DNA of 64,000 bases from Candidatus Solirubrobacter pratensis (lineage in GTDB: Bacteria > Actinomycetota > Thermoleophilia > Solirubrobacterales > Solirubrobacteraceae). Where the stretch lies: the NCBI RefSeq assembly GCF_000425945.1, contig NZ_AUEK01000006.1, positions 434,001-498,000 of the forward strand, given 5' to 3'. Position 1 is the first letter of the stretch. Each line of letters starts with the position of its first letter. The translations under genes were made by a program, and so were the position numbers. Below the pieces are notes generated by a model. It did not search any database. It was given only the letters and a program-made list of their open reading frames with translations, and was not told the DNA's origin. This document shows positions 1 through 64,000 of this stretch, in pieces.

Positions 1-548
1 CCTTCGGGGAGCTCGACCCGCTCGGCACGGCGCAGTTCATCGCCGGCCAAGCGTTCGGCATGCTGGCCGAGAAGATCGGCATCCCCGGCCGCGACGAGGG
101 CGGCGACCTGCTCGCGCGCAAGACGCAGCTGGAGCTGTTCAAGTGGCGCCACGAGCACGTCCTCGGCGGCGTCGCGCGGCGGCTGAAGAAGGGCATCGGC
201 GACGGGCGCGACCCGTTCAGCGTGCTCGTCGACTGCCAGGACCACGTGCTGACGACCGCTCGCTCGTGGGTCGACCTCGTCGTGCTCGAGGCCTTCGCGG
301 AGGTCGCCGGCCGCGATCCGGTGCTCGACAAGCTCTGCAGCCTCTACGCGCTGTCGCGGATCGAGGCCGAGCGCGGCTGGTACCAGGAGCACGGCAAGCT
401 CACGGCGACCCGCTCGAAGGCGGTCATCAAGGCGGTCAACGAGCTGCTGGCCGAGATCCGCCCGCACGCGGAGATGCTCGTCGACGCGTTCGGTGTCCCG
501 GACGCCTGCCTTGGCGACGCCAAGCCGGTCGCGCAGGCGGCGGCGTGA
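1..548 (+). CDS. Acyl-CoA dehydrogenase/oxidase family protein, C-terminal part
   Basis: The gene enters the window already open; the reading frame starts at base 3 and about 181 residues remain. The remnant is alpha-helical and ends with EIRPHAEMLVDAFGVPD, a pattern typical of the C-terminal helical domain of large FadE/acyl-CoA oxidase-like enzymes, which introduce the alpha-beta double bond of acyl-CoA using FAD. The FAD and substrate domains lie outside the window. The stop overlaps the GTG start of the TetR gene (GTGA), so the two are probably translationally coupled. Downstream thiolase, ketoreductase and dehydratase genes match the mycobacterial fadE5-fadA2-fabG4-htdX order, so a FadE5-like role is inferred. 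Family assignment is good; substrate is unknown. Confidence 0.8.
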   Translation, partial: FGELDPLGTAQFIAGQAFGMLAEKIGIPGRDEGGDLLARKTQLELFKWRHEHVLGGVARRLKKGIGDGRDPFSVLVDCQDHVLTTARSWVDLVVLEAFAEVAGRDPVLDKLCSLYALSRIEAERGWYQEHGKLTATRSKAVIKAVNELLAEIRPHAEMLVDAFGVPDACLGDAKPVAQAAA

Positions 549-1117
549 GGACGCGGCTGCCGCGGGCCGAGCGCGAGCGCCAGATGCTCGACACTGCGCA
601 TGCGCTGTTCGCCGAGCGCGGATACGCGGAGGTGACGATGGACGAGGTCGCGGCCGAGGTCGGCGTCACGAAACCGCTGCTCTACAACTACTTCGGCAAC
701 AAGGAGCGGCTGTTCCTCGCCTGCATGAAGCCGGCGGGCGACGCGCTGCTCGACACGGTGGTCGGCGCCGTCCAGGACGCGGAGACGCCGGCCGAAGCGC
801 TGCGCAACGGCATCCACGCGTTCTTCGCCTTCCTCGACTCCGACCGCGCGGCGTGGCGCGTGCTGTTCGACGAGACGCTGCCCGCGAGCGGCGCGATCCC
901 GCGGCGCGTCGCCGAGTACCGCGACCGGCTCGCGAGCCTGGTCACCGCGGCGCTGCGCGAGCGCAACCCCGAGCCGGCCGTAGAGCCGCTCTCCGTCGCC
1001 CTGCTCGGCGCCGCCGAGGCGCTCGGGCGCTGGTGGCTGCGCACCGAGGCGATGCCGGCCGCCAAGGCCGCCGACCTGCTGATCCGCACCCTCGAACCAG
1101 GATTGAGGACCCAATGA
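545..1117 (+). CDS. TetR/AcrR family transcriptional regulator
   Basis: This 190-residue protein has a classic TetR layout. An N-terminal helix-turn-helix (about residues 10-57) contains AHALFAERGYAEVTMDEVA and VTKPLLYNYFGNKERLF. It is followed by a helical ligand and dimerisation domain. I chose the GTG at 545 because it overlaps the stop of the acyl-CoA dehydrogenase as GTGA; the gene ends with an ATGA overlap with the thiolase. It therefore sits inside the lipid operon and probably controls it in response to an acyl-CoA or fatty acid, as TetR proteins of the FadR type do. Ligand and operator cannot be read from the sequence. Confidence 0.9.
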   Translation: MRTRLPRAERERQMLDTAHALFAERGYAEVTMDEVAAEVGVTKPLLYNYFGNKERLFLACMKPAGDALLDTVVGAVQDAETPAEALRNGIHAFFAFLDSDRAAWRVLFDETLPASGAIPRRVAEYRDRLASLVTAALRERNPEPAVEPLSVALLGAAEALGRWWLRTEAMPAAKAADLLIRTLEPGLRTQ

Positions 1118-2382
1118 ACACCCAGACCCGCCGCGTGGCCGTCATCGGCGGCAACCGGATCCCGTTCGCGCGCTCCAACGGCGCCTATGCGCACGCGAGC
1201 GACCTCGACATGCTCACCACAGTGCTCGACGGGCTCGCCGAGCGCTACGCACTGCAGGACGCGCGCATCGACGAGGTCGTGGCCGGCGCCGTGCTCAAGC
1301 ATCCGCGCGACCGCGACCTGACGCGCGAGGCCGTGCTCGGCTCCAAGCTCGCGCCTGAGACGCCCGCGTATGACATCCAGCGCGCGTGCGGGACCGGGCT
1401 CGAGACGGTCATCGCCGTCGCCAACAAGATCTCGCTGGGCCAGATCGACGCGGGCATCGCCGGCGGCGTCGACACCGCGTCAGACGCGCCGATCGGCGTC
1501 AACGAGGACCTGCGCCAGATCCTGCTCGACCTCAACCGCGCGAAGTCGCTGCCCGCCCGCGCGCGCCAGCTGACACGCCTGCGGCCGGGCCAGATCGTGC
1601 CCGAGACGCCTGTCAACCGCGAGCCGCGGACCGGCATGTCGATGGGCGAGCACGCCGCGCTGATGGCGAAGGACTGGGGCGTCACGCGCGAGGAGCAGGA
1701 CGAGCTCGCCGCGGCCTCGCACGCCAAGCTGGCCGCGGCCTACGACCGCGGCTTCTACGAGGACCTCGTGCAGCCGTACCTGGGGCTCGAGCGCGACCAG
1801 AACCTGCGGCCTGACTCCACGCCCGAGAAGCTCGCCAAGCTCAAGCCCGTGTTCGGCGACACGATGACGGCGGGCAACTCGACGCCGCTGACCGACGGCG
1901 CCTCCGCTGTGCTGCTCGCGAGCGAGGACTGGGCGGCCGAGCGCGGGCTCCCCGTGCTGGCCTACATCACCGCCGCGCAGACCGCCGCCGTCGACCACGT
2001 CCACAAGGGCGAGGGGCTGCTGATGGCGCCGACGTACGCGATGCCGCGGATGCTCGATCGCGCCGGCCTGAGCCTGCAGGACTTCGACCTCTATGAGATC
2101 CACGAGGCGTTCGCCTCGCAGGTGCTGGCCACGCTGAAGGCGTGGGCGGACCCGGTGTACAACCGCGAGCGGCTCGGCCGCGAGGCGCCGCTCGGCGAGA
2201 TCGATCGCGACAGGCTCAACGTCAACGGCGGCTCTCTGGCCGCCGGCCATCCGTTCGCCGCGACCGGCGGGCGGATCGTCGCCGGGCTGGCCAAGGCGCT
2301 CGACGAGCGCGGCTCGGGTCGCGGCGCGATCAGCATCTGCGCGGCCGGCGGCCAGGGCGTCGTCGCGATCCTGGAGAAGTGA
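1114..2382 (+). CDS. Acetyl-CoA C-acyltransferase (thiolase), FadI/FadA2 type
   Basis: This 422-residue enzyme is a full-length thiolase, which cleaves 3-ketoacyl-CoA with CoA or condenses acyl-CoAs. The nucleophilic cysteine is Cys92 in RACGTGLE. The HEAF motif lies near residue 330, the catalytic histidine is His379 in AAGHPFAATGG, and the second acid/base cysteine is Cys409 in CAAGGQG. The HEAF (rather than NEAF) box is the form seen in FadI and trifunctional beta subunits. The ATG at 1114 overlaps the TetR stop (ATGA), and FabG begins two bases after this stop, so all belong to one transcript. Neighbours point to a dedicated beta-oxidation or acyl-remodelling cycle like that around mycobacterial fadA2. 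Confidence 0.93.
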   Translation: MNTQTRRVAVIGGNRIPFARSNGAYAHASDLDMLTTVLDGLAERYALQDARIDEVVAGAVLKHPRDRDLTREAVLGSKLAPETPAYDIQRACGTGLETVIAVANKISLGQIDAGIAGGVDTASDAPIGVNEDLRQILLDLNRAKSLPARARQLTRLRPGQIVPETPVNREPRTGMSMGEHAALMAKDWGVTREEQDELAAASHAKLAAAYDRGFYEDLVQPYLGLERDQNLRPDSTPEKLAKLKPVFGDTMTAGNSTPLTDGASAVLLASEDWAAERGLPVLAYITAAQTAAVDHVHKGEGLLMAPTYAMPRMLDRAGLSLQDFDLYEIHEAFASQVLATLKAWADPVYNRERLGREAPLGEIDRDRLNVNGGSLAAGHPFAATGGRIVAGLAKALDERGSGRGAISICAAGGQGVVAILEK

Positions 2383-2383
2383 G

Positions 2384-3691
2384 ATGAGCGACCGTTACGC
2401 ACAGCTGACCAAGCTCCCCGTCGCGGGGACGCTGACCAAGCGCATCGGGCTGCCGCAGCCCGTCACGCTCGAGCGCGGGTCGTCGACGATCGACGGCCGC
2501 GTCCTGCTCGGCGGCTCCGGGCGCCTGGCCGGTGCCGCGGCGCGCGTGCTGGCGCAGCTCGGTGCCGACAGCGCGACCGCGCTCGACGATCCGGTGCGGA
2601 GCCTGGCGGCGGACGCGGGGCTCGACGCCGCGGTCTTCAACCCCGAGGCGCCGGCCGACCGACGCTTCAAGGCGCTCGTGTTCGACGCCAGCGGCATCGC
2701 ATCCTCGGCGCAGCTCGTCGAGCTCCAGCGCTTCTTCCATCCCACGGTCCGGCGCGTGCTGCCGTCCGGCCGCGTCGTCGTGCTCGGCGGCCTGGCCGAC
2801 AGCGTCGCGCAGCGCGCGCTGGAGGGCTTCACCCGCTCGCTCGGCAAGGAGATCGGCCGCGGCGCGACCGTGCAGCTGGTTCGCGTCTCCCCCGGTGCCG
2901 AGGACCAGCTGGACTCGACCGTGCGCTTCCTGCTCTCGCCGCGGTCGGCGTACGTCTCCGGCCAGGTCGTCACGATCACGCCGTCGGAGCGCCATCCGGC
3001 GGTCGACTGGCAGCGGCCGCTGGCCGGCAGGCTCGCGCTCGTCACCGGCGCCGCCCGCGGAATCGGGGCGTCGATCGCCGACGTGCTGGAGCGCGACGGC
3101 GCCGAGGTCGTGCGCCTGGACGTCGCCGGCGCCGACATCGAGCTCGACATCACCGCGGCCGACGCGCCGGAGACGCTCGCGCGCCACTTCAAGGACGGCC
3201 TCGACCTGATCGTCCACAACGCGGGCGTGACGAAGGACCGGACGCTCGCGAAGATGCCCGAGGACCGCTGGCAATCGCCGATGGAGGTCAACCTGATCGC
3301 GCCCGAGCGGATCACCGACGCGCTGCTGCCGCTGCTGCGCGAGGACGGCAGGATCGTCTGCGTGTCGTCGATGAGCGGCATCGCGGGCAACGCCGGGCAG
3401 ACCAACTACGCGACGTCGAAGGCCGGGATCATCGGGCTCGTGGAGACGCTGGCGCCGAAGCTCGAGCGCGGCATCACGATCAACGCCGTGGCGCCCGGGT
3501 TCATCGAGACGCAGATGACGGCGTCGATGCCGATCGGCGTGCGCGAGGCGGGGCGGCGGATGAACTCGCTGCGCCAGGGCGGGCTGCCGGTCGACGTCGC
3601 CGAGACGATCGCCTGGTTCGCGAGCCCGGCGTCGGCGGGCGTGAACGGGAACGTCGTGCGCGTGTGCGGGCAGAGCCTGCTGGGAGCGTAG
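2384..3691 (+). CDS. fabG: 3-oxoacyl-(ACP/CoA) reductase, two-domain FabG4 type
   Basis: This 435-residue SDR protein is much longer than ordinary FabG (about 250). Residues 1-205 form a degenerate flavodoxin/Rossmann-like domain, and residues about 208-435 form the ketoreductase. The cofactor loop is TGAARGIG near residue 220. NAGVTKD and the active-site SSMSG (about 328) follow, then Tyr342-x3-Lys346 in NYATSKAG. This architecture matches the high-molecular-weight FabG4 of mycobacteria, an NADH-dependent reductase of 3-ketoacyl-CoA. The gene follows the thiolase by one base and precedes the MaoC-type dehydratase by three, so reductase and dehydratase would act in sequence in the same acyl cycle. 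Confidence 0.92.
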   Translation: MSDRYAQLTKLPVAGTLTKRIGLPQPVTLERGSSTIDGRVLLGGSGRLAGAAARVLAQLGADSATALDDPVRSLAADAGLDAAVFNPEAPADRRFKALVFDASGIASSAQLVELQRFFHPTVRRVLPSGRVVVLGGLADSVAQRALEGFTRSLGKEIGRGATVQLVRVSPGAEDQLDSTVRFLLSPRSAYVSGQVVTITPSERHPAVDWQRPLAGRLALVTGAARGIGASIADVLERDGAEVVRLDVAGADIELDITAADAPETLARHFKDGLDLIVHNAGVTKDRTLAKMPEDRWQSPMEVNLIAPERITDALLPLLREDGRIVCVSSMSGIAGNAGQTNYATSKAGIIGLVETLAPKLERGITINAVAPGFIETQMTASMPIGVREAGRRMNSLRQGGLPVDVAETIAWFASPASAGVNGNVVRVCGQSLLGA

Positions 3692-3694
3692 AGA

Positions 3695-4534
3695 ATGAGT
3701 TTCGCCCTCCGTCCTCGCAAGCTCGGACCTCGTGCGACGTTACATCTCAGAGCGGCACTTCCCGGCCGCGGCGACGCGATGCCCACCAACGTGCTCACGC
3801 GCGCGGTCGCGGTCGATGCGGGGCACCTGGCGCGCTATGCGCGCGTGTGCGGGTACACGATCGGCGACACGCTGCCGGCGACCTATCCCCACGTGCTCGC
3901 GTTCCCGCTGCACATGGAGCTGCTGGCAGCGAGCCCGTTCAGCGCCGTCGGGGTGGTCCACATCGCCAACCGGATCGTCCAGCACCGGCCCGTGGCGCTC
4001 GGCGAGGCGCTCGAGCTGCGCGTCCACGCCGGCGCCTTCTCGCCGCACCGGCGCGGCCGCACGTTCGACTTCGTCAGCCAGGCCTACACGGGCGAGGAGC
4101 TCGTGTGGGAGGGCTTCAGCACGATGCTCAAGCGCGGCGGCTCTGAGCGCTCGGGCGCGCACCGGGATTACCTGACGGCACGCGGCGACGAGAGCGCGCC
4201 GCGCGAGCCGGAGCCGGAGCCACCGCCGGTGACCGCCCGCTGGCGGCTGCCCGACGACCTCGGGCGCCGCTACGCCGCCGTCTCCGGCGACCACAACCCG
4301 ATCCACTTGCACGGGCTGACGGCGAGGGCGTTCGGCTTCCCGCGCGCGATCGCGCACGGGATGTGGACGAAGGCGCGCTGCCTCGCCGCGTTGCGCCTGC
4401 CGGACGCGTTCACGGCCGAGGTGCGGTTCCGCAAGCCGGTGCTGCTGCCGTCGCAGGTCACGTTCGGCGAGGCGGAAGGCGCGTTCGCCGTCCACGGCCA
4501 CCTGGACGGGACGTGCACCGCGTCGAGCACCTGA
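3695..4534 (+). CDS. MaoC-like (R)-hydroxyacyl dehydratase, HtdX type
   Basis: This 279-residue protein has a double hot-dog plan. The N-terminal half lacks catalytic residues and includes TYPHVLAFPLHMELL. The C-terminal MaoC half carries the hydratase motif SGDHNPIHLH with Asp and His, followed by AHGMWTKA. Such enzymes interconvert (R)-3-hydroxyacyl and trans-2-enoyl thioesters. The order thiolase, FabG4-like, MaoC is the mycobacterial fadA2-fabG4-htdX order, so an HtdX-like role is likely. The ATG at 3695 lies three bases after the fabG stop. An internal ATG at 3779 is possible, because the first 28 residues are basic and look poorly conserved. The 3' end overlaps the next gene. Confidence 0.88.
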   Translation: MSFALRPRKLGPRATLHLRAALPGRGDAMPTNVLTRAVAVDAGHLARYARVCGYTIGDTLPATYPHVLAFPLHMELLAASPFSAVGVVHIANRIVQHRPVALGEALELRVHAGAFSPHRRGRTFDFVSQAYTGEELVWEGFSTMLKRGGSERSGAHRDYLTARGDESAPREPEPEPPPVTARWRLPDDLGRRYAAVSGDHNPIHLHGLTARAFGFPRAIAHGMWTKARCLAALRLPDAFTAEVRFRKPVLLPSQVTFGEAEGAFAVHGHLDGTCTASST

Positions 4535-5148
4535 TGGGGATGCCGGTCAGCGTCGCCGTCCGCGGCGACGCCGACCTGGATCCCGTGTTCGACTGGCTGC
4601 GCTGGGTCGACGCGACCTTCAGCACCTACCGCGCCGACAGCGCGATCTCGCGCGGCGACCACCGCGACCCGCTCGTCCGCGAGGTGCTCGCGCGCTGCGA
4701 GGAGCTGCGCGAGCGCACGGGCGGCGCCTTCGACGGCGACCCGATGGGGCTCGTGAAGGGCTGGGCGGTCGAGCGGGCCGCCGCGATGATCGCTCCCGAG
4801 GCCTACGTCAACGCCGGCGGGGACGTGCGCGTGAAAGGTCGCTGGCGCGTCGGGATCCAGCACCCGCTCGAGCGCGGCAAGGTCGCGGCGGTGATCGAGC
4901 TTGCGGACGCCGGCGTGGCGACGTCCGGCACCTACGAGCGCGGCGCGCACATCCGCGGCGCGGCCGAGGACGTGCTCAGCGTCACGATCGTCGGCCCCGA
5001 CCTCGGCACCGCCGACGCCTACGCGACCGCCGCGTTCGTCCTGGGGCCGGACTGGACGGCGACGCTCGACGGCTACGAGGCGATGACGATCCTCGCGGAC
5101 GGCAGCGTCCTCGAGACGCCCGGCTTCGCGCACCTACGAATTCCTTAG
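4513..5148 (+). CDS. apbE: FAD:protein FMN transferase, ApbE family
   Basis: This protein of about 211 residues has the ApbE sequence series: RVEHLMGMPVS at the start, FSTYRADSAIS, VNAGGDVRV, ATSGTYERGAHI, and TADAYATAAFVLG near the end (metal and FAD binding). ApbE proteins move FMN from FAD onto a threonine of a target protein. The protein is shorter than the common form of about 300 residues. I prefer the GTG at 4513 because it keeps the conserved RVEH segment; the alternative ATG at 4534 overlaps the dehydratase stop as TGATG. It is the last gene of the lipid operon. No obvious flavinylation target was found in the window, so its partner is unknown. Confidence 0.85.
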   Translation: MHRVEHLMGMPVSVAVRGDADLDPVFDWLRWVDATFSTYRADSAISRGDHRDPLVREVLARCEELRERTGGAFDGDPMGLVKGWAVERAAAMIAPEAYVNAGGDVRVKGRWRVGIQHPLERGKVAAVIELADAGVATSGTYERGAHIRGAAEDVLSVTIVGPDLGTADAYATAAFVLGPDWTATLDGYEAMTILADGSVLETPGFAHLRIP

Positions 5149-5215
5149 GAACGCTCCATGAGCCGCTTAATGAATGGCCAGGAAGCGCTAAACGACGGGG
5201 GCCACAGTATCTGTC

Positions 5216-6382
5216 ATGCACCTCCCCAGAACCCTTGTCCCGATCGCCGCCGCGGCCGTCATAGGCGGCGGCGTCGGCGCGGTAGCCACCGACGCGCTGC
5301 ACTCGGAGTCGCAGGCATCCACCGTACAAGTCGCCTCCTCGCCCGCCTCGTCCACCCGCACGGTCGCCTCCACCACGGGCGCGCTGTCTCCTCATGACGT
5401 CTACGTGAAGGCCAAGGACTCGGTTGCTTACATCACGTCGCAGATCACGCAGTCCTCCGGCGGCCCGTTCGGCCAGACCGAGACGGGGACCGCGACCGGC
5501 TCGGGCTTCGTCGTCTCCAAGGACGGCTACATCGTCACCAACGACCACGTCGTCGCCGGCGCTTCGAGCGTCAAGGCCAAGATCGGCGACGGCAAGACGC
5601 TCGACGCGAAGGTCGTCGGCACCGACGCCTCGTCGGACCTCGCGCTCCTGAAGGTCGACGCCTCCAACCTCACCCCGCTTGCGCTCGGCGACTCCGACCA
5701 GGTCCAGGTCGGCGACCCCGCGTACGCGATCGGCAACCCGTACGGCCTCGATCGCACGCTCACGACCGGCGTGATCAGCGCGCTCCAGCGCCAGATCAGC
5801 TCGCCCAACGGCTACACGATCAACGACGTCCTGCAGACCGACGCCGCGATCAACCCCGGCAACTCCGGCGGCCCGCTCTTCAACTCGGCCGGCCAGGTGA
5901 TCGGCGTCAACTCGCAGATCGAGACCAGCGGCTCGAGCTCCAGCGGCGGCCAGGGCGGCAACGTCGGCATCGGCTTCGCGATCCCCTCGAACACCGTCAA
6001 GAGCGTCGTCGACCAGCTCATGCACGGCGGCAAGGTCAGCCACGCCTACCTCGGCGTCTCGACCCAGGACGCCTCCAACGGCGCGCAGGTCGCGGAGATC
6101 ACGGCCGGCAGCCCGGCCGAGCAGGCCGGCCTCCAGCAGGGCGACGTGATCACGTCGATCTCCGGCAAGGCGGTCCAGAGCTCCTCGGCGCTCTCCTCGA
6201 TGGTCGACGAGCACAAGCCCGGCGACACCGTGCAACTCAAGGTCGACCGCAACGGCAGCGAGAAGACGCTCGACGTCAAGCTCGGCCAGCGTCCCAGCTC
6301 GGCGGACACGACCGCCGGCGCGCAGGACCAGCAGCAGCTCCCGCAGTCGCCCGACCAGGGCGGCTTCGGCGGCGGCTGGTAG
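5216..6382 (+). CDS. htrA: HtrA/DegP-like serine protease with PDZ domain
   Basis: This 388-residue protein is predicted to be exported. A hydrophobic N-terminal segment (about residues 8-25) is followed by a Ser/Thr-rich linker. The trypsin-like domain has the complete triad: His111 in TNDHVVAG, Asp141 in SSDLALLK and Ser217 in NPGNSGGPLF. A PDZ domain (about residues 275-360, HAYLGVST, QQGDVITSI) recognises unfolded C-termini. Such enzymes degrade or chaperone misfolded proteins outside the membrane. The protein ends in a glycine-rich tail. The gene stands alone after a 67-base gap and is followed by a hairpin, so it is probably a separate transcript. Confidence 0.94.
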   Translation: MHLPRTLVPIAAAAVIGGGVGAVATDALHSESQASTVQVASSPASSTRTVASTTGALSPHDVYVKAKDSVAYITSQITQSSGGPFGQTETGTATGSGFVVSKDGYIVTNDHVVAGASSVKAKIGDGKTLDAKVVGTDASSDLALLKVDASNLTPLALGDSDQVQVGDPAYAIGNPYGLDRTLTTGVISALQRQISSPNGYTINDVLQTDAAINPGNSGGPLFNSAGQVIGVNSQIETSGSSSSGGQGGNVGIGFAIPSNTVKSVVDQLMHGGKVSHAYLGVSTQDASNGAQVAEITAGSPAEQAGLQQGDVITSISGKAVQSSSALSSMVDEHKPGDTVQLKVDRNGSEKTLDVKLGQRPSSADTTAGAQDQQQLPQSPDQGGFGGGW

Positions 6383-6398
6383 CCCCTGGGAGGAGCAG

Positions 6399-6435
6399 CC
6401 CCGCCCTCCGGTCCAAGGCGAGCCGGAGGGCGGGG
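6399..6435. terminator. Hairpin between convergent htrA and zinc-ribbon genes
   Basis: Bases 6399-6411 and 6423-6435 form a perfect 13-bp GC-rich stem around an 11-base loop. It lies 17 bases after the htrA stop and 12 bases from the stop of the convergent small gene. No T-run follows, so it fits a bidirectional terminator of the T-poor kind found in high-GC bacteria. Confidence 0.6.
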
Positions 6436-6446
6436 ACGCGCGTGCG

Positions 6447-6623
6447 CTACCCGGCTTCGGGTCGCGCGAAGCGGTCCAGCACTGTGGTGACGACCGGCTC
6501 GCCGCAGTCGAGGCAGCGGCGGTCGAGCAGCGATGCGGGGCGTGAGAAGCTGGTGCCCGCCGTCCCGCACGCGGGGCAGTGGAACAGGGTCTCGACGAAC
6601 CCGGCTGCGAGCAGCGCCTCCAT
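6447..6623 (-). CDS. Small zinc-ribbon protein, function unknown
   Basis: I do not recognise a specific family. The 58-residue product carries two CXXC knuckles, FHCPACGTAG and RRCLDCGEP, spaced as in a zinc ribbon that could bind one Zn(II). I chose the ATG at 6623 because it lies just after the transporter stop (6634); a longer 72-residue version from 6665 would overlap the transporter. It ends close to the hairpin at 6399-6435. It may be co-transcribed with the transporter and act as a small nucleic-acid or protein-binding adaptor, but that is only inference. Confidence 0.5.
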   Translation of the reverse strand: MEALLAAGFVETLFHCPACGTAGTSFSRPASLLDRRCLDCGEPVVTTVLDRFARPEAG

Positions 6624-6633
6624 GCCGTCGAGC

Positions 6634-8181
6634 CTACCGCCTCGCCGGTGCGGCTTCCCGCCCATACGGCGAGTGGGGCGCCTGGACCGAATGGGCGCCT
6701 TCGGCGCAGTCGGCGCACGAGATGTCCCGGCGCGGGTTGCGGATCCCGGCCAGCCCGAGCGCCCCGCCGAGGGCCACGAGCACCGCGCACACGCCGATCC
6801 CGACGTGGTACGCGTGCTCGGACGCCTCCCGCACCTCGGGTATGCCGGGCACGTTCGCCAGCGTCGCGGTGCGCGCCCGCTCGATCGCCGGCGACGTGCG
6901 GCCGCCGAGCTGCTCGTCGAGGCTCGAGGAGAACTGCGCCGCGACGACGGCGCCGAGCGCGGCGATGCAGAGCAGGCTCGCGACGCGCGCGACCGCGTTG
7001 TTCACACCCGACGCGATGCCGGCGTTGCTCTCGTCGGCGTCGGCCAGCACGGTCGCGGTCAGCGGCGTCACGGTCGCGACCAGCCCGAGCGCGAAGATGA
7101 TCAGCGCCGGCAGCAGGTCGGTCCAGTAGCCCAGGTCGGCGTCCACGCGCAGCATCAGCGCGATCCCCGTGGCCGCGATCAGTGGCCCCACGCCCATGAA
7201 GATGCGCGGTCCCCAGCGGTCGGCGAGCCCGCCCGCGTGGCGCGAGAGGAAGAACATCACGAGCGTCGCGGGCATCTGCGCGAGCCCTGCCTCGAGCGCG
7301 TCGTAGCCTGCGACCTGCTGCAGGAAAAGCGTGTTGAAGAACCCGACGGCGCCGAGACCGCCGTACATGCAGAACGTCTCGACGTTCGCGATCGTGAAGT
7401 TGCGCCGCTTGAACAGCCCGAGCGGGAGCATCGGCATCGGCGTGCGCGCCTCGTGCCACACGAACACGCCGAGCAGCGCGATCCCGCCGAGCCCGACCGC
7501 CCACACCTGCGGGCTGCTCCAGCCGGCCTCGGGCTGGCGGATCAGCGCCAGCACCGGCCCGGCGAGGCCGAACACGGTCAGCACGGCGCCCCACCAGTCG
7601 ACGCGGACGTCGCGGCGCCCTTGCGCCTGCGGCACCGCCGCCGCGACGATCATCAGCGTCGCGATCACGAACGGCACGTTGATGGCGAAGATCCAGCGCC
7701 ACGACGCCACGTCGACGAGGTAGCCGCCGATCAGCGGCCCGACCAGGAACGAGATGCCCGACCACGCCGTCCACGAGCCGATCGCCGCGCCGCGCTCGGA
7801 CGGCGGGAACGTCGACGCGATCACCGCCAGCGCGCTCGGCGTCAGCAGCGCGCCGAACACGCCCTGCAGCGCGCGGCCGGCGATCAGCACCTCGATCGTC
7901 GGCGCGATCGCGCACAGCACCGACACGGCGCCGAAGCCGCCGACGCCGATCGAGAACACGCGCCGCTCGCCGAAGATGTCACCGAACGAGCCGCCGACGA
8001 GGATCAGCGACCCGAGCGTGAGCAGGTAGGCGTTCGAGACCCATTGCTGGCCGGCCAGTCCGCCGCCGAGGTCGTCGCGGATCGACGGCAGGGCGACGTT
8101 GACGACGGTCGAGTCGAGCCCGGCGACGAACGAGCCCATGATCGCCGCCAGCAGCGCGAGCTGCTTCTGCCGCGGCGACAT
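6634..8181 (-). CDS. MFS drug efflux transporter, DHA2 (EmrB/QacA) family
   Basis: This 515-residue integral membrane protein has about 14 hydrophobic segments, as expected for DHA2 proton antiporters. Helix 1 has the motif GLDSTVVNVALPSI. GRALQGVFGALLTPSALAV matches the helix 4 signature, and the antiporter motif C is LVGPLIGGYLVD. Members export amphiphilic drugs, dyes or metabolites using the proton gradient. Its ATG overlaps the stop of the upstream spermidine-synthase-like gene (TGATG), so the two are coupled and may act together, for example by exporting a compound the partner makes or modifies. Substrate cannot be predicted. Confidence 0.92.
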   Translation of the reverse strand: MSPRQKQLALLAAIMGSFVAGLDSTVVNVALPSIRDDLGGGLAGQQWVSNAYLLTLGSLILVGGSFGDIFGERRVFSIGVGGFGAVSVLCAIAPTIEVLIAGRALQGVFGALLTPSALAVIASTFPPSERGAAIGSWTAWSGISFLVGPLIGGYLVDVASWRWIFAINVPFVIATLMIVAAAVPQAQGRRDVRVDWWGAVLTVFGLAGPVLALIRQPEAGWSSPQVWAVGLGGIALLGVFVWHEARTPMPMLPLGLFKRRNFTIANVETFCMYGGLGAVGFFNTLFLQQVAGYDALEAGLAQMPATLVMFFLSRHAGGLADRWGPRIFMGVGPLIAATGIALMLRVDADLGYWTDLLPALIIFALGLVATVTPLTATVLADADESNAGIASGVNNAVARVASLLCIAALGAVVAAQFSSSLDEQLGGRTSPAIERARTATLANVPGIPEVREASEHAYHVGIGVCAVLVALGGALGLAGIRNPRRDISCADCAEGAHSVQAPHSPYGREAAPARR

Positions 8182-8960
8182 CAGGCCGCGAGCACCTGCT
8201 CGCGTGGGACCGCGGCCGTCGCCGCGCGCCGCAGCGCGGCCTCCGGCAGTGCGGCGTCGCTCGCGAGCAGCACGACATTGCCGGGCGCGCGGGCGCGCAG
8301 GACGCCCGGCGGCGCGATCCAGAGCACGTTCGCGAACGTCGCGCGCAGGTCCGCCGCGTGCGCGCGCGCCTCGTCCAGCGGCGGCACGTCGATCACGTTG
8401 AGCACGTAGACGCCGGCGGGCTTGAGGACGCGGCAGACCTCCGCGGCGAAGGCAGCGCCGGAGAGTTGCGCGGGCACGTGCGGGCCGTCGAACGCGTCGC
8501 CGATCACGAGGTCCGCGCAGCGATCCGGCTCGACGCGCAGCAGGTCGGCGGCGTCACCGACCTTCACGCGCAGCTTCGGCGTGGTCCGCAGCATCAGGTG
8601 CTCGCGGGCGAGCTTGACGACGCCCGCGTCGAGCTCGAAGACCTCCGAGCGCGAGGCCGGGCGCGTGGCGGCGAGGTAGCGCGGGAGCGCGAACGCGCCG
8701 CCGCCGAGGTGCAGCGCGTCGATCCCCGCTCCCGGCGGCCGGAAGACGTCGATCAGGTCGGCGATCCGGCGCATGTACGCGAACGTCAGCCGCCGCGGGT
8801 CGTTCAGGTCCACCTGCCCCGCCTCGCGCCCGTCGAGCAGGAGCGTCCTGGTGGAGGGACGGAACCGGTCGGCGACGATCTCGGCCAGCGCGAGGTCGGT
8901 CCTCTGCACGACCGGCGCGGGACGCGGCCGCGCGCGGCGCTCACGGCCGCGGCGGTTCAC
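8181..8960 (-). CDS. Spermidine-synthase-like protein (class I Rossmann fold)
   Basis: This 259-residue protein has the spermidine synthase/methyltransferase fold. LHLGGGAFALPRYL stands in for the usual glycine-rich G-G-G-D/E motif. VFELDAGVVKLAREHL is the acidic nucleoside-binding strand, and LVIGDAFDG is the post-motif. The N-terminal tetramerisation strand is short. Many actinobacterial members are fused to or sit next to membrane transporters and have no proven polyamine activity, so aminopropyltransferase function is uncertain. I chose the GTG at 8960 because an AGGGGG ribosome-binding site lies 5-10 bases upstream. The gene is coupled to the MFS transporter by a TGATG overlap. Confidence 0.8.
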   Translation of the reverse strand: MNRRGRERRARPRPAPVVQRTDLALAEIVADRFRPSTRTLLLDGREAGQVDLNDPRRLTFAYMRRIADLIDVFRPPGAGIDALHLGGGAFALPRYLAATRPASRSEVFELDAGVVKLAREHLMLRTTPKLRVKVGDAADLLRVEPDRCADLVIGDAFDGPHVPAQLSGAAFAAEVCRVLKPAGVYVLNVIDVPPLDEARAHAADLRATFANVLWIAPPGVLRARAPGNVVLLASDAALPEAALRRAATAAVPREQVLAA

Positions 8961-8974
8961 ACGTCCCCCTGGAC

Positions 8975-9080
8975 GAGCACTCCCAGGTGAAGCGAGCCGA
9001 GAGGGCGGGGTTGAGCCTGGGCGCGCGGGAGTTTCGCCCTCTGGGCGAACACTCCCCGGTGAAGCGAGCCCGCAGGGCGA
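8975..9080. repeat. Two copies of a 35-base imperfect intergenic repeat
   Basis: Bases 8975-9009 and about 9046-9080 are near-identical direct repeats sharing CACTCCC-GGTGAAGCGAGCC and a following AGGGCG. They occupy most of the 124-base gap between NAD kinase and the spermidine-synthase-like gene. The hairpin at 9028-9055 overlaps the second copy. No conserved protein is encoded here. Confidence 0.55.
9028..9055 (-). terminator. Hairpin downstream of NAD kinase
   Basis: GGAGT-TTCGCCC (9028-9039) pairs with GGGCGAA (9043-9049) and ACTCC (9051-9055), with a 3-base loop and one bulged base. It lies about 30 bases beyond the NAD kinase stop on the minus strand and could end that transcript. Confidence 0.5.
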
Positions 9081-9084
9081 GTCT

Positions 9085-9963
9085 TCACACGGCCTCCGGA
9101 TGCGCCCGCGGCGCGAGCTCGGACGAGTCGGCGATCTGGAGCTTGCGGCGCGCGCGCTCGTAGAAGCCCTCGGGATGCAGGCGCATCACCTGGGCGGGCC
9201 GCTCGCCGACGCAGAACTGCACGCAGTCGCCGACGCTCAACTCGGCCGAGCGCTGGCCGTCGACCTCCAGCAGCACCGGCGCGGAGCGCTCGAGCACGTG
9301 CACGCGCAGCGTCTCGTCGGGATGCAGGAAGACGGCGCGGTCGAAGGCGGCGTGCGGCGCCACCGGCGTGACGAGCAGGCCGCTGTGGCGCGGCGACACG
9401 ATCGGACCGCCGGCGGAGAACGAGTAGCCCGTCGAGCCGGTCGGCGTGGCGATCACGAGCGCGTCGGCGGTGTAGCGCCCGAAGACCTCCCCCTCGACTT
9501 CGACCGCGAGCGCGGCCGGGCCATGGCCGGCGACGCGGGTGAGCGCCGCGTCGTTGAACGCGACGCGGTCCTCCACATCGCCCGTGACGCGCATCGTGGC
9601 GCGATCCTCGAGCCGGAAGTCGCCGCGGTCGATCGCGTCCAGGCTGGCGGCGAGGTCGTCGTACTGCACCTCGGCGAGGAACGCGAGCCGGCCGAGGTTG
9701 ACGCCCAGCACCGGCACGCCATACGGATGCGCGAGCTTGAGCCCGCGCAGGATCGTGCCGTCGCCGCCCGCGGCGATCACCAGCCACGTGCCCTCGGCGA
9801 GCGCGTCGTCGGGCACGGTCACGATGTGGCGCGGCAGCAGCTCGCGCGCCTCCTCCATCCCGCGCACCGCCTTGCCGTGGCCGGTGGCCCACTCGCAGAT
9901 GAGGGCGACCAGGTCCTGGCTGTCGCGGCGCGGGTGCACCAGGAGGCCGATCGAGTCGCCCAT
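9085..9963 (-). CDS. nadK: NAD kinase
   Basis: This 292-residue protein is a full-length NAD kinase, which phosphorylates NAD to make NADP in the cytoplasm. The GGDGT nucleotide motif is at residues 66-70, followed by VLGVNLGRLAFL. The NDA segment (AFNDAALTR) and the glycine-rich TPTGSTGYSFSAGGP loop bind NAD. The start is the ATG at 9963, which overlaps the stop of the cupin gene as TGATG; a longer upstream reading would run back into that gene. It is the last of a tightly coupled set (DUF5808 protein, cupin, NAD kinase). A hairpin follows. Confidence 0.95.
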   Translation of the reverse strand: MGDSIGLLVHPRRDSQDLVALICEWATGHGKAVRGMEEARELLPRHIVTVPDDALAEGTWLVIAAGGDGTILRGLKLAHPYGVPVLGVNLGRLAFLAEVQYDDLAASLDAIDRGDFRLEDRATMRVTGDVEDRVAFNDAALTRVAGHGPAALAVEVEGEVFGRYTADALVIATPTGSTGYSFSAGGPIVSPRHSGLLVTPVAPHAAFDRAVFLHPDETLRVHVLERSAPVLLEVDGQRSAELSVGDCVQFCVGERPAQVMRLHPEGFYERARRKLQIADSSELAPRAHPEAV

Positions 9964-10319
9964 CAGGGGTCGCGGTTCACCGTGTCCGGCGAGAAGGCGG
10001 GCAGGCAGACGGCGACGTACTCGGCACCCTCCGGGGTCGAGTAGCGCACCCACTCGCCCGCGCGGGTCAGGACGGCCTGGCCCGCGCCGACCTCGAGCGT
10101 ACCGCCGTCGTACTCGACGTGCAGCGCGCCGCCGATCACCAGCGTGTACTCGTCGAACTCAGGCCGCTGCCCCGGTTCGAGCCAGCCGGCCGGCGAGCGC
10201 ATGTGCGCGATGCTCAGCCGCTCCTCGCCCGTGTTCACCCGTCCGACGTGCTCGTCGATCAGCTTCGGCTTGGTCCCCGCCGCCTCGACGCGCGAGGGCT
10301 TCGCGATCAGCTCCGGCAT
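9963..10319 (-). CDS. Cupin-domain protein
   Basis: This 118-residue protein has a single cupin beta-barrel with PGQRPEFDEYTLVIGGALHVEYDGG and VGAGQAVLTRAGEW. The usual metal-binding histidines of the first cupin motif are mostly absent, so it may bind a small ligand without metal or be non-catalytic. Both ends overlap neighbours as TGATG, placing it firmly in the DUF5808-cupin-nadK operon. The specific role is unknown; sugar, ethanolamine-type or nucleotide ligands are all possible for such small cupins. Confidence 0.8.
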   Translation of the reverse strand: MPELIAKPSRVEAAGTKPKLIDEHVGRVNTGEERLSIAHMRSPAGWLEPGQRPEFDEYTLVIGGALHVEYDGGTLEVGAGQAVLTRAGEWVRYSTPEGAEYVAVCLPAFSPDTVNRDP

Positions 10320-10624
10320 CAGCGCCCCAGCCTCTTGCGCGCGAGCGTGGCGACCCGCCCGAAGTTGAGCGTCCAGCCGACGCCGAACACATGCGGGACG
10401 ATCAGCCCGCCCTTCGGATTCCAGAGCCGCTCGCGCGCCCGCTTCGCGGTCGGCGGGCGCAGGTCGTACGGGAACGGGCCGAGCCGGCCGTGCCAGTGGC
10501 GCTTGCGCGGCGGCATGCGGAGCTCCTTGACGACGGCGGCGCCCAGCAGTGCCGCGCCGGCGAGGGCGACGAGCGGCCGGACGTGGCCGTGGCCGTGGGC
10601 CGGTGACTCTGGTTCGGCGGCCAT
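10319..10624 (-). CDS. DUF5808-type membrane-associated protein
   Basis: This 101-residue protein has one hydrophobic segment (about residues 18-35). A C-terminal motif, RLWNPKGGLIVPHVFGVGW, followed by TLNFGR, resembles the DUF5808 signature (a VPKR-x-GWTLNFG-like pattern). The function of this domain is not known. The stop overlaps the cupin start (TGATG), so expression is coupled to the cupin and NAD kinase. The upstream glycosyltransferase stop is 24 bases away, so this gene could also be read from that transcript. Confidence 0.7.
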   Translation of the reverse strand: MAAEPESPAHGHGHVRPLVALAGAALLGAAVVKELRMPPRKRHWHGRLGPFPYDLRPPTAKRARERLWNPKGGLIVPHVFGVGWTLNFGRVATLARKRLGR

Positions 10625-10648
10625 GCCCAGAGCTTGGCAGATCGGCTG

Positions 10649-11409
<761 letters not shown>

Positions 11410-11413
<4 letters not shown>

Positions 11414-11448
11414 GTCGTGGCACGGACGGTCGAGGCGGCGGCTCGCAT
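11410..11448 (-). CDS. 12-codon upstream reading frame (possible leader peptide)
   Basis: An ATG at 11448 opens a 12-codon frame reading MRAAASTVRATT. Its TGA overlaps the GTG of the GT2 gene as GTGA. The ATG is 8 bases after a TAGGAT hexamer (11462-11457), the same spacing and sequence seen before the epimerase at 12415. A leaderless peptide that delivers ribosomes to the GT gene is a reasonable reading; it could also be chance. Confidence 0.35.
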
Positions 11449-11456
11449 GGCGCGCA

Positions 11457-11462
11457 ATCCTA
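11457..11462 (-). promoter_or_regulatory. Candidate -10 element TAGGAT for 11448/11413
   Basis: TAGGAT on the minus strand, in the context CCTAGGATTGCGCGC followed by an ATG. The same 15-base context recurs before the epimerase start at 12415, which argues that it is functional. Confidence 0.45.
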
Positions 11463-11479
11463 GGCGGATGGCCAGCGGG

Positions 11480-12415
11480 CTAGCTCGCCGGTGCCGGCGC
11501 GCGCTCGTTCGCGAGGGTCCACTCGAGCGTCCTGGCGAGTCCGTCGTCGACGGCAGTCCGCGCGCGCCAGCCGAACCGCTCGCCCGCCGCGCTCGGATCC
11601 AGGCACGAGCGGCGGATCTCGCCGGCGCGGGCGGGGAGCGTCTCCGTCCGCACGCCAAGCGCCGAGGCCAGCTCCAGAAGCGTCGTCTCGCGCCCCGTGG
11701 AGACGTTCAGCTCACCCTCGACGGTGCTCGCCCCAGCGGTCATGAACGCCTCGACGACGTCGCCGACGTAGATGAAGTCGCGCGTCTGCCCGCCGTCGCC
11801 GAACAGGCGCGCGCGCCGGCCCTTGGCGGCGGCGCCGCAGAAGATCGCGACGACGCCCGCCTCGCCGTGCGGATCCTGGCGGGGCCCGTACACGTTGGCC
11901 ATCCGCAGTGACAGCGTCGAGACCCCATGCAGCCGGCTGAACAGCCGCAGATAGGACTCCGCGGCGGCCTTGCTCGTCCCGTATGGCGACAACGGCGCCA
12001 CGGGCTCGCCCTCGGTCGTCGGGATCCGCGCGGGGTCGCCGTAGACGCCGGCGGTCGATGCCAGCAGCACGCGCTCCACGCCGGCGTCCCGCGCCGCCTC
12101 GAGCACGGCGGCCGTGCCGCCGATGTTGACGTACGCGTCGGCCGCCGGGTCCTCCACCGATCGCCGCACATCGATCTGCGCGGCCAGGTGGAACACCACC
12201 TGCGGCCGCGCGGCGCGGAACGCGTCGAGCATCGTCGCGATCTCGGTCACGTCCGCGCGCACGACGGACGCGCCGCGCGCACGCGCGTCCGCGAGATTGT
12301 GGCCGTTCCCCCGCTGCAGATGGTCGACGACCGTCACCTGATCGCCCCGCGCGATGAGCGCGTCGACCAGGTGGGAGCCGATGAATCCGGCTCCGCCGGT
12401 CACGAGCGATCGCAT
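11480..12415 (-). CDS. NAD-dependent sugar epimerase/dehydratase, GalE-like
   Basis: This 311-residue extended SDR has the NAD-binding TGGAGFIGSHLVDALI, FHLAAQIDVRRSVEDP, STAGVYGDP, and the catalytic YGTSK. Enzymes of this type epimerise or dehydrate UDP- or GDP-sugars. I chose the ATG at 12415 because a TAGGAT hexamer ends exactly 8 bases upstream; a TTG at 12424 would lie inside that hexamer. The gene directly follows ctaA, although the functions are unrelated, and the same pair is repeated in decayed form upstream. The sugar substrate is unknown. Confidence 0.9.
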   Translation of the reverse strand: MRSLVTGGAGFIGSHLVDALIARGDQVTVVDHLQRGNGHNLADARARGASVVRADVTEIATMLDAFRAARPQVVFHLAAQIDVRRSVEDPAADAYVNIGGTAAVLEAARDAGVERVLLASTAGVYGDPARIPTTEGEPVAPLSPYGTSKAAAESYLRLFSRLHGVSTLSLRMANVYGPRQDPHGEAGVVAIFCGAAAKGRRARLFGDGGQTRDFIYVGDVVEAFMTAGASTVEGELNVSTGRETTLLELASALGVRTETLPARAGEIRRSCLDPSAAGERFGWRARTAVDDGLARTLEWTLANERAPAPAS

Positions 12416-12423
12416 TGCGCGCA

Positions 12424-12429
12424 ATCCTA
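12424..12429 (-). promoter_or_regulatory. Candidate -10 element TAGGAT overlapping the ctaA stop
   Basis: The TAG stop of ctaA (12429-12427) is also the first half of TAGGAT. Eight bases separate it from the epimerase ATG, so transcription would begin at or next to the start codon. Confidence 0.5.
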
Positions 12430-13386
12430 GGGCGAGCGGATCAGCTCACCGGCAGCCGGCGCGGGTGCGCCGGCGCGCCGAGGTGCAAGCCGGCCCGCCG
12501 CGGCCGTCGCCCACAGCAGCGAGATCCACGTCGTCGCTGCCAGCACCACGTGGAACCAGACGATCTCGCCGGGCAGCTTGAGCGCGTACTGCGTCGCGCC
12601 GACGAACCCCTGGCACGCGAGCAGGACGCACACCGCCGTCAGCGCGTTGCGGGTCTGGTCGTCGGCACGGCGCGCCCGCGCGAGGAACCACACGCCGACC
12701 GCCGACAGCCCAAGCAAGGTCGCCAGCGCGCCGTGCTGGTGGATCGCCCAGTCGAGCGTGTCCGCACCGCGCCAGCGCAGGCGCGGGACGATGTCGCCGG
12801 TGCCTTCGCCGCCCGCATGCGGACCCGCGGCGGTCGCGATCGTCCCGAGCGCCAGCGTGATCGCACCCGGCACAAGGAGCGCGCGAACGGCCCAGGTCGT
12901 CACCCGGTCGCTGGCAAGCCGCCGCTCGCCCGGCTCGAACGTCGCCCGCCACGCGAGCGCGACCGCCGCGACCAGCAGGGCCATCGACAGCAGGAAGTGC
13001 CCGATCACCCATCCCGGCGCGAGGCCGTAGAGGACCGTGAGGCCGCCCATCACGGCCTGGCCGACCACGCCGAGCGGTAGCGCGAGCGCGATCAGCGCGA
13101 GATCGCGCCGGAACGGGCGCCGGCGCCAGGCCAGGATCGCCGCGGCCACGCACGGGATCGCGACCACGCTGGTCATCACGCGGTTGGAGAACTCGATGAT
13201 CCCGTGCAGCCGCAGCTCCGGCGTCAGCCGCGTGCCCTCGCAGCGCGGCCACTCAGGACAGCCGAGACCGGAGCCGGTGAGCCGCACGGCGGCGCCGGTG
13301 AACACGATCAGCGTGCAGACCGCGAGCGCCGCGTAGGCCACGTACCGGTACTCGCGCGGAGTGAACGTGCGGCTCAGCCGGCGCAT
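12427..13386 (-). CDS. ctaA: Heme A synthase (COX15/CtaA)
   Basis: This 319-residue membrane protein has about eight hydrophobic segments and four conserved histidines as heme ligands, for example LHGIIEFSNR, GWVIGHFLLS, WAIHQHGAL and VWFHVVLAA. The first loop has GLGCPEWPRCEG, a cysteine pair typical of CtaA. The enzyme converts heme O to heme A for aa3-type cytochrome oxidase at the membrane. A GGAGG ribosome-binding site lies 5 bases before the ATG. The gene is intact, while a second copy upstream survives only as an N-terminal scrap (14434-14523). Confidence 0.94.
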   Translation of the reverse strand: MRRLSRTFTPREYRYVAYAALAVCTLIVFTGAAVRLTGSGLGCPEWPRCEGTRLTPELRLHGIIEFSNRVMTSVVAIPCVAAAILAWRRRPFRRDLALIALALPLGVVGQAVMGGLTVLYGLAPGWVIGHFLLSMALLVAAVALAWRATFEPGERRLASDRVTTWAVRALLVPGAITLALGTIATAAGPHAGGEGTGDIVPRLRWRGADTLDWAIHQHGALATLLGLSAVGVWFLARARRADDQTRNALTAVCVLLACQGFVGATQYALKLPGEIVWFHVVLAATTWISLLWATAAAGRLAPRRAGAPAPAAGELIRSP

Positions 13387-13424
13387 GCGGCCTCCATTGT
13401 GGCAACCGTCCGTGGGAGCGTGGG

Positions 13425-14330
13425 TCAGCTCGCCGCGCCGGCGCCCGCGCGCACCGTCTCGAGCGTCCGCTCCAGGCCGCCCGGCAGCGGCGCCGAGCCG
13501 CTCGGCGGCCGCGCCCGGATCGAGGCACGAGCGCCGGATCTCCCCGCGCCGGGACCCTTGACCGTCTTGAGGCCGAGCGCACCCGCGAGGTCGTTGAGGC
13601 TGCTCTCGGTCCCGGTGGAGACGTTGAGGCTGCCGTTGACGTCCGAGCGCTCGGCGGCGGCGAACGCGGCCACCACATCGCTGACGAGGATGAAGTCGCG
13701 CGTCTGGTGGCCGTCGCCGTAGATCGTCGCTGGCCGCCCTTCGGCCGCCGCGCCGCAGAAGATCGCCACCACGCCGGCCTTACCGTGCGGGCTCTGTGCG
13801 GGCCGTCCACGTTCGCCATCCGCAGCGACAGCGTGGAAAGCCCATAGAGGCGCTGGAACAGGTCCAGGTAGGTCTCGGCCGCTGCCTTGCCGGCGCCGTA
13901 CGGCCACAGCGGCGCCACGGGTGCGGTCTCGGTGGTGGGCAGCCCGGCGGGGTCGCCGTACACGCTGGCCGTCGAGGCCAGCACCACGCGCCCCACCACC
14001 GCGTCGCGCGCCGCCTCGAGCACCGACGCGGTGCCGCCGATGTTCACGTTCGCGTCGCCGGGCGGGTCCTCGACCGAGCGGCGCACGTCGATCTGCGCCG
14101 CCAGGTGGTACACGGCCTCGGGGCGCACGTCGCGGAACGTGCGCGCAGCGCCGTCAGGTCGGTCACGTCGGCGCGCACGAGCCGCACGCCCTTCGCCTGC
14201 GTGCCGGCGAGGTTGTCCGCGTGGCCACATCGCGGGTGGTCGACGACCGTCACTTCGTCGCCTTGCGCCACCAGCGCGTCGAGCAGGTGCAACCCGATGA
14301 CCCGGCTCCTCCTGTGACAAAGTGCCCCAC
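13425..14330 (-). pseudogene. Decayed second copy of the GalE-like epimerase
   Basis: Read in three frames, this stretch follows the epimerase at 11480-12415 along nearly its full length. Recognisable blocks are VTVVDHPRCGHADNL, YHLAAQIDVRRSVEDP, VVLASTASVYGDP, YGAGKAAAETYL and QTRDFILVSDVV. The frame breaks near 14306 (one T missing after GGAGCCGGG), near 14140, near 13800, and again near 13555 and 13480. The catalytic motif also reads YGAGK instead of YGTSK. The gene cannot make a complete enzyme. With the ctaA scrap at 14434-14523 it forms a tandem, degenerate repeat of the intact ctaA-epimerase pair. Confidence 0.85.
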
Positions 14331-14433
14331 GGGATCGATCTAGGCGACGGAGCGCTGGGCACCGCCCGGCTCGTAGGCCTCCGCCACGATCTGGACGCCC
14401 CAGGGCGTCCGCGGCAGGTTCACGCGAACAGCG
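14331..14433 (-). other. Unassigned remnant between pseudo-epimerase and ctaA scrap
   Basis: One minus-strand frame reads VNLPRTPWGVQIVAEAYEPG and then GAQRSVA before a stop, which looks like the C-terminus of a real protein. I do not recognise it. It may be the tail of a gene lost when the second ctaA copy was deleted. Confidence 0.3.
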
Positions 14434-14523
14434 GGCCAGGCCGGTGCCGGTCAGCCGCACGGCAGCGCCGGTGAACACGATCAGCGTGTAGGCGGCGCGC
14501 GCGGCGTATGCGACATGGCGGTA
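14434..14523 (-). pseudogene. ctaA: N-terminal remnant of a second ctaA
   Basis: The minus strand reads YRHVAYAARAAYTLIVFTGA followed by AVRLTGTGLA. This matches residues about 14-42 of the intact CtaA. The start codon and everything after the first periplasmic loop are missing. It precedes the decayed epimerase in the same order as the intact pair, which supports a tandem duplication followed by deletion. Confidence 0.8.
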
Positions 14524-14632
14524 TTAGTGCGGTATGACCGTGGTCCGGCGAGTCATCCGGTGGTCATTGTGACCGGTGCCAATAGAAGAGCGCGATCCGC
14601 TCGGCAAGTTCATCGAAGTCGCCAGGCCACGC

Positions 14633-14638
14633 TAGCCT
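14633..14638 (+). promoter_or_regulatory. Candidate -10 element TAGCCT
   Basis: TAGCCT ends 7 bases before the ATG of the methyltransferase at 14646, with no ribosome-binding site between. This fits a leaderless transcript. No clear -35 element is visible. Confidence 0.45.
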
Positions 14639-14645
14639 GACGGCG

Positions 14646-15347
14646 ATGACGCGCGCGACGTGGCCGAAGCCCATGCCCGAGCTCACCCAAGAGCAGGGCG
14701 CGATCCGCGATGACTGGATGAAGTACTTCCACGAGATGCTCTCCGACACCTACGGCCCGCTCGCGCGCTTCAACCACCAGTATGCCGGACGCACGGCGCG
14801 GCGTTGCACCCGGACGCTCGAGATCGGCGCGGGGCTCGGCGAGCACCTGGACTACGAGGACGCCCGCGAGCAGGAGTACGTCGCGCTCGAACTGCGCCAG
14901 GAGATGGCGGACGTGATTTCGGAGCGCCATCCCGAGGTCAAGACGGTGATCGGGGACATCGAGCAGCGCCTCGAGTTCGAGGACGCTTCGTTCGATCGTG
15001 TGATCGCCATCCACGTCCTCGAGCATCTGCGCAACCTGCCGGCCGCGCTGGACGAGGTCCACCGGTTGCTCAAGCCCGGCGGGCACTTCTCGATCGTGAT
15101 CCCGTGCGAGGGCGGATTCAGCTACCGGATCGGTCGCAGGTTCACGTCCCAGCGCACGTTTGAGAAGCGTTACAAGACCGACTACGAGTGGTACATCAAG
15201 ACCGAGCACTTCAACATCCCGAGCGAGATCGTCGCCGAGCTCGACCAGCGTTTCGAGCGGGAGCACCGAGGGTTCTTCCCGTTGCGGATAGTCCCGACCG
15301 TCCACATGAACGTCTGCCTCGGGCTGACGTATCGCCGCCCGGCCTGA
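14646..15347 (+). CDS. SAM-dependent methyltransferase (class I, type 11-like)
   Basis: This 233-residue protein has motif I as LEIGAGLGEHLDYED. It then has VALELRQEM, DIEQRLEFEDASFDRVIAIH, the VLEHLRNLPAAL block and LLKPGGHFSIVIP, the usual Methyltransf_11 series. It probably methylates a sugar, lipid-linked intermediate or small molecule, because the downstream region is a glycan locus. The start is the ATG at 14646, 7 bases after a TAGCCT hexamer. It converges with the minus-strand operon, and both stop codons lie inside one hairpin (15338-15361). Confidence 0.85.
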   Translation: MTRATWPKPMPELTQEQGAIRDDWMKYFHEMLSDTYGPLARFNHQYAGRTARRCTRTLEIGAGLGEHLDYEDAREQEYVALELRQEMADVISERHPEVKTVIGDIEQRLEFEDASFDRVIAIHVLEHLRNLPAALDEVHRLLKPGGHFSIVIPCEGGFSYRIGRRFTSQRTFEKRYKTDYEWYIKTEHFNIPSEIVAELDQRFEREHRGFFPLRIVPTVHMNVCLGLTYRRPA

Positions 15348-15361
15348 CGGCTCAGGCCGGG
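15338..15361. terminator. Bidirectional hairpin holding both convergent stop codons
   Basis: CCCGGCCTGA (15338-15347) pairs perfectly with TCAGGCCGGG (15352-15361) around a 4-base loop. The plus-strand TGA and the minus-strand stop are both within the stem. It probably ends transcription from both sides. Confidence 0.6.
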
Positions 15362-16113
15362 TTGCGGAGCACGGCGAGCAGGTTGAGCCCGATCGGCATC
15401 GGCACGCGCGACTCGATCGCACGCCCGAGCGGAACGCCGGTGCGATCCCAGAGCGAAAGCCCTTGGCCGATCGTCGTCTCGACCTTCGAGCGCGAGAACA
15501 CGAACCAGGCTGGGATCGCCAAGATGTTGGCGTAGCGCAGCTCCTGCACCTCGAGCCCGGCTTCGCGCGCCACGCCGCGCACGCGCCACTTCGAGTAGCG
15601 CCGGAAGTGCCCGACCTTTCGATCCCACACGCCATAGAGCCCGTTGAGCGCGGGTACATACAGGACGATCGTTCCTCCCGGGCGGACGACCCGTCGCAGA
15701 GAAGCCAGCGCCCCCGCATCGTCCTCGATGTGCTCGAGCACGTTCACCATCAGGGCCGAGTCGAAGCGCTCGGTTGGATCTGGCTCCCGAATGTCAAGGC
15801 GCGCGACGCGGACGTTTGGGGAGGCGTCGAAGCGACGATGCAAGGCCGCCAGACACTCATCCGATATGTCCGTCGCCAGCACGTCGCGCCCCTCCGAATA
15901 TCGCATCGTGATCGCGCCGAACCCGGCGCCGACCTCGAGCACGCGTGCGCCGAGCGCCGGCCGGCAAAGATCGGCGATCCACGTCAGGTAGTTCGGCGAA
16001 GCCTCGTCGGCGATGTCGAGGGCGCGATCGTGCTCTCCCTCGACCTCCGTGACCGCGTGCGGATGCACATAACGCGCCGCGGGTGGAGCATTGAAGCGGC
16101 GCGTCGCCGTCAC
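15352..16113 (-). CDS. SAM-dependent methyltransferase, last gene of the heptose operon
   Basis: This 253-residue class I methyltransferase has motif I as VLEVGAGFGAITMRY, then LATDISDECL, RFDSALMVNVLEHIEDD and VVRPGGTIVLYVPAL. C-terminal to this, GVWDRKVGHFRRYSK is common in methyltransferases of polysaccharide loci. The GTG at 16113 overlaps the transaldolase stop (GTGA), so it is the last gene of the nine-gene operon that starts at 22645. A likely role is O-methylation of a heptose or of the growing glycan. The acceptor is not determined by the sequence. Confidence 0.87.
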   Translation of the reverse strand: MTATRRFNAPPAARYVHPHAVTEVEGEHDRALDIADEASPNYLTWIADLCRPALGARVLEVGAGFGAITMRYSEGRDVLATDISDECLAALHRRFDASPNVRVARLDIREPDPTERFDSALMVNVLEHIEDDAGALASLRRVVRPGGTIVLYVPALNGLYGVWDRKVGHFRRYSKWRVRGVAREAGLEVQELRYANILAIPAWFVFSRSKVETTIGQGLSLWDRTGVPLGRAIESRVPMPIGLNLLAVLRNPA

Positions 16114-16871
16114 AGCGTGAATCCGGCGGCCGCTGCGTCGCGGTGGAACATGCGCACGGTGTCGAGCGAGAACTCGTCCAGGTCGCGTCCGAGCCACGGC
16201 AGCTTCCTGAGTAGGTCGTGCGTGACCGTGATGATGTGACAGCCGATCTGATCGGCCTGCACGACGTTGAGCAGCTCGCGCGGGCTGGCCCAGATCAGCT
16301 CGAGGTTCTCGTGCACGGCCAGCACGTCGAGCGCCTCGCGCATGATCGGCAGCGGGTCGCGTCCGGTGTCGGCGATCCGGCCGGCGAACACCGAGACGTA
16401 CGACGGCGCGCCGCCGCCGATCGCCTCGGCGACCCAGGACACCTGGCGCAGGGTCATCATGCCCGTGACATTGAGCCGGACGCCGTCGGCGACGAGGTGG
16501 CGCAGCACCTCCTCACAATGGTCGCCGCGCGTGTTCGTGACGGGCACCTTCACGTGGACGTGCTCGCCCCAAGCCGCGATCTTGCGCGCCTGCCGCTCCA
16601 TTTCCGCGAACTCGTCCGAGAAGACCTCGAACGAGATCGGGCGGTCCGGCACCGCCTCGACGAACGAGCGCGCGAACGCCTCGTAGTCGCGCAGCCCGAC
16701 CTTGTGCATCAGCGTCGGGTTGGTCGTGAAGCCCTTGATGAGCGGGTTCGCGTACAAGTCCAGGATGCCCTGCAGGTCCGCCCCGTCGGCGAAGACCTTG
16801 ACCTGGAGCTCTGCGGCGTCGATCGGCCGCTCCAGCGTCAGGTTCTCGGGGCGATCGTCTCGATGATCCAC
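16110..16871 (-). CDS. tal: Transaldolase
   Basis: This TIM-barrel protein of about 253 residues has KGFTTNPTLMHKVGL (strand 2), FEVFSDEF, HVHVKVPVTN with the Schiff-base lysine at about residue 108, and SVFAGRIADTGRDP. Transaldolase exchanges three-carbon units and can make sedoheptulose 7-phosphate from fructose 6-phosphate and erythrose 4-phosphate. In this operon that product is the substrate of GmhA, so the gene probably supplies precursor to the heptose pathway. The start is uncertain. The GTG at 16871 overlaps gmhB by 34 bases; a later start inside the first 23 residues is possible. The stop overlaps the next methyltransferase start (GTGA). Confidence 0.85.
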   Translation of the reverse strand: MDHRDDRPENLTLERPIDAAELQVKVFADGADLQGILDLYANPLIKGFTTNPTLMHKVGLRDYEAFARSFVEAVPDRPISFEVFSDEFAEMERQARKIAAWGEHVHVKVPVTNTRGDHCEEVLRHLVADGVRLNVTGMMTLRQVSWVAEAIGGGAPSYVSVFAGRIADTGRDPLPIMREALDVLAVHENLELIWASPRELLNVVQADQIGCHIITVTHDLLRKLPWLGRDLDEFSLDTVRMFHRDAAAAGFTL

Positions 16872-17380
16872 GTGACGCTCTCCTTGAGCTCGGTGACGGT
16901 CAGATCGGCGGCGTCGGGCGCCGGCTCGTCGTAGCTGCGGTCGAGGAAGACGGTTTTGGTGCCGGCGGCGCGGCCTGCTTCGATGTCGCGCCAGCGGTCG
17001 CCGACCATGACGCTGCGCCCCAGCCCGACGTCCCAGCGGCGGGCTGCGTCGAGCAGCATCCCGGGGCGTGGCTTGCGGCACGCGCAGGCGTCGTCGTCGT
17101 CGTGCGGGCAGACGACCACCTCGTCGACGTCCACCAGCTCGCGCAGGCGCGCGTTGATAGCGTCGACGGCGGCGCGCGACTGCGTCCCGCGCGCGATGTC
17201 GGGCTGGTTGGTGACGACGATCAGCGGCAGGCCGGCGGCGCGCAGCTCGCTGCATGCCTCGGCGACGCCGGGCAGCAGCGCGATCGCGTCCGGCGTCGCC
17301 GGCGGGTGCGGGCGGCCGGCGACGAGCGGCGCCTCGTTGAGCACGCCGTCGCGGTCCAGGAACACGGCGGGACGGCTCAC
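16838..17380 (-). CDS. gmhB: D-glycero-D-manno-heptose 1,7-bisphosphate phosphatase (HAD family)
   Basis: This 180-residue HAD phosphatase has the nucleophile motif FLDRDGVLNE at residues 7-16, TNQPDIARG as motif II, and MVGDRWRDIEAG as motif IV. Between them are zinc ligands Cys91, His93, Cys99 and Cys101 (CPHDDDDACACRKP), the hallmark of the GmhB/HisB-N group. GmhB removes the C7 phosphate of heptose bisphosphate before nucleotidyl transfer. The GTG at 17380 overlaps the epimerase stop (GTGA), which also removes a spurious upstream extension. GmhA, HddC and HddA partners are all in this operon, so the assignment is firm. Confidence 0.9.
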   Translation of the reverse strand: MSRPAVFLDRDGVLNEAPLVAGRPHPPATPDAIALLPGVAEACSELRAAGLPLIVVTNQPDIARGTQSRAAVDAINARLRELVDVDEVVVCPHDDDDACACRKPRPGMLLDAARRWDVGLGRSVMVGDRWRDIEAGRAAGTKTVFLDRSYDEPAPDAADLTVTELKESVTWIIETIAPRT

Positions 17381-18339
17381 GCGGGCATCCCCGCCTTGAG
17401 GTCGTCGAGCATCGCGGCCATCGACTGCCTCAGCGCCTCGCGCGAGCCGCACGACGGCGTCCAGCCGAGCCCGCGGATGCGCTCAGTGGAGAGCCGTACG
17501 ATCGGGACGTCGCCCTTCCAGCCGCGGTTCTCGGTGCCGTACTCCAGCTCGGCGCCGGACGCGCCGACGACTTCGACCGCCAGCTCGGCGATCTCGCGCA
17601 CGGTGATGTAGTCGCCGGTCGCGACGTTGTAGACGCCGAACGGCGACTCCGCGGCGTCCACGGCGGTCAAGACGGCGCGCACGACGTCTCCCACGAGGAT
17701 GTACGACTTGCTCTGCGTCCCGTTGCCGAGCACGGTCAACCGCTCGGGATCCTCCAGCAGTCGCCGGACGAAGTCGAAGCCGACGCCGTGTGTCTGGCGG
17801 CGGCCGACCACGTTGCCGAACCGGAACGCGACCCCGCGCGAGCCGAACATGTACGCGTAGGAGCTGATCAGCGCCTCGCCGGCGAGCTTGCTGGCGCCGT
17901 AGGTCGAGACCGGGACCAGCGGCCCGTGGTCCTCCGTCGCCTCGTGCTCGCCGAGGTCGCCGTAGACGCCGCTGCCCGACGCATACGCGATGCGCGGAGT
18001 GCCCGTGAGCCGCATCGCCTCGACGACGGTGTGGGAGATCAGGGTGCCCTGGTCGAAGTCGACGGCGGGATCGGTCATCGCGGCGGCGATGTCCGGGTTC
18101 GACGCGAGGTGGATCACGAGATCGTGACCCTCCATCGCGCCGGCGAGCGCCTGCCGGTCGGTCGCCTCCCCGCGCACGACCGCAAGCCTCGGGTCGTCGC
18201 CGTGATGCGCGTAGTGCCACTCGCGGCCGGAGCTGAAGTTGTCATAGAGCGTCACGCCGCGCGTGGCCTCGTCGGCCAGCAGCGCGTCGGTGAAATGGCT
18301 GCCGATGAACCCGGCGCCGCCGACGATGAACGCCCTCAC
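17377..18339 (-). CDS. NAD-dependent nucleotide-sugar epimerase/dehydratase in heptose operon
   Basis: This 320-residue extended SDR starts with FIVGGAGFIGSHFTDALL and has VIHLASNPDIAAAMTDP, YASGSGVYGDLGE and the catalytic YGASKLAGE. These features suit a GalE- or RmlB-like enzyme on a nucleotide sugar. Because it sits between gmhA and gmhB, it may modify GDP-heptose, for example by epimerisation, as the Campylobacter capsule enzymes do. That substrate is inference. The GTG at 18339 overlaps the gmhA stop (GTGA), and the gene ends with another GTGA overlap. Confidence 0.85.
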   Translation of the reverse strand: MRAFIVGGAGFIGSHFTDALLADEATRGVTLYDNFSSGREWHYAHHGDDPRLAVVRGEATDRQALAGAMEGHDLVIHLASNPDIAAAMTDPAVDFDQGTLISHTVVEAMRLTGTPRIAYASGSGVYGDLGEHEATEDHGPLVPVSTYGASKLAGEALISSYAYMFGSRGVAFRFGNVVGRRQTHGVGFDFVRRLLEDPERLTVLGNGTQSKSYILVGDVVRAVLTAVDAAESPFGVYNVATGDYITVREIAELAVEVVGASGAELEYGTENRGWKGDVPIVRLSTERIRGLGWTPSCGSREALRQSMAAMLDDLKAGMPA

Positions 18340-18938
18340 GCCGGCGCCACCGCCTCCCACTTCGTCTCAGCCGCCTTCAGAGCCGGGTGGCTGACGAGCA
18401 GGTGCCAGACGACGGCGCACAGCGCCTCGGTGTGCGGCGTCAGGTGCTCCGGATACAGGGGCGGGATGACGACGCACGCGTCCGCGACGCGCGCGGTGTG
18501 CCCGCCGTCACGGCCGACGATGCCGTAGATCCCGGCGCCCGCGGCGCTCGCCGCGTCCACTGCGCGGACGAGGTTGGCCGAGACGCCGCGCTCGGCATCG
18601 CCGCCGCCCACCGAGAAAACGAGCACCGCGTCGTCGGCGCGGACGCGCGAGCCTTCGAGCCAGGCGGAGAACGTCGTGTCCCATCCCTCGTCGTTCGTGC
18701 GCGCGGTCAACTCGGAGACGTTGTCGGTCGGCGCGTAGGCCTCGAACGCGCACAGCTTGCGGAAGTCGTTGACGGCGTGGCCGGCGTGGCCGGCGGAGCC
18801 GCCGACGCCGAGGATGAACAGCCGCCCGCCGCGGCCGCGCCGGTCGGCGAGCCCGGAGGCCACGGCCTCGATCGCGGCGGCGTCCAGCGCGTCGATCACG
18901 CGCGCTGTCTGCTCGAGATAGCGCTCGGCGAAGCTCAC
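18336..18938 (-). CDS. gmhA: Sedoheptulose 7-phosphate isomerase (SIS domain)
   Basis: This 200-residue protein is one SIS domain with FILGVGGSAGHAGHAVNDFR, the phosphate-binding loop. LTARTNDEGWDTTF and FSVGGGDAERG follow, and YGIVGRDGGHTA lies near the end. It matches GmhA, which turns sedoheptulose 7-phosphate into D-glycero-D-manno-heptose 7-phosphate. The start is a GTG at 18938 overlapping the TylF-like methyltransferase stop (GTGA). Together with hddA, gmhB and hddC it gives a complete GDP-heptose pathway within one operon. Confidence 0.9.
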   Translation of the reverse strand: MSFAERYLEQTARVIDALDAAAIEAVASGLADRRGRGGRLFILGVGGSAGHAGHAVNDFRKLCAFEAYAPTDNVSELTARTNDEGWDTTFSAWLEGSRVRADDAVLVFSVGGGDAERGVSANLVRAVDAASAAGAGIYGIVGRDGGHTARVADACVVIPPLYPEHLTPHTEALCAVVWHLLVSHPALKAAETKWEAVAPA

Positions 18939-19702
18939 CGCTTGACGATGATCCCGTGGCCGTTGAGGTTATGGACGACAAGGCGATCCGTGAGCGAGCG
19001 CTGCTCGTTGACGAACTCCGTGATCCCCGGCGTCGCGGCACAGCCGTAGTCGTCGAAGACGACCAACCCGCCCGTCGACAGCCGGGGCCACGCCCACTCG
19101 AACACGTCCTTGGCGGACTGGTAGACGTCGACGTCGATGTGACACAGACGCAGCGGGAGGTCGCCGACGGAGTGGGCCGTGTCGTCCGGGAAGATCCCCT
19201 GCAGGAGCTCGACGTTCCTGAGCCTGAGACCCTGCACGAGGCTCTCGACCGTCTCGCGCGAGGTGTCGCTGTGCTTGCCGTCGCGGTAGTAGATGTCGAG
19301 CGCACCGGTCTTGACCACGCCCTCCCAGGTATCCGCGAGGAACACTGGCTCGTCGATGCCGAGCAGCTCTGCCCGCCGCGCCATCACCGCGCCGGTGCCG
19401 CCGCGCCAGACCCCGACCTCGAGAATCGCGCCCGGGATCTCGCGCAGCTCGCCGACGAGCTCCCACAGCTCGTGGCAGCGCCACACGTCGACGAGCGTGT
19501 GCCGGCGAACCGCCTGATAGACCTGCTGAAACGGCTCGTCGGCCTCCCACGGCGCGTACGCCGAGACCGGGTACGCCATCGCGTAGGCGCCCGAGCGCAC
19601 GGCCTCGCGACGGACGAGCGGAAGGGCGGCGCCCTTGGCGATCGAGAACCCGCCGTCGCGCAGCAGCTTCCCGTAGTAGGTCGAGTACTTGACCGGCATC
19701 AT
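18935..19702 (-). CDS. TylF/MycF-type O-methyltransferase
   Basis: This 255-residue protein has ILEVGVWRGGTGAVMARRA as the SAM-binding motif. FLADTWEGVVKTG and LRLCHIDVDVYQSAKDV follow, where acidic residues bind Mg(II) in this family, and then LVVFDDYGC. TylF/MycF enzymes methylate sugar hydroxyls, for example on macrolide deoxysugars, so this one probably O-methylates the heptose or another glycan sugar. The ATG (19702) is immediately next to the stop of the upstream GT2, and its stop overlaps gmhA (GTGA). Confidence 0.88.
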   Translation of the reverse strand: MMPVKYSTYYGKLLRDGGFSIAKGAALPLVRREAVRSGAYAMAYPVSAYAPWEADEPFQQVYQAVRRHTLVDVWRCHELWELVGELREIPGAILEVGVWRGGTGAVMARRAELLGIDEPVFLADTWEGVVKTGALDIYYRDGKHSDTSRETVESLVQGLRLRNVELLQGIFPDDTAHSVGDLPLRLCHIDVDVYQSAKDVFEWAWPRLSTGGLVVFDDYGCAATPGITEFVNEQRSLTDRLVVHNLNGHGIIVKR

Positions 19703-20953
19703 CTAGTCCTCCGTTGCCTCCAGGTCAACGCGCCCCCTGGCCGTCGCCACGACGGTGCCGTGCAGGAGGAGTGTGAACACGAACAATTGCGCGCCGGCGA
19801 TCGCAAGAGCGAGACCGGTCACCGCAAGATGCGCTTTCTCGATCGAGTCAGGGCGCGGGAGCCGATAGTCCTGACTGACGTACGCGTAGACAAGCGAGAG
19901 CGTGAGGAGCACGCCGACCACACCCGTGACGAACGCGATCAAGACCGAGCGCGTGTAGGGGAAGAGCCGAAGCCAGCGGCGCTTCCTGCGGCCCGTGTAG
20001 TCGAACAGCACGTGCGAGACGCCGCCGAGGAACACGAACTGCAGCCCGACGACGAACATCGCGACACCGAGGAACTGCCAGTTGAGCGACAGCGTGAGCG
20101 AGCCGATGGCGAGGTCGCCGAACGTCACCGGGAACGTCAGCAGGATCCCCAGCGCCAGCAGCAGCGCCCCCGGCTTGAGCAGGAAGAAGTCGGAGCCGTA
20201 GACGAACATCGCGCGCAGGTTGATCCAGGCCGCGGCCCACGGGGAGAACCAGCCCGAGCGCTTGTGGTGGCTGAGCCGGCCCTCGCGATCCTTGAGGAAG
20301 GTGACGGCGACCTCGGTCGTGGCCAGATCCATGTGCACGGACTTCAGAACCATCTCGGACGCGTACTCCCATGACTCCGACTGCAGCTGCATCCGCTTCA
20401 GCGCGTCGAGCGTGATCCCGCGCATGCCGCAGTGGATGTCCGAGAAGTGGCTCGAGTACAGCCGGTTGAGGATCCACGTCGTGACCGGCGTGCCGAAATA
20501 CTGGTGCAGCCGCGGCATCGCGCCCGGCTCGATCGAGCCCTTCCAGCGCGAGCCCATCACGTACTCGTATCCGTCGCGGAACGCGTCCACGAACGGCGCG
20601 AGCTCGCGGAAGTCGTAGGTGCAGTCCGCGTCCCCCATCAGCACCCACTCGCCGCGGATGTAGGGAATCGCGTCCATGTAAGCGCGCCCGAGTCCGCGCT
20701 TGGGAACACGCAGCACGCGGGCGCCGGCGGCGACCGCGAGCTTCGCCGTGTCGTCGGTCGAGGAGTCGACGATCAGGATCTCTCCTCGCACGCCGGCGGC
20801 GTCGAGCCCCTGGCGGCACCAGGCGACGAAGTCGGAGATCGTGAGCTGCTCGTTGAGCGCCGGGATGACGATCGACAGCCGCGGGTCGTCGACATCTTCC
20901 TCCGGGATCAGAAGTTCGACGTCGAGCCGGTCCGGCGTCGCGACGCTCGTCAT
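19703..20953 (-). CDS. GT2 glycosyltransferase with four C-terminal membrane helices
   Basis: This 416-residue protein has a GT-A domain (residues about 25-245): LSIVIPALNEQLTISDF, ILIVDSSTDD, and the metal-binding VLMGDADCTYDF. Four hydrophobic segments follow, at about 265-290, 300-325, 345-370 and 380-405. It resembles membrane GT2 enzymes that load a sugar onto polyprenyl phosphate. The ATG overlaps the hddC stop (ATGA), so the natural donor may be the GDP-heptose made by this operon. If so, it would make polyprenyl-phosphate-heptose for use on the outer face. That donor is inferred from context only. Confidence 0.85.
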   Translation of the reverse strand: MTSVATPDRLDVELLIPEEDVDDPRLSIVIPALNEQLTISDFVAWCRQGLDAAGVRGEILIVDSSTDDTAKLAVAAGARVLRVPKRGLGRAYMDAIPYIRGEWVLMGDADCTYDFRELAPFVDAFRDGYEYVMGSRWKGSIEPGAMPRLHQYFGTPVTTWILNRLYSSHFSDIHCGMRGITLDALKRMQLQSESWEYASEMVLKSVHMDLATTEVAVTFLKDREGRLSHHKRSGWFSPWAAAWINLRAMFVYGSDFFLLKPGALLLALGILLTFPVTFGDLAIGSLTLSLNWQFLGVAMFVVGLQFVFLGGVSHVLFDYTGRRKRRWLRLFPYTRSVLIAFVTGVVGVLLTLSLVYAYVSQDYRLPRPDSIEKAHLAVTGLALAIAGAQLFVFTLLLHGTVVATARGRVDLEATED

Positions 20954-21663
20954 GACACGCCTCCCGGGCCGGCGAGCCGGTGCTCGAGCTCGGCAAGGCC
21001 CTCGGGCGAGCCGATCTCGTAGAAGCGCTCGGTCACCTCCAACCCGGCAACGCGTCCTTCCAGGCTGAGCCGGCGATAGAGGTCCGCGAGGTCCATGACC
21101 GCTTCGGGCGGGACCGCGGGCAGGATCGCGTCGCGGTCGATGATTGATAGGCCATAGTCGATGTAACGCATGCCGACTGCCGCCGGATCGGCGGCAGTCT
21201 TGTCATAAACGACCGAGCCACCCTCGAGTCGCGCGTTTGAGCAGGCGCCGTCGTTGCGGAAGACCGTCATCAGAACGTCGCGACGCGCGCGCCGGAACTC
21301 GGCGAACGCGACCCCCACGTCCACGGACAGGAACGAATCACCGTAGAGCACGGCGAACGCGTTTTCCAGCAGCTCCGCGTCATACGCCAGACGCAGTGCG
21401 CCGGCCGTGCCGCGCAGCCGGTCGCCCTCGTCGGTGTAGCGCACGCGCAGCCCCCACGCCGCGCCATCGCCGACAAAGTCGCGGATCAGGCCGCCCAGGT
21501 GGCCGATCGCGAACACGACGTCGGTCACGCCGTCCGACGCGAGCCAGCGTAGTTGGTGGTCGGCGAACGGCTTGCCGGCGACGGACAGCAGCGCCTTCGG
21601 GATCGTCTCGGTCGCCGGCCGCATGCGGGTGGCCAGGCCGCCGGCGAGGATCACGCACTGCAT
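20950..21663 (-). CDS. hddC: D-glycero-alpha-D-manno-heptose 1-phosphate guanylyltransferase-like nucleotidyltransferase
   Basis: This 237-residue protein has the nucleotidyltransferase signature VILAGGLATRMRP at residues 4-16. The uridylyl/guanylyl-type strand TIPKALLSVAGKPFADHQL, AVLYGDSFL (metal-binding Asp) and ERFYEIGSPEGL follow. The family joins sugar 1-phosphates to NTPs. It lies next to a GHMP kinase of HddA type and in one operon with gmhA and gmhB, so GDP-heptose synthesis is the best reading; a different NTP-sugar cannot be ruled out from sequence alone. It starts one base after the hddA stop and overlaps the next GT2 gene. Confidence 0.88.
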   Translation of the reverse strand: MQCVILAGGLATRMRPATETIPKALLSVAGKPFADHQLRWLASDGVTDVVFAIGHLGGLIRDFVGDGAAWGLRVRYTDEGDRLRGTAGALRLAYDAELLENAFAVLYGDSFLSVDVGVAFAEFRRARRDVLMTVFRNDGACSNARLEGGSVVYDKTAADPAAVGMRYIDYGLSIIDRDAILPAVPPEAVMDLADLYRRLSLEGRVAGLEVTERFYEIGSPEGLAELEHRLAGPGGVS

Positions 21664-21664
21664 G

Positions 21665-22645
21665 TCAGTTGCGGACGATGACGGTCGAGCCGTCGTGGTC
21701 GAAGGTGAAGCGCGTCTCGGTCAGGCCGTGTCCGCTCATCGCTGCCCGCAGCGCGGGCGGATCCGCCGCGTAGAACATCAGGAAGCCGCCGGTGCCGGCG
21801 CCGACGAGCTTGCCCCCGATCGCACCGTTGCTCACGCCGGTCGCGTACCAGCGGTCGATGTCGTCGTTCGTCATGCCGGAGGAGCGCGCGCGCTTGCGCT
21901 GCCAGTGCTCATCCATCATGCGGCCAAAGTCCTCGGGCCGCCCGGCCTCGAGCGCCTCGCGGATGCGGAGCCCCAGTTGCTTTGTCTGTCGCAGGTTCTC
22001 GAGCATCTGCGCATCGCCGCGCTCCGAACGCGTCCGCTGGTCCGCGAGGATCGAGCCGGCCGAGCGCGAGTAACCGGTGAAGAACAGCAGCAGGCGTTCC
22101 TCGAGATCGTGCACGGTCTCTTGCGAGACGGCGAGAGGGCTGACCGCCACGCTGTCGTCCGCGCGGAACTCGAAGCACGTCAGCCCGCCGTGGGCAGCGA
22201 TGTACTGATCCTGCTTGCCCACCGGCTCGCCCAGCACGTCGATCTCGATCCGCGCCGCCTCCTCGGCCAGCGCCTCGGCCGCGATGTGCTCGCGCTTGTG
22301 TGCGTACACGGCGCGCAGCAGGCCGACCGTGAACGCGCCCGACGAACCGAGGCCGGTGCCGGACGGGATGTCGGCTAGGGAGACCATCTCGAGGCCGGGC
22401 TCGAGATCATGCGCCTCGAACACGGCGCGCACGATCCGGTGCTCGATGTCGGCCACCGAGCGGCGCCGCTCCAGTTGCGAGTACTTGATCAGGTAGTCGT
22501 CGGTGAACGTCCGATTCAGCCCGATGAACATGTATTTGTTGATCGCGGCCGAGATCACGAAGCCGTCGCACTCACGGTAGAAGGACGGCAGGTCGGTCCC
22601 TCCGCCGCCGATCGAGATCCGTAGCGGTGTGCGGGTGATGAGCAT
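21665..22645 (-). CDS. hddA: D-glycero-alpha-D-manno-heptose 7-phosphate kinase (GHMP kinase)
   Basis: This 326-residue GHMP kinase begins with ITRTPLRISIGGGGTDLPSF, a hallmark of the heptose kinase/HddA group. The ATP-binding loop is PSGTGLGSSGAFTVGLL, and the C-terminal motif is GGKLVGAGTGGFLMFY. HddA phosphorylates C1 of heptose 7-phosphate. The ATG at 22645 places it first in a nine-gene minus-strand operon that runs to 15352. A TAGGAT hexamer lies about 56 bases upstream within a region of inverted repeats. The fucokinase/other sugar kinase alternative is less likely given the gmhA and gmhB neighbours. Confidence 0.9.
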   Translation of the reverse strand: MLITRTPLRISIGGGGTDLPSFYRECDGFVISAAINKYMFIGLNRTFTDDYLIKYSQLERRRSVADIEHRIVRAVFEAHDLEPGLEMVSLADIPSGTGLGSSGAFTVGLLRAVYAHKREHIAAEALAEEAARIEIDVLGEPVGKQDQYIAAHGGLTCFEFRADDSVAVSPLAVSQETVHDLEERLLLFFTGYSRSAGSILADQRTRSERGDAQMLENLRQTKQLGLRIREALEAGRPEDFGRMMDEHWQRKRARSSGMTNDDIDRWYATGVSNGAIGGKLVGAGTGGFLMFYAADPPALRAAMSGHGLTETRFTFDHDGSTVIVRN

Positions 22646-22765
22646 GCGCGGGAGGACGGCGGGCGAGAGCGATCGTGGGCCCGGCACGACCGAAGGCGGG
22701 AATCCTAGCGGCCTTCGTCCCGCGGATTCGCGGTGCGCAGGAGCCCCTAGACTTGGGCACCACAG
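22646..22765. promoter_or_regulatory. Divergent promoter region of the heptose operon and gtrA
   Basis: This 120-base gap separates hddA (-) from the GtrA gene (+). On the minus strand TAGGAT lies at 22707-22702, and on the plus strand TAGACT lies at 22748-22753, 12 bases before the GtrA ATG. Two interleaved inverted repeats surround the minus -10: GAAGGC/GCCTTC (22692-22697 and 22711-22716) and GAATCC/GGATTC (22700-22705 and 22724-22729). They could be operator half-sites or a hairpin. Confidence 0.5.
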
Positions 22766-23221
22766 ATGGCAGGACTGCCCGCCAATCCTCCTGCGCTGGC
22801 TCGATTCGTGCTGGCTCGGCCCGAAGCTCGGTTCCTGATCACCGGCGGGGCCGTCGCGGTCGTGTACATCGGGTTGACGCTGCTGCTGTCGACCGTCGCC
22901 GGACTGCCGATGCCAGCGGCGGTTGCGATCGGCTACGCACTCGCGGTCGTCCTGCACTTCTCGATGCAGCGATGGTTCGTCTTCCGCCACGTGGAGAGCT
23001 TCGCCTTGCGTCCACATCGCCAGGTCCTCCGGTACGCGATCGTGGGTGTGATCCAGTACGCAACGACATTGGCGGCGACTGAACTGCTTGCGCCGAGCCT
23101 CGGTATCTCGCCGCAGATCGCGTTCCTGGGCGTTGTCGCGGTGACGTCGACCACGGGGTTTCTGATGCTCCGCCACGGGGTCTTCCACGCCGAGTCGGAG
23201 CCCGCCGGAGACACCGCGTGA
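22766..23221 (+). CDS. GtrA family membrane protein
   Basis: This 151-residue protein has four hydrophobic segments and the GtrA signature. It includes FLITGGAVAVVYIGLTLLL, the internal HFSMQRWFVFRHVESF, then LRYAIVGVIQYATTLAA. GtrA-type proteins are linked to flipping or presenting polyprenyl-phosphate sugars for glycan modification. The stop overlaps the GTG of the next membrane protein (GTGA), so the two form a unit and could supply and use a lipid-linked sugar. The ATG lies 12 bases after a TAGACT hexamer. Confidence 0.85.
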   Translation: MAGLPANPPALARFVLARPEARFLITGGAVAVVYIGLTLLLSTVAGLPMPAAVAIGYALAVVLHFSMQRWFVFRHVESFALRPHRQVLRYAIVGVIQYATTLAATELLAPSLGISPQIAFLGVVAVTSTTGFLMLRHGVFHAESEPAGDTA

Positions 23222-24921
23222 CCGACCTCTCGCTGCGCGAGCGCCCAACGCGGCGTCCGTCCGCGCTGACGGAGCGGGTCCCGCAGGTCGTCGCCTTCGC
23301 GCCCCGGCTCGGCCTCCCTACCGCCATCGCGGTCGTCGTGGCGTCCGTCGTGGTCGTGACCTGGCGCGCATTGGAGCACGGAGGGCCCTTCTTCGAGGAC
23401 TGGAGGCTCCGAGCGATCGGGCTGTACAACGGGGGGCCCGAGCGGCTCGGGTTCTTCCACTGGTGGGACGGCATCTACTCGGTCTCGCAGTACCGGCCCC
23501 TCAGCGTGCCGTATGTGATGGTGTGGGTCGGATTCGTCGGAGACAGCCCGTTCCGTCACCAGCTCTGGGTGTCCGTGTTCCTGGCCCTCACCGGCTTCGC
23601 GTTGTTTGCGGCCCTGCGTGTCGCGCGCTTTCCATGGCTGTTCGCGGTCGTCGCGGCGACGCTCTTCGTCGCGTTTCCGTTCACTTCCTCGGCGAAGTTC
23701 TGGTCGACGGGATCGATCTTCGACTTTGCCGACGCGCTGGTGCTGGCAGGGCTCGCGCTCGGCGGGATCGTCCTGCGCCACTGGCCGGCGCGCAGGCGCT
23801 GGGGCCTGCTCGCCGCCTCGGTCGTACTGTTCGCCTTGACCGCCGGCTTCTACGAACTTCCCCTCCCGCTGCTGGCTTTGGCGCCGATCTATTACGCCGC
23901 GGCATGCGACGGGTGGCGGCGCGCGGTCTTCGTGAAGACCGGGGCGGACATCCTGGCGGCGGTCGTGATGCTGGCGGTCTTCAGGACCCAAGGTCGGACC
24001 GAGACGTCCGCGGCGGATACCTGGTGGCCGCATGCACGGCAGATCGTCTCCGAGGCCTGCCGGCTATTCTTCGACGCGCTCACGCCGTCGGGGCGCTGGG
24101 ACATCGCGATCGTGGTCATTCTCGTTGCGATCGCCGCAGGCCTGGGTCTGCGATTCGTCGTCGAGCGAGAGGCAACGCTTCGCGACCTCCGGGATGCCCG
24201 GCCGCGATTCGCGCGGTACGCGGTCGTCGGCCTGCTCGGGCTAGTCGCCGCGCTGCTCGCCTATCTGTTCCTCGTCCCAGCTCTGTGGTACCGGCCGCTG
24301 ATGCCCGGGCAGGGCGACCGCAGCAACGCGGCGGCCGCCATCGGCTACGCGGTCGCGTATACGGCGCTCCTCGCAGTGCTCGCGACGCTCGCCGCCTGCG
24401 CCGTCCCAAAGCGGCGGGCGGCGATCGCGGGCTTTGCCACCATGAGCGCGCTGGCACTCGTGTACGCCGGTGCGTTCGCGGCTCAAAGCCGCGGGCAGGG
24501 CGACCTCTACATCAAGGCTTGGCAGGGCTCACACAAGCTCGAGCAGGCTATGCACGCGACGCTGCGGACACCGCTGCCGCCGGGCACGCTCGTGCTCAGC
24601 TTCGGGTCGACCATGTACGTGGCGCCGCTGATCAACCAGATCGGCGACTACAACGACTTTGACGCCGCGGTGAAGTTCGCGGTGGACAACGGCACCGTGC
24701 GCGGCGCGGCAATCTTCGCGCCGCAGCCGGTCGTCTGCGGTCCGACGAAGGTCGAACTGCCGCGTCGGCCGGGTATCGGGCCGCTCTTCGGACCCGCCTG
24801 GAGGGCGCGGTACGGCAAGGTCATATTCATGCAGCCGTACGAGCACCGGACCGAGCGCATCGACTCTCAAGCCGGCTGCCAGGCGGCGCTCACGCGGTTC
24901 ACACCTGGCCCGCTGGCCTGA
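23218..24921 (+). CDS. Multi-pass membrane protein, GT-C-like glycosyltransferase candidate
   Basis: This 567-residue protein has about 10-11 hydrophobic segments. The first outer loop holds acidic residues (GPFFEDWRLRAIG and FHWWDGIYSVSQYRPL), and GT-C enzymes place their catalytic Asp/Glu in such a loop. A soluble C-terminal part of about 120 residues follows, with FGSTMYVAPLINQIGDYNDF. I do not recognise a named family. The GTGA overlap with gtrA suggests that it uses a polyprenyl-phosphate sugar to modify a surface glycan. It converges with the LbH-FkbM gene 9 bases away. Confidence 0.65.
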   Translation: MTDLSLRERPTRRPSALTERVPQVVAFAPRLGLPTAIAVVVASVVVVTWRALEHGGPFFEDWRLRAIGLYNGGPERLGFFHWWDGIYSVSQYRPLSVPYVMVWVGFVGDSPFRHQLWVSVFLALTGFALFAALRVARFPWLFAVVAATLFVAFPFTSSAKFWSTGSIFDFADALVLAGLALGGIVLRHWPARRRWGLLAASVVLFALTAGFYELPLPLLALAPIYYAAACDGWRRAVFVKTGADILAAVVMLAVFRTQGRTETSAADTWWPHARQIVSEACRLFFDALTPSGRWDIAIVVILVAIAAGLGLRFVVEREATLRDLRDARPRFARYAVVGLLGLVAALLAYLFLVPALWYRPLMPGQGDRSNAAAAIGYAVAYTALLAVLATLAACAVPKRRAAIAGFATMSALALVYAGAFAAQSRGQGDLYIKAWQGSHKLEQAMHATLRTPLPPGTLVLSFGSTMYVAPLINQIGDYNDFDAAVKFAVDNGTVRGAAIFAPQPVVCGPTKVELPRRPGIGPLFGPAWRARYGKVIFMQPYEHRTERIDSQAGCQAALTRFTPGPLA

Positions 24922-24930
24922 GGCGAACCG

Positions 24931-26226
24931 CTACGGCTCCAGCAGGAGCGTGACGAAGCCGCCGAACGGCGCCGGACGCTGATCGACGCGCGCTACGAGT
25001 TCCTCGTCGGCGACCGCGTCGAGCTCAGACGCCTCGAGCACGCGCAGGCGGTATCCAAGCTCGCGGTAGAGGTGCAGCGCATCGAGCGGGTCGTCGCCGA
25101 GCTCGCGGATCCCTGCTGGCCAGAACTCGGTCAGCACGACCGGTCGGCAGCGCTCGAGCACGCGCCTTGCGCCGCACAGCGCGACGTGCTCCGTCGCCTG
25201 CGTGTCGAGTTTGAGGACGTCGACCTGGGTGTCGCCGAGCACCTCGTCCAGGGTGAGTGCCGGAACCTCCAACCACGGCCGCTCCTCGAGTACAGGACCG
25301 ACACGATGGTCCCCGGTGTTGGTGGCGCACGCGGACAGCTTCACGGCTCCGGATCGATCCCACGCCGCGCCGGCGACGACGTCGACGTGCGCGAGTCCGT
25401 GGCGAGCGACGTTGGCCCTCAGAAGCCGCAGGTTGTCAGGATGCGGCTCGATAGCGACGACGCGTCCCTCCCGTCCGACGATGCGCGCACCGAGAAGCGT
25501 TACATAGCCGACGTTCGCGCCGACGTCGACGAGCGTCGCACCAGGGCGAAGGACGTTGCGCAGCGCCTCTGTCTCGTCGGAGTCCCAGCCGCCGCGGTCT
25601 CGGAGGATCGGCGTCACGACCTCGTCCTCGGCGTGTAGGTACATGCGGCCGACATCCGTCGCGGCGTCGGTCGCGGGAGGCAGGCCCCTGCGCCGGCCGG
25701 CCGAACCGAGGCGCTTCGCCGGGACACCACCGACGACCGTGCCCGCGGCGACGTCCCCAGTCACCACGGCACCAGCCGCGACCACGGCGTCAGCGCCGAT
25801 CCGGCACGGGCCGAGCACGACCGCCCGGCTAGAGACCGATGCGCCGCTCTCGATCACCACGTCGCGGCCGGCCGCCAGGATCGCGCCGCTCCCGGCGAAA
25901 CCGACCTCCGCGATGTCGTACGCGCCCGTGAGCACGGCTACGCCATGGCCGAACAACGCATGCGCCTTTACGGTGATGGTCCCGGACACAGTGTTGAACA
26001 GCGCGTCGTTGACCTGCGCCGTCGGATCGACGCTCAGGCGCTCGGTCGGACCGAAAACCTGCGGAACGCGCAGCGCGTCGTGCCGCACGCGCTCGGCGAC
26101 CTGAGCCTCGATCGCCGGGAGCCGGCGAGCGAGGCGCTCCTCAACGCGGCTGTCGATGAGGGCGTGTAGGCGCCGGCCGAGCGCTGCCCGAGCGGGCCGG
26201 AGCACGCGGGAGCGCGCGAGGCTCAC
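24931..26226 (-). CDS. Fusion of hexapeptide-repeat (LbH) domain and FkbM methyltransferase
   Basis: This 431-residue protein joins two domains. Residues about 60-175 form a left-handed beta-helix with hexapeptide-like turns (ASVSSRAVVLGPCRIGADAV, then GDVAAGTVVGGVPAKRLG), as in serine/sugar O-acetyltransferases. Residues about 195-431 are an FkbM methyltransferase with LVDVGANVGYVTLLGA near residue 230 and VDVLKLDTQATEHVAL. One chain may acetylate and methylate a glycan sugar, or the LbH part may be only a trimerisation scaffold. The GTG at 26226 overlaps the upstream methyltransferase stop (GTGA). Confidence 0.82.
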   Translation of the reverse strand: MSLARSRVLRPARAALGRRLHALIDSRVEERLARRLPAIEAQVAERVRHDALRVPQVFGPTERLSVDPTAQVNDALFNTVSGTITVKAHALFGHGVAVLTGAYDIAEVGFAGSGAILAAGRDVVIESGASVSSRAVVLGPCRIGADAVVAAGAVVTGDVAAGTVVGGVPAKRLGSAGRRRGLPPATDAATDVGRMYLHAEDEVVTPILRDRGGWDSDETEALRNVLRPGATLVDVGANVGYVTLLGARIVGREGRVVAIEPHPDNLRLLRANVARHGLAHVDVVAGAAWDRSGAVKLSACATNTGDHRVGPVLEERPWLEVPALTLDEVLGDTQVDVLKLDTQATEHVALCGARRVLERCRPVVLTEFWPAGIRELGDDPLDALHLYRELGYRLRVLEASELDAVADEELVARVDQRPAPFGGFVTLLLEP

Positions 26227-26825
26227 GACGCGTGGCGGCGGAAGCGGAGCAGGCGCAGGCCGCCCCAGGCGACCTCGTTGCCGTCGGCGTCCGGCTGGTC
26301 GGGCGAGGAGTCCACAGAGACCAGGCCCGCATCCACCAGCGTCGGATGGCGGCGGACAGCGTCGTCGATCGCCTCGCGGACTTCGAAGTAGTGGGCGTCG
26401 TGGAAGACCAGATGCGCTTCTTCGGCGAGCGTCGGCAGCGTTGCCTCGATGTCGCGCTCGACCCCGGCGCGTGTGTGGTCGCCGTCGATCAGCGCGAAGT
26501 TGAAGCCGGCGCCCGCCACCTCGGCGGCGCTCGCCAGCGCTTCCGGCGAGGGTTCGGCGACCATCGTCGCGCGGTGCTGCACGCTGTCCCAGTCCTCCGG
26601 GGCCACGCGCGGGTTCGGATCAACGCAGACGATCCTGCCGTCGGCGTCCAGATCGTCCAGCGCGGCGCACATCACCAGCGTCGAGCCGCCCTTGAAGGTC
26701 CCGATCTCCACGATCCGCTGCGGCTGGAGCCCAGCGACGAGGCCGTACAGCAGGACCCGCTCGTGCATGGACATCCACGCCGGCGTGGTGTGGACGATGT
26801 GGAAGCGCTGCGCGAGAAAGGTCAC
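26223..26825 (-). CDS. Class I SAM methyltransferase, Methyltransf_24-like
   Basis: This 200-residue protein has MHERVLLYGLVAGLQPQRIV followed by EIGTFKGGSTLVM as motif I. RIVCVDPNPRV, NFALIDGDHTRAGVERDI and LVFHDAHYFEV follow, the pattern of TylF/cephalosporin-hydroxylase-like methyltransferases. The GTG at 26825 is chosen because it overlaps the stop of the decayed methyltransferase upstream (GTGA). It is coupled to the LbH-FkbM gene. It probably modifies the same glycan. Confidence 0.82.
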   Translation of the reverse strand: MTFLAQRFHIVHTTPAWMSMHERVLLYGLVAGLQPQRIVEIGTFKGGSTLVMCAALDDLDADGRIVCVDPNPRVAPEDWDSVQHRATMVAEPSPEALASAAEVAGAGFNFALIDGDHTRAGVERDIEATLPTLAEEAHLVFHDAHYFEVREAIDDAVRRHPTLVDAGLVSVDSSPDQPDADGNEVAWGGLRLLRFRRHAS

Positions 26826-27215
26826 GTGCGCCCAGCCGCGTCGCGGACGCGATCCCTGGCCGCTTGGGCGACGATCCCGAACTCGGGAGACAGGCCGTTC
26901 TGCCAACGCTCGGTCACGACCTCGATCCGGTCGAAACCGGCCGACGCACGTAGCGCCGACAGCGACTCGGGGGTGTACATCGCGAAGTGGTGCTCTCCTG
27001 AATAGTCCTGCAGGCGGAAGGTGACCGCTTCAGATCGGCATAGGCGAACCCGCCTGCATTGAGTTGCTCGATCATCACGGCCCAGTTCGGGGAGATGATA
27101 CGAGCACGCCATCGGGTGGCGCGGACCTGAGCTGGTCCTGCGAGCCCTCTTCCAAGTCAGTCGGCGCCGACGACCACGTCCACCGGGGCATCGGCGGACA
27201 GAGCCACGCGACTGC
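26822..27215 (-). pseudogene. Decayed methyltransferase, C-terminal half
   Basis: The last 75 codons read RLQDYSGEHHFAMYTPESLS and RIEVVTERWQNGLSPEFG, a typical C-terminus of type-11 methyltransferases in glycan loci. Upstream the frame shifts near 27030; the other frame continues RIISPNWAVMIEQLNAGGFA. Still further, near 27170, DVVVGAD is followed by an in-frame TGA. The N-terminal SAM-binding part is absent. The remnant keeps a GTGA overlap with the next methyltransferase, so that gene has probably lost its original promoter-proximal partner. Confidence 0.7.
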
Positions 27216-27363
27216 GCACCGCCATTCGTGATTCGCGGGGCGCCGCGACGCCGGCGCGCCGCGTCCCAGGTCGGCCGAACACGGCAGCGAAGGCCAGCAA
27301 CTGGCCCTTCGAGCGGCGCGATGGCACTTTCTATGATGCGGGCTCCCCACGGGAGGTTCTCGC
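27216..27363. promoter_or_regulatory. Upstream region of the giant fusion gene: -10 box and ribosome-binding site
   Basis: A perfect -10 box, TATGAT, lies at 27332-27337. GGGAGG (27351-27356) is a strong ribosome-binding site 7 bases before the TTG start at 27364, and it decides that start. The rest shows no gene. Unlike most promoters here this one gives a leadered transcript. Confidence 0.55.
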
Positions 27364-30300
27364 TTGCGCGTCAGCGTCGTCATCGCCACAGCCAACCGGG
27401 CGCCGAGCCTTCGTGTGACGCTCGACGCCCTCCGTCATCAGACCTACACGGACTTCGAGGTGATCGTCGTCCAGGGCCCGTGCGAAGACGAGACGCCGGA
27501 GGTGCTCGCTCGCTACGCCGGCCAGGTCAAGGTCGCGTCGAATTCGGAGCGGAATCTCTGCAAGTCGCGCAACCTTGGGATCGACCTCGCGTCCGGAGAT
27601 GTAGTGGCGTTCATCGACGACGACGGGATCCCGGAGCCTCGCTGGATCGAGGATCTCGTCGCCGCATACGACGACGAGCGGGTCGGCGGCGCCGGCGGCC
27701 TCGTGTACGACCAGACCGGCGTCAACCTGCAGTACCGCTACGCGGTATGCGACCGCGTTGGCCGTACGGACTTCGACCGGCAGCCTCCGTTCGACGAGTT
27801 CACCGTCCCGGGCGCCGATCCGTTCCTGTATCTGCAAGGAACGAACATGAGCTTCCGGCGCCAGGCGCTCGAGGGCATCGGCGGCTTCGACGAGAACATC
27901 GAGTACATCTGGGACGAATCCGACCTCGCGCTGCACCTGATCGACGCGGGCTGGACGCTGCGCCCGCTCGACGGCGCCGTGGTCCACCACAAGATGCTCC
28001 CGAGCCATCTGCGGCGCAGCAAGGGACTGGTCACCGATCCGTACGTGCCGGTCAAGAACCGCAGCTACTTCGCGGTCCGCAACGGAAGCGGCCATCGCCC
28101 GATGGAGGAGATCTTCCGGAGCCTCACCGAGTACGTCGACATGCAGCGCCACTGGGCGGCCGACTGCGAGATCCACGGCCGTTTCACCTCGGGCGAGGCG
28201 AGCCGGTTCGTCGAGCGCGTCGCCGAGGGCTTCGAGGCCGGCCTCCTGCAGGGCATGGAGCAGCCACGTGCGGGCCGCGCGCTGGCCGCCAAGGACCCGG
28301 ACGCGTTCCTGCCGTACCCGGTGATCGCGCCCGAGGGCGAGCGGATGTCGCTTTGCCTCGTGTCGCTTGACTATCCCCCCGCGCCGATGGGCGGCATCGC
28401 CCGCTACACCGCCGACCTCGCCCGTGGACTCGCCGCCGTCGGCCACGACGTGCACGTCGTCACGCGTTCGCAGCCGCCGTTCCGTCTCGACTACGAAGAC
28501 GGCGTCTGGGTGCACCGCCACCCGGAGGGCGAGCGGCTACTGCCGCACCTCGACGGCCATCCGCTGCGAGACAACCTCGCGCATGTGACGGCCGTCTGGC
28601 AGGCCGTCCGCACCGTGCACGAGCGGTTCGGCGTCGACGTCGTCGCCGGCAACGTCTGGCTGGCGGAGACCCTCCTCTGCGCGGTCGACCCGCGCTGGCC
28701 CACCGTCATGACCTGCAGCACGCCGATCCGGACGATCGCGTCGACGCAGCCGGCAGTCGCCGCTAAGAGCCACACCGCGTGGCAGGTCAAGCTCGAGGAC
28801 GCCGCGCTCGTGCGCGCGCAGCATCTAATGCCGGTGTCGCACGCGAACCTGCAGACGCTGCGCGCGGCGACGCCCGCGGCCGCGGACGTGCCCGCAACGG
28901 TCGTCTGGCACGGGATGGTCGACCGCGCGGGAGGTCCACTCCCACCCGCATCGGAGGACGGCGAGACGGAGATCCTATTCGTCGGCCGGCTCGAGCCGCG
29001 CAAGGGGATCGACACGTTGCTCGACGCCGCCATCGAGCTGCTGCGGGAGCGCCCGCAGGCTCGCCTGCGGATCGCCGGCGCGGACAACCCGTACGCCGCC
29101 GAGGACGCGCGCAGCTACCGCGAACGCGTCGACGAGCGGCTGGCGAACGAGCCGGGGATCCGCGACCGGATCGTGTTCGAGGGCGAGGTCAGCGATGAGG
29201 TCCTCGATCAGCTCCTGCGCGACTGCCACATCTTCTGCGCGCCGTCGCGCTACGAGTCGTTCGGGCTCATGAACCTCGAGGCGATGATGTTCTCGCGCCC
29301 CGTCGTCAGCACCACGGCCGGCGGCATCACCGAGGTCGTCGCCGATGGCGAGACGGGTGTGCTCGTCGGCGTCGACGATGTCGCGGCCCTGCAGCGCGCG
29401 CTGCGAGAGCTCGTCGACGATCCGGAACGGCGCGCGCGCATGGGTGCGGCAGGGCGGGCCCGGTTCGAGCGGGAGTTCGACAACGCCGTCGCAGTTGCCC
29501 GAACCCTGGCGGTCTACCGTGCCATCGCCGGCCAGGGCGGCGCGGTCGACGGCGAAGCAGCCGTCCGCGCGGGACTTCGCGACGTCATGCGGGAGTTGGG
29601 AGACGTCGCCGACCCGGAGGCGGCGACGGACGAGTTGCTCGTTCCCCACGCGTTTCCTCATGACTATCTGGCGGCCTTCGAACGGCTCGCCCGTGCGCCC
29701 GCGCGCGACTTTGTATCCGGGCTCTACGACGCGATCCTCCAGCGCCCGGCCGAGCTGCAGGGGCTCGACACCGCGACCGAGCGGCTCCTCTCGGGCGCGG
29801 TCACGCGGGAGCAGTTCACGCGTGAGCTCGCGACCAGCGACGAGGCCAGGATGCTCGGCGTCGATCCTCGCTTCCTCGACACCATCGGATCAGGTGTGCC
29901 GCAAGAGCTGGAGCGCCGCGTTCGCGATGCGTTCTGGCGTGACGACGCCACGTTCGCACGCCTGCTCGCGGGGTCGCTGCTCGGCGACGACCGCGCAGCG
30001 GCAAGCGCACCGGAGATCGTCGCCGCCCTGGCGAACGGCTGCGACCGGCACGACGTCCTCAGGAAGCTGGTTGCCGACGACGAGGTCCGGGCGCGCGTGC
30101 CGGGAGCCGGCAAGCTGCTGGAGTTTCGGTTCCTGTCTCCCCGGGAGCTGCACGAGGAGCTTCTGTCACTCAGCAAGGCCGACGACGCCGAATTCGTCGC
30201 CGGCGCCTACCGGCTCCTCCTGGGCCGCGAGCCCGACCCCGCGGCCGCCGGCAACCTGGCACGCCTCCGGAGCACCCCGCGCAGGCGCGTCCTGGCTGAC

Positions 30301-31506
30301 ATCGCGTCTGCACCGGAGGCGGCGAGCCGAGGCATCGACGCCGTCGTGGTCGACACTCAGGCCGCGACGATCTCGAGCCTGGGCCAGGCACCGCAGGGCA
30401 GGGTCACCCGGATCCCCGGCCTGCGCCGGGCGCGCGGAGTCGGCCACAGAGTCCTACGCGACCGGCGCGTCGGCGGTCTCCAGCGCTCGTTCGAGCAGCT
30501 CCGCGCGGAATCGAACGAGCTGTCGGCGCGGACTGCCAGGATCGTGGACGCGCAGGTGAATCAGGAGCAGGCGATCGGTCGCTTGGAATCGCAAGGGCGA
30601 AGCCTGGAGCGCCTGATCGACGAGCTCCGCGACGAGATGCACCGCGGTCTCCGCGACCTCGAGGGCTGGCTCGAGGCGATCGGGCAGCGGCTCGACGGGA
30701 TGCCCTCCGAGGGGACGCACGGGGCCTACCTGGGCGACGGGAAGGTCCTCGTCAACACCGTCTGGGGCGGGAAGCTCCTGCTCGCCGCCGACGACCGCAG
30801 CCTCACTCCTGAGCTGGTCGCCAACGGCATCTATGAGGCACCGTTCTCGCGCTACCTGCTGCGCAGGCTGCAGGAGGGCCAGAAGGCCGTCGACATCGGC
30901 GCCAACATGGGCATGCACACGGTGCTGATGGCATCCCGCGTCGGCGACTCGGGTCATGTCTTCGCCTTCGAGCCCAATCCTCGGGTGCGCGAGTTCCTCG
31001 AAGAGAACCTGACGCTCAATTGGATCCGCAACCGCGTCACCGTCCATGCGGCGGCCGTGGCGGACCTCCAGGGCAAGCTCACGCTGCACGTGACCGAGCG
31101 CTACATGGGCAACAGCTCGCTTCGACCGCTCGACGCGAGCTACACGCGCGACGTGCCGAGCGACACGGTCAGCGACATCGAGGTCGAGGTCGAGCCACTC
31201 GACGCCCGCTCCAGCGAGCTGGGACACGTGGACCTCGTCAAGATCGATGTCGAGGGGAGCGAGCACCGCGTCTTGAAGGGGATGGCCGGCATGCTCGACC
31301 GCAACCAGATCGACGTCGTGACGTTTGAGGTCTTCAAGGACCGCATGGGCGACGAGTGGACGCCCTTCTGCGACCTTCTCCGCGGCTACGAGAACGGCGG
31401 CTGGCGATTCAACGACGTCAACGACGACGGGGTGCTCAAGCCCCTGCGACTGGACGACATTCTCCGAGTAGGGAGGTCCGCCCAGGTGGTCATGACCCGC
31501 AGTTGA
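27364..31506 (+). CDS. Giant GT2-GT4-helical-coiled-coil-FkbM fusion protein
   Basis: This 1380-residue protein has five parts. Residues 1-320 are a GT2 domain (VSVVIATANRAPSLRVTLDA, FIDDDGIPEP as DxD at 85-88). Residues 328-720 are a GT4 domain (YPPAPMGGIARYTADLARGL, FVGRLEPRKGIDTLLDA, CAPSRYESFGLMNLEAM). Residues 780-990 are helical with three DUF4214-like segments, for example GAYRLLLGREPDPAAAGNL. Residues 1038-1112 are predicted coiled coil. Residues 1119-1376 are an FkbM methyltransferase (AVDIGANMGMHTVLMASRV, VDLVKIDVEGSEHRVLKGMA). The TTG start follows GGGAGG. It lies 10 bases before the Wzt-like gene, so it may build, cap and measure the exported chain. Confidence 0.88.
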   Translation: MRVSVVIATANRAPSLRVTLDALRHQTYTDFEVIVVQGPCEDETPEVLARYAGQVKVASNSERNLCKSRNLGIDLASGDVVAFIDDDGIPEPRWIEDLVAAYDDERVGGAGGLVYDQTGVNLQYRYAVCDRVGRTDFDRQPPFDEFTVPGADPFLYLQGTNMSFRRQALEGIGGFDENIEYIWDESDLALHLIDAGWTLRPLDGAVVHHKMLPSHLRRSKGLVTDPYVPVKNRSYFAVRNGSGHRPMEEIFRSLTEYVDMQRHWAADCEIHGRFTSGEASRFVERVAEGFEAGLLQGMEQPRAGRALAAKDPDAFLPYPVIAPEGERMSLCLVSLDYPPAPMGGIARYTADLARGLAAVGHDVHVVTRSQPPFRLDYEDGVWVHRHPEGERLLPHLDGHPLRDNLAHVTAVWQAVRTVHERFGVDVVAGNVWLAETLLCAVDPRWPTVMTCSTPIRTIASTQPAVAAKSHTAWQVKLEDAALVRAQHLMPVSHANLQTLRAATPAAADVPATVVWHGMVDRAGGPLPPASEDGETEILFVGRLEPRKGIDTLLDAAIELLRERPQARLRIAGADNPYAAEDARSYRERVDERLANEPGIRDRIVFEGEVSDEVLDQLLRDCHIFCAPSRYESFGLMNLEAMMFSRPVVSTTAGGITEVVADGETGVLVGVDDVAALQRALRELVDDPERRARMGAAGRARFEREFDNAVAVARTLAVYRAIAGQGGAVDGEAAVRAGLRDVMRELGDVADPEAATDELLVPHAFPHDYLAAFERLARAPARDFVSGLYDAILQRPAELQGLDTATERLLSGAVTREQFTRELATSDEARMLGVDPRFLDTIGSGVPQELERRVRDAFWRDDATFARLLAGSLLGDDRAAASAPEIVAALANGCDRHDVLRKLVADDEVRARVPGAGKLLEFRFLSPRELHEELLSLSKADDAEFVAGAYRLLLGREPDPAAAGNLARLRSTPRRRVLADIASAPEAASRGIDAVVVDTQAATISSLGQAPQGRVTRIPGLRRARGVGHRVLRDRRVGGLQRSFEQLRAESNELSARTARIVDAQVNQEQAIGRLESQGRSLERLIDELRDEMHRGLRDLEGWLEAIGQRLDGMPSEGTHGAYLGDGKVLVNTVWGGKLLLAADDRSLTPELVANGIYEAPFSRYLLRRLQEGQKAVDIGANMGMHTVLMASRVGDSGHVFAFEPNPRVREFLEENLTLNWIRNRVTVHAAAVADLQGKLTLHVTERYMGNSSLRPLDASYTRDVPSDTVSDIEVEVEPLDARSSELGHVDLVKIDVEGSEHRVLKGMAGMLDRNQIDVVTFEVFKDRMGDEWTPFCDLLRGYENGGWRFNDVNDDGVLKPLRLDDILRVGRSAQVVMTRS

Positions 31507-31516
31507 GGCTGCCATC

Positions 31517-32761
31517 ATGGACGCAATGAGCGCACCGGCGATCGTCGTCGACGGCGTGAGCAAGCACTTCCGCCGCCCGCACGAGCAGATGCATACGTTC
31601 AAGGAACGTGCGCTGCATCCGTTCCGTCGCCGGAGCCATGACGAGTTCGTCGCGGTCCGCGGTGCCAGCTTCACCGTCGAGCGCGGCGAGTTCTTCGGCA
31701 TCGTCGGTCGCAACGGCTCCGGTAAGAGCACGCTGCTGAAGCTCATCGCCGGGATCTATAAGACTGACGGCGGCGAGATCTGGGTCAACGGCCGCATGTC
31801 GACCTTCATCGAGCTGGGCGTTGGTTTCAATCCCGACCTCGCGGCTCGCGACAACGTCATCCTCAACGGCATCATGCTGGGGCTGACGCCCGGCGAGGCG
31901 CGGGCGCGCTACGAGCGCGTGATCGACTTCGCCGAGCTGCGCGAGTTCGAGAACCTGAAGCTGAAGAACTACTCGTCAGGCATGCACGTGCGGCTGGCCT
32001 TCGCCGTGATGGTCCAGGTGGACGCGGACGTGCTGCTGGTCGATGAGGTCCTCGCGGTCGGGGACGCCTCGTTCCAGCAGAAGTGCTTCGACGAGTTCAA
32101 CCGCCTGCGCGACGAAGGCAAGACGATCATCCTCGTCACGCACGACATGAGCGCCGTCCGGCGTTTCGCGCACCGTGCGATGCTGATGGAGCGCGGCGAC
32201 GTGGTCACCGTGGGCGACCCGGAGCTCGTCGGCAATCAGTACCTGCAGATGAACTTCAACCGCGACACGGGCAGCGGGACGCCGGCGCCGACCTTGCGCT
32301 TCGGCAACGGGCGTGCGCAGATCACCGACATCTGGATCGAGGACGCCGGCGGGAACACGACGAACGCTATTCCGCATGGCGAGGAGATGACCGTTCGCGC
32401 GCTGATCGACTTCCGCGAGCGGATGGAGCACCCGACCGTCGGCCTGGCCGTCGAGACGCATGAGCAGGGCACGGCGTTCGCCACGAGCACGCTCTGGGCG
32501 GACGAGTACACCGGCGTCTTCGAGGCCGGCGAGAGCGCCACCTTGACCGTCCGCTTCCGGAACGTGCTCTCGCCAGGGCACTTCTATCTCTCTCCGTCGG
32601 TCTCGTCGCGCGGAGGGCTCGAACTGGCCGACCATCGGCCCAGGACGCTCCCGTTCTACTCCACCGGCACGCTGTCGACGGGTGGGTTCGTGGATCTCGA
32701 CCACGAGCTGCGACTCGAGCACGGTGTGACGGCCCGTCCGGCCGCCGAGATCGCGTCGTGA
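31517..32761 (+). CDS. ABC transporter ATP-binding protein with C-terminal extension, Wzt-like
   Basis: This 414-residue protein has an ABC ATPase domain with Walker A GRNGSGKST at 64-72, a signature of YSSGMHVRLAFAVMV near 152, and Walker B VLLVDEVLAVGDAS near 170. The short FIELGVGFNPDLAARDNV segment is typical of polysaccharide/teichoic exporters. Residues about 255-414 form a beta-rich extension (Wzt_C-like), which in O-antigen exporters binds the modified end of the glycan. The stop overlaps the permease GTG (GTGA). With the giant methyltransferase fusion upstream, this suggests recognition of a methyl-capped chain. Confidence 0.92.
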   Translation: MDAMSAPAIVVDGVSKHFRRPHEQMHTFKERALHPFRRRSHDEFVAVRGASFTVERGEFFGIVGRNGSGKSTLLKLIAGIYKTDGGEIWVNGRMSTFIELGVGFNPDLAARDNVILNGIMLGLTPGEARARYERVIDFAELREFENLKLKNYSSGMHVRLAFAVMVQVDADVLLVDEVLAVGDASFQQKCFDEFNRLRDEGKTIILVTHDMSAVRRFAHRAMLMERGDVVTVGDPELVGNQYLQMNFNRDTGSGTPAPTLRFGNGRAQITDIWIEDAGGNTTNAIPHGEEMTVRALIDFRERMEHPTVGLAVETHEQGTAFATSTLWADEYTGVFEAGESATLTVRFRNVLSPGHFYLSPSVSSRGGLELADHRPRTLPFYSTGTLSTGGFVDLDHELRLEHGVTARPAAEIAS

Positions 32762-33618
32762 GCACGGATATCGAGGCGATCGCCGCTTCCGGCGGCGAGC
32801 GCATCACCGGACCGGGGGCGCTCAGCGGCGGCTGGCGCCGGATGCTGCACCTCGCGTGGACGCTGGCGTACCTCGAGTTCCGCCTCAAGTTCTTCGGCTC
32901 TGCGCTCGGCTACATCTGGCAGCTCGCCCGTCCGCTGCTGCTCTTCGGTGTCTACTACATCGTCTTCACGCAGTTCGTCCAGCTGAGCGCGGGCGTCAAG
33001 TACCACCCGCAGCTGCTGCTGATGGGCATCATGCTCTACCAGTTCTGGGTCGAGGTCACGGCAGGCTCCGTGCGAGCGGTGCTCGACCGCGAGAACCTCG
33101 TGCGCAAGATCCACTTCCCGCGCATCGTGATCCCGGTCGCCGTCACGATGACGGGACTGCTGAACCTCGCAGTGAACCTCATCGCCGTGGTCGTCTTCAT
33201 GATCATCGCCGGCGTGCCGTGGACCGTGCGGTTCCTGGAGTTCATCCCGCTCCTCGGCTTCCTCGTGGTTTTCGCGTTCGGCCTGGCGATGCTCCTGTCC
33301 GCGCTGTTCGTGCGCTACCGGGACATCCAGCCGATCTGGGAGGTGGTGACGATGGCAGCCTTCTACGCCACGCCGATCATCTACACGCTCGAGGTCGTCA
33401 AGATCGATTGGGCGCGGCAGCTGATCATGTTCAACCCGCTCGCCGTCGTGATCCAGCAGACACGCCACGCGCTCTTCGATCCGAGCGTGCCGAGCGCGAA
33501 GGACGCGATCGGCGGGGTCACGCATCTGCTGGTTCCGATAGCGATCGTCCTCGGCACGGCGGTCGTCGGCTTTTGGTACTTCAACCGCGCCGCCCCGCAC
33601 GTCGCCGAAGAGCTCTAG
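32758..33618 (+). CDS. ABC-2 type polysaccharide export permease, Wzm-like
   Basis: This 286-residue protein has six hydrophobic segments and the ABC-2 sequence order. It begins with an amphipathic WTLAYLEFRLKFFGSALGYI, has FPRIVIPVAVTMTGLLNLAV, and ends with FWYFNRAAPHVAEEL. It forms the membrane channel for the Wzt-like ATPase, with which it overlaps as GTGA. The pair would export a lipid-linked glycan across the membrane. Its stop shares the palindrome CTAG with the stop of the convergent GT2 gene. Confidence 0.92.
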   Translation: MSTDIEAIAASGGERITGPGALSGGWRRMLHLAWTLAYLEFRLKFFGSALGYIWQLARPLLLFGVYYIVFTQFVQLSAGVKYHPQLLLMGIMLYQFWVEVTAGSVRAVLDRENLVRKIHFPRIVIPVAVTMTGLLNLAVNLIAVVVFMIIAGVPWTVRFLEFIPLLGFLVVFAFGLAMLLSALFVRYRDIQPIWEVVTMAAFYATPIIYTLEVVKIDWARQLIMFNPLAVVIQQTRHALFDPSVPSAKDAIGGVTHLLVPIAIVLGTAVVGFWYFNRAAPHVAEEL

Positions 33619-34508
33619 ACCCCGGGCCAGCGCGAGCGTGACCCGGCCGCCGCGGTGACGGCGCGTCCGGCGTGGTAGACGAGCGAGCGCCACGACTCGG
33701 CGCCGAATCCGCGCTCGCGGGCGTAGCGGCGGTCGGCGCGGACCTGGGCGCGCACGTGCCCCGCGAGCCGGCGCGGGTGCGCGTCCGCGACGTGGCCGAA
33801 GACCTCGCGCAGCGCGCGAAACTCGTCGTAGTGGCGGCGCATCTGCTCGAGCGCGCCGTAGCGGTGCGAGTGCAGGACGGCAGCCTCCGGCACGAAGGCC
33901 TTCGCGTACCCGGCCCGCAGTACGTCGAGTGCGAGCAGCTGGTCCTCCGCGTACGGCACGGCGCGGAACGGGACCTCGCGCCAGACCCCCTTGGCGAGCG
34001 CGCCGTCGGCGTCGGAGTGATAGGTCGCCAGGCCGGGGCGCGGCGGCTCGCCGGCGTCCGCCAGCCGGTAGACGCGCGGGCCGCCGGCCAGCGCGTCGAA
34101 CATCTCCGTCAGCTCGCGCCGGACGGGGAGCGGAGCGTCGGGCCGCGGCAGGTACGGGCCGGTGACGAGCGCGACGTCGTCGGCCAGCTCGAAGCCGCCG
34201 AGCAGCGCCGCGAGCCAGCCGTCGTGCGCCGGCGTCGCGTCCTGGGTCAGGAACGCGACGTGCTCGCCGCGCGCCTCGGCGGCGAGCAGGTTGCGGGTGC
34301 CGCCGTGGGAGAACTCGCCGCGCGCGATGCGCAGGACGCGGGCGCCGGCGCGCTCGGCCGCCTCGGCGCTGCCGTCGGTCGAGCCGGAGTCGCAGACGAG
34401 CAGCTCGACATCGCGGTCGAGCCGCTGCGCGTTGACGGCGGCGAGCACCTCCAGCAGCAGCGGGCCGCCGTTGAGCACGGGGATCGCGACGGTCACGGCG
34501 GCGGCCAC
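33615..34508 (-). CDS. GT2 glycosyltransferase, rhamnosyltransferase-like
   Basis: This 297-residue GT-A enzyme starts with VTVAIPVLNGGPLLLEVLAA and has LLVCDSGSTDGSAE. HVAFLTQDATPAHDGWL is the metal-site region (TQDA replaces DxD, as in many rhamnosyltransferases). VPYAEDQLLALDVLRAGYA is the acceptor-side ED motif. Such enzymes add rhamnose or related sugars to a surface chain. The GTG at 34508 lies 9 bases after a TATCCT hexamer, so it is probably leaderless. Its stop and that of the Wzm-like gene overlap in CTAG. Confidence 0.87.
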   Translation of the reverse strand: MAAAVTVAIPVLNGGPLLLEVLAAVNAQRLDRDVELLVCDSGSTDGSAEAAERAGARVLRIARGEFSHGGTRNLLAAEARGEHVAFLTQDATPAHDGWLAALLGGFELADDVALVTGPYLPRPDAPLPVRRELTEMFDALAGGPRVYRLADAGEPPRPGLATYHSDADGALAKGVWREVPFRAVPYAEDQLLALDVLRAGYAKAFVPEAAVLHSHRYGALEQMRRHYDEFRALREVFGHVADAHPRRLAGHVRAQVRADRRYARERGFGAESWRSLVYHAGRAVTAAAGSRSRWPGV

Positions 34509-34517
34509 GGGCCGGGC

Positions 34518-34523
34518 AGGATA
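34518..34523 (-). promoter_or_regulatory. Candidate -10 element TATCCT for the GT2 at 34508
   Basis: TATCCT on the minus strand is followed by 9 bases and the GTG start, with no ribosome-binding site. Confidence 0.45.
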
Positions 34524-34538
34524 GATCGCCGGCCTCGC

Positions 34539-34544
34539 TAGAGT
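34539..34544 (+). promoter_or_regulatory. Candidate -10 element TAGAGT for the GT2-GT4 gene
   Basis: TAGAGT on the plus strand lies 37 bases before the ATG at 34582. It is paired divergently with the TATCCT hexamer, so both genes would be read from a gap of under 75 bases. Confidence 0.4.
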
Positions 34545-34581
34545 CTTGCGCTCGCCGGGGGCGGTCCGGCCTCTCGTCTCA

Positions 34582-36618
34582 ATGCTGCCGACCGTTGCTT
34601 ACGCACTTCGCCGCCTGCGCCGGCTGTTCGCCGGGCTACCGCGGCGCGCCTACCTGACCTACCGCTACCACGGCCCGCGCGAGTTCGCGTTTCGAGTTGT
34701 CACCTTCCCGCTGCGGCTGACGCCGGTCGGCGCGCGGCTCGGGCTCGCGGCGCGGATGTCCGACCCGTCGGCGCCGGCACGCCGCTGGTATCGCGAGAAC
34801 GCCCGCCCGGTCGCCGTCGTGATTCCGACCTTCGGCGACCCGGCGGTGACCCGCAAGGCGGTCAAGAGCCTGCGGCGGACGACCAACCGCCACCGCGTCC
34901 GCATCATCGTCTCCGACGACGGCTCGGGGCCCGAGCATCTTCCCGGGCTCCGCGAGCTCGAGTCGCGCTTCGGCGTCGAACTGGTGCTCGGCGACGCGCA
35001 GCGCGGCTTCGCCGGCAACTGCAACCGCGGCATGGCCGCGGCGCGGCCCGAAGAGGACGTCGTGCTGCTCAACTCCGACGTGATCGCGCACGCCGGCTGG
35101 CTCGAGGTCCTCCAGCACACCGCCTACACGTGCGACGCGGGGGTCACCGGCGGTCAGCTGCTGTATCCGGACGGGACGATCCAGTTCGCCGGCATGGTCC
35201 GCAACCCGTATCACCCGGAGTGGTTCGACCACCGCTACCGCGGGCGCCAGGGCGACCTCGGCGAGGCCGCCGTGACGCAGGCGACGCTGGCCGTCACGGG
35301 CGCGTGCATGTACGTGACGCGGCACACGCTCGACGACCTCGGCCTGCTCGACGAGGGCTACGAGATGGCCTTCGAGGACGTCGACTACTGCCTACGCGCG
35401 TGGGAGCGCGGCCACCGCGTCCTCTACGCCCCGGCGGCGGTGCTCACGCACGCCGAGTCCAAGACGCGCGGGCTGATGCAGGGCCCCCGCGAGCTGCGCT
35501 CGCAGGCGCGCTTCTGGTCGCGCTGGGGTGACGTCTTCGACCGCCGCGAGGTGCGCACCGAGGACGGCGCGGTGAGGATCGTCTACGTGACGCTCGACAC
35601 CGGCGTCGGTGGCGGCCACCGTGTGATCTTCACGCACCTCAACGGCCTCGCCGAGCGCGGGCACGACGTCGAGCTGTGGACGCTCGCCGCATCGGGCCCG
35701 GACTGGTTCGACCTGCAGGTGCCGGTGCGGACGTTCGAGGACCGCGAGGCGCTGATCGAGGCGCTGTCGCCGCTCGATGCGGTCAAGGTGGCCACGTGGT
35801 GGGAGACGGCGGACTGGGTCTTCGAGGCGTCGATCCTGCACGGCGTCCCGGTCTACTGGGTGCAGGACATCGAGACGTCCTACTACCGCCATCACACCGA
35901 CCGCGCGCGCGTACTCGCGTCCTACCGGACGGAGTTCCGCTACTTCGCCGGCTCCGAGTGGATCCAGGATCAGCTTTCGCGCATGGTGCCGTCCGACGTC
36001 ACGACCTTCACGCCCGGGATCGACGTCGAGCGCTTCCGCGAGCTGGAGGGCGTCGAGCGGCGCGAGGACGTGGTGCTCGCGCTCGGCCGCAGCAACCCGC
36101 TGAAGGACTTCCCCCTCACGCGCTCGACCTACGAGGCGCTGCCGGAGCCGGTCCCGGAGCTGTGGCTGTTCGGCATCGAGCCGGAGCTGGCGGAGGGGCT
36201 CGGCCCGCGCGCGAGCTACATCGAGCGGCCCACCGACGAGCGCGTCAACGAGCTCCTCAACGAGGCGACGATCCTGCTGCAGACCTCCAAGCACGAGGGC
36301 TTCTGCCTGCCCGTGCTCGAGGCGATGGCCGCCGGCGCCGCCGTCGTCTGCACCGACGCCCACGGCAACCGCGACTTCTGCGAGCACGGGGAGAACTGCC
36401 TGATGCCGCCGGACCGCTCGCCCGCGGCGCTGTCCTACGCCATCCACCAGCTGCTGGCCGATCCCGCGCTGCGCGAGCGGCTGGTCGCCAATGGCCGCGT
36501 CACCGCACGGGCCTACGCCTGGCCCGCCAAGCTCGACGAGCTCGACCGCCACTATCGCGCGCTTGCCGAGCAGGCCGCCAGCGGCACGCGCGAGCCGGTC
36601 CCGCAAGACCTCGCATGA
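34582..36618 (+). CDS. Two-domain glycosyltransferase, GT2 plus GT4
   Basis: This 678-residue protein has a GT2 domain (about 70-330) with VAVVIPTFGDPAVTRKAV, IIVSDDGSGPEH, VVLLNSDVIAHAGWLEVL and the acceptor motif MAFEDVDYCLRAWERGH. A GT4 domain (about 335-665) follows with TGVGGGHRVIFTHLNGLAER, LALGRSNPLKDFPLT and TSKHEGFCLPVLEAMAAGA. It could add two successive sugars. A TTG at 34546 gives 12 more residues, but I prefer the ATG. It overlaps the next gene (ATGA), which is a paralogue in which the GT2 half has decayed. Confidence 0.87.
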   Translation: MLPTVAYALRRLRRLFAGLPRRAYLTYRYHGPREFAFRVVTFPLRLTPVGARLGLAARMSDPSAPARRWYRENARPVAVVIPTFGDPAVTRKAVKSLRRTTNRHRVRIIVSDDGSGPEHLPGLRELESRFGVELVLGDAQRGFAGNCNRGMAAARPEEDVVLLNSDVIAHAGWLEVLQHTAYTCDAGVTGGQLLYPDGTIQFAGMVRNPYHPEWFDHRYRGRQGDLGEAAVTQATLAVTGACMYVTRHTLDDLGLLDEGYEMAFEDVDYCLRAWERGHRVLYAPAAVLTHAESKTRGLMQGPRELRSQARFWSRWGDVFDRREVRTEDGAVRIVYVTLDTGVGGGHRVIFTHLNGLAERGHDVELWTLAASGPDWFDLQVPVRTFEDREALIEALSPLDAVKVATWWETADWVFEASILHGVPVYWVQDIETSYYRHHTDRARVLASYRTEFRYFAGSEWIQDQLSRMVPSDVTTFTPGIDVERFRELEGVERREDVVLALGRSNPLKDFPLTRSTYEALPEPVPELWLFGIEPELAEGLGPRASYIERPTDERVNELLNEATILLQTSKHEGFCLPVLEAMAAGAAVVCTDAHGNRDFCEHGENCLMPPDRSPAALSYAIHQLLADPALRERLVANGRVTARAYAWPAKLDELDRHYRALAEQAASGTREPVPQDLA

Positions 36619-38381
36619 GTCGCGCGCGCCGGATCGCCCTGCGCGCCTACCTCACCGCACGCCACCCCGGGACGGCCGCGTGGCTCGAACGCCGCCTGGC
36701 CGCACGAATGCCGAGCAGCGCGTGGGCGCAGCGGCGCGAGCGCGAGCGGCGCCGGCACGACCTCGCGGTCCAGGCGCGCGAGTGGTATCGGCGCTCGGCC
36801 CGGCCGGTCCTCGTCGCCGTCGTCGGGCCGGGCGCGGACGCGCGCGCCACCGCTCGGGCCGCCCGGCGCACCACGGCGGCGCCGGTCACCCGAACGGTCG
36901 TCGTGCCGGATCCGGCCGCGGCGCGCACCGCGCTGCGCCCCGGCGAGGACCTCGTGCTGCTGCGCGCCGGCGTACGGCCTCGAGCCGGCTGGTTGCCACC
37001 GCTGCAGCTCGCCGCACACCAAGCGAGCGGGAGCGTCGTCGGGCCGCGGCTGCTGGACGCCGACGGCACGCTCGCGTCGGCCGGCGTGGCGCTCACGCCG
37101 GACGGTCCCGAGCACCGCTGGGCCGGGCGCCCGGCTAGCTGGCCACCGGCAGCGCCGCTGCAGCCGGCGCTCGCGCTCGACGGCGCCTGCCTCTACGTGC
37201 GCGGCGACGCGGTCGCGGCGTTCGCAGGCGCGTTCGCCGGCACGCTCGACGACGCCGCCGAGGCGCTATGCGCGCAGGTCTGGGCCGGCGGCCGCCGGGT
37301 CCTGCTGGCGCCTGCGTCGTCGGTCGTCGCCCGGCCGGCGCCGCCGCGCGCGAAGCCGACCGAGCCGCGCGGCACTCAGAAGATCGTCTATGTGACCCAG
37401 GACACCGGCATCGGTGGCGGGCACCGCGTCATCTACACGCACCTCAACGGCCTCGCGGCGCGCGGGCACGACGTCGAGCTGTGGACGCTCGCCCCGTCGG
37501 GGCCGGACTGGTTCGCGCTGGACGCGACCGTCCGCCGCTTCTCCGACTACCCGACGCTTGCGGCGGCGCTCGCGCCGCTGGACGCGATCAAGGTCGCGAC
37601 CTGGTGGGAGACCGCCCCCTGGGTCTGGGAGGCGTCGCGCACTGCCGGCGTGGCCGTCTACTGGGTGCAGGACATCGAGACGTCGTACTACCCGAACGAC
37701 GTCGCCGCGCATGCCGACGTGCTCGCCTCCTACCGCCCGGAGTTCCACTTCTTCGCCGGCTGCGAGTGGATCGCCGGTCAGCTGCGCGAGCTCGGCATCC
37801 GCGACGTGACGGCGTTCACGCCGGGCCTCGACGAGCGCGCGATCCGGCCGCTGGAGGGCATCGAGCGGCGCGCAGACGTCGTGCTCGCGCTCGGTCGCAG
37901 CAACCCGCTGAAGGACTTCCCGCTCACGCTCGCCACGTACCAGGCGCTCGGCGACCTCGCTCCCGAGCTGTGGCTGTTCGGCATCGAGCCACAGCTCGTC
38001 GATGGCCTCGGCCCGCGCGCCCGCTACATCGAGCGCCCCAGCGACGAGGAGGTCAACCGGCTCCTCAACGAGGCGACGATCCTGCTGCAGACCTCCAAGC
38101 ACGAGGGCTTCTGCCTGCCCGTGCTCGAGGCCATGGCCGCGGGCGCCGCCGTGGTCTGCACCGACGCCCACGGCAACCGGGACTTCTGCGTCCACGGCGA
38201 GAACTGCCTCATGCCCGCCGACCGCTCGCCCGCCGCGCTGGCATCCGCCATCCACCAGCTGCTCGCCGACCCCGCCATGCGCGAGCGCCTCAGCGCCAAC
38301 GGCCGCGCCACCGCCGCCGCATACGCCTGGCCCGCCAAGCTCGACGAGCTCGACCGGCGCTACCGCGAGATCGCAGGCTAG
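36615..38381 (+). CDS. GT4 glycosyltransferase with degenerate N-terminal GT2 domain
   Basis: This 588-residue protein is a tandem paralogue of the preceding gene. The GT4 half (about 255-588) is nearly the same: TGIGGGHRVIYTHLNGLAAR, LALGRSNPLKDFPLT and TSKHEGFCLPVLEAMAAGA. The N-terminal half follows the GT2 layout but has lost its key residues. VVVPDPAAART replaces the SDDGSG strand, LVLLRAGVRPRAGWL replaces the NSD metal site, and the EDVDY motif is gone. It therefore probably transfers only one sugar. The ATG overlaps the upstream stop (ATGA). Confidence 0.86.
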   Translation: MSRARRIALRAYLTARHPGTAAWLERRLAARMPSSAWAQRRERERRRHDLAVQAREWYRRSARPVLVAVVGPGADARATARAARRTTAAPVTRTVVVPDPAAARTALRPGEDLVLLRAGVRPRAGWLPPLQLAAHQASGSVVGPRLLDADGTLASAGVALTPDGPEHRWAGRPASWPPAAPLQPALALDGACLYVRGDAVAAFAGAFAGTLDDAAEALCAQVWAGGRRVLLAPASSVVARPAPPRAKPTEPRGTQKIVYVTQDTGIGGGHRVIYTHLNGLAARGHDVELWTLAPSGPDWFALDATVRRFSDYPTLAAALAPLDAIKVATWWETAPWVWEASRTAGVAVYWVQDIETSYYPNDVAAHADVLASYRPEFHFFAGCEWIAGQLRELGIRDVTAFTPGLDERAIRPLEGIERRADVVLALGRSNPLKDFPLTLATYQALGDLAPELWLFGIEPQLVDGLGPRARYIERPSDEEVNRLLNEATILLQTSKHEGFCLPVLEAMAAGAAVVCTDAHGNRDFCVHGENCLMPADRSPAALASAIHQLLADPAMRERLSANGRATAAAYAWPAKLDELDRRYREIAG

Positions 38382-38383
38382 AC

Positions 38384-38396
38384 GCCCGCGGCGGGC
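38384..38396. terminator. Short hairpin between convergent GT4 and membrane protein genes
   Basis: GCCCG (38384-38388) pairs with CGGGC (38392-38396) around CGG, just after the plus-strand TAG and overlapping the minus-strand stop. The stem is only 5 bp, so this is a weak candidate. Confidence 0.25.
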
Positions 38397-40774
38397 TACT
38401 GGACGCGCTCGATCCAGTCCCACGCCCGTCCGCACAGACGGCGCGCGTCGTGGGCATCGACGGTGACCAACCGGGGTTCGGCCGGCACAGGTTGAAAGAC
38501 GAGGCGCCCGATGATGCCGGGGTTCCCGTCGCCCGGCGCCAGGCCGCCGCCCGGTCGGCGCAGGACGACGGTGTGCCGGCCGGGCGTCAAGGTGACCGTA
38601 CCCGCCGGGAGGAATTGGCCGGGCGTATTGACGCCGCTCGCCCTTCCGACGACGCGGCCGTCGACCGAGACCGTGAGCGGCCGCTCTGCGCTCCCCCGGA
38701 TCCAGGCCTCGTAGCGCCCACCGGAGAAGGGCAGCTCCGCTCGGATCAACCCCTCGCTGCCCGGGATCAGCGCGTCCGGAACCGGAGCCCTGCCCCAGCC
38801 GCGCGGCGTGTAGCGCGGGGACGGCACGTCGAGCGTCGGCGCCGCCGGCGCCATGGCGGCGACCAGCCGCTGGCGGCCCCGCGTCCGCCGCGCTATCGCG
38901 GTCACGGCCTCGCAGCTCGGGCGGCCTCCGAGCGCGCCTGCGGAGCCGAGGGGAAGGTGCTCGAGCACCGCCGGCCGTCGCGGATCCCGCCGCCACAGCT
39001 CGTAGTAGGCGTTCTCGTAGATCTTGCTGAAGTTCAGGGGCGGGCGGGACGCCACCGGGGAACGCCTGACGACGAGTCCGCCGAAGTGCTCGAGGTAGCC
39101 CAGGGTGACTTCATCGACATCGAAGCTGCGGTTGAAGATCGCCCCAGGAGAGCGCAGTTGCGGATAGGTGACGTATCCCTCGGGCCCCACGTCGAGGTCG
39201 ATGTCGCGTCCGATGAACTTCGCGTACTCCTCCCATTCCGACAGCATCCAGGTTCCGGAGCCCGTGTGATGGAGGGCGTCGTCGAGCGCCTCGAGCCTCC
39301 CCGTTGGAGCGATCTGGGTGTAGTGGTAGGCCATCGCGTCCGTGCCGAGCACCCCGGCGGCCAGCACCGCCGCCGCCACCCACCCCGCAGGCCGGAAGCG
39401 CCGGATCAGCCACCAGGCGCCGACGGCGGCGGTGAACACCGCCATCGGCGACAGGATCACCAGCATCTTGGCCTGCCCGTACGGAGACAGCAGCGACGCG
39501 GTGGCGAGCGCGACCGCGAGCGTCGGCACCAGCGCGAGCGTGGCGCCCCAGCGCCGGGAGTGGACCTCGCTCGCGATCCCCGTGATGATGAGCGCGGCGG
39601 CGACGATAAGCAGCACGACCGTCAGCGTCTTCAGCGGGCCGGGCTCCAGCGGATAGCGATAGTCGTCGCGAAGCCAGATGCCGAGCGACTGGGTGAGCGG
39701 GAGAGGCCGGAGGAGCTGGCCGAGCACGGACGGCGAGTTGGTGGTCCCGCTGCCGTACTGGTCGCCGGCAGCTTGGCCGAAGACGATCGTCTCCTTGAGG
39801 AACGGCGCCATGGCCACGAGCAGCACGCAGCCTCCTACGAGCGCCGCCCGGGCGATCGTGCGGGTGTCAGGGCGCCGCTCGCCTGCGAACGACGTGATCA
39901 GCAACACGAGCGCGAGCGCGGCCGCGTACCCCGCCGCGACGGCCGAGATGATCGCGATCGCCGCTGCGAGCGAGATCGCGATAAGCGAGACGGTCCCAGC
40001 GTGCAGGCGGGCGTCGAGCGCGACCCGGGCGAGTCCGGCCGCGGTGGCGATGCACGCCACGACGGCGATCTCCTTAAACGCCCCCTGGAGCCCGTAGTTG
40101 TAAGTAAGGCCAGCACCCAGGGCGAGAACCGCGGCCCCGACGGCCGCCCACGCCGGCAGCTTGCATGCGCGCCCGAGCTCGGTGAAGGCCATCGCGGCGG
40201 TCCCAGCGAGGAAGGCGATGTACGGCTGGTAGGCGGCGGGCAGCGTCACCGGAACCAGCCAGTCGAACGTCGCGAGCAGGCTATGGACGCCCAGCGGATA
40301 CGACACGCCCAAGGTCCCCTTGATCACCGCATGCGCCGTCGACAGCGGCCCACTCACCGCGCTGTCGCCGGAGTGCGCGATGTGGTCGGTCATCAGCATG
40401 TTGACCGACGGGTCGTTGACGAAGTTGTACCCCGTCCACGTCCAGTGGCCGGTGAGCAGCACCGGCGCGAGGTAGAGCAGGTAGACCAACAGCGCGGCGA
40501 GCGCGGCGGGGGTGGTGACCGGGCGAAGTGGGTTCGCGCGGGCGGCGATGTAGCCCGCCGCCGTCACGACCACGAAGAGCAGGGCCGGCGCGGGGGCGCC
40601 CGCTCCCAGGAGGTAGAACGGAAGCCCGAGCAGGACGAGCACGCACGTTCCGACAGGGACGATCAGACCATTGGGAAGATGGGCTCCGCTGACGGTCTCG
40701 GCAAGCAAGCCAGTCCCGCCGGCTCCTACGAGCAGGGCGAACGGAAGCAGCACCCATGCGGCGAACGTCGCCAT
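38396..40774 (-). CDS. Large multi-pass membrane protein with C-terminal beta-rich domain
   Basis: This 792-residue protein has about 12-13 hydrophobic segments in its first 480 residues, then a soluble C-terminal half. The loop TGYNFVNDPSVNMLMTDHIA carries acidic residues as in GT-C transferases. The end (SGGRYEAWIRGS, LTVSVDGRVVGRASG, TLTPGRHTVVLRRPGGG) looks like a beta-sandwich carbohydrate-binding domain. I do not recognise a named family; an outer-face glycosyl- or other transferase is plausible. I chose the ATG at 40774 because a TAACGT hexamer ends 10 bases upstream. Longer in-frame readings extend past the promoter. Confidence 0.68.
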   Translation of the reverse strand: MATFAAWVLLPFALLVGAGGTGLLAETVSGAHLPNGLIVPVGTCVLVLLGLPFYLLGAGAPAPALLFVVVTAAGYIAARANPLRPVTTPAALAALLVYLLYLAPVLLTGHWTWTGYNFVNDPSVNMLMTDHIAHSGDSAVSGPLSTAHAVIKGTLGVSYPLGVHSLLATFDWLVPVTLPAAYQPYIAFLAGTAAMAFTELGRACKLPAWAAVGAAVLALGAGLTYNYGLQGAFKEIAVVACIATAAGLARVALDARLHAGTVSLIAISLAAAIAIISAVAAGYAAALALVLLITSFAGERRPDTRTIARAALVGGCVLLVAMAPFLKETIVFGQAAGDQYGSGTTNSPSVLGQLLRPLPLTQSLGIWLRDDYRYPLEPGPLKTLTVVLLIVAAALIITGIASEVHSRRWGATLALVPTLAVALATASLLSPYGQAKMLVILSPMAVFTAAVGAWWLIRRFRPAGWVAAAVLAAGVLGTDAMAYHYTQIAPTGRLEALDDALHHTGSGTWMLSEWEEYAKFIGRDIDLDVGPEGYVTYPQLRSPGAIFNRSFDVDEVTLGYLEHFGGLVVRRSPVASRPPLNFSKIYENAYYELWRRDPRRPAVLEHLPLGSAGALGGRPSCEAVTAIARRTRGRQRLVAAMAPAAPTLDVPSPRYTPRGWGRAPVPDALIPGSEGLIRAELPFSGGRYEAWIRGSAERPLTVSVDGRVVGRASGVNTPGQFLPAGTVTLTPGRHTVVLRRPGGGLAPGDGNPGIIGRLVFQPVPAEPRLVTVDAHDARRLCGRAWDWIERVQ

Positions 40775-40784
40775 GCGGCGGACC

Positions 40785-40790
40785 ACGTTA
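40785..40790 (-). promoter_or_regulatory. Candidate -10 element TAACGT for 40774
   Basis: TAACGT on the minus strand is followed by 10 bases and ATG. It supports the shorter start of the large membrane protein. Confidence 0.45.
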
Positions 40791-40825
40791 GCCGAGGGTC
40801 GGGCCGGCTCCGGGAACCGCGACGC

Positions 40826-40831
40826 TAGCCT
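40826..40831 (+). promoter_or_regulatory. Candidate -10 element TAGCCT for 40884
   Basis: TAGCCT on the plus strand lies 52 bases before the GT2 ATG, in the divergent gap. It would give a short leader rather than a leaderless message. Confidence 0.35.
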
Positions 40832-40883
40832 ACGGCGGGACCTGCACCGCAACTTCCGCGGGTCATCTTCGTCTGCTTTCACG

Positions 40884-41636
40884 ATGAACCGGCATCTCGC
40901 CATCGTTCCCGCCTACAACGAGGCCGGCGCTATCGCCGCCACGATCGCCGACGTCCTGGCGCACACCGACTTCGACGTGCTAGTGGTCGACGACGGCTCG
41001 ACGGACGGCACCGCCGCGGCTGCCGCGGCCGCCGGCGCCACGGTGCTGTCGCATCCGTTCAACCTCGGCATCGGGGGAGCGGTCCAGTCCGGGTACCTCT
41101 ACGCCCTCCAGCACGGCTATGACGTCGCGGTCCAGGTCGACGGCGACGGGCAGCACGACGCGCGCCACATCCCTGAGCTGCTCGCGCACCTCGAGGACAC
41201 ACGCGGACTGAACATGGTCACGGGCTCGCGGTTCATCGAGCGCGTCGACGGCGCGTATCGCTCCTCGGCCTCGCGCCGCCTCGGCATCCGCGTGTTCGCG
41301 ACGATCCTCTCGCGCGTGACCGGCCGGCGGATCACCGATCCGACGTCGGGCTTCCGGATGGTCGACCGGCGCGGCATCGAGCTGTTCGCCCGCGACTATC
41401 CGCACGACTACCCCGAGGTCGAGGCGGTTCTGCTGCTGCACTTCCACAAGCTCGACGGCGCGGAGCTGCCGGTTCGCATGCGCGAGCGCCGGAGCGGCAT
41501 CTCGTCCATCAACGCGCAGCGCTCGATCTACTACATGATCAAGGTGCTGCTGGCGATCTTCGTCGGGCTCCTGCGCGCGCGGCCGGCGGTCGAAGCGGGT
41601 GATCGCGCACCGGTGACGGCGGAGTCGACGATCTGA
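40884..41636 (+). CDS. GT2 glycosyltransferase, polyprenyl-phosphate mannose synthase-like
   Basis: This 250-residue GT-A protein has AIVPAYNEAGAIAATIADVL, VLVVDDGSTDGTAAAAAAAG, and the metal motif VAVQVDGDGQHDARHIPELL. ITDPTSGFRMVDRRGIELF follows, as in dolichyl-phosphate mannosyltransferases. It ends with an amphipathic or membrane-binding helix (IKVLLAIFVGLL). It overlaps the DUF2304 gene (TGATG), a common pairing in surface glycan loci, and probably makes a polyprenyl-phosphate sugar. Confidence 0.9.
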   Translation: MNRHLAIVPAYNEAGAIAATIADVLAHTDFDVLVVDDGSTDGTAAAAAAAGATVLSHPFNLGIGGAVQSGYLYALQHGYDVAVQVDGDGQHDARHIPELLAHLEDTRGLNMVTGSRFIERVDGAYRSSASRRLGIRVFATILSRVTGRRITDPTSGFRMVDRRGIELFARDYPHDYPEVEAVLLLHFHKLDGAELPVRMRERRSGISSINAQRSIYYMIKVLLAIFVGLLRARPAVEAGDRAPVTAESTI

Positions 41637-42055
41637 TGGAGACGCGGATCCAGATCGTCGCGATCCTGGTCACGGCCGGGTTGTTCGTCACCGTCTTCGA
41701 GCTGGTGCGCCGCCGCGCGCTGATGGAGCGCTACGCCCTCCTGTGGCTGTTCGCGTCGGCACTCCTGCTCGGGCTCGCGGTCTGGCGCAACCTGCTGGAG
41801 AGGATCGCGTCGGCGGTCGGAATCTTCTACGCGCCGTCCGCGCTGTTCGTGATCGCGTTCGGCTTCGTGCTGGTCATGCTGCTGCACTTCTCGCTCTCGA
41901 CGTCGCGGCTCGCTGAGCAGAACAAGGTGCTCGCCCAGCGGCTCGGCCTGCTGCAGCAGCGGGTCGAGGAGCTGCTCGCCGCGAACGAGGAGCCCGGCGT
42001 GGACCCGCGCGAGGAGAAGGACGCCCCCGAGCGGGCGAAGATTGCGGCACCCTGA
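41636..42055 (+). CDS. DUF2304 membrane protein
   Basis: This 139-residue protein has three hydrophobic segments and RRRALMERYALLWLFASALL, the central part of DUF2304. A charged coiled-coil tail (LAQRLGLLQQRVEELLAAN) follows. Members are small partners of polyprenyl-phosphate glycosyltransferases; here it overlaps the upstream GT2 (TGATG). It may anchor or regulate that enzyme, or help move the lipid-linked sugar. The exact role is unknown. Confidence 0.8.
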   Translation: METRIQIVAILVTAGLFVTVFELVRRRALMERYALLWLFASALLLGLAVWRNLLERIASAVGIFYAPSALFVIAFGFVLVMLLHFSLSTSRLAEQNKVLAQRLGLLQQRVEELLAANEEPGVDPREEKDAPERAKIAAP

Positions 42056-42056
42056 G

Positions 42057-43121
42057 ATGGCGTCGGCCGCGCTCGCGATCGTCATCGTGACCTATGACAG
42101 CGCGGGGCACATCGGTGCGACGCTCGATGCCCTGCGCCCGCAGCTTGAGCCGGGCGACGAGCTGTGCGTCGTGGACTGCGCGTCGCCGGCGGGACCGCCG
42201 ACGGCCGAGGTCGCGCGCCATGCACCCACCGCCCGGCTGATCGCGCTGGCCGAGAACGCGGGCTTCGCGGGCGGCGCGAACGTCGGCGCGGCAACGACGA
42301 CCGCGCCGCTGATCCTGCTGCTGAACCCGGACTGCGTCGCGCAGCCGGGGGCCCTCGCGGCGCTGCGCGCGTCCGCCGAGGCGCAGCCGCGCTGGGGCTG
42401 CTGGCAGGCGCTCGTGACGCTCCCCGGAGGCGGCGAGATCAATACCTCCGGCGGCATCACCCACTGGCTCGGCTTCGGCTGGACAGGCGAGTACGGCGCC
42501 GCCGTCCCCCCGGCGGGCGCGGCGCTTCGCGAGGTGTCGTTCGCGTCCGGCGCCGCGTGCGTCGTGCGGCGCGAGGCGTGGGACGCCGTCGGCGGCTTCG
42601 ACCCGGACTACTTCATGTACGCCGAGGACGTGGACCTGTCGTTCCGGCTGCGGCTGGCCGGGTGGGGCGTCGGCGTGGTCCTGGACGCGCGCGTCGAGCA
42701 CGACTACGGGTTCACCAAGGGCGATTACAAGTGGTTCCTGCTCGAGCGCAATCGCTGGTGGACCGTCCTTGCGACGTATCCCTCGGCGCTGCTGTGGCCG
42801 CTCCTCCCGGCGCTCCTGGGAACCGAGCTGGTGGTGCTCGTCGTGGCGGCGCGCAGCGGCTGGCTGCCGGCGAAGCTTCGCGCGCAGGCCGCGGTGCTCC
42901 GGAGCCTGCCGCGCGCGCTCGCGCGCCGGCGCCGTGTCCAGGCGACCCGCCGCATACCGGCGAGTGCGTTCGCCGGGTACCTGAGCGCCCGCCTCGACTC
43001 GCCGTTCCTCGACGCAGCGGCGGCTGGACGCCTTCCGCAGACGTTGCAGGCCGCCTATTGGCGTGTCGTCGTGCGCTGGGCGGAGCGGTCGCCTAATAGC
43101 CTGGCTCGCCGATCCGCATGA
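42057..43121 (+). CDS. GT2 glycosyltransferase, rhamnosyl/galactofuranosyl type
   Basis: This 354-residue protein has AIVIVTYDSAGHIGATLDAL, ENAGFAGGANVGAATTTAPL, and the metal-site segment ILLLNPDCVAQPGA. The acceptor motif is YFMYAEDVDLSFRLRLAGWG. One or two C-terminal hydrophobic segments (about 235-270) suggest membrane association. This is the usual form of rhamnosyltransferases of O-antigen and capsule loci. I use the ATG at 42057; a TTG at 42042 would overlap the DUF2304 gene. Its stop overlaps the DUF2142 gene (ATGA). Confidence 0.88.
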   Translation: MASAALAIVIVTYDSAGHIGATLDALRPQLEPGDELCVVDCASPAGPPTAEVARHAPTARLIALAENAGFAGGANVGAATTTAPLILLLNPDCVAQPGALAALRASAEAQPRWGCWQALVTLPGGGEINTSGGITHWLGFGWTGEYGAAVPPAGAALREVSFASGAACVVRREAWDAVGGFDPDYFMYAEDVDLSFRLRLAGWGVGVVLDARVEHDYGFTKGDYKWFLLERNRWWTVLATYPSALLWPLLPALLGTELVVLVVAARSGWLPAKLRAQAAVLRSLPRALARRRRVQATRRIPASAFAGYLSARLDSPFLDAAAAGRLPQTLQAAYWRVVVRWAERSPNSLARRSA

Positions 43122-44632
43122 CCGCATCACCGACCGGAACCACGGTCGGCCGGCCGGCGTCCGCGCCTTCGGCGACCGCTACGAGCCGGCGACCACGTCT
43201 GACGCCGCTCGCCGCCGTGATGATCGCCGCGCTGCTGCTGGGCCTGACGTGGGTGTTGGTCACCCCGGCCTTCCAGGCGCCCGACGAGAACGCCCACTTC
43301 GGGTACGTGCAGTCGCTCGTCGAGAGCGGCGACCTGCCGGGCGACGTCGCCAAGCCGCCGTACTCGAGCGAGCAGGAGGCCGCGATGACGGTCTCGAACT
43401 CGAACCAGACCGCCGCCGTCCTGGCCACGAAGATGGAATGGAGCCGGCGGACCTGGGAGCGGTGGCTCGACCGCGGCGACCCGTCGTTCGGGCACGCCGG
43501 GCGCGCCGATACCGGCGGACCGAACCCGGCGGCGTTCAACCCTCCGCTCTACTACGTCTACGACAGCCTCGCCTACCGCGCCACGTCGAGCGGCAACCTG
43601 TTCTCCCGGCTGACGGCGATGCGCATGCTCTCCGTGCTGTGGCTGCTCGTCACCGTCGCGGCGGCGTGGCTGCTGGCGGGCGAGATCTTCAACCGGGACA
43701 AGCTGCTCGGGCTCGCCGCGGCGGGACTCGCCGCGTTCGCGCCGATGGTCTCGTTCGTATCTGCGTCGGTCTCGCCGGACGCGATGCTGCTCGCGACGTG
43801 GACCGTCGCGCTGTGGCTCGGGGTGCGGATCCTGCGGCGCGGGATCACGGCGGCCAACGCGGCCGTGTTCTTCGCCGTGGTGGGCGCGGCCACGATCGTG
43901 AAGGCGACCAGCTTCGCGCTGCTGCCCGGTGCGCTGCTGGTGCTCGCCATCGGCCTCCACCGCCGCCGGCCTCTCCCGCTCCAGCGTGCGGCGCGCCTGG
44001 CCGGAGCCGCCGCCGGCGCGCTCGTCGTCACCGCCGGCGCGTGGTTCGCCGTCGCGCACGCGCTCTCACGCCCTGCGGCGGCGCAGGTCAGCAGCGCGTC
44101 GACGACGGCCGGCACGAGCATCCGCGAGCTGTTCTCGTACGTGTGGCAGTACTACCTGCCGCGGATCCCGGGCCAGAACGACTTCCCGACGGCGGCGCAC
44201 ACGCTGCCCGCCTACGACATCTGGTTCAAGGGCGTCTGGGCCTCGTTCGGCTGGACCGAGGTGGTCTTCCGCAACCGCGTCTACATCGTGCTGCTCGCGT
44301 TGACGCTCGTCGTGATCGTCGCCGCGTCGTCGGAGCTGTGGCGGACCCGCACGACCGCCGACCGGGCAATCGGCGCGTTCCTCGCGCTCGTGACGCTGTC
44401 GCTGCTCGCCGGCCTGCACTGGAGCGACTACCGCATCATCAAGGGCGGCGGGTCGTTCAACCAGGGGCGTTACCTGCTGCCGCTGATCGGGGTCGCCGGG
44501 CTCGTGCTCGCGCTCGCCGTCCGGAGGCTCGCTCCGGCACGGCGGCCGCTCGCCGTGGCGGGCGTCTTCGGCGGTCTGATGCTGCTCCAGGTGCTCTCGA
44601 TCGCGCTGATGGTCCAGAGATACTATGCGTAG
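43118..44632 (+). CDS. DUF2142 multi-pass membrane protein
   Basis: This 504-residue protein has about 11 hydrophobic segments. Its first outer loop reads TPAFQAPDENAHFGYVQSLV, with the acidic PDENAH signature of DUF2142. FNPPLYYVYDSLAYR and NQGRYLLPLIGVAGL are further conserved parts. The family resembles GT-C glycosyltransferases and is found in polysaccharide loci, but a reaction has not been established to my knowledge. It overlaps the genes on both sides (ATGA and 8 bases), so it works with the GT2 before it and the 226-residue protein after it. Confidence 0.85.
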   Translation: MTASPTGTTVGRPASAPSATATSRRPRLTPLAAVMIAALLLGLTWVLVTPAFQAPDENAHFGYVQSLVESGDLPGDVAKPPYSSEQEAAMTVSNSNQTAAVLATKMEWSRRTWERWLDRGDPSFGHAGRADTGGPNPAAFNPPLYYVYDSLAYRATSSGNLFSRLTAMRMLSVLWLLVTVAAAWLLAGEIFNRDKLLGLAAAGLAAFAPMVSFVSASVSPDAMLLATWTVALWLGVRILRRGITAANAAVFFAVVGAATIVKATSFALLPGALLVLAIGLHRRRPLPLQRAARLAGAAAGALVVTAGAWFAVAHALSRPAAAQVSSASTTAGTSIRELFSYVWQYYLPRIPGQNDFPTAAHTLPAYDIWFKGVWASFGWTEVVFRNRVYIVLLALTLVVIVAASSELWRTRTTADRAIGAFLALVTLSLLAGLHWSDYRIIKGGGSFNQGRYLLPLIGVAGLVLALAVRRLAPARRPLAVAGVFGGLMLLQVLSIALMVQRYYA

Positions 44633-45305
44633 GCCGATCGCAGTCCTGGTGGGAATCTGCGCAGCGGCGGCGCTCGTGCTCGTCGTGCTGGCGGCGACCA
44701 CGAACGAGCGGCGCGCGTTCACGCTCGGCGTGGTACCGGCCGGCCCGGTCATGAGCCTCGCCCCGACCGGCGAGGTCTGCCAGGCGCCGGTCGCGCTCCC
44801 CGACGGCGAGTCGGACTTCGACCGCGTCGCGTTCGTCGTCGGAACCGTCGGCGGCCGCCCGGGACCGCAGCTCGACGTCACACTCGCCACCACCGGCGGC
44901 ACGCCCGTCGCGCACGGCCGCGTGCCCGGCAGGTATGCGTTCTCCACCCGCCCGATCCCGGAGGCGGTGTCGGTGGGTCACGTGACGTCGCGCGAGCCGT
45001 TGCGTGTATGCCTGCGCAACGCCGGCAGCTCGACGGTCGCCATCTTCGGCAACGGCGACCTCGCCTCGCGCACGTCGACCGCCGCGCTCAACGGCAAGCC
45101 GCTCGGCATCGACGTCGCTCTCAGCTTCGAGCACGCGAAGCCGCGCTCGGCGCTGTCGATCCTCCCGGCGCTGTTCGACCGCGCGGCGCTGTGGCGCGCC
45201 GGCTGGATCGGCGGGTGGACGTACTGGCTGCTCGGCGCCGTCGTCCTGCTCGCGGTGCCGGCCCTGATGGTCGTCGCGCTGCGCGGCGCGCTCGACGATC
45301 ACTAG
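44625..45305 (+). CDS. Membrane-anchored protein of unknown function, partner of DUF2142
   Basis: I do not recognise a family. This 226-residue protein has one hydrophobic segment at each end (about 5-24 and 196-220) and a beta-rich outer domain between them. Two cysteines (in GEVCQAPVALP and LRVCLRNAGSS) could form a disulfide. The domain may bind sugar or stabilise the DUF2142 protein, whose gene it overlaps by 8 bases. The GT4 gene starts at the base after its stop, so all belong to one operon. Confidence 0.7.
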   Translation: MRRPIAVLVGICAAAALVLVVLAATTNERRAFTLGVVPAGPVMSLAPTGEVCQAPVALPDGESDFDRVAFVVGTVGGRPGPQLDVTLATTGGTPVAHGRVPGRYAFSTRPIPEAVSVGHVTSREPLRVCLRNAGSSTVAIFGNGDLASRTSTAALNGKPLGIDVALSFEHAKPRSALSILPALFDRAALWRAGWIGGWTYWLLGAVVLLAVPALMVVALRGALDDH

Positions 45306-46400
45306 ATGCATCTCGGCCTCGACCTGCTGTTCCTCGTGCCCGCCGAGACCGGCGGACGCGAGGCCTACTCGCGCGAGCTCCTGGCGGCGCTACGGGCGGC
45401 GGAGCCGGGGCTGCGCGTGACGACCTTCCTCAACCGTGAGACCGCGCAAGCCCCGGGCTGGTGGTCCGACGCAGCCGACCGCGCGGTCGTGCTGCCGCGC
45501 GTGTGGGCGCGCAGGCCCGCCGGGTGGGCGCTCGGCGAGGCCGTCTCGCTCGGACGCGCGGCCGCTGCCGCGCGCGTGGAGGTGCTGCACTCGCCGGCGA
45601 ACTTCGGCACGGCGTGGGGCCCCTTCGCGCGCGTAGTCACGCTGCACGACCTGATGTACCGCGGGAGCCCGGGCCTCGTGACGCGCGCGACGCGCCTCGG
45701 TACGGACGCCGTCCTCGTGCCCGCCGCCCGCCGCGCGCACCGGCTGATCACGGCCACCGAGGTCTCGCGCGCGGAGATCGCCGACGGCCTCGGCATCGCG
45801 CCCACGCGAATCTCTGTCGTGCGGCACGGGGTCCACCCGCCGCCGGAGCGCACCGCGCGTCCCGTCGACACCGGCGGCCGGCGGCTCGTCCTCGCCGTCG
45901 GCACGAACGTCCCGCACAAGAACCACGAGGCGCTCCTCGCCGGGCTCGCACGCCGCGAGCAGCGCCCGCTGCTGGCGATCGCCGGGCACGGGACCGAGGC
46001 GCTGGCGCCGCGCGCCGCCGAGCTCGGCGTGAGCGACGACGTGAGGCTCTACGGCGCGGTGGACGCCGACACGCTCGAGGACCTCTACGCCGCCGCGGAC
46101 ACGTTCATCACCGCGACGCGGCACGAGGGGTTCGGACTGCCGGTGATCGAGGCGATGAGCCGCGGCGTGCCGGTAGCCGCATCCGACATCCCCGTCCTGC
46201 GCGAGGTCGCCGGCGAGCTCGCGACCTGGTTCGACCCCCACGATCCGGACGCGGTCGCCGCCGCGCTCGGACCACTGCCCGACCGCGCCGCCGCCGGGCG
46301 CGCGCGCGCAGCGCGCTACACGTGGCCGGCGACCGCCGAGGCGACGCTCGAGGTATACGCGCAGGCGCTGGCGGCAAAGGCGAGCGGGCTCACCACGTGA
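45306..46400 (+). CDS. GT4 glycosyltransferase
   Basis: This 364-residue GT-B enzyme has an N-terminal FLVPAETGGREAYSRELLAA (donor/acceptor glycine loop). LHSPANFGTAWGPFARVVTL and LHDLMYRGSPGLVT follow, and the C-terminal nucleotide-sugar site is ATRHEGFGLPVIEAMSRGVP. It probably adds a hexose with a retaining mechanism. The ATG follows the upstream TAG directly. The 3' end overlaps the convergent methyltransferase-like gene by 11 bases. Confidence 0.9.
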   Translation: MHLGLDLLFLVPAETGGREAYSRELLAALRAAEPGLRVTTFLNRETAQAPGWWSDAADRAVVLPRVWARRPAGWALGEAVSLGRAAAAARVEVLHSPANFGTAWGPFARVVTLHDLMYRGSPGLVTRATRLGTDAVLVPAARRAHRLITATEVSRAEIADGLGIAPTRISVVRHGVHPPPERTARPVDTGGRRLVLAVGTNVPHKNHEALLAGLARREQRPLLAIAGHGTEALAPRAAELGVSDDVRLYGAVDADTLEDLYAAADTFITATRHEGFGLPVIEAMSRGVPVAASDIPVLREVAGELATWFDPHDPDAVAAALGPLPDRAAAGRARAARYTWPATAEATLEVYAQALAAKASGLTT

Positions 46401-47220
46401 GCTCGTACGTGTCGCCGCGGTTCGGATGGCGCTCCGCGAAGAAGAGACTCGCCTCCTCTGGCGACAGCCTCTGCATCGGCTCCAACTCGGCGTTCCACGG
46501 CAGCCGCTCGAGCCGGTCCGCACGACCGAGGTAGCCGCGCTGGTAGGCCTCCTCCGGCGTCAGCGCGGCACCGCCCGCGCGCTCCGCCGGGACGAGGAAC
46601 GCGTTGTTGTAGAACAGGTCGACGATCGCGTAGCCGTGCTGGTGGGCGAGCTCGCCGAGCGCCCCGATACTGAACCCGTGCAGGTGGTCGCCTGCGTAGC
46701 TCCACTTCGGATCCCACTTCACGCGAAACCGCAGCGGCGGCGGGAAGCTCTCGTTGATCTCCACGCAGATGAGGGTGGGCCGGAAGTCGGCCAGCAATGC
46801 GTCGAGGACGAAGTAGTCATACCCATCGATGTCGAGATCGAGGAAGCCGAACTCAGTCGGGATGCCGTAGGCGCGCAGTAGCGGTACGACGTTCACCGGC
46901 GTGACGCCACAGCGCGCCAGGCCGACACCCTCGCTGGACGCCAGCACGCGCGAGAGGAATGCAAAACGGCGCGGCTCCGCCTCCACCGCCAATCCTTGCC
47001 AGCCGGCGCGGAACAGCCCGAGCGTGTTCGAGCCTTCCACGCCGTCGCCGGCCCCGAAGTCGACGCAGAACCGCTCCGCCGGCGGGTGCGCGACGAGCAG
47101 ACGCGCGATGACCTCCTCCTCGCCGAAGTGCGAGAAGCGCACCTCACGCCCGAGGCGAGCGAGGAGGAGCTTGCGCGTCGACAACGCGGCACGGCGGAGG
47201 TCAGATGAGATGGACGGCAT
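46390..47220 (-). CDS. FkbM-like methyltransferase family protein
   Basis: This 276-residue protein has FCVDFGAGDGVEGSNTLGLF as a likely SAM-binding motif. GLAVEAEPRRFAFL, then FLDLDIDGYDYFVLDALLAD and LICVEINESF follow, in FkbM-like order. The C-terminal 80 residues are of unknown type. It is probably a sugar methyltransferase, although it is divergent from canonical FkbM. The ATG lies 9 bases after a minus-strand TAGGCT hexamer. Its end overlaps the upstream GT4 on the other strand. Confidence 0.7.
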   Translation of the reverse strand: MPSISSDLRRAALSTRKLLLARLGREVRFSHFGEEEVIARLLVAHPPAERFCVDFGAGDGVEGSNTLGLFRAGWQGLAVEAEPRRFAFLSRVLASSEGVGLARCGVTPVNVVPLLRAYGIPTEFGFLDLDIDGYDYFVLDALLADFRPTLICVEINESFPPPLRFRVKWDPKWSYAGDHLHGFSIGALGELAHQHGYAIVDLFYNNAFLVPAERAGGAALTPEEAYQRGYLGRADRLERLPWNAELEPMQRLSPEEASLFFAERHPNRGDTYELTW

Positions 47221-47229
47221 CGGCTCATG

Positions 47230-47250
47230 AGCCTAGCCACCCGCTAGCCT
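47230..47250. promoter_or_regulatory. Paired divergent -10 elements in a 39-base gap
   Basis: TAGGCT on the minus strand (47235-47230) lies 9 bases before the ATG at 47220. TAGCCT on the plus strand (47245-47250) lies 9 bases before the ATG at 47260. Both are placed for leaderless transcription, and the gap is too small for two leadered messages. Confidence 0.55.
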
Positions 47251-47259
47251 GCGCCGCCG

Positions 47260-48438
47260 ATGTCCGAGAACCCGAAACGCGTGCTGCTCGTGCGCGGGCA
47301 TCATCCCACCGTCTGGGGTCTGCGCGCCTACGAGCGGCTGCCCGAGCGGTTCGACGTCCGGCTCGTCACCACGGACCGCCTGCGCTTCGACATCACCGGC
47401 CTCGACCTTACGACCGTCAAGCTGCCGACGCTACGCGACCGGCTGCCGCGTGGCGTCCTCGGCGACTACGCGTCGCTGGCGCTGCGGGATCGCTTCCGCG
47501 GCGGCGACGACGTCTTCGGCTCGACCGACCTCGTGCACGCTGAGGAGCTGTCGCTGTGGTTCAGCGCCGACGTCGCGCGGCTGAAGCGCCGCCACGGCTT
47601 CCGGCTCGCGGTCACGGTGTGGGAGACGATCCCTCTGCTGGAGGCGTACCGCAGCCCGCATGCCCGTGCCTGGCGCCGCGAGACCCTCGCCGAAGCTGAT
47701 CTGTTCATCGCTTCGACCGATCGCGCCCGCCACGGCTTGTTGCTGGAGGGAGTGCCGGACGACCACATCGTGGTCTCCTACCCGGGCGTTGACGTGCACC
47801 GCTTCGCGGCCGCGACCGCCGGGGCGCCGCACGACGGCCACGTCATCCTCTCGCCTGGGCGGCTCGAGTGGGAGAAGGGGCACCAGGACGTGCTGCGCGC
47901 GGTTGCGCTGCTTCGGAAGGGTCACGTCCCGCTCCCTGCCGACGTCGCGCGTGGGCTTCGCGTACGGCTTGTCGGCAGCGGGCCGGAAGCCGACCGCCTG
48001 CGCCGCTACGCGTCCGAGCTCGGCATCGCCGACGCCGTCGAGTTCCGCTCAGTGCCATACGAGGAGATGCCCGGGCTCTACGCCGAGGCGTCGTGCATGG
48101 TGCTGGCCAGCCTGCCGCGGAGCGGCTGCGCGCTGCACCCTGGCGACATTCCGCGGTGCTTCTGGGAGGAGCAGTTCGGCCTCGTGCTCGCCGAGGCGAT
48201 GGCAGCCGGGCTGCCGCTGCTCGTCAGCGCTTCGGGCGCGATCCCGGAGGTGACTGGCCCCGAGGCCACGTTCTTCACGCCGGGCGACTGGATCGGACTC
48301 GCACAGGCGCTCGCTTCCGGGCCGCTGTCGGAGTCGCCCGGGGCGCGCCGGACGTATGACGCCGCACGGGTCGATCGTTATTCGATCGAGCGGTCGACCG
48401 AACGCATCGCCGCCGCGTACGACCGCGTGCTCACTTGA
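47260..48438 (+). CDS. GT4 glycosyltransferase
   Basis: This 392-residue GT-B enzyme has VLLVRGHHPTVWGLRAYERL at the start. FIASTDRARHGLLLEGVPDD and VILSPGRLEWEKGHQDVL follow, and the C-terminal donor site is EEQFGLVLAEAMAAGLPLLV. The insert VLASLPRSGCALHPGDIPRC is unusual. It ends by overlapping the convergent methyltransferase by 8 bases. It probably adds one sugar to the surface glycan; donor and linkage are unknown. Confidence 0.88.
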   Translation: MSENPKRVLLVRGHHPTVWGLRAYERLPERFDVRLVTTDRLRFDITGLDLTTVKLPTLRDRLPRGVLGDYASLALRDRFRGGDDVFGSTDLVHAEELSLWFSADVARLKRRHGFRLAVTVWETIPLLEAYRSPHARAWRRETLAEADLFIASTDRARHGLLLEGVPDDHIVVSYPGVDVHRFAAATAGAPHDGHVILSPGRLEWEKGHQDVLRAVALLRKGHVPLPADVARGLRVRLVGSGPEADRLRRYASELGIADAVEFRSVPYEEMPGLYAEASCMVLASLPRSGCALHPGDIPRCFWEEQFGLVLAEAMAAGLPLLVSASGAIPEVTGPEATFFTPGDWIGLAQALASGPLSESPGARRTYDAARVDRYSIERSTERIAAAYDRVLT

Positions 48439-49042
48439 GCACCTCGAGCTCAGCGCGGATGTTCATGGCCGGGAAGCGGAACGCGAACAGCGACTCGTAG
48501 GGTCCCTGGAAGCGGTTCGCGAGCGCCGCCACGCCGATCCAGCGCAGAGGGTCCCAGAAGTCCAGCCGCAGGTCGACCACGCGCAGGCCCACGGCGAGGT
48601 AGTGACTGAACAGCGACTTCTCGAACGTGCGGATCGCCAGCGCCGAGAAGATGTGCTCGTGCGTCACGTCGCCATAGGCGAGCACCGAGGAGAAGTGGGG
48701 CGTGCGCAGGTGGATGCGCGCGCCTGGCGCCGCAACGCGGTGTAGCTCGGCGATGAAGCGCAGCGGCTCCCGCACGTGCTCGATCACGTCCTGACAGAGG
48801 ATCTGAGAGAACGCGCCGTCCTCGAACGGATACGGGTACTCGTTCAGATCGGCGACGACGTCGGCCTGCGTGTCGGCGGAAATGTCCAGGCCGACGGCCC
48901 CTGGGTACTTCGCGTTCCCGCACCCGACATCCAGGATCGGGCCAGGACCCGACGGCGTCAGGCGGTAGTGCTCGGGCTTGCGCAGCAGGCGCCGGCGAAG
49001 CTGCGCGGCGAGGGAGTTCGGCTTGGGGATCACGGCGCTCAT
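48431..49042 (-). CDS. SAM-dependent methyltransferase, type 11
   Basis: This 203-residue protein has ILDVGCGNAKYPGAVGLDIS as motif I with the acidic ribose-binding residue. YPFEDGAFSQILCQDVIEHV and RVAAPGARIHLRTPHFSSVL follow. It ends its domain early, as do glycan-locus methyltransferases. The ATG at 49042 overlaps the GT4 stop (ATGA), so a longer upstream reading is wrong. It is the last gene of the minus-strand flippase-GT4-methyltransferase unit and probably methylates the repeat unit of the flippase substrate. Confidence 0.85.
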   Translation of the reverse strand: MSAVIPKPNSLAAQLRRRLLRKPEHYRLTPSGPGPILDVGCGNAKYPGAVGLDISADTQADVVADLNEYPYPFEDGAFSQILCQDVIEHVREPLRFIAELHRVAAPGARIHLRTPHFSSVLAYGDVTHEHIFSALAIRTFEKSLFSHYLAVGLRVVDLRLDFWDPLRWIGVAALANRFQGPYESLFAFRFPAMNIRAELEVLK

Positions 49043-50136
49043 TCTGCCCGGGCCACCGCGCGATAGACGTCGAGGGTCTCGCGCGCACAGCGCTCCCAGC
49101 TGAACTCCGCGCTGCGCGCCAAGCCCGCCTCGGTCAGCCGCCGTGAGAGCTCTGGGGACTCGAGTATGCGGGCCAGCGCGTCCTCCAGGCCCTCGGAGTC
49201 TCGCGGGTCGGCGATCAGCAACGCCGCGTTTCCGGCCACCTCGGCGAGCGACGTGTTGTCGCTGGTGACCACCGGCGTCCCGCAGGACATCGCTTCCAGG
49301 ACGGGAAGGCCGAAGCCCTCGCCCAGCGACGGAAAGGCGAAGCACGCCGCGCCGGCGTAGAGCGACACCAGCTCGTCGTCGGTGACGAACCCGAGCACGC
49401 GGACGCGATCGCCGACGGCGCTCAACGTCCGCTCGAGCTCAACGCTGCGCCATCCCCGGCCGCCGGCCAGCACGAGCTCGCAATCGTTCACCCGCGCGGC
49501 GAGGCGCTCGAACGCCGCGAGCAGGGTCGCGAGGTTCTTGCGCGGCTCGCGCGTGGCGACGGCGAGCACGTAGCGTTCCCGCACGCCGAACCGCTCGCGC
49601 AGCCAGCCGCGGTCGACGTCGCGCGGCGCAAAGCGGGGATCGGCCGCGAGCCACGCGACGCGCACGCGCCCCGGGTCGACCCCCAGCCGGTCGATCACCT
49701 CCGCGCGAGTGTGGTGGGAGTCGGCCAGGACGCATGACGCGCGACGGATCGCCGGCAGGCTGAGACGGTGATACGCGCGGACCGGCACCGTGAACAGCTC
49801 CGGCATCTCCATCCACAGCAGGTCGTGGACCGTGATCACCGCCGGGACGCCCGGCGCGTACAGCGGCACCGGCGCGGGACAGTGGACGACCTGGGCGCCG
49901 GCTTGGCGCGCCGCTCGCCCGAGTCCGACCGGGTAGTACGCCGCGTCGCGGCGCGTGATCTCCACCAGCTTCGGCAGCCGGCCCCGGCCGCCGATGCCCG
50001 GCGCACTGAACCCCGTCAGCGCCAACCCGTCGGTCTCCCGCAGGCGAAGGAGCAACTCCGTCGCGTAGCGCCCGACACCCGTCCGGTTGATGCGCTCCTG
50101 GGTGACGTCGAAGGCGACGTGCAACTCGGAGCTCAC
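49039..50136 (-). CDS. GT4 glycosyltransferase
   Basis: This 365-residue GT-B enzyme has FDVTQERINRTGVGRYATEL, VVHCPAPVPLYAPGVPAVIT and VHDLLWMEMPEL. YVLAVATREPRKNLATLLAA and FPSLGEGFGLPVLEAMSCGT complete it, a typical mannosyltransferase-like GT4. The GTG at 50136 overlaps the flippase stop (GTGA), so the two genes share a transcript. It probably builds the lipid-linked unit moved by that flippase. Confidence 0.9.
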   Translation of the reverse strand: MSSELHVAFDVTQERINRTGVGRYATELLLRLRETDGLALTGFSAPGIGGRGRLPKLVEITRRDAAYYPVGLGRAARQAGAQVVHCPAPVPLYAPGVPAVITVHDLLWMEMPELFTVPVRAYHRLSLPAIRRASCVLADSHHTRAEVIDRLGVDPGRVRVAWLAADPRFAPRDVDRGWLRERFGVRERYVLAVATREPRKNLATLLAAFERLAARVNDCELVLAGGRGWRSVELERTLSAVGDRVRVLGFVTDDELVSLYAGAACFAFPSLGEGFGLPVLEAMSCGTPVVTSDNTSLAEVAGNAALLIADPRDSEGLEDALARILESPELSRRLTEAGLARSAEFSWERCARETLDVYRAVARAE

Positions 50137-51605
50137 CGTCTGCGACCCGCTCGCAGGGCCGCGGGCAGCTCCTCGGGGATCACTCCGAGGACGAGCGCCG
50201 CGCCGGCGAACAGCGCGATGCCCGCGAGCGCGGCCGCGGGCTCCCACAGGCCGGGTACGAACCCCGGGGTCAGCGCGACTGCGGTCGCGGCGAGCACGCG
50301 CCAGGCGAAACCGAAGCGGAGCCGCCCCGCCGGCCCGGCCCCGCGTAGGCGCCACAGCAGCAGGCCGGCGAGCAACAGATCGCCGAGCACGCTCGCCAGC
50401 GCGCCGCCCTTGGCGCCCCAGCGCGGGATCAGCACGGCGGCCAAGAGCCCGAGCCCAACCAGCGCCACGCCGTTGACCGCGATCAGCTCTCGCTGCCTGC
50501 GGAGAGCGATCAGCGCCGAGCTCCAGAACTGCGAGAGGAAGATCCCGAGCAGCGCGCAGGCCTGAATCCGCAGAACGTCGGCTGCCGCGGCGTACTGCGA
50601 GCCGCCGAGCACGACGACGATGCTGTCCGCGGCCAGTGCCGTTACCACCACGATCAGAGCGGCGCACAGCGTTCCGACCTCGGTGAAGCGCTGCAGCGCG
50701 TAGCGCAGACGTTCGTGATCGTCGCGCGCCGCGGCGGTAAGCAGGGGCAGCGCGATGCCGGCCAACAGCGTGGGGATCTGCGTCAGCGACTCGAGGATCC
50801 GGAACGAGGTGCCGAATAGACCGGTCTCGTGCTCGGACGAGATCAATGACATCAAGACGACGACGACCCGCAGATACAGCGTGACGAGCACGAACGCCGC
50901 CGCGATCGGCAGCGCCTCGCGGATCAGCGGCCGCCAGACCTCGCGCTCACGGCGCGGCAGCATGAGCGCCCCGCGGCCGAGCAACGGGCGCGACAGCGCC
51001 ACGATCGCGACGCCGACGAGGATCGGAACCGCGAAGAACGGCGTGAGCGCGGCGCCGGCCGCAGCGAGTACCGCGATGCCGAGCACGGTCAGCACCTGCT
51101 TGGCGACCTCGACCAGAGTCACCCGGCCATTGCGGAGCTCGACCATCGGCCCCAGCATCAGCGTCCCCTGCCAGGTGGTGAGCATCAGCCCGAAGCCGGC
51201 CAGCAGCGTGCCGAGCACCATCGAGCCTGGATAGCCGGCGAGCGCGGCGAACACGACCGCGCCGGCCACGCCGAGCGGCGCGACCACCATCCGCACGCCC
51301 AGGATGTTGCCCAACAGTCGGTGGCGTGCCTCACCCGGAGGCAGGAGCGCGAGCTCGCGACTGCCCACCACCGTAAGCCCGGCGTCGGCGATCGTGCTGG
51401 CGACGGCGACGATCGACATTACGGTGACGTACTGGCCGAACCGCACGACGCCGAGGTGGCGCAGCAGCACGACGGACGCGGCGGCCAGGAGCACGATGCC
51501 GGCGCCATAGCCCACGACGCGCAGAACGCTGCCGCGGATGATCAGCCCGCCGGCCTGTGGCGTGCTCAGGACATCGGGGGTTCCGAGGTCTGCGTCGGCG
51601 CTCAT
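50133..51605 (-). CDS. Polysaccharide flippase, Wzx-like (MOP superfamily)
   Basis: This 490-residue protein has about 13-14 hydrophobic segments and the start IIRGSVLRVVGYGAGIVLLA. LRHLGVVRFGQYVTVMSIVA follows, the conserved first helices of polysaccharide flippases. It would move an undecaprenyl-diphosphate glycan unit to the outer face. A Wzy polymerase was not identified in the window. It heads the minus-strand operon and lies divergent to the GT26 gene. It gives the locus a second export route beside the Wzm/Wzt-like pair. Confidence 0.88.
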   Translation of the reverse strand: MSADADLGTPDVLSTPQAGGLIIRGSVLRVVGYGAGIVLLAAASVVLLRHLGVVRFGQYVTVMSIVAVASTIADAGLTVVGSRELALLPPGEARHRLLGNILGVRMVVAPLGVAGAVVFAALAGYPGSMVLGTLLAGFGLMLTTWQGTLMLGPMVELRNGRVTLVEVAKQVLTVLGIAVLAAAGAALTPFFAVPILVGVAIVALSRPLLGRGALMLPRREREVWRPLIREALPIAAAFVLVTLYLRVVVVLMSLISSEHETGLFGTSFRILESLTQIPTLLAGIALPLLTAAARDDHERLRYALQRFTEVGTLCAALIVVVTALAADSIVVVLGGSQYAAAADVLRIQACALLGIFLSQFWSSALIALRRQRELIAVNGVALVGLGLLAAVLIPRWGAKGGALASVLGDLLLAGLLLWRLRGAGPAGRLRFGFAWRVLAATAVALTPGFVPGLWEPAAALAGIALFAGAALVLGVIPEELPAALRAGRRR

Positions 51606-51736
51606 GACGGCTCAGTCTGACGCGCTCGCTGCAGCCGCCCGCCCACAGGCGCGCCGCGCAGTCTCCTACGATACGTCGCGACTTCCGCCACGTTCGGGCG
51701 TTGGAGTCGGTGTGCCCCCACGGCGCACTTGCAACC
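51606..51736. promoter_or_regulatory. Divergent gap between flippase and GT26 genes
   Basis: A TACGAT hexamer (51667-51672) on the plus strand overlaps TATCGT on the minus strand (51673-51668), either of which could act as -10. No ribosome-binding site precedes the GT26 ATG. No gene is seen. Confidence 0.3.
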
Positions 51737-52549
51737 ATGACGACGCTTCCCACCTCAACCCGTGACGACATCGAGGTCGCGAGCCCTGCGACCGCCGACG
51801 TGCTCGGCGTCCCGCTCGCGATCACCGACTACGAGCGCACGCTCGACTGGATCGATGCCGCCGTCGAGGCAGGCGCGCGCAGCTACATCTGCGTCGCTGC
51901 GGTCCACACCGTGATGGCGAGCGCCGAAGACCCGACACTGCGAGCTGCGGTGCTCGGCGCCGACTTCACCGTGCCGGACGGGCAGCCGCTGGTGTGGGCG
52001 CTCAACCTGCTCGGCCACCGCCTGGGCGATCGGGTCTACGGCCCCACGTTGATGGACCGTGCGTTCGCGCGCGCCGCGGAGTCCGGGCGGCGCTTCTACC
52101 TCTACGGCGGTCGCGACCAGGCGGCGCTGGACGAGCTGAAGCGCGTTCTGAGCGAGCGCCATCCCGGCGTCAACATCGTTGGCGGGTACGCGCCGCCGTT
52201 CCGCGAGCTGACCGACGCTGAGGATGACGCGGTCTCCGAGGACATCCGCCGCTCCGGCGCCGACGTCGTGTGGGTCGGTATCGGCGTGCCGAAGCAGGAG
52301 AAGTGGATGTCTCGCATGCGAGACCGGCTAGAGGCGCCGGTGCTGATCGGCGTCGGCGCCGCGTTCGACTTCCACGCGGGACTCGTTCCGCAGGCGCCGC
52401 GGCGGATGCAGGAGCTCGGCCTCGAATGGCTGTTCAGGCTGAGGCAGGAGCCCGGGCGCCTGTGGCGGCGCTACGCCCGCTACAACCCGCGCTTCGTGCT
52501 CGGATTCGCTCGCCAGTACCTCGCGCGGTCTGGCGCGAGCGGCCGCTGA
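51737..52549 (+). CDS. WecG/TagA/CpsF family glycosyltransferase (GT26)
   Basis: This protein of about 270 residues has VLGVPLAITDYERTLDWIDA near the start, FTVPDGQPLVWALNLLGHRL and RVYGPTLMDRAF. FYLYGGRDQAALDEL, VWVGIGVPKQEKWM and PVLIGVGAAFDFHAG follow, all GT26 hallmarks. GT26 enzymes add the second sugar (for example ManNAc or its uronic acid) to lipid-linked GlcNAc in teichoic acid or ECA-like pathways. The UDP-sugar dehydrogenases further along could supply a uronic acid donor. The ATG at 51737 is preferred to the upstream TTG. The FkbM gene follows after 5 bases. Confidence 0.92.
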   Translation: MTTLPTSTRDDIEVASPATADVLGVPLAITDYERTLDWIDAAVEAGARSYICVAAVHTVMASAEDPTLRAAVLGADFTVPDGQPLVWALNLLGHRLGDRVYGPTLMDRAFARAAESGRRFYLYGGRDQAALDELKRVLSERHPGVNIVGGYAPPFRELTDAEDDAVSEDIRRSGADVVWVGIGVPKQEKWMSRMRDRLEAPVLIGVGAAFDFHAGLVPQAPRRMQELGLEWLFRLRQEPGRLWRRYARYNPRFVLGFARQYLARSGASGR

Positions 52550-52554
52550 CTCGC

Positions 52555-53322
52555 GTGTCGCCGCGCGCCGCCGTTGCCCGGGCGATCGTCGCCCTTCCCA
52601 CCCCCGTCCGGAGGTCGCTGTGGCGTGCTCGTCGCGCGTGGGATCGCGCCCGGCGCCGGAGGCTCGAGGCCCAGGGCGACTTCTCGCGGTCGCGGCCGGC
52701 GCTGCACGACATGGACGCGAAGCTGGCGCGCCATCTGGACCTCGACTGGGGCTTCTTCGTCGAGGCGGGCGCCAACGACGGTTACGACCAGTCCAACACC
52801 TACTGGCTCGAGCGTGGACGCGGCTGGCGCGGCGTGCTCGTGGAGCCGATGGCCGAGCTGTCTCGCGAGGCGGCCCGCGAGCGCCCCGGCGCGCGCGTGT
52901 TCAACTGCGCGCTCGTCGCGGAGGACCACCCCGGCGCGACCGTCACGCTGCGCTACGGCGGCCTGATGACGACCATCGCGGGGTTCCGCGAGTCCGAGCA
53001 GAGCGACCGCGAGTGGGTCGCCGACGCCCACCGGCTCGTGCAGGAGGAGCCCGAGCACGAGTTCACCGTGCCGGCACGAACGCTCTCCTCCGTGCTCGAC
53101 GAAGCGCGCGCGCCGGAGATCGACCTCCTGTCGCTCGACGTGGAGGGCTTCGAGCCGCAGGTGCTCGCGGGCCTCGACCTCGATCGTCATGCGCCGCGCT
53201 TCATGCTGGTCGAGATCCGCGACATGGAGACCGGCCGCCCGGCGATCGAGGCCGTCCTCGGAGACCGCTACGAGCCCGTCGAGGCGCTCTCCCCGTACGA
53301 CATGCTCTACGCCCGTCGCTAG
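52555..53322 (+). CDS. FkbM family methyltransferase
   Basis: This 255-residue protein has GFFVEAGANDGYDQSNTYWL as its SAM-binding motif. GWRGVLVEPMAELSREAARE, FNCALVAEDHPGATVTLRYG and DLLSLDVEGFEPQVLAGL follow, in the canonical FkbM order. It probably O-methylates a sugar of the surface glycan. The GTG at 52555 is five bases after the GT26 stop. The final TAG also begins a TAGCCT hexamer that is placed to start the next gene. Confidence 0.88.
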   Translation: MSPRAAVARAIVALPTPVRRSLWRARRAWDRARRRRLEAQGDFSRSRPALHDMDAKLARHLDLDWGFFVEAGANDGYDQSNTYWLERGRGWRGVLVEPMAELSREAARERPGARVFNCALVAEDHPGATVTLRYGGLMTTIAGFRESEQSDREWVADAHRLVQEEPEHEFTVPARTLSSVLDEARAPEIDLLSLDVEGFEPQVLAGLDLDRHAPRFMLVEIRDMETGRPAIEAVLGDRYEPVEALSPYDMLYARR

Positions 53323-53325
53323 CCT
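53320..53325 (+). promoter_or_regulatory. Candidate -10 element TAGCCT overlapping the FkbM stop
   Basis: The TAG stop of the FkbM gene forms the first three bases of TAGCCT. It is 11 bases before the ATG at 53337. ACGACA lies 17 bases further upstream (53297-53302) and is a weak -35 match. Confidence 0.45.
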
Positions 53326-53336
53326 GCCCGTTGCGT

Positions 53337-54581
53337 ATGCGCTACGACGTCTCCGTCATCGGACTCGGCCGTATCGGCCTCCCCCTCGCGCTCAGCTTCG
53401 CGGACGCCGGGCTCTCGGTCCTCGGCGTCGACAACGACCAGGAGCGGCTCGCGGCGCTCCGCGAGCGCCGGATGCCGTTCAAGGAGCCGGGCACCGACGA
53501 GCTGCTCACGCGCGTCGACATCGGCCTCTCCACGCGCGCGACCGACGCCGCGCAGGCCGGCGCGATCGTGCTCACGCTCGGCACCCCCGCGATGTCGCAC
53601 ATCGAGATCGACATGGGCGACATCCGTGCGGTGCTGGACGACCTGCTGCCGGTGCTGCGCGAGGACCACCTCGTCGTCCTGCGCTCGACCGTCGCGCCGG
53701 GGACGACCGAGTTCGTCGCCGGCTACCTGGAGAAGCAGCGCGGCTTCCGTGTCGGCGAGAACCTCTTCATCGCGCACGTGCCCGAGCGGATCGCCGCCGA
53801 TCGCTTCATGGAGGAGATCGGCACGCTGCCGTGCATCGTCGGCGGCGTCGGCGAGGAGTCCGGCGAGCGCGCGGCGCGGCTGTTCGGGCCGCTCGGCGCG
53901 CCGATCGTGCAGACGACGCCGGTGCAGGCCGAGCTCGCGAAGATCTGGACCAACATCCTGCGCTACGCGACGTTCGCGCTCCCGAACCTGCTGATGATGG
54001 ACTGCGAGCGCTACGGCGCGAACGTCTTCGACGTGATCGAGCTGATCAACCGCGACTATCCGCGCGGCGGGATGAAGATGCCGGGCCTGACCGCCGGCAC
54101 CTGCCTGCGCAAGGACTTCGCCTTCTCGGAGGAGCGCTCGAGCGCCCCGGGCATGCTGCTGGCCGTCTCGCGGGTGCACGAGACCGTGCCGCTGTTCCTC
54201 GTCGACGGCATCAAGCGCCGGCTCGGCGGCGGCCTGCGCGAGCGCCGCGTCGCCGTCCTCGGGCTCGCCTTCAAGGCCGACACCGACGACGAGCGCGACT
54301 CGCTGTCGCACAAGCTGATCCGGCTGCTCGAGCGCGAGCTGGCCGACGTCTCGGTCCACGACCCGGTCGTCGCGAGCCCCACCTCGAGCTTCGAGGACGC
54401 GGTGGGCGGCGCCGACGTCGTGATCGTGGCGACCAACCACGGCGAGTACTCGACGCCCGAGGCGCTGCGCTCGATCGCCGAGCTGGCGGGCCCGGACTGC
54501 CTGCTGGTCGACCCGTGGAACGCGCTCGGCACCGCGCAGGTGTTCGCCTACGTCGCCGAAGTCGCGGCGCTGCGCGCATGA
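53337..54581 (+). CDS. Nucleotide-sugar dehydrogenase (UDP-sugar to uronic acid)
   Basis: This 414-residue protein has VSVIGLGRIGLPLALSFADA (NAD site). VLRSTVAPGTTEFV, KIWTNILRYATFALPNL and the active-site region GLTAGTCLRKDFAF follow, with the nucleophile at Cys256. The C-terminal domain starts at RVAVLGLAFKADTDDERDS. It oxidises C6 of a UDP- or GDP-sugar in two steps. The usual PKD after the cysteine is LRKD here, so it belongs to a distinct subgroup from the second dehydrogenase at 58016. It overlaps the EamA gene (ATGA). Confidence 0.87.
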   Translation: MRYDVSVIGLGRIGLPLALSFADAGLSVLGVDNDQERLAALRERRMPFKEPGTDELLTRVDIGLSTRATDAAQAGAIVLTLGTPAMSHIEIDMGDIRAVLDDLLPVLREDHLVVLRSTVAPGTTEFVAGYLEKQRGFRVGENLFIAHVPERIAADRFMEEIGTLPCIVGGVGEESGERAARLFGPLGAPIVQTTPVQAELAKIWTNILRYATFALPNLLMMDCERYGANVFDVIELINRDYPRGGMKMPGLTAGTCLRKDFAFSEERSSAPGMLLAVSRVHETVPLFLVDGIKRRLGGGLRERRVAVLGLAFKADTDDERDSLSHKLIRLLERELADVSVHDPVVASPTSSFEDAVGGADVVIVATNHGEYSTPEALRSIAELAGPDCLLVDPWNALGTAQVFAYVAEVAALRA

Positions 54582-55525
54582 GCACGCGCGGCTGGGCGGC
54601 ATTCGCCGCGATGTCGGCCGTCTGGGGCGTGCCGTACCTGTTCATCAAGGTCGCCGTCGACGCCGGCGTGTCGCCGGCCTTCGTCTCCTTCACGCGCGTG
54701 GCGATCGCCGCGGCGGTGCTGCTCGCGCTGGCCGCCCAGGCCGGCGTGCTCGCCTCGCTGCGCGGCCGCTGGCGCTGGCTGGCCGTGTACGCGGTCGCCG
54801 AGATCGCGCTGCCGTTCCCGCTGATCGCCGCCGGCGAGCAGCGCGTGTCGTCCTCGCTGGCGGCGATCCTGATCGCCTGCGTGCCGCTGATGGTCGCGCT
54901 GATCGCGCTGCGCTTCCTCCCCGACGAGCGTGCCACGGGCGTCCGGCTCGTCGGCCTGTTCGTCGGCCTCGCCGGCGTCGTCGCGCTCGTCGGGATCGAC
55001 GTCGCGGGGGACACCGACGAGCTGATCGGCACGGGGCTGATCGTGCTTGCCGCCGCCGGCTACGCGGTCGGCCCGCTCGTGCTCAAGGCGCGGTTGAGCG
55101 ACATGGACCCGCGCGCGGCGATGGGCGGGAGCCTGCTCGTCGCGGCGATCGTGCTCGCTCCTGCGGCGGTCGCGACGGCTCCCTCGGAGATGCCGTCGGG
55201 CGACGCGCTGCTCTCGATGGTCGTGCTCGGCCTCGTCTGCACCGCGCTGGCCTTCGTGATCTTCAGCGTCCTGATCCGCGAGGTCGGGCCGGGGCGCGCG
55301 CTGGTCATCACCTACGTGAACCCGGTCGTCGCCGTCGCGCTCGGCGTCGCGGTCCTCGGCGAGCGGCCGGGCGCGGGCGCCGTCGCCGGCCTGCTGCTGA
55401 TCCTGGCCGGCTCCTGGCTCTCGACCGACGGGCGCGTCCCGCCGGGCATCACGCGCGCGATCGCGCGGCGGCGCGATCGCGAAGCGCGGCTGGACTCCCC
55501 GGGCGTCGAGAGCGCGATCGCATGA
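54578..55525 (+). CDS. EamA/DMT family transporter
   Basis: This 315-residue protein has ten hydrophobic segments in two repeats. The first repeat begins AAMSAVWGVPYLFIKVAVDA, and the second has AAGYAVGPLVLKARL and VITYVNPVVAVALGVAVLGE, the EamA signature. Members carry metabolites, and some carry nucleotide sugars or lipid-linked aminosugars. It overlaps both neighbours (ATGA at each end), inside a nucleotide-sugar operon, so a sugar-related substrate is possible but not shown. Confidence 0.9.
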   Translation: MSTRGWAAFAAMSAVWGVPYLFIKVAVDAGVSPAFVSFTRVAIAAAVLLALAAQAGVLASLRGRWRWLAVYAVAEIALPFPLIAAGEQRVSSSLAAILIACVPLMVALIALRFLPDERATGVRLVGLFVGLAGVVALVGIDVAGDTDELIGTGLIVLAAAGYAVGPLVLKARLSDMDPRAAMGGSLLVAAIVLAPAAVATAPSEMPSGDALLSMVVLGLVCTALAFVIFSVLIREVGPGRALVITYVNPVVAVALGVAVLGERPGAGAVAGLLLILAGSWLSTDGRVPPGITRAIARRRDREARLDSPGVESAIA

Positions 55526-56493
55526 GCCGCGTGCTCGTCACTGGCGGCGCCGGGACGATCGGCGCCGCGGTCGTCCGGCGCCTGCTCCGCGATCCCGACT
55601 TCGAGGTCCGCGTGTCCGACCAGCGCGAGGCGCCGGTGTGGATGCGCGAGGGCTGCGAGGTCCACACGGGCGACCTGCGCCAGCTCGACGAGGCGCGCAA
55701 GGCGATGCGCGGCTGCACCCACGTCATCCACCTGGCCGCGATCGTCGGCGGGATCGCGAACTTCCACAAGCTCCCGCACACGCTGACCGAGGTCAACAAC
55801 GCGCTCTACAACGCCGTCTTCCGCGCGGCGCTGGACGAGGACGTCGAGCGCTTCACCTACGTCAGCTCGAGCATGGTGTTCGAGCAGGCCCAGCAGTACC
55901 CGACGCGCGAGGACTACCTGGCGGAGTGCCCGACGCCGGTCTCGGCCTACGGCTTCTCGAAGCTCACCGGCGAGGTCTACTGCCGCGCCGCGCACGCCGA
56001 GCACGGACTGCCGTTCACCATCTGCCGGCCCTTCAACGCCTACGGCCCGGGCGAGATGCCGGAGGACGAGCCGGGCATCGCGCACGCCGTGCCGGACCTG
56101 ATCCGCAAGTCGCTCCAGCGGCTCAAGCCGCTGCCGATCTTCGGGACCGGCGAGCACACGCGCACGCTCACGCACGTCGACGACATCGCCGACGGCATCG
56201 TCGTCGCCACCGGCCACGAGGCGGCGCTGAACGAGGACTTCAACATCTCCGCGAGCGAGGAGCTGAGCGTCGCCGAGATCGCGAGCATCTGCTGGGAGGC
56301 GTGCGGCAACGACCCGGGCGAGCTCGAGTTCGAGCACCTGCCGAGCTTCGAGGTCGACGTGGTGCGGCGCTGGCCCTCGGTGGAGAAGGCCGAGCGGCTG
56401 CTCGGCTGGCGCGCGCAGATCGGCGTGCGCGAGGGCATCGAGCACACCGTCGAGTGGCTCCGAGAGCAGCCGCTAGCCTCGAACGCTTCCTAA
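55522..56493 (+). CDS. NAD-dependent nucleotide-sugar epimerase/reductase
   Basis: This 323-residue extended SDR has VLVTGGAGTIGAAVVRRLLR, VIHLAAIVGGIANFHKLPHT, and YVSSSMVFEQAQQYPTREDY. The catalytic pair is in VSAYGFSKLTGEVYCRA, and PFNAYGPGEM and THVDDIADGI follow. Its HLAAIVGGI segment recalls GDP-mannose epimerase-type enzymes, and gmd lies two genes on. It may act on a GDP-sugar, but UDP substrates remain possible. The ATG overlaps the EamA stop (ATGA). Confidence 0.85.
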   Translation: MSRVLVTGGAGTIGAAVVRRLLRDPDFEVRVSDQREAPVWMREGCEVHTGDLRQLDEARKAMRGCTHVIHLAAIVGGIANFHKLPHTLTEVNNALYNAVFRAALDEDVERFTYVSSSMVFEQAQQYPTREDYLAECPTPVSAYGFSKLTGEVYCRAAHAEHGLPFTICRPFNAYGPGEMPEDEPGIAHAVPDLIRKSLQRLKPLPIFGTGEHTRTLTHVDDIADGIVVATGHEAALNEDFNISASEELSVAEIASICWEACGNDPGELEFEHLPSFEVDVVRRWPSVEKAERLLGWRAQIGVREGIEHTVEWLREQPLASNAS

Positions 56494-56498
56494 GAACC

Positions 56499-56503
56499 GG
56501 AGG
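56499..56503 (+). promoter_or_regulatory. Strong ribosome-binding site GGAGG
   Basis: GGAGG lies 8 bases before the ATG at 56512 and decides that start. Most other genes here lack one. Confidence 0.6.
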
Positions 56504-56511
56504 TCATCGCC

Positions 56512-57048
56512 ATGATGAAGCCGAATCTTGGACGGGCGCTGAGCGTCGTCGGCGCGATCGTGATCGCCGTCTCGCTCGCACTGGTCTGGTACCACATCGA
56601 CCGTCTTCCCTCGCAGGGGGACACGAGCTCGACGGGCTGGGACTCGTTCCCGCGCCTGCGGATCATCCTGCTCGCCGGCGCGCTGCTGACGGTCGCCAGC
56701 GCGTTCCCCAGCCAGCGTCGCCCGATGCTGATCGCGCGCAGCCTGCTCGGCCTGCTGCTGGCCGCGCTGGTCCTGCGCCGCATCGTCGACCCGCCGGACC
56801 TGTCGGCCCCCGTGATCGCCCAGCCCGGCGTGTTCGCGGGGCTGCTGGGCGCGATCGCCGTCGCGCTCGGGGGTCTCGTCGACACCGGCCGCCGCGCCGC
56901 GGAGGCGTACCCCGGACTCGGCCTTCGCCCGAGCCGTTCGCTCCCCCCAGGCGGCGGCGCACGCGTGCGGCCGCGGCCGGATGACATCGACGCGCCCGGC
57001 GACGGCACTGCCGTGCGCGTTCCCAACCATGCGATACGAGGACGGTAG
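56512..57048 (+). CDS. Small membrane protein of unknown function
   Basis: I do not recognise a family. This 178-residue protein has four hydrophobic segments (about 8-25, 50-68, 75-92 and 100-122) and a disordered, proline- and arginine-rich tail (SLPPGGGARVRPRPDD). It starts with a good ribosome-binding site. Its TAG is immediately followed by the gmd ATG, so it is transcribed with gmd. Similar small proteins sit beside sugar dehydratases or flippases; a role in assembling the glycan machinery is only a guess. Confidence 0.6.
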   Translation: MMKPNLGRALSVVGAIVIAVSLALVWYHIDRLPSQGDTSSTGWDSFPRLRIILLAGALLTVASAFPSQRRPMLIARSLLGLLLAALVLRRIVDPPDLSAPVIAQPGVFAGLLGAIAVALGGLVDTGRRAAEAYPGLGLRPSRSLPPGGGARVRPRPDDIDAPGDGTAVRVPNHAIRGR

Positions 57049-58005
<957 letters not shown>

Positions 58006-58015
58006 GCTGGACGGC

Positions 58016-59260
58016 ATGAGAGTCGGGATCGTCGGGCTGGGCTATGTGGGCCTGCCGCTCGCGGTCGCATTCGCCGAGGCGGGCTGCGACGTGGTCGGCG
58101 TGGACATCGACGCGGCCAGGGTCGCCGCCCTCGGCGAGGGGCGCTCGCACGTCGAGGACATCGCCGGCGCGCGCCTGCAGCTGGTGCTGGACCGCTGCGA
58201 GTTCACGACCCGCTTCGTCGAGCTCCACGAGGCCGACGCGATCCTCGTCTGCGTCCCGACGCCGCTCACGCGCAACCGCGAGCCCGACCTCGGGCCGCTG
58301 CTCGGCGCCGCGCGCGACCTCGCCGGCGTCGTGCGGCGCGGCCAGACGGTGATCCTCGAGTCCACGACGTTCCCCGGCACGACGCGTGAGCACATGGTGC
58401 CGCTGCTCGAGGAGTCGGGCCTGCAGGCCGGCGTGGACTTCGCGCTGGCGTTCTCGCCTGAGCGCGTCGATCCGGGCCGCACCGATTACACGCTGCGCAC
58501 GACGCCGAAGGTCGTCGGCGGGCTTACGCCGGCGTGCACCGAGGCCGCGGCCGGCGTCTACGGAGCGGTCTGCGACCACCTGGTGCCGGTCTCCACGCCC
58601 GAGGTCGCGGAGCTGTCAAAGCTGCTGGAGAACATCTTCCGCTCGGTCAACATCGCGCTCGTGAACGAGATGGCGGTGCTTGCCGATCGCATGGGCATCG
58701 ACGTCTGGGAGGTCGTCGAGGCCGCGTCGACGAAGCCGTACGGCTTCATGCGCTTCGAGCCGGGCCCGGGCATGGGCGGCCACTGCCTGCCCGTCGATCC
58801 GTTCTACCTGACCTGGAAGGCGCGCGAGTACGACCTCTCGACGGAGTTCATCGAGCTCGCCGGCAAGGTCAACCAGCAGATGCCCTACTTCTGCCTGGAG
58901 AAGGCCGAGCGCGCCCTCAACGACGCGGGCAAGCCGGTGCGCGGCGCACGCGTGCTCGTGCTGGGCGTCTCCTACAAGGCGGGCGTCGGCGACATCCGCG
59001 AGTCGCCGGCGCTGAAGATCATCCGCCTGCTGCACGAGCGCGGGGCCGACCTCTCCTACCACGACCCGCACGTGCCCGAGCTGCCCGAGCTCGGGCTCGC
59101 GAGCTCACCCCTGCCGGCGGCCGCCGACGGCGTGGACCTGGCGATCATCGTCACCGCGCACCCGTCGGTCGACCACCGCGACATCACCGAGCGGGCCCAG
59201 CTCACGCTGGACCTGCGCGGTGTCACGCGCGGCCTCGGCGCGGCCGCGCTCCAGCTGTGA
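58016..59260 (+). CDS. UDP-N-acetyl-hexosamine 6-dehydrogenase-like nucleotide-sugar dehydrogenase
   Basis: This 414-residue protein has GIVGLGYVGLPLAVAFAEAG, ILVCVPTPLTRNREPDL, and VILESTTFPGTTREHMVPL. The active site is GPGMGGHCLPVDPFYLTWKA, with Cys257, as in WbpA/WecC-type enzymes acting on UDP-GlcNAc or UDP-ManNAc. LVLGVSYKAGVGDIRESPAL starts the C-terminal domain. It would make an N-acetyl-hexosaminuronic acid donor, which fits the GT26 gene upstream. Its TGA and the opposite stop make the palindrome TGATCA (59258-59263). Confidence 0.92.
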   Translation: MRVGIVGLGYVGLPLAVAFAEAGCDVVGVDIDAARVAALGEGRSHVEDIAGARLQLVLDRCEFTTRFVELHEADAILVCVPTPLTRNREPDLGPLLGAARDLAGVVRRGQTVILESTTFPGTTREHMVPLLEESGLQAGVDFALAFSPERVDPGRTDYTLRTTPKVVGGLTPACTEAAAGVYGAVCDHLVPVSTPEVAELSKLLENIFRSVNIALVNEMAVLADRMGIDVWEVVEAASTKPYGFMRFEPGPGMGGHCLPVDPFYLTWKAREYDLSTEFIELAGKVNQQMPYFCLEKAERALNDAGKPVRGARVLVLGVSYKAGVGDIRESPALKIIRLLHERGADLSYHDPHVPELPELGLASSPLPAAADGVDLAIIVTAHPSVDHRDITERAQLTLDLRGVTRGLGAAALQL

Positions 59261-60091
59261 TCAGCCCTTCTTGAAGGCGGTGAACGCCGGGCGCTGCTCC
59301 CCGCTGTTGTCGAGCAGGCCGGTCTTGGGGATGCGGCCGTCGGAGCCGACCTCGTCGGTGTCGTAGAGGCCGTCGTAGCCGAGCGTGTAGACGTAGGCCG
59401 CCTTCTTGACGGTCTTGAGCGCCGAGGCGATCGTCTTCGCCGCCGCCGAGCCGCCGGTGTTCAGCGTCCAGCCGGTGAGGAACAGGCTCTTGCCGGCGCT
59501 GTCGTGGAGCTTGGACAGGTCGGGCAGCTTCTTGCCGTCGGCGGGGGTGTAGCCGTAGAGGTCGTAGTTCGCGCCCTTGACGGTCTTGGCCGCGCGCGGC
59601 TGGGCGACGACCAGGTTCTTCTTGCTGCGCGCCTTGAGTGCGCTGTAGACGCCGCCGAGCGCGGTGCGGAACTTCGAGGCCGACGTCGAGGTCGACTGCG
59701 GGAGCACCCACAGGTGCACCGAGGGGAAGCGCCGGGCCGCGGCGGTCGCGAAGCCGGCGTCGGCGCCCTTGATCGTCAGCGCGATCTGCATGTGGTAGTT
59801 CGCCGCCTCGCTGACGGCCTCGTCCATGTCGGCCGGCCACTCGTAGCCCGGATCTTCCGGGTCCTTCGGGTCCTCCGGGTCCTGCACCGCGACGGTCTTC
59901 TCGTCGAGCGTCGCGACGTAGATGCCGGCGCCGAGCGCCGCGTAGGCCGGGAACTGCGACTCGCCGTCGAACTCGACGGGGCCGGCGATCGCCTTCTTGT
60001 GCGAGACCGCGGCGTTCGCGCCGGCGGCGGGCACCAGCGCGAGGATCAGGAACAGCGGGACTGAGCGTCGGATCACGTGGGATTGGAGCAC
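59261..60091 (-). CDS. Secreted protein with a glycoside-hydrolase-like TIM-barrel character
   Basis: This 276-residue protein has a signal peptide (RRSVPLFLILALVPAAGANA) and then GPVEFDGESQFPAYAALGAG. YEWPADMDEAVSEAANYHMQ and IALTIKGADAGF follow, as in GH39/GH5-like barrels of actinobacteria. An acidic DPEDPKDPEDP repeat lies near residue 73. The catalytic pair is not obvious, so it may bind or cleave sugars. The GTG at 60091 lies 9 bases after a TAACGT hexamer that overlaps the stop of the upstream GT4. The family assignment is tentative. Confidence 0.62.
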   Translation of the reverse strand: MLQSHVIRRSVPLFLILALVPAAGANAAVSHKKAIAGPVEFDGESQFPAYAALGAGIYVATLDEKTVAVQDPEDPKDPEDPGYEWPADMDEAVSEAANYHMQIALTIKGADAGFATAAARRFPSVHLWVLPQSTSTSASKFRTALGGVYSALKARSKKNLVVAQPRAAKTVKGANYDLYGYTPADGKKLPDLSKLHDSAGKSLFLTGWTLNTGGSAAAKTIASALKTVKKAAYVYTLGYDGLYDTDEVGSDGRIPKTGLLDNSGEQRPAFTAFKKG

Positions 60092-60100
60092 GGTGGCGGC

Positions 60101-60106
60101 ACGTTA
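60101..60106 (-). promoter_or_regulatory. Candidate -10 element TAACGT overlapping the GT4 stop
   Basis: The TAA stop of the GT4 gene (60106-60104) forms the first half of TAACGT. It is 9 bases before the GTG of the secreted protein. Confidence 0.5.
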
Positions 60107-61207
60107 GTTGCGGTCGTACACCTCGCGCAGCGTGGCCGCGATGACCGCAGGCGCGTAGCGCTCGCGCGCCACGGCCAGCGCGCGCTCGCCGGCCCGCGCG
60201 TCGCGGTAGAGCGCGGTCAGCCGCTGCGCCAGCGCCTCGACGTCGCCAGGCGGGTACAGCCCCTCCTCCGGCACGGCCTCGGCGAGCCCGCCGGTGCGTG
60301 CGGCGACGGTCGGCAGGCCGGCGGCAATGGACTCCAGCGCCGCGAGTGGGAGGATCTCGGCATAGCGGCTGGGGACGACGGCGACGGCGGCTCTCGCGCG
60401 CAGGTCCGCGAGCGCGGAGGGCGAGACGCGGCCGAGGAAGCGAATGCCGCTCCCCTCGCTCGCCTTCAGCGCGGCCAGCTCGGGCCCGTCCCCCGCCACG
60501 ACCAGCGGGAGGCCGGCGAGCTTCGCCGCGCGCACGGCGTCCGCGAATCCCTTCTCCGGCGTCAGCCGTCCCGCGGCGAGCACGTACTCACCCTCCCCCG
60601 CGCGCGAGCGCTCTGCGATCTCTCGCTGGACCGACGGCAGCACGCGGGCGCCGTCGACCGGCGCGCCGAGCTGCCGCAGCCGCTCGAGCGCGAACGCGCT
60701 CGGCACGACGATCGCGTCCGCCGCTCCCGCCAGGCGCCGCTGCCAGAGCGCGAGCGCGGCGGCGTAGGTGACGGCCTCGGCGCGCGAGCCGCGGCAGTTC
60801 AGCCGCACACCCGGCCGCGTGTCGCGGCCGTGGCAGCGGGTGCAGTCCTCGCCGTGCGTGAAGCACGTCCCGACGGCGCAGACGAGCCGGTAGTTGTGCA
60901 GGTGCAGCACGACGCGCGCTCCGGCCTCGCGGGCGGCGGCGAGCGCGCGCCAGCCGAGCGTCGGGTTCGTGTTGTGCGCGTGCACCACGCGCGCGCCGCT
61001 GCGCCGGACTGCGTCGGCGACCTCGCGCGGCGCGAGGCCGCCGGCCAGCATGCCGAGCGCCGCGCGGCCGCGGCCGACGGCGTCGGACTCGCGCTCGAGC
61101 ACGGTCACCTCCTCGCCGAGCTCCGTGCGGATCAGCCAGGCGAGGTCCGCGACGGCGCGCTCTTCGCCGCCCGGGTGGCGGTAGCGGTGGTGCAGCTGCA
61201 GGATCAA
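60104..61207 (-). CDS. GT4 glycosyltransferase
   Basis: This 367-residue GT-B enzyme starts LQLHHRYRHPGGEERAVADL, with the acceptor glycine loop HPGGEE. VHAHNTNPTLGWRALAAARE and YVLAAGRLTPEKGFADAVRA follow. AVVPSRYAEILPLAALESIA is the donor site, where the usual EGFG region is AEIL. Two cysteine pairs near residue 115-125 (CFTHGEDCTRCHG) are common in this group. The start is a TTG at 61207, placed 7 bases after a TAGCCT hexamer and without a ribosome-binding site. Confidence 0.87.
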   Translation of the reverse strand: MILQLHHRYRHPGGEERAVADLAWLIRTELGEEVTVLERESDAVGRGRAALGMLAGGLAPREVADAVRRSGARVVHAHNTNPTLGWRALAAAREAGARVVLHLHNYRLVCAVGTCFTHGEDCTRCHGRDTRPGVRLNCRGSRAEAVTYAAALALWQRRLAGAADAIVVPSAFALERLRQLGAPVDGARVLPSVQREIAERSRAGEGEYVLAAGRLTPEKGFADAVRAAKLAGLPLVVAGDGPELAALKASEGSGIRFLGRVSPSALADLRARAAVAVVPSRYAEILPLAALESIAAGLPTVAARTGGLAEAVPEEGLYPPGDVEALAQRLTALYRDARAGERALAVARERYAPAVIAATLREVYDRN

Positions 61208-61214
61208 GCGCCAG

Positions 61215-61220
61215 AGGCTA
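61215..61220 (-). promoter_or_regulatory. Candidate -10 element TAGCCT for 61207
   Basis: TAGCCT on the minus strand is followed by 7 bases and the TTG start. It lies one base after the cupin stop. Confidence 0.45.
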
Positions 61221-61221
61221 T

Positions 61222-61752
61222 TCAGCCCAGGCGCAGCCCGACCGCCGCGTTCTCACTCGCGGTCGCGATCCAATGGCCGTAGCGGCGCGAGACCTCCAGG
61301 AATCGCTGCAGCAGCTCGTGCGCCGGCGGCCACGCGCCCGTGCTGCGCGGATCGGCCGGCAGGCCCGAGTCGCGGAAGAACCGCGCCATCCGGTTCGTCG
61401 TCGCGACGTACGCGACGGCGGGGTCGTGCGAGCGGTTGCGGAACGCGTGCTTGGCGTTGCGCGGCACGTGGAAGACGTCGCCGGGGCCGAGCCACAGCCA
61501 TTCGTAGCCGTGCGCGGTCTGGACCAGTCCCTCGAGCTGGCCCGACAGCGGGAGGTAGGTCTCCGGATCCGGATGGCTGTGGAGCGGGACGATCGCGTGC
61601 GCAGGGATCGTCCCGCGCAGGACGCAGGGTTGCCCTTCGTCGCCGTCGACGTTCGTCAGAACCTGGATCGTGGGGCCGATCGAGTCGAGGATCTGCGCGC
61701 TTCGCGAGTCGACGAGGTGTGCGACGGAATCCACACCGGCAGGTGCTGGCAT
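61222..61752 (-). CDS. Cupin-domain protein
   Basis: This 176-residue protein has a cupin core with IPAHAIVPLHSHPDPETYLP, where HSHPDPETY supplies two His and a Glu for metal. GPGDVFHVPRNAKHAFRNRS supplies the third His. Such small proteins may be sugar isomerases, oxygenases or ligand sensors. A GGAGAG ribosome-binding site lies 4 bases before the ATG. Its place among glycosyltransferases hints at a sugar substrate, but the function is unknown. Confidence 0.82.
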   Translation of the reverse strand: MPAPAGVDSVAHLVDSRSAQILDSIGPTIQVLTNVDGDEGQPCVLRGTIPAHAIVPLHSHPDPETYLPLSGQLEGLVQTAHGYEWLWLGPGDVFHVPRNAKHAFRNRSHDPAVAYVATTNRMARFFRDSGLPADPRSTGAWPPAHELLQRFLEVSRRYGHWIATASENAAVGLRLG

Positions 61753-61857
61753 GTGTCTCTCCGGAGCCGGGGACGGCGGACTCGCCCGAACCTAGACGTG
61801 TGCGTGCGTGAGGTCCGCGCGCGGCTCGCGCATCGGCCCGTTCGGGCGGGTGGCGCA

Positions 61858-61863
61858 TAAGCT
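61858..61863 (+). promoter_or_regulatory. Candidate -10 element TAAGCT for 61874
   Basis: TAAGCT is followed by 10 bases and the GTG start, with no ribosome-binding site. It supports the shorter start of this gene. Confidence 0.45.
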
Positions 61864-61873
61864 GGGACGCCGC

Positions 61874-63526
61874 GTGGCCGTCAGAGCGAGCATCTGCTTC
61901 CCGACCCGGCGCCGCCGCGACTACCTCGCGGTCGCGCTCGCGTCGGTGGCCGGGCAGGCCGCCGCGCGCGGCTGCGAGCTGATCGTCGTCGAGGACGATC
62001 CGCACGACGCCCAGACCGCGGCGCTGGCCGCGCGCTACGGCGCGCGCTACATCGCGCACGGGGCGCCGCGCGGGTTGAACGCCGCGCGCAACACCGCGAT
62101 CGATGCGGCAGCAGGCGAGCTCGTGTGCTTCCTCGACGACGACGTCGAGGTCTGGCCCGGCTGGCTCGACGCGCTGCTCGCCGGCGTGGCCGCCGCGCCG
62201 GAGCACGGCGTGTTCGGCGGCCCGATCCGCGCGCGCCTTGAGGGCTCGCGGCTGCGCTCGTGCGGGCGCGAGCCGCTGCCGGTGACGACACTCGACCTCG
62301 GCGCCGCGGACACCGACGCCGAGTTCGCCTGGGGCGCGAACCTGACGCTGCGCCGCGGCGCGCTGGAGCTGACCGGGCGCTTCGAGGAGGCGCTCGACCT
62401 CTACGGCGACGAGGAGGACTGGCAGCGGCGCTTCAAGGCGGCGGGAGGCCGCGTGCGCTACGTCGCGGGCGCCGGCGTCGACCATCGCCGCACCGGCCGC
62501 GACGCGCGTGTGGCCGGGCTGTCGCGCTCCGCGTTCCTGCGCGGCCGCAACTCGCGCCGCTATGACGTGCGCAAGGGCGTCGCGCCGTCGCCGGCGGCCG
62601 AGCTGGGTACGCTGGCCGGCTGCCTCTGGCACATCGTGCGCCGCCGGTGCGGGACGGGGATCGTGCTGACGGCGCTGACCGCCGGGCGGCTGGCGGAGAT
62701 GCTCGATCTCGCGCCGTTGCCGCCGAACGCCGCCGACCCCGTGTATCTGTCGGGGCGCTCGGGGACGCTCGGGCGCCGCTCGGCGCTGGCGGGCGCGGTC
62801 CGCGACGCGCGGGCGGGGCTGCTCGCGCTGCCGGCCCGGGCGCGGGTGCGGCACGCGGCGCGGCGGGCGCCGCGGCGGCGGGTGCACGTGGTCGGCGTCG
62901 CGCGCGCGGAGCACCTGCGGACGGTCGCGCGGCTGCGCGCGGAGCTGCTGCGCTCGAGCCACGACGTCGCGCTGCACCTTGCGCCGCCGGCGCCTGGCGC
63001 GGGCAAGTGGACCAACATCAACGCGGCGCTCGCCGCCGCGCCGCTCGGCGATGCGGACTGGCTACTGATCGTCGACGACGACGTCGCGCTCCCGCGCGGG
63101 TTCCTCGACCGCTTCCTGCTGCTGTGCGAGCGCTTCGGCTTCGAGCTCGCGCAGCCGGCGCACGCGTTCGCGTCGCACGCCGCGTGGGACGTGACGCGGC
63201 GGCGGCCGGGCGTGCTCGCGCACCGGACGCGGTTCGTCGAGATCGGTCCCGTGACGGCGCTGTCGGCGCGCGCGGCGGCGGTCCTGCTGCCGTTCCCGGA
63301 CCTGCGCATGGGCTGGGGCCTCGACGCCCGCTGGAGCGCGCTCGCCGCCGAGCACGGCTGGCCCATCGGCGTGATCGACGCGACGCCGGTCCGCCACCTG
63401 CGGCCCGTCGCCGGCGACTACCCGCGCGACGCGGCGATCGCCGAGGCGGAGGCGTTCCTGGACGGCCGCGCGTACGTCACGCGCGTCGAGGCGGCCGAGG
63501 TGCTCGAGGAGCACCGCTCGCTGTGA
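61874..63526 (+). CDS. GT2 glycosyltransferase with a second GT-A-like half
   Basis: This 550-residue protein has an N-terminal GT2 domain (residues about 1-240): ASICFPTRRRRDYLAVALAS, LVCFLDDDVEVWPGWLDALL and the acceptor motif LYGDEEDWQRRFKAAGGRV. The second half (about 340-550) has its own DWLLIVDDDVALPRGFLDRF, with an acidic triad, and LRMGWGLDARWSALAAEHGW. It may be two transferases in one chain, the second of a less-known type. The GTG at 61874 fits a leaderless start after TAAGCT. A small ORF follows with a GTGA overlap. Confidence 0.82.
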   Translation: MAVRASICFPTRRRRDYLAVALASVAGQAAARGCELIVVEDDPHDAQTAALAARYGARYIAHGAPRGLNAARNTAIDAAAGELVCFLDDDVEVWPGWLDALLAGVAAAPEHGVFGGPIRARLEGSRLRSCGREPLPVTTLDLGAADTDAEFAWGANLTLRRGALELTGRFEEALDLYGDEEDWQRRFKAAGGRVRYVAGAGVDHRRTGRDARVAGLSRSAFLRGRNSRRYDVRKGVAPSPAAELGTLAGCLWHIVRRRCGTGIVLTALTAGRLAEMLDLAPLPPNAADPVYLSGRSGTLGRRSALAGAVRDARAGLLALPARARVRHAARRAPRRRVHVVGVARAEHLRTVARLRAELLRSSHDVALHLAPPAPGAGKWTNINAALAAAPLGDADWLLIVDDDVALPRGFLDRFLLLCERFGFELAQPAHAFASHAAWDVTRRRPGVLAHRTRFVEIGPVTALSARAAAVLLPFPDLRMGWGLDARWSALAAEHGWPIGVIDATPVRHLRPVAGDYPRDAAIAEAEAFLDGRAYVTRVEAAEVLEEHRSL

Positions 63527-63651
63527 AGCGCGGACCGCGCCCTGCGGCGCCCGGCGACTGCGCGGCGCCGCGCCGCGACCTCCGCGGCGCGCCGCCGCGC
63601 ATCGACCTCCGCGGCGCGCCGTCGCCTCGCGACTCTCGGGCCGCCGCATGA
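63523..63651 (+). CDS. Possible 42-residue arginine-rich linker ORF
   Basis: A GTG at 63523 overlaps the GT2 stop (GTGA), and the ORF ends in ATGA overlap with the GT4 start at 63648. It reads a basic, proline-rich peptide (IDLRGAPSPRDSR near the end) and contains a 27-base repeat of DLRGAPP. The exact joins at both ends suggest translation, but the sequence looks low-complexity, so it may be only a coupling spacer. Confidence 0.3.
   Translation: MKRGPRPAAPGDCAAPRRDLRGAPPRIDLRGAPSPRDSRAAA
63576..63621 (+). repeat. Two copies of a 19-base sequence, 27-base period
   Basis: Bases 63576-63594 and 63603-63621 are identical (CGACCTCCGCGGCGCGCCG). They lie inside the small ORF between two transferase genes and contain overlapping palindromes. 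Confidence 0.6.
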
Positions 63652-64000
63652 GGGTCGCCGTGGTCGCCGAGTATTACCCCCGCCGCGCGGACCCGTCGCT
63701 CGGCGTCTGGGCGCATCGCCAGGCGCTCGCCGCGCGGGATGCCGGCGCCGACGTCGAAGTGCTGGTGCTGCATCGCCCCGTGCCGTCGCTCTCCGCGCTG
63801 CGCTCCGGCCGGCCACACGCGCTGCTCGAGCCGCTGCGGCAGCCGCTGCGCGGGCGCCTCGACGGGATCCGCGTCACGTACGTCCCGTTCCTCGCACCGC
63901 CGCGCCCGCGCTCGTACGCGGCCTGGGGCAAGTGGGCCGCGCCGTCGCTCGCCGCCGCCCTGCGGCGCCGTGGCCGGTTCGACCTCGTCCACGCGCACTA
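63648..64000 (+). CDS. GT4 glycosyltransferase, N-terminal part
   Basis: The gene runs off the window after about 117 residues. It starts VAVVAEYYPRRADPSLGVWA and has HRQALAARDAGADVEVLVLH and FDLVHAH at the break, the standard N-terminal Rossmann half of GT4 enzymes. Its ATG overlaps the stop of the small ORF (ATGA). The nucleotide-sugar site would be beyond the window. It extends the glycan locus further downstream. Confidence 0.82.
   Translation, partial: MRVAVVAEYYPRRADPSLGVWAHRQALAARDAGADVEVLVLHRPVPSLSALRSGRPHALLEPLRQPLRGRLDGIRVTYVPFLAPPRPRSYAAWGKWAAPSLAAALRRRGRFDLVHAH

What the first reader, a model, noticed from the sequence alone, without database searches (positions are those of the whole stretch)
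11480..14523. Tandem duplication of ctaA-epimerase with a decaying copy
Seen: intact ctaA and epimerase (13386-11480) are preceded by a ctaA N-terminal scrap and an epimerase with at least five frame breaks, in the same order and strand. A third unrecognised C-terminal remnant lies between them. Inference: a duplication occurred, followed by deletion of most of the second ctaA and drift of its epimerase. Heme A synthase and a sugar epimerase do not belong together functionally, so the pair is a genomic accident that became fixed.
Basis: seen in the sequence. Interest (0 to 1): 0.55.

Follow-up and report, generated by a model that had tools for sequence, protein, structure and literature searches.

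The report
Broken gene pieces beside ctaA
Next to the heme A synthase gene of a soil bacterium (Solirubrobacter) lies a small graveyard of three broken genes, most likely left where blocks of sugar-making genes were swapped in and out; it is an ordinary kind of genome scar, though the spot itself seems to be a recurring border for such sugar genes.

Summary
Upstream of an intact ctaA-epimerase pair lie, same strand and order, the 5' end of a second ctaA (14438-14556) and a second epimerase with five frame-breaking gaps (13425-14330). The 'unrecognised C-terminal remnant' (14340-14423) is most likely the last 27 residues of a class I methyltransferase of the kind that accompanies a heptose-type gene cluster elsewhere. 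The two epimerases differ by as much as those of different Solirubrobacter species. Differences sit mainly in third codon positions, and no unconstrained tree makes the two sisters, although sisterhood is not rejected. So the broken copy was a working gene for most of its separate history and broke recently. Its upstream neighbour was a methyltransferase gene, not ctaA alone. ctaA beside sugar genes is no accident: S. soli has the same ctaA-epimerase pair, another genus has epimerase-rmlC-ctaA, and rmlC lies directly upstream of ctaA in 24 of 77 genomes counted. Best reading: a junction scar left by exchange of sugar-gene blocks at a ctaA-bordered locus. An old tandem duplication is the main rival. 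The kind is ordinary; the recurrent ctaA border is the more interesting by-product.

The parts
11480..12412 (-). intact NAD-dependent epimerase/dehydratase (extended SDR), 310 aa
   Evidence: S. soli relative at 68% directly after ctaA
12427..13386 (-). intact ctaA (COX15/CtaA family, heme A synthase), 319 aa, with CACAAT element at 13401-13396
13425..14330 (-). broken second epimerase: five frame-breaking gaps, no internal stop; GTG start and TGA end still recognisable
14340..14423 (-). 3' end (27 codons plus stop) of a class I SAM methyltransferase gene
   Evidence: match to G176 methyltransferase, 62% over 21 aa, and a shared C-terminal pattern with two further family members, a third only in part
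14438..14556 (-). 5' end of a second ctaA, about 40 codons with one TAA; upstream CACAAT element at 14571-14566
12410..12431 (-). 22-nt direct repeat, copy at the ctaA end / epimerase start
   Evidence: 21 of 22 identical to 11443-11464; with up to one mismatch to its 17-nt core only one other place in the genome, none in 6 congeners
11443..11464 (-). 22-nt direct repeat, copy just after the intact epimerase; looks like a misplaced epimerase start
14646..23248 (.). neighbouring heptose-type sugar cluster (HddA-, HddC-, GmhA-, GmhB-like genes, GT2, TylF, SDR, transaldolase, two methyltransferases); context of the scar

Best explanation
The block 13425-14556 is a junction scar, not a working feature. 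A sugar-gene segment from a related Solirubrobacter-like lineage (at least methyltransferase - epimerase) came to lie beside the resident ctaA-epimerase pair by recombination. One ctaA was left with only its promoter end, the methyltransferase with only its last 27 codons, and the extra epimerase, at first intact, has since lost its frame through small deletions. The heptose-type cluster that now abuts the scar is of the same imported kind. Shown: the identity of the three fragments (the methyltransferase one less firmly), the old divergence with recent breakage, and the mosaic neighbourhood. Inferred: that the second copy entered from outside rather than by duplication in place, and the order of events.
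For: Broken and intact epimerases 74.5% identical over 836 nt, no closer than broken copy to G002 (75.3% over 837 nt); differences by codon position 69, 59, 121 of about 300 each, GC3 0.93, as in functional copies. Not sisters in two DNA trees and one protein tree. Methyltransferase 3' end between ctaA scrap and broken epimerase. In G110 (another genus) a collinear heptose cluster (HddA 72, HddC 63, GT2 73, TylF 69, SIS 75, SDR 75, transaldolase 65% identical) ends with that methyltransferase, about 2.6 kb from ctaA. HddA is found at E 1e-60 in 1 of 6 congeners only, and there at 45%, so the cluster is not part of the common Solirubrobacter content. What lies upstream of ctaA differs between the congeners read.
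Against: AU tests do not reject the two epimerases as sisters (p 0.119, 0.317, 0.183). The ctaA scrap is nearest to its own genome's ctaA (85 of 105, against at most 80 in congeners), which fits a duplication in place equally well or better. The broken epimerase has host-like GC3, so no compositional sign of foreign origin. No donor sequence was found. Branching of the broken copy differs between trees.
Confidence: 0.5

Rival explanations
1. Duplication in place of a ctaA-epimerase segment, but old: before or about the split from S. soli. Both copies worked for a long time, S. soli lost one, and in this genome a deletion later fused the ctaA start to the end of an inserted methyltransferase gene and the epimerase broke.
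For: Same strand and order of both pairs; scrap nearest to its own ctaA; the ctaA-epimerase pair is shared with S. soli; a 22-nt repeat brackets the intact epimerase, which suggests slippage or unequal exchange at the locus; AU tests allow it.
Against: Needs both copies kept under selection for as long as congeners have been apart, and complete loss in S. soli, where no trace of a second copy was seen. The methyltransferase end between ctaA scrap and epimerase is not explained by duplicating the pair. Trees do not favour sisterhood.
Confidence: 0.35
2. Recent tandem duplication followed by neutral drift of one copy.
For: Order and strand; frame breaks.
Against: 74.5% identity is as low as between species; third-position bias and kept GC3 exclude long neutral drift as the source of the differences.
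Confidence: 0.08
3. The frame breaks are sequencing or assembly errors in a working second epimerase.
For: All five gaps are losses, three of one base; reads not seen; no internal stop.
Against: Five in about 900 bases, including gaps of 4 and 14, while both intact neighbours read through; the ctaA and methyltransferase fragments are truncated whatever the reads say.
Confidence: 0.07

Closest known systems
Bacterial pseudogenes under deletional bias (Kuo and Ochman 2010, PMC2916853; passages read)
   Same: Inactivation by short deletions, recent relative to the age of the gene, beside a working homologue.
   Different: Several inactivating changes in one gene, whereas most Salmonella pseudogenes there have a single one (346 of 378); the gene diverged long before it broke.
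Recombination scars at the borders of variable surface-polysaccharide loci (recalled, from no call)
   Same: Housekeeping gene at the border of a variable sugar-gene block; truncated border genes; mosaic content between congeners.
   Different: Here the border gene is ctaA; no donor or breakpoint pair was identified, and that the block makes a surface glycan is inferred from gene names only.
ctaA-epimerase pair of Solirubrobacter soli DSM 22325 (G005)
   Same: ctaA followed directly by the epimerase on the same strand, then cupin and NAD kinase.
   Different: No second copy, no ctaA or methyltransferase fragment, other genes upstream, no 22-nt repeat.

Membership tests
Tandem duplication with a decaying copy | two homologous units adjacent, same strand and order | tested here: met
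Tandem duplication with a decaying copy | the copies are each other's nearest kin | tested here: inconclusive
   not sisters in three unconstrained trees, AU p 0.119, 0.317, 0.183; the ctaA scrap is nearest to its own ctaA
Tandem duplication with a decaying copy | the duplicated unit has the same gene content | tested here: not met
   a methyltransferase 3' end lies between ctaA scrap and broken epimerase, none in the intact unit
Pseudogene | reading frame destroyed relative to a working homologue | tested here: met
   five frame-breaking gaps
Pseudogene | breaks confirmed in reads | not testable with these tools
   no reads held
COX15/CtaA heme A synthase (intact gene) | Pfam PF02628 above its cut-off | tested here: met
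   92.7 bits, cut-off 29.9; NCBIfam equivalog cut-off not reached
GalE / RmlB equivalogs (intact epimerase) | NCBIfam equivalog cut-off | tested here: not met
   TIGR01181 170 of 365 bits, TIGR01179 151 of 262: an extended SDR of unassigned substrate
Class I methyltransferase ending in NLPR.P.G.Q (the 27-codon remnant) | C-terminal pattern shared with full-length members | tested here: met
   G176 and G145 share most of it, G110 part, G085 little; E 3.7e-4 for one genome in a search of 232 genomes, so the search alone is weak
GDP-heptose (Hdd/Gmh) gene cluster next to the scar | NCBIfam equivalog cut-offs for HddA, HddC, GmhA, GmhB | tested here: not met
   all below their cut-offs; therefore called heptose-type only

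The most novel reading that the evidence does not exclude
In Solirubrobacterales the ctaA locus is a standing border or acceptor site for nucleotide-sugar gene blocks: rmlC, epimerases or a heptose-type cluster are repeatedly found directly beside ctaA, and blocks are exchanged there often enough to leave truncated ctaA, methyltransferase and epimerase copies. Either the site favours insertion, or expression of the sugar genes is tied to the ctaA promoter and aerobic respiration.
Probability: 0.3. Interest if true: 0.5.

Novelty: new member of a known kind. Interest (0 to 1): 0.22.

Why it matters
As a pseudogene scar it is ordinary. What it adds is a dated example: gene content shows that the second epimerase lived long as a working gene before it broke, so 'decaying duplicate' is the wrong clock. 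It also points to a conserved ctaA-rmlC neighbourhood and to ctaA as a border of exchangeable sugar-gene blocks in a poorly studied soil order, which can be tested on more genomes.

Tried and rejected
Considered and rejected: that the 27-codon remnant is a diverged ctaA C-terminus (CtaA C-termini of the congeners, printed, do not resemble it; the methyltransferase pattern does). That it is the end of rmlC or of the glycoside-hydrolase-like gene upstream of the epimerase in genus g35 (sequences do not match). That the gene before the epimerase in g35 is rmlA: my first guess, dropped on reading its sequence. That the TAGGAT-N8-ATG motif at the two ends of the epimerase is a common promoter of this genome: the 17-nt core with up to one mismatch occurs at three places only.

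Led nowhere: searching the 27 residues in the genus (1 of 7 genomes, own only, at E up to 1; the second own match at 0.4 is an acyltransferase-like frame). Papers: searches found nothing on this locus; PMC10722151 (passages for six terms) mentions none of heme A, epimerase, pseudogene, polysaccharide or horizontal.

Limits: the gene caller is a home-made G+C-by-position rule and misses or over-extends genes (it missed the epimerase in L129 and L130). In one search I copied rows by hand, whose lists the tool had cut; rmlC rows of other families than f1 were left out, and G101, whose rmlC-ctaA pair was seen, is not in the count. The sum 43 within 5 kb was counted by eye on the output. The pairs and one search were matched by eye.

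Full report
What is there. All parts are on the minus strand, so they are read from high to low coordinates. First comes a ctaA 5' end (14556-14438), then the last 27 codons and stop of another gene (14423-14340), then a frame-broken epimerase (14330-13425), then intact ctaA (13386-12427), then the intact epimerase (12412-11480), followed by a GT2 glycosyltransferase, a cupin and NAD kinase. The ctaA fragment matches ctaA at 85 of 105 positions, while random pieces of the window reach at most 60 (n = 1930). It also keeps an ATG and, starting 15 nt before it, the CACAAT element that stands at the same distance before the intact ctaA; similar CAGAAT or CACAAT elements precede ctaA in all five congeners printed. 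The genome has no other ctaA match.

Where it comes from. The window lies in a 6.64-Mb genome of 28 contigs. Its congener G005 has a contig of the same length as, and a matching ctaA with, Solirubrobacter soli DSM 22325, so the genus is Solirubrobacter.

How old the second epimerase is. The two copies are 74.5% identical over 836 nt; the broken copy is 75.3% identical to the gene of G002 over 837 nt and 71.5% to that of S. soli over 836 nt. Between broken and intact copy 69, 59 and 121 positions differ at codon positions 1, 2 and 3 (of 299, 301, 298). The ratio of position 2 to position 3 is 0.48, within the range of functional pairs (0.38 to 0.49), and does not differ significantly between broken-G002 and intact-G002 (Fisher p 0.33). 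GC3 of the broken copy is 0.93, as in the intact one. Read piecewise in the intact frame, 196 of 294 residues agree, with no internal stop. Neutral drift would have levelled the codon positions and brought stops; it did not. So the copy diverged as a working gene and was broken recently, by small losses only. Such losses are the usual first step in bacterial pseudogenes (PMC2916853, passages).

Are the copies sisters? In a DNA tree of codon positions 1+2 (13 rows), the broken copy joins G001, G003, G004 (87/89); in a DNA tree of all positions the same with weak support (54/81); in a protein tree of 36 rows it joins G002 (96/51). In none does it join the intact copy. AU tests do not reject that they belong together (p 0.119, 0.317, 0.183). 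The ctaA scrap, on the other hand, is nearest to its own genome's ctaA (85 of 105; next G003 with 80). Duplication in place is therefore not excluded; if it happened, it is about as old as the split between congeners.

The remnant between. VNLPRTPWGVQIVAEAYEPGGAQRSVA was searched in 232 genomes of the order. The best foreign match, E 3.7e-4 for its genome and 62% over 21 residues, is the C-terminal part of a methyltransferase in G176 (PF13489, E 1.3e-13). Because 232 genomes were searched, that E-value alone is weak. Relatives of that methyltransferase support it: G145 ends in ...FNLPRSPFGWQTVGIAREP, G110 in ...LNLPVGAHGWQTVAVARLP, while G085 and two more distant ones share little. In G176, G110, G145 and G085 the gene lies beside genes like those of the window's heptose-type cluster. 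In G110, a one-contig genome of another genus, the order is HddA, HddC, GT2, TylF, SIS, SDR, transaldolase, methyltransferase, with 63 to 75% identity to the window genes where compared; the window's HAD gene gave no match there at E 1e-8. The ctaA gene of G110 follows about 2.6 kb further on, on the other strand with one frame between. The window has the same order up to the transaldolase, then two other methyltransferases, then the scar. A gene like this HddA was found at E 1e-60 in 21 of 232 genomes; of the 6 congeners only in G003, at 45%.

Is the ctaA-epimerase pair an accident? S. soli has the same pair; the other five congeners have not (1 of 6). In genus g35 six genomes have epimerase, then rmlC, then ctaA on one strand (G148, G149, G150, G153, G156, G157; matched by eye, gene order seen, where the home-made gene caller missed the epimerase in G149 and G150). 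rmlC lies directly upstream of ctaA, same strand, gap under 200 nt, in 24 of 77 genomes that have both among the rows copied, in three genera (18, 4, 2), and within 5 kb in 43 of 77. Genomes of one genus are not independent, so this is a few events kept, not 24. In Solirubrobacter itself rmlC is elsewhere. Whether that has a function is not known.

A further mark. A 22-nt sequence stands at the ctaA end / epimerase start (12410-12431) and again just behind the epimerase (11443-11464), 21 of 22 alike; no shuffle of the window gave such a match, its 17-nt core with up to one mismatch occurs at one more place in the genome and in none of six congeners. The second copy begins a frame of 12 codons that runs into the glycosyltransferase start (read). 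It looks like a misplaced epimerase start and shows that the locus was rearranged more than once.

Most likely account. A sugar-gene segment with methyltransferase and epimerase came to lie next to the resident ctaA-epimerase pair through recombination, the ctaA and methyltransferase at the join were truncated, and the surplus epimerase later lost its frame (confidence 0.5). Old duplication in place with a later methyltransferase insertion and deletion is the main rival (0.35). Recent duplication with drift (0.08) and read errors (0.07) are unlikely. The scar itself is ordinary. Searches for print on the locus (for one genus paper, passages only) found nothing; this covers one open-access library only.

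Noticed in passing
L127, L128, L129, L131, L132, L133, L135, L136 and the rows: rmlC (dTDP-4-dehydrorhamnose 3,5-epimerase family) directly upstream of ctaA on the same strand in 24 of 77 genomes counted, three genera; divergent in two more (G011, G200).
   Followed up: partly
window 14646-23248 and L159: Heptose-type sugar cluster collinear with one beside ctaA in G110, a genome of another genus, but its HddA-like gene is missing at E 1e-60 in 5 of 6 congeners.
   Followed up: partly
window 11443-11464 and 12410-12431: A 22-nt direct repeat brackets the intact epimerase; otherwise almost absent from the genome.
   Followed up: partly
window 12427-13386: ctaA is 78% identical to that of S. soli and 61-66% to other congeners, while NAD kinase and the spermidine-synthase-like neighbour are about equally far from all; yet the first 100 nt of ctaA are nearer to G003. 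Possible mosaic history of ctaA.
   Followed up: partly
upstream of ctaA in window, scrap, and five congeners: A CACAAT or CAGAAT element shortly before the ctaA start in all; a candidate minus-10 element with a very short leader.
   Followed up: no
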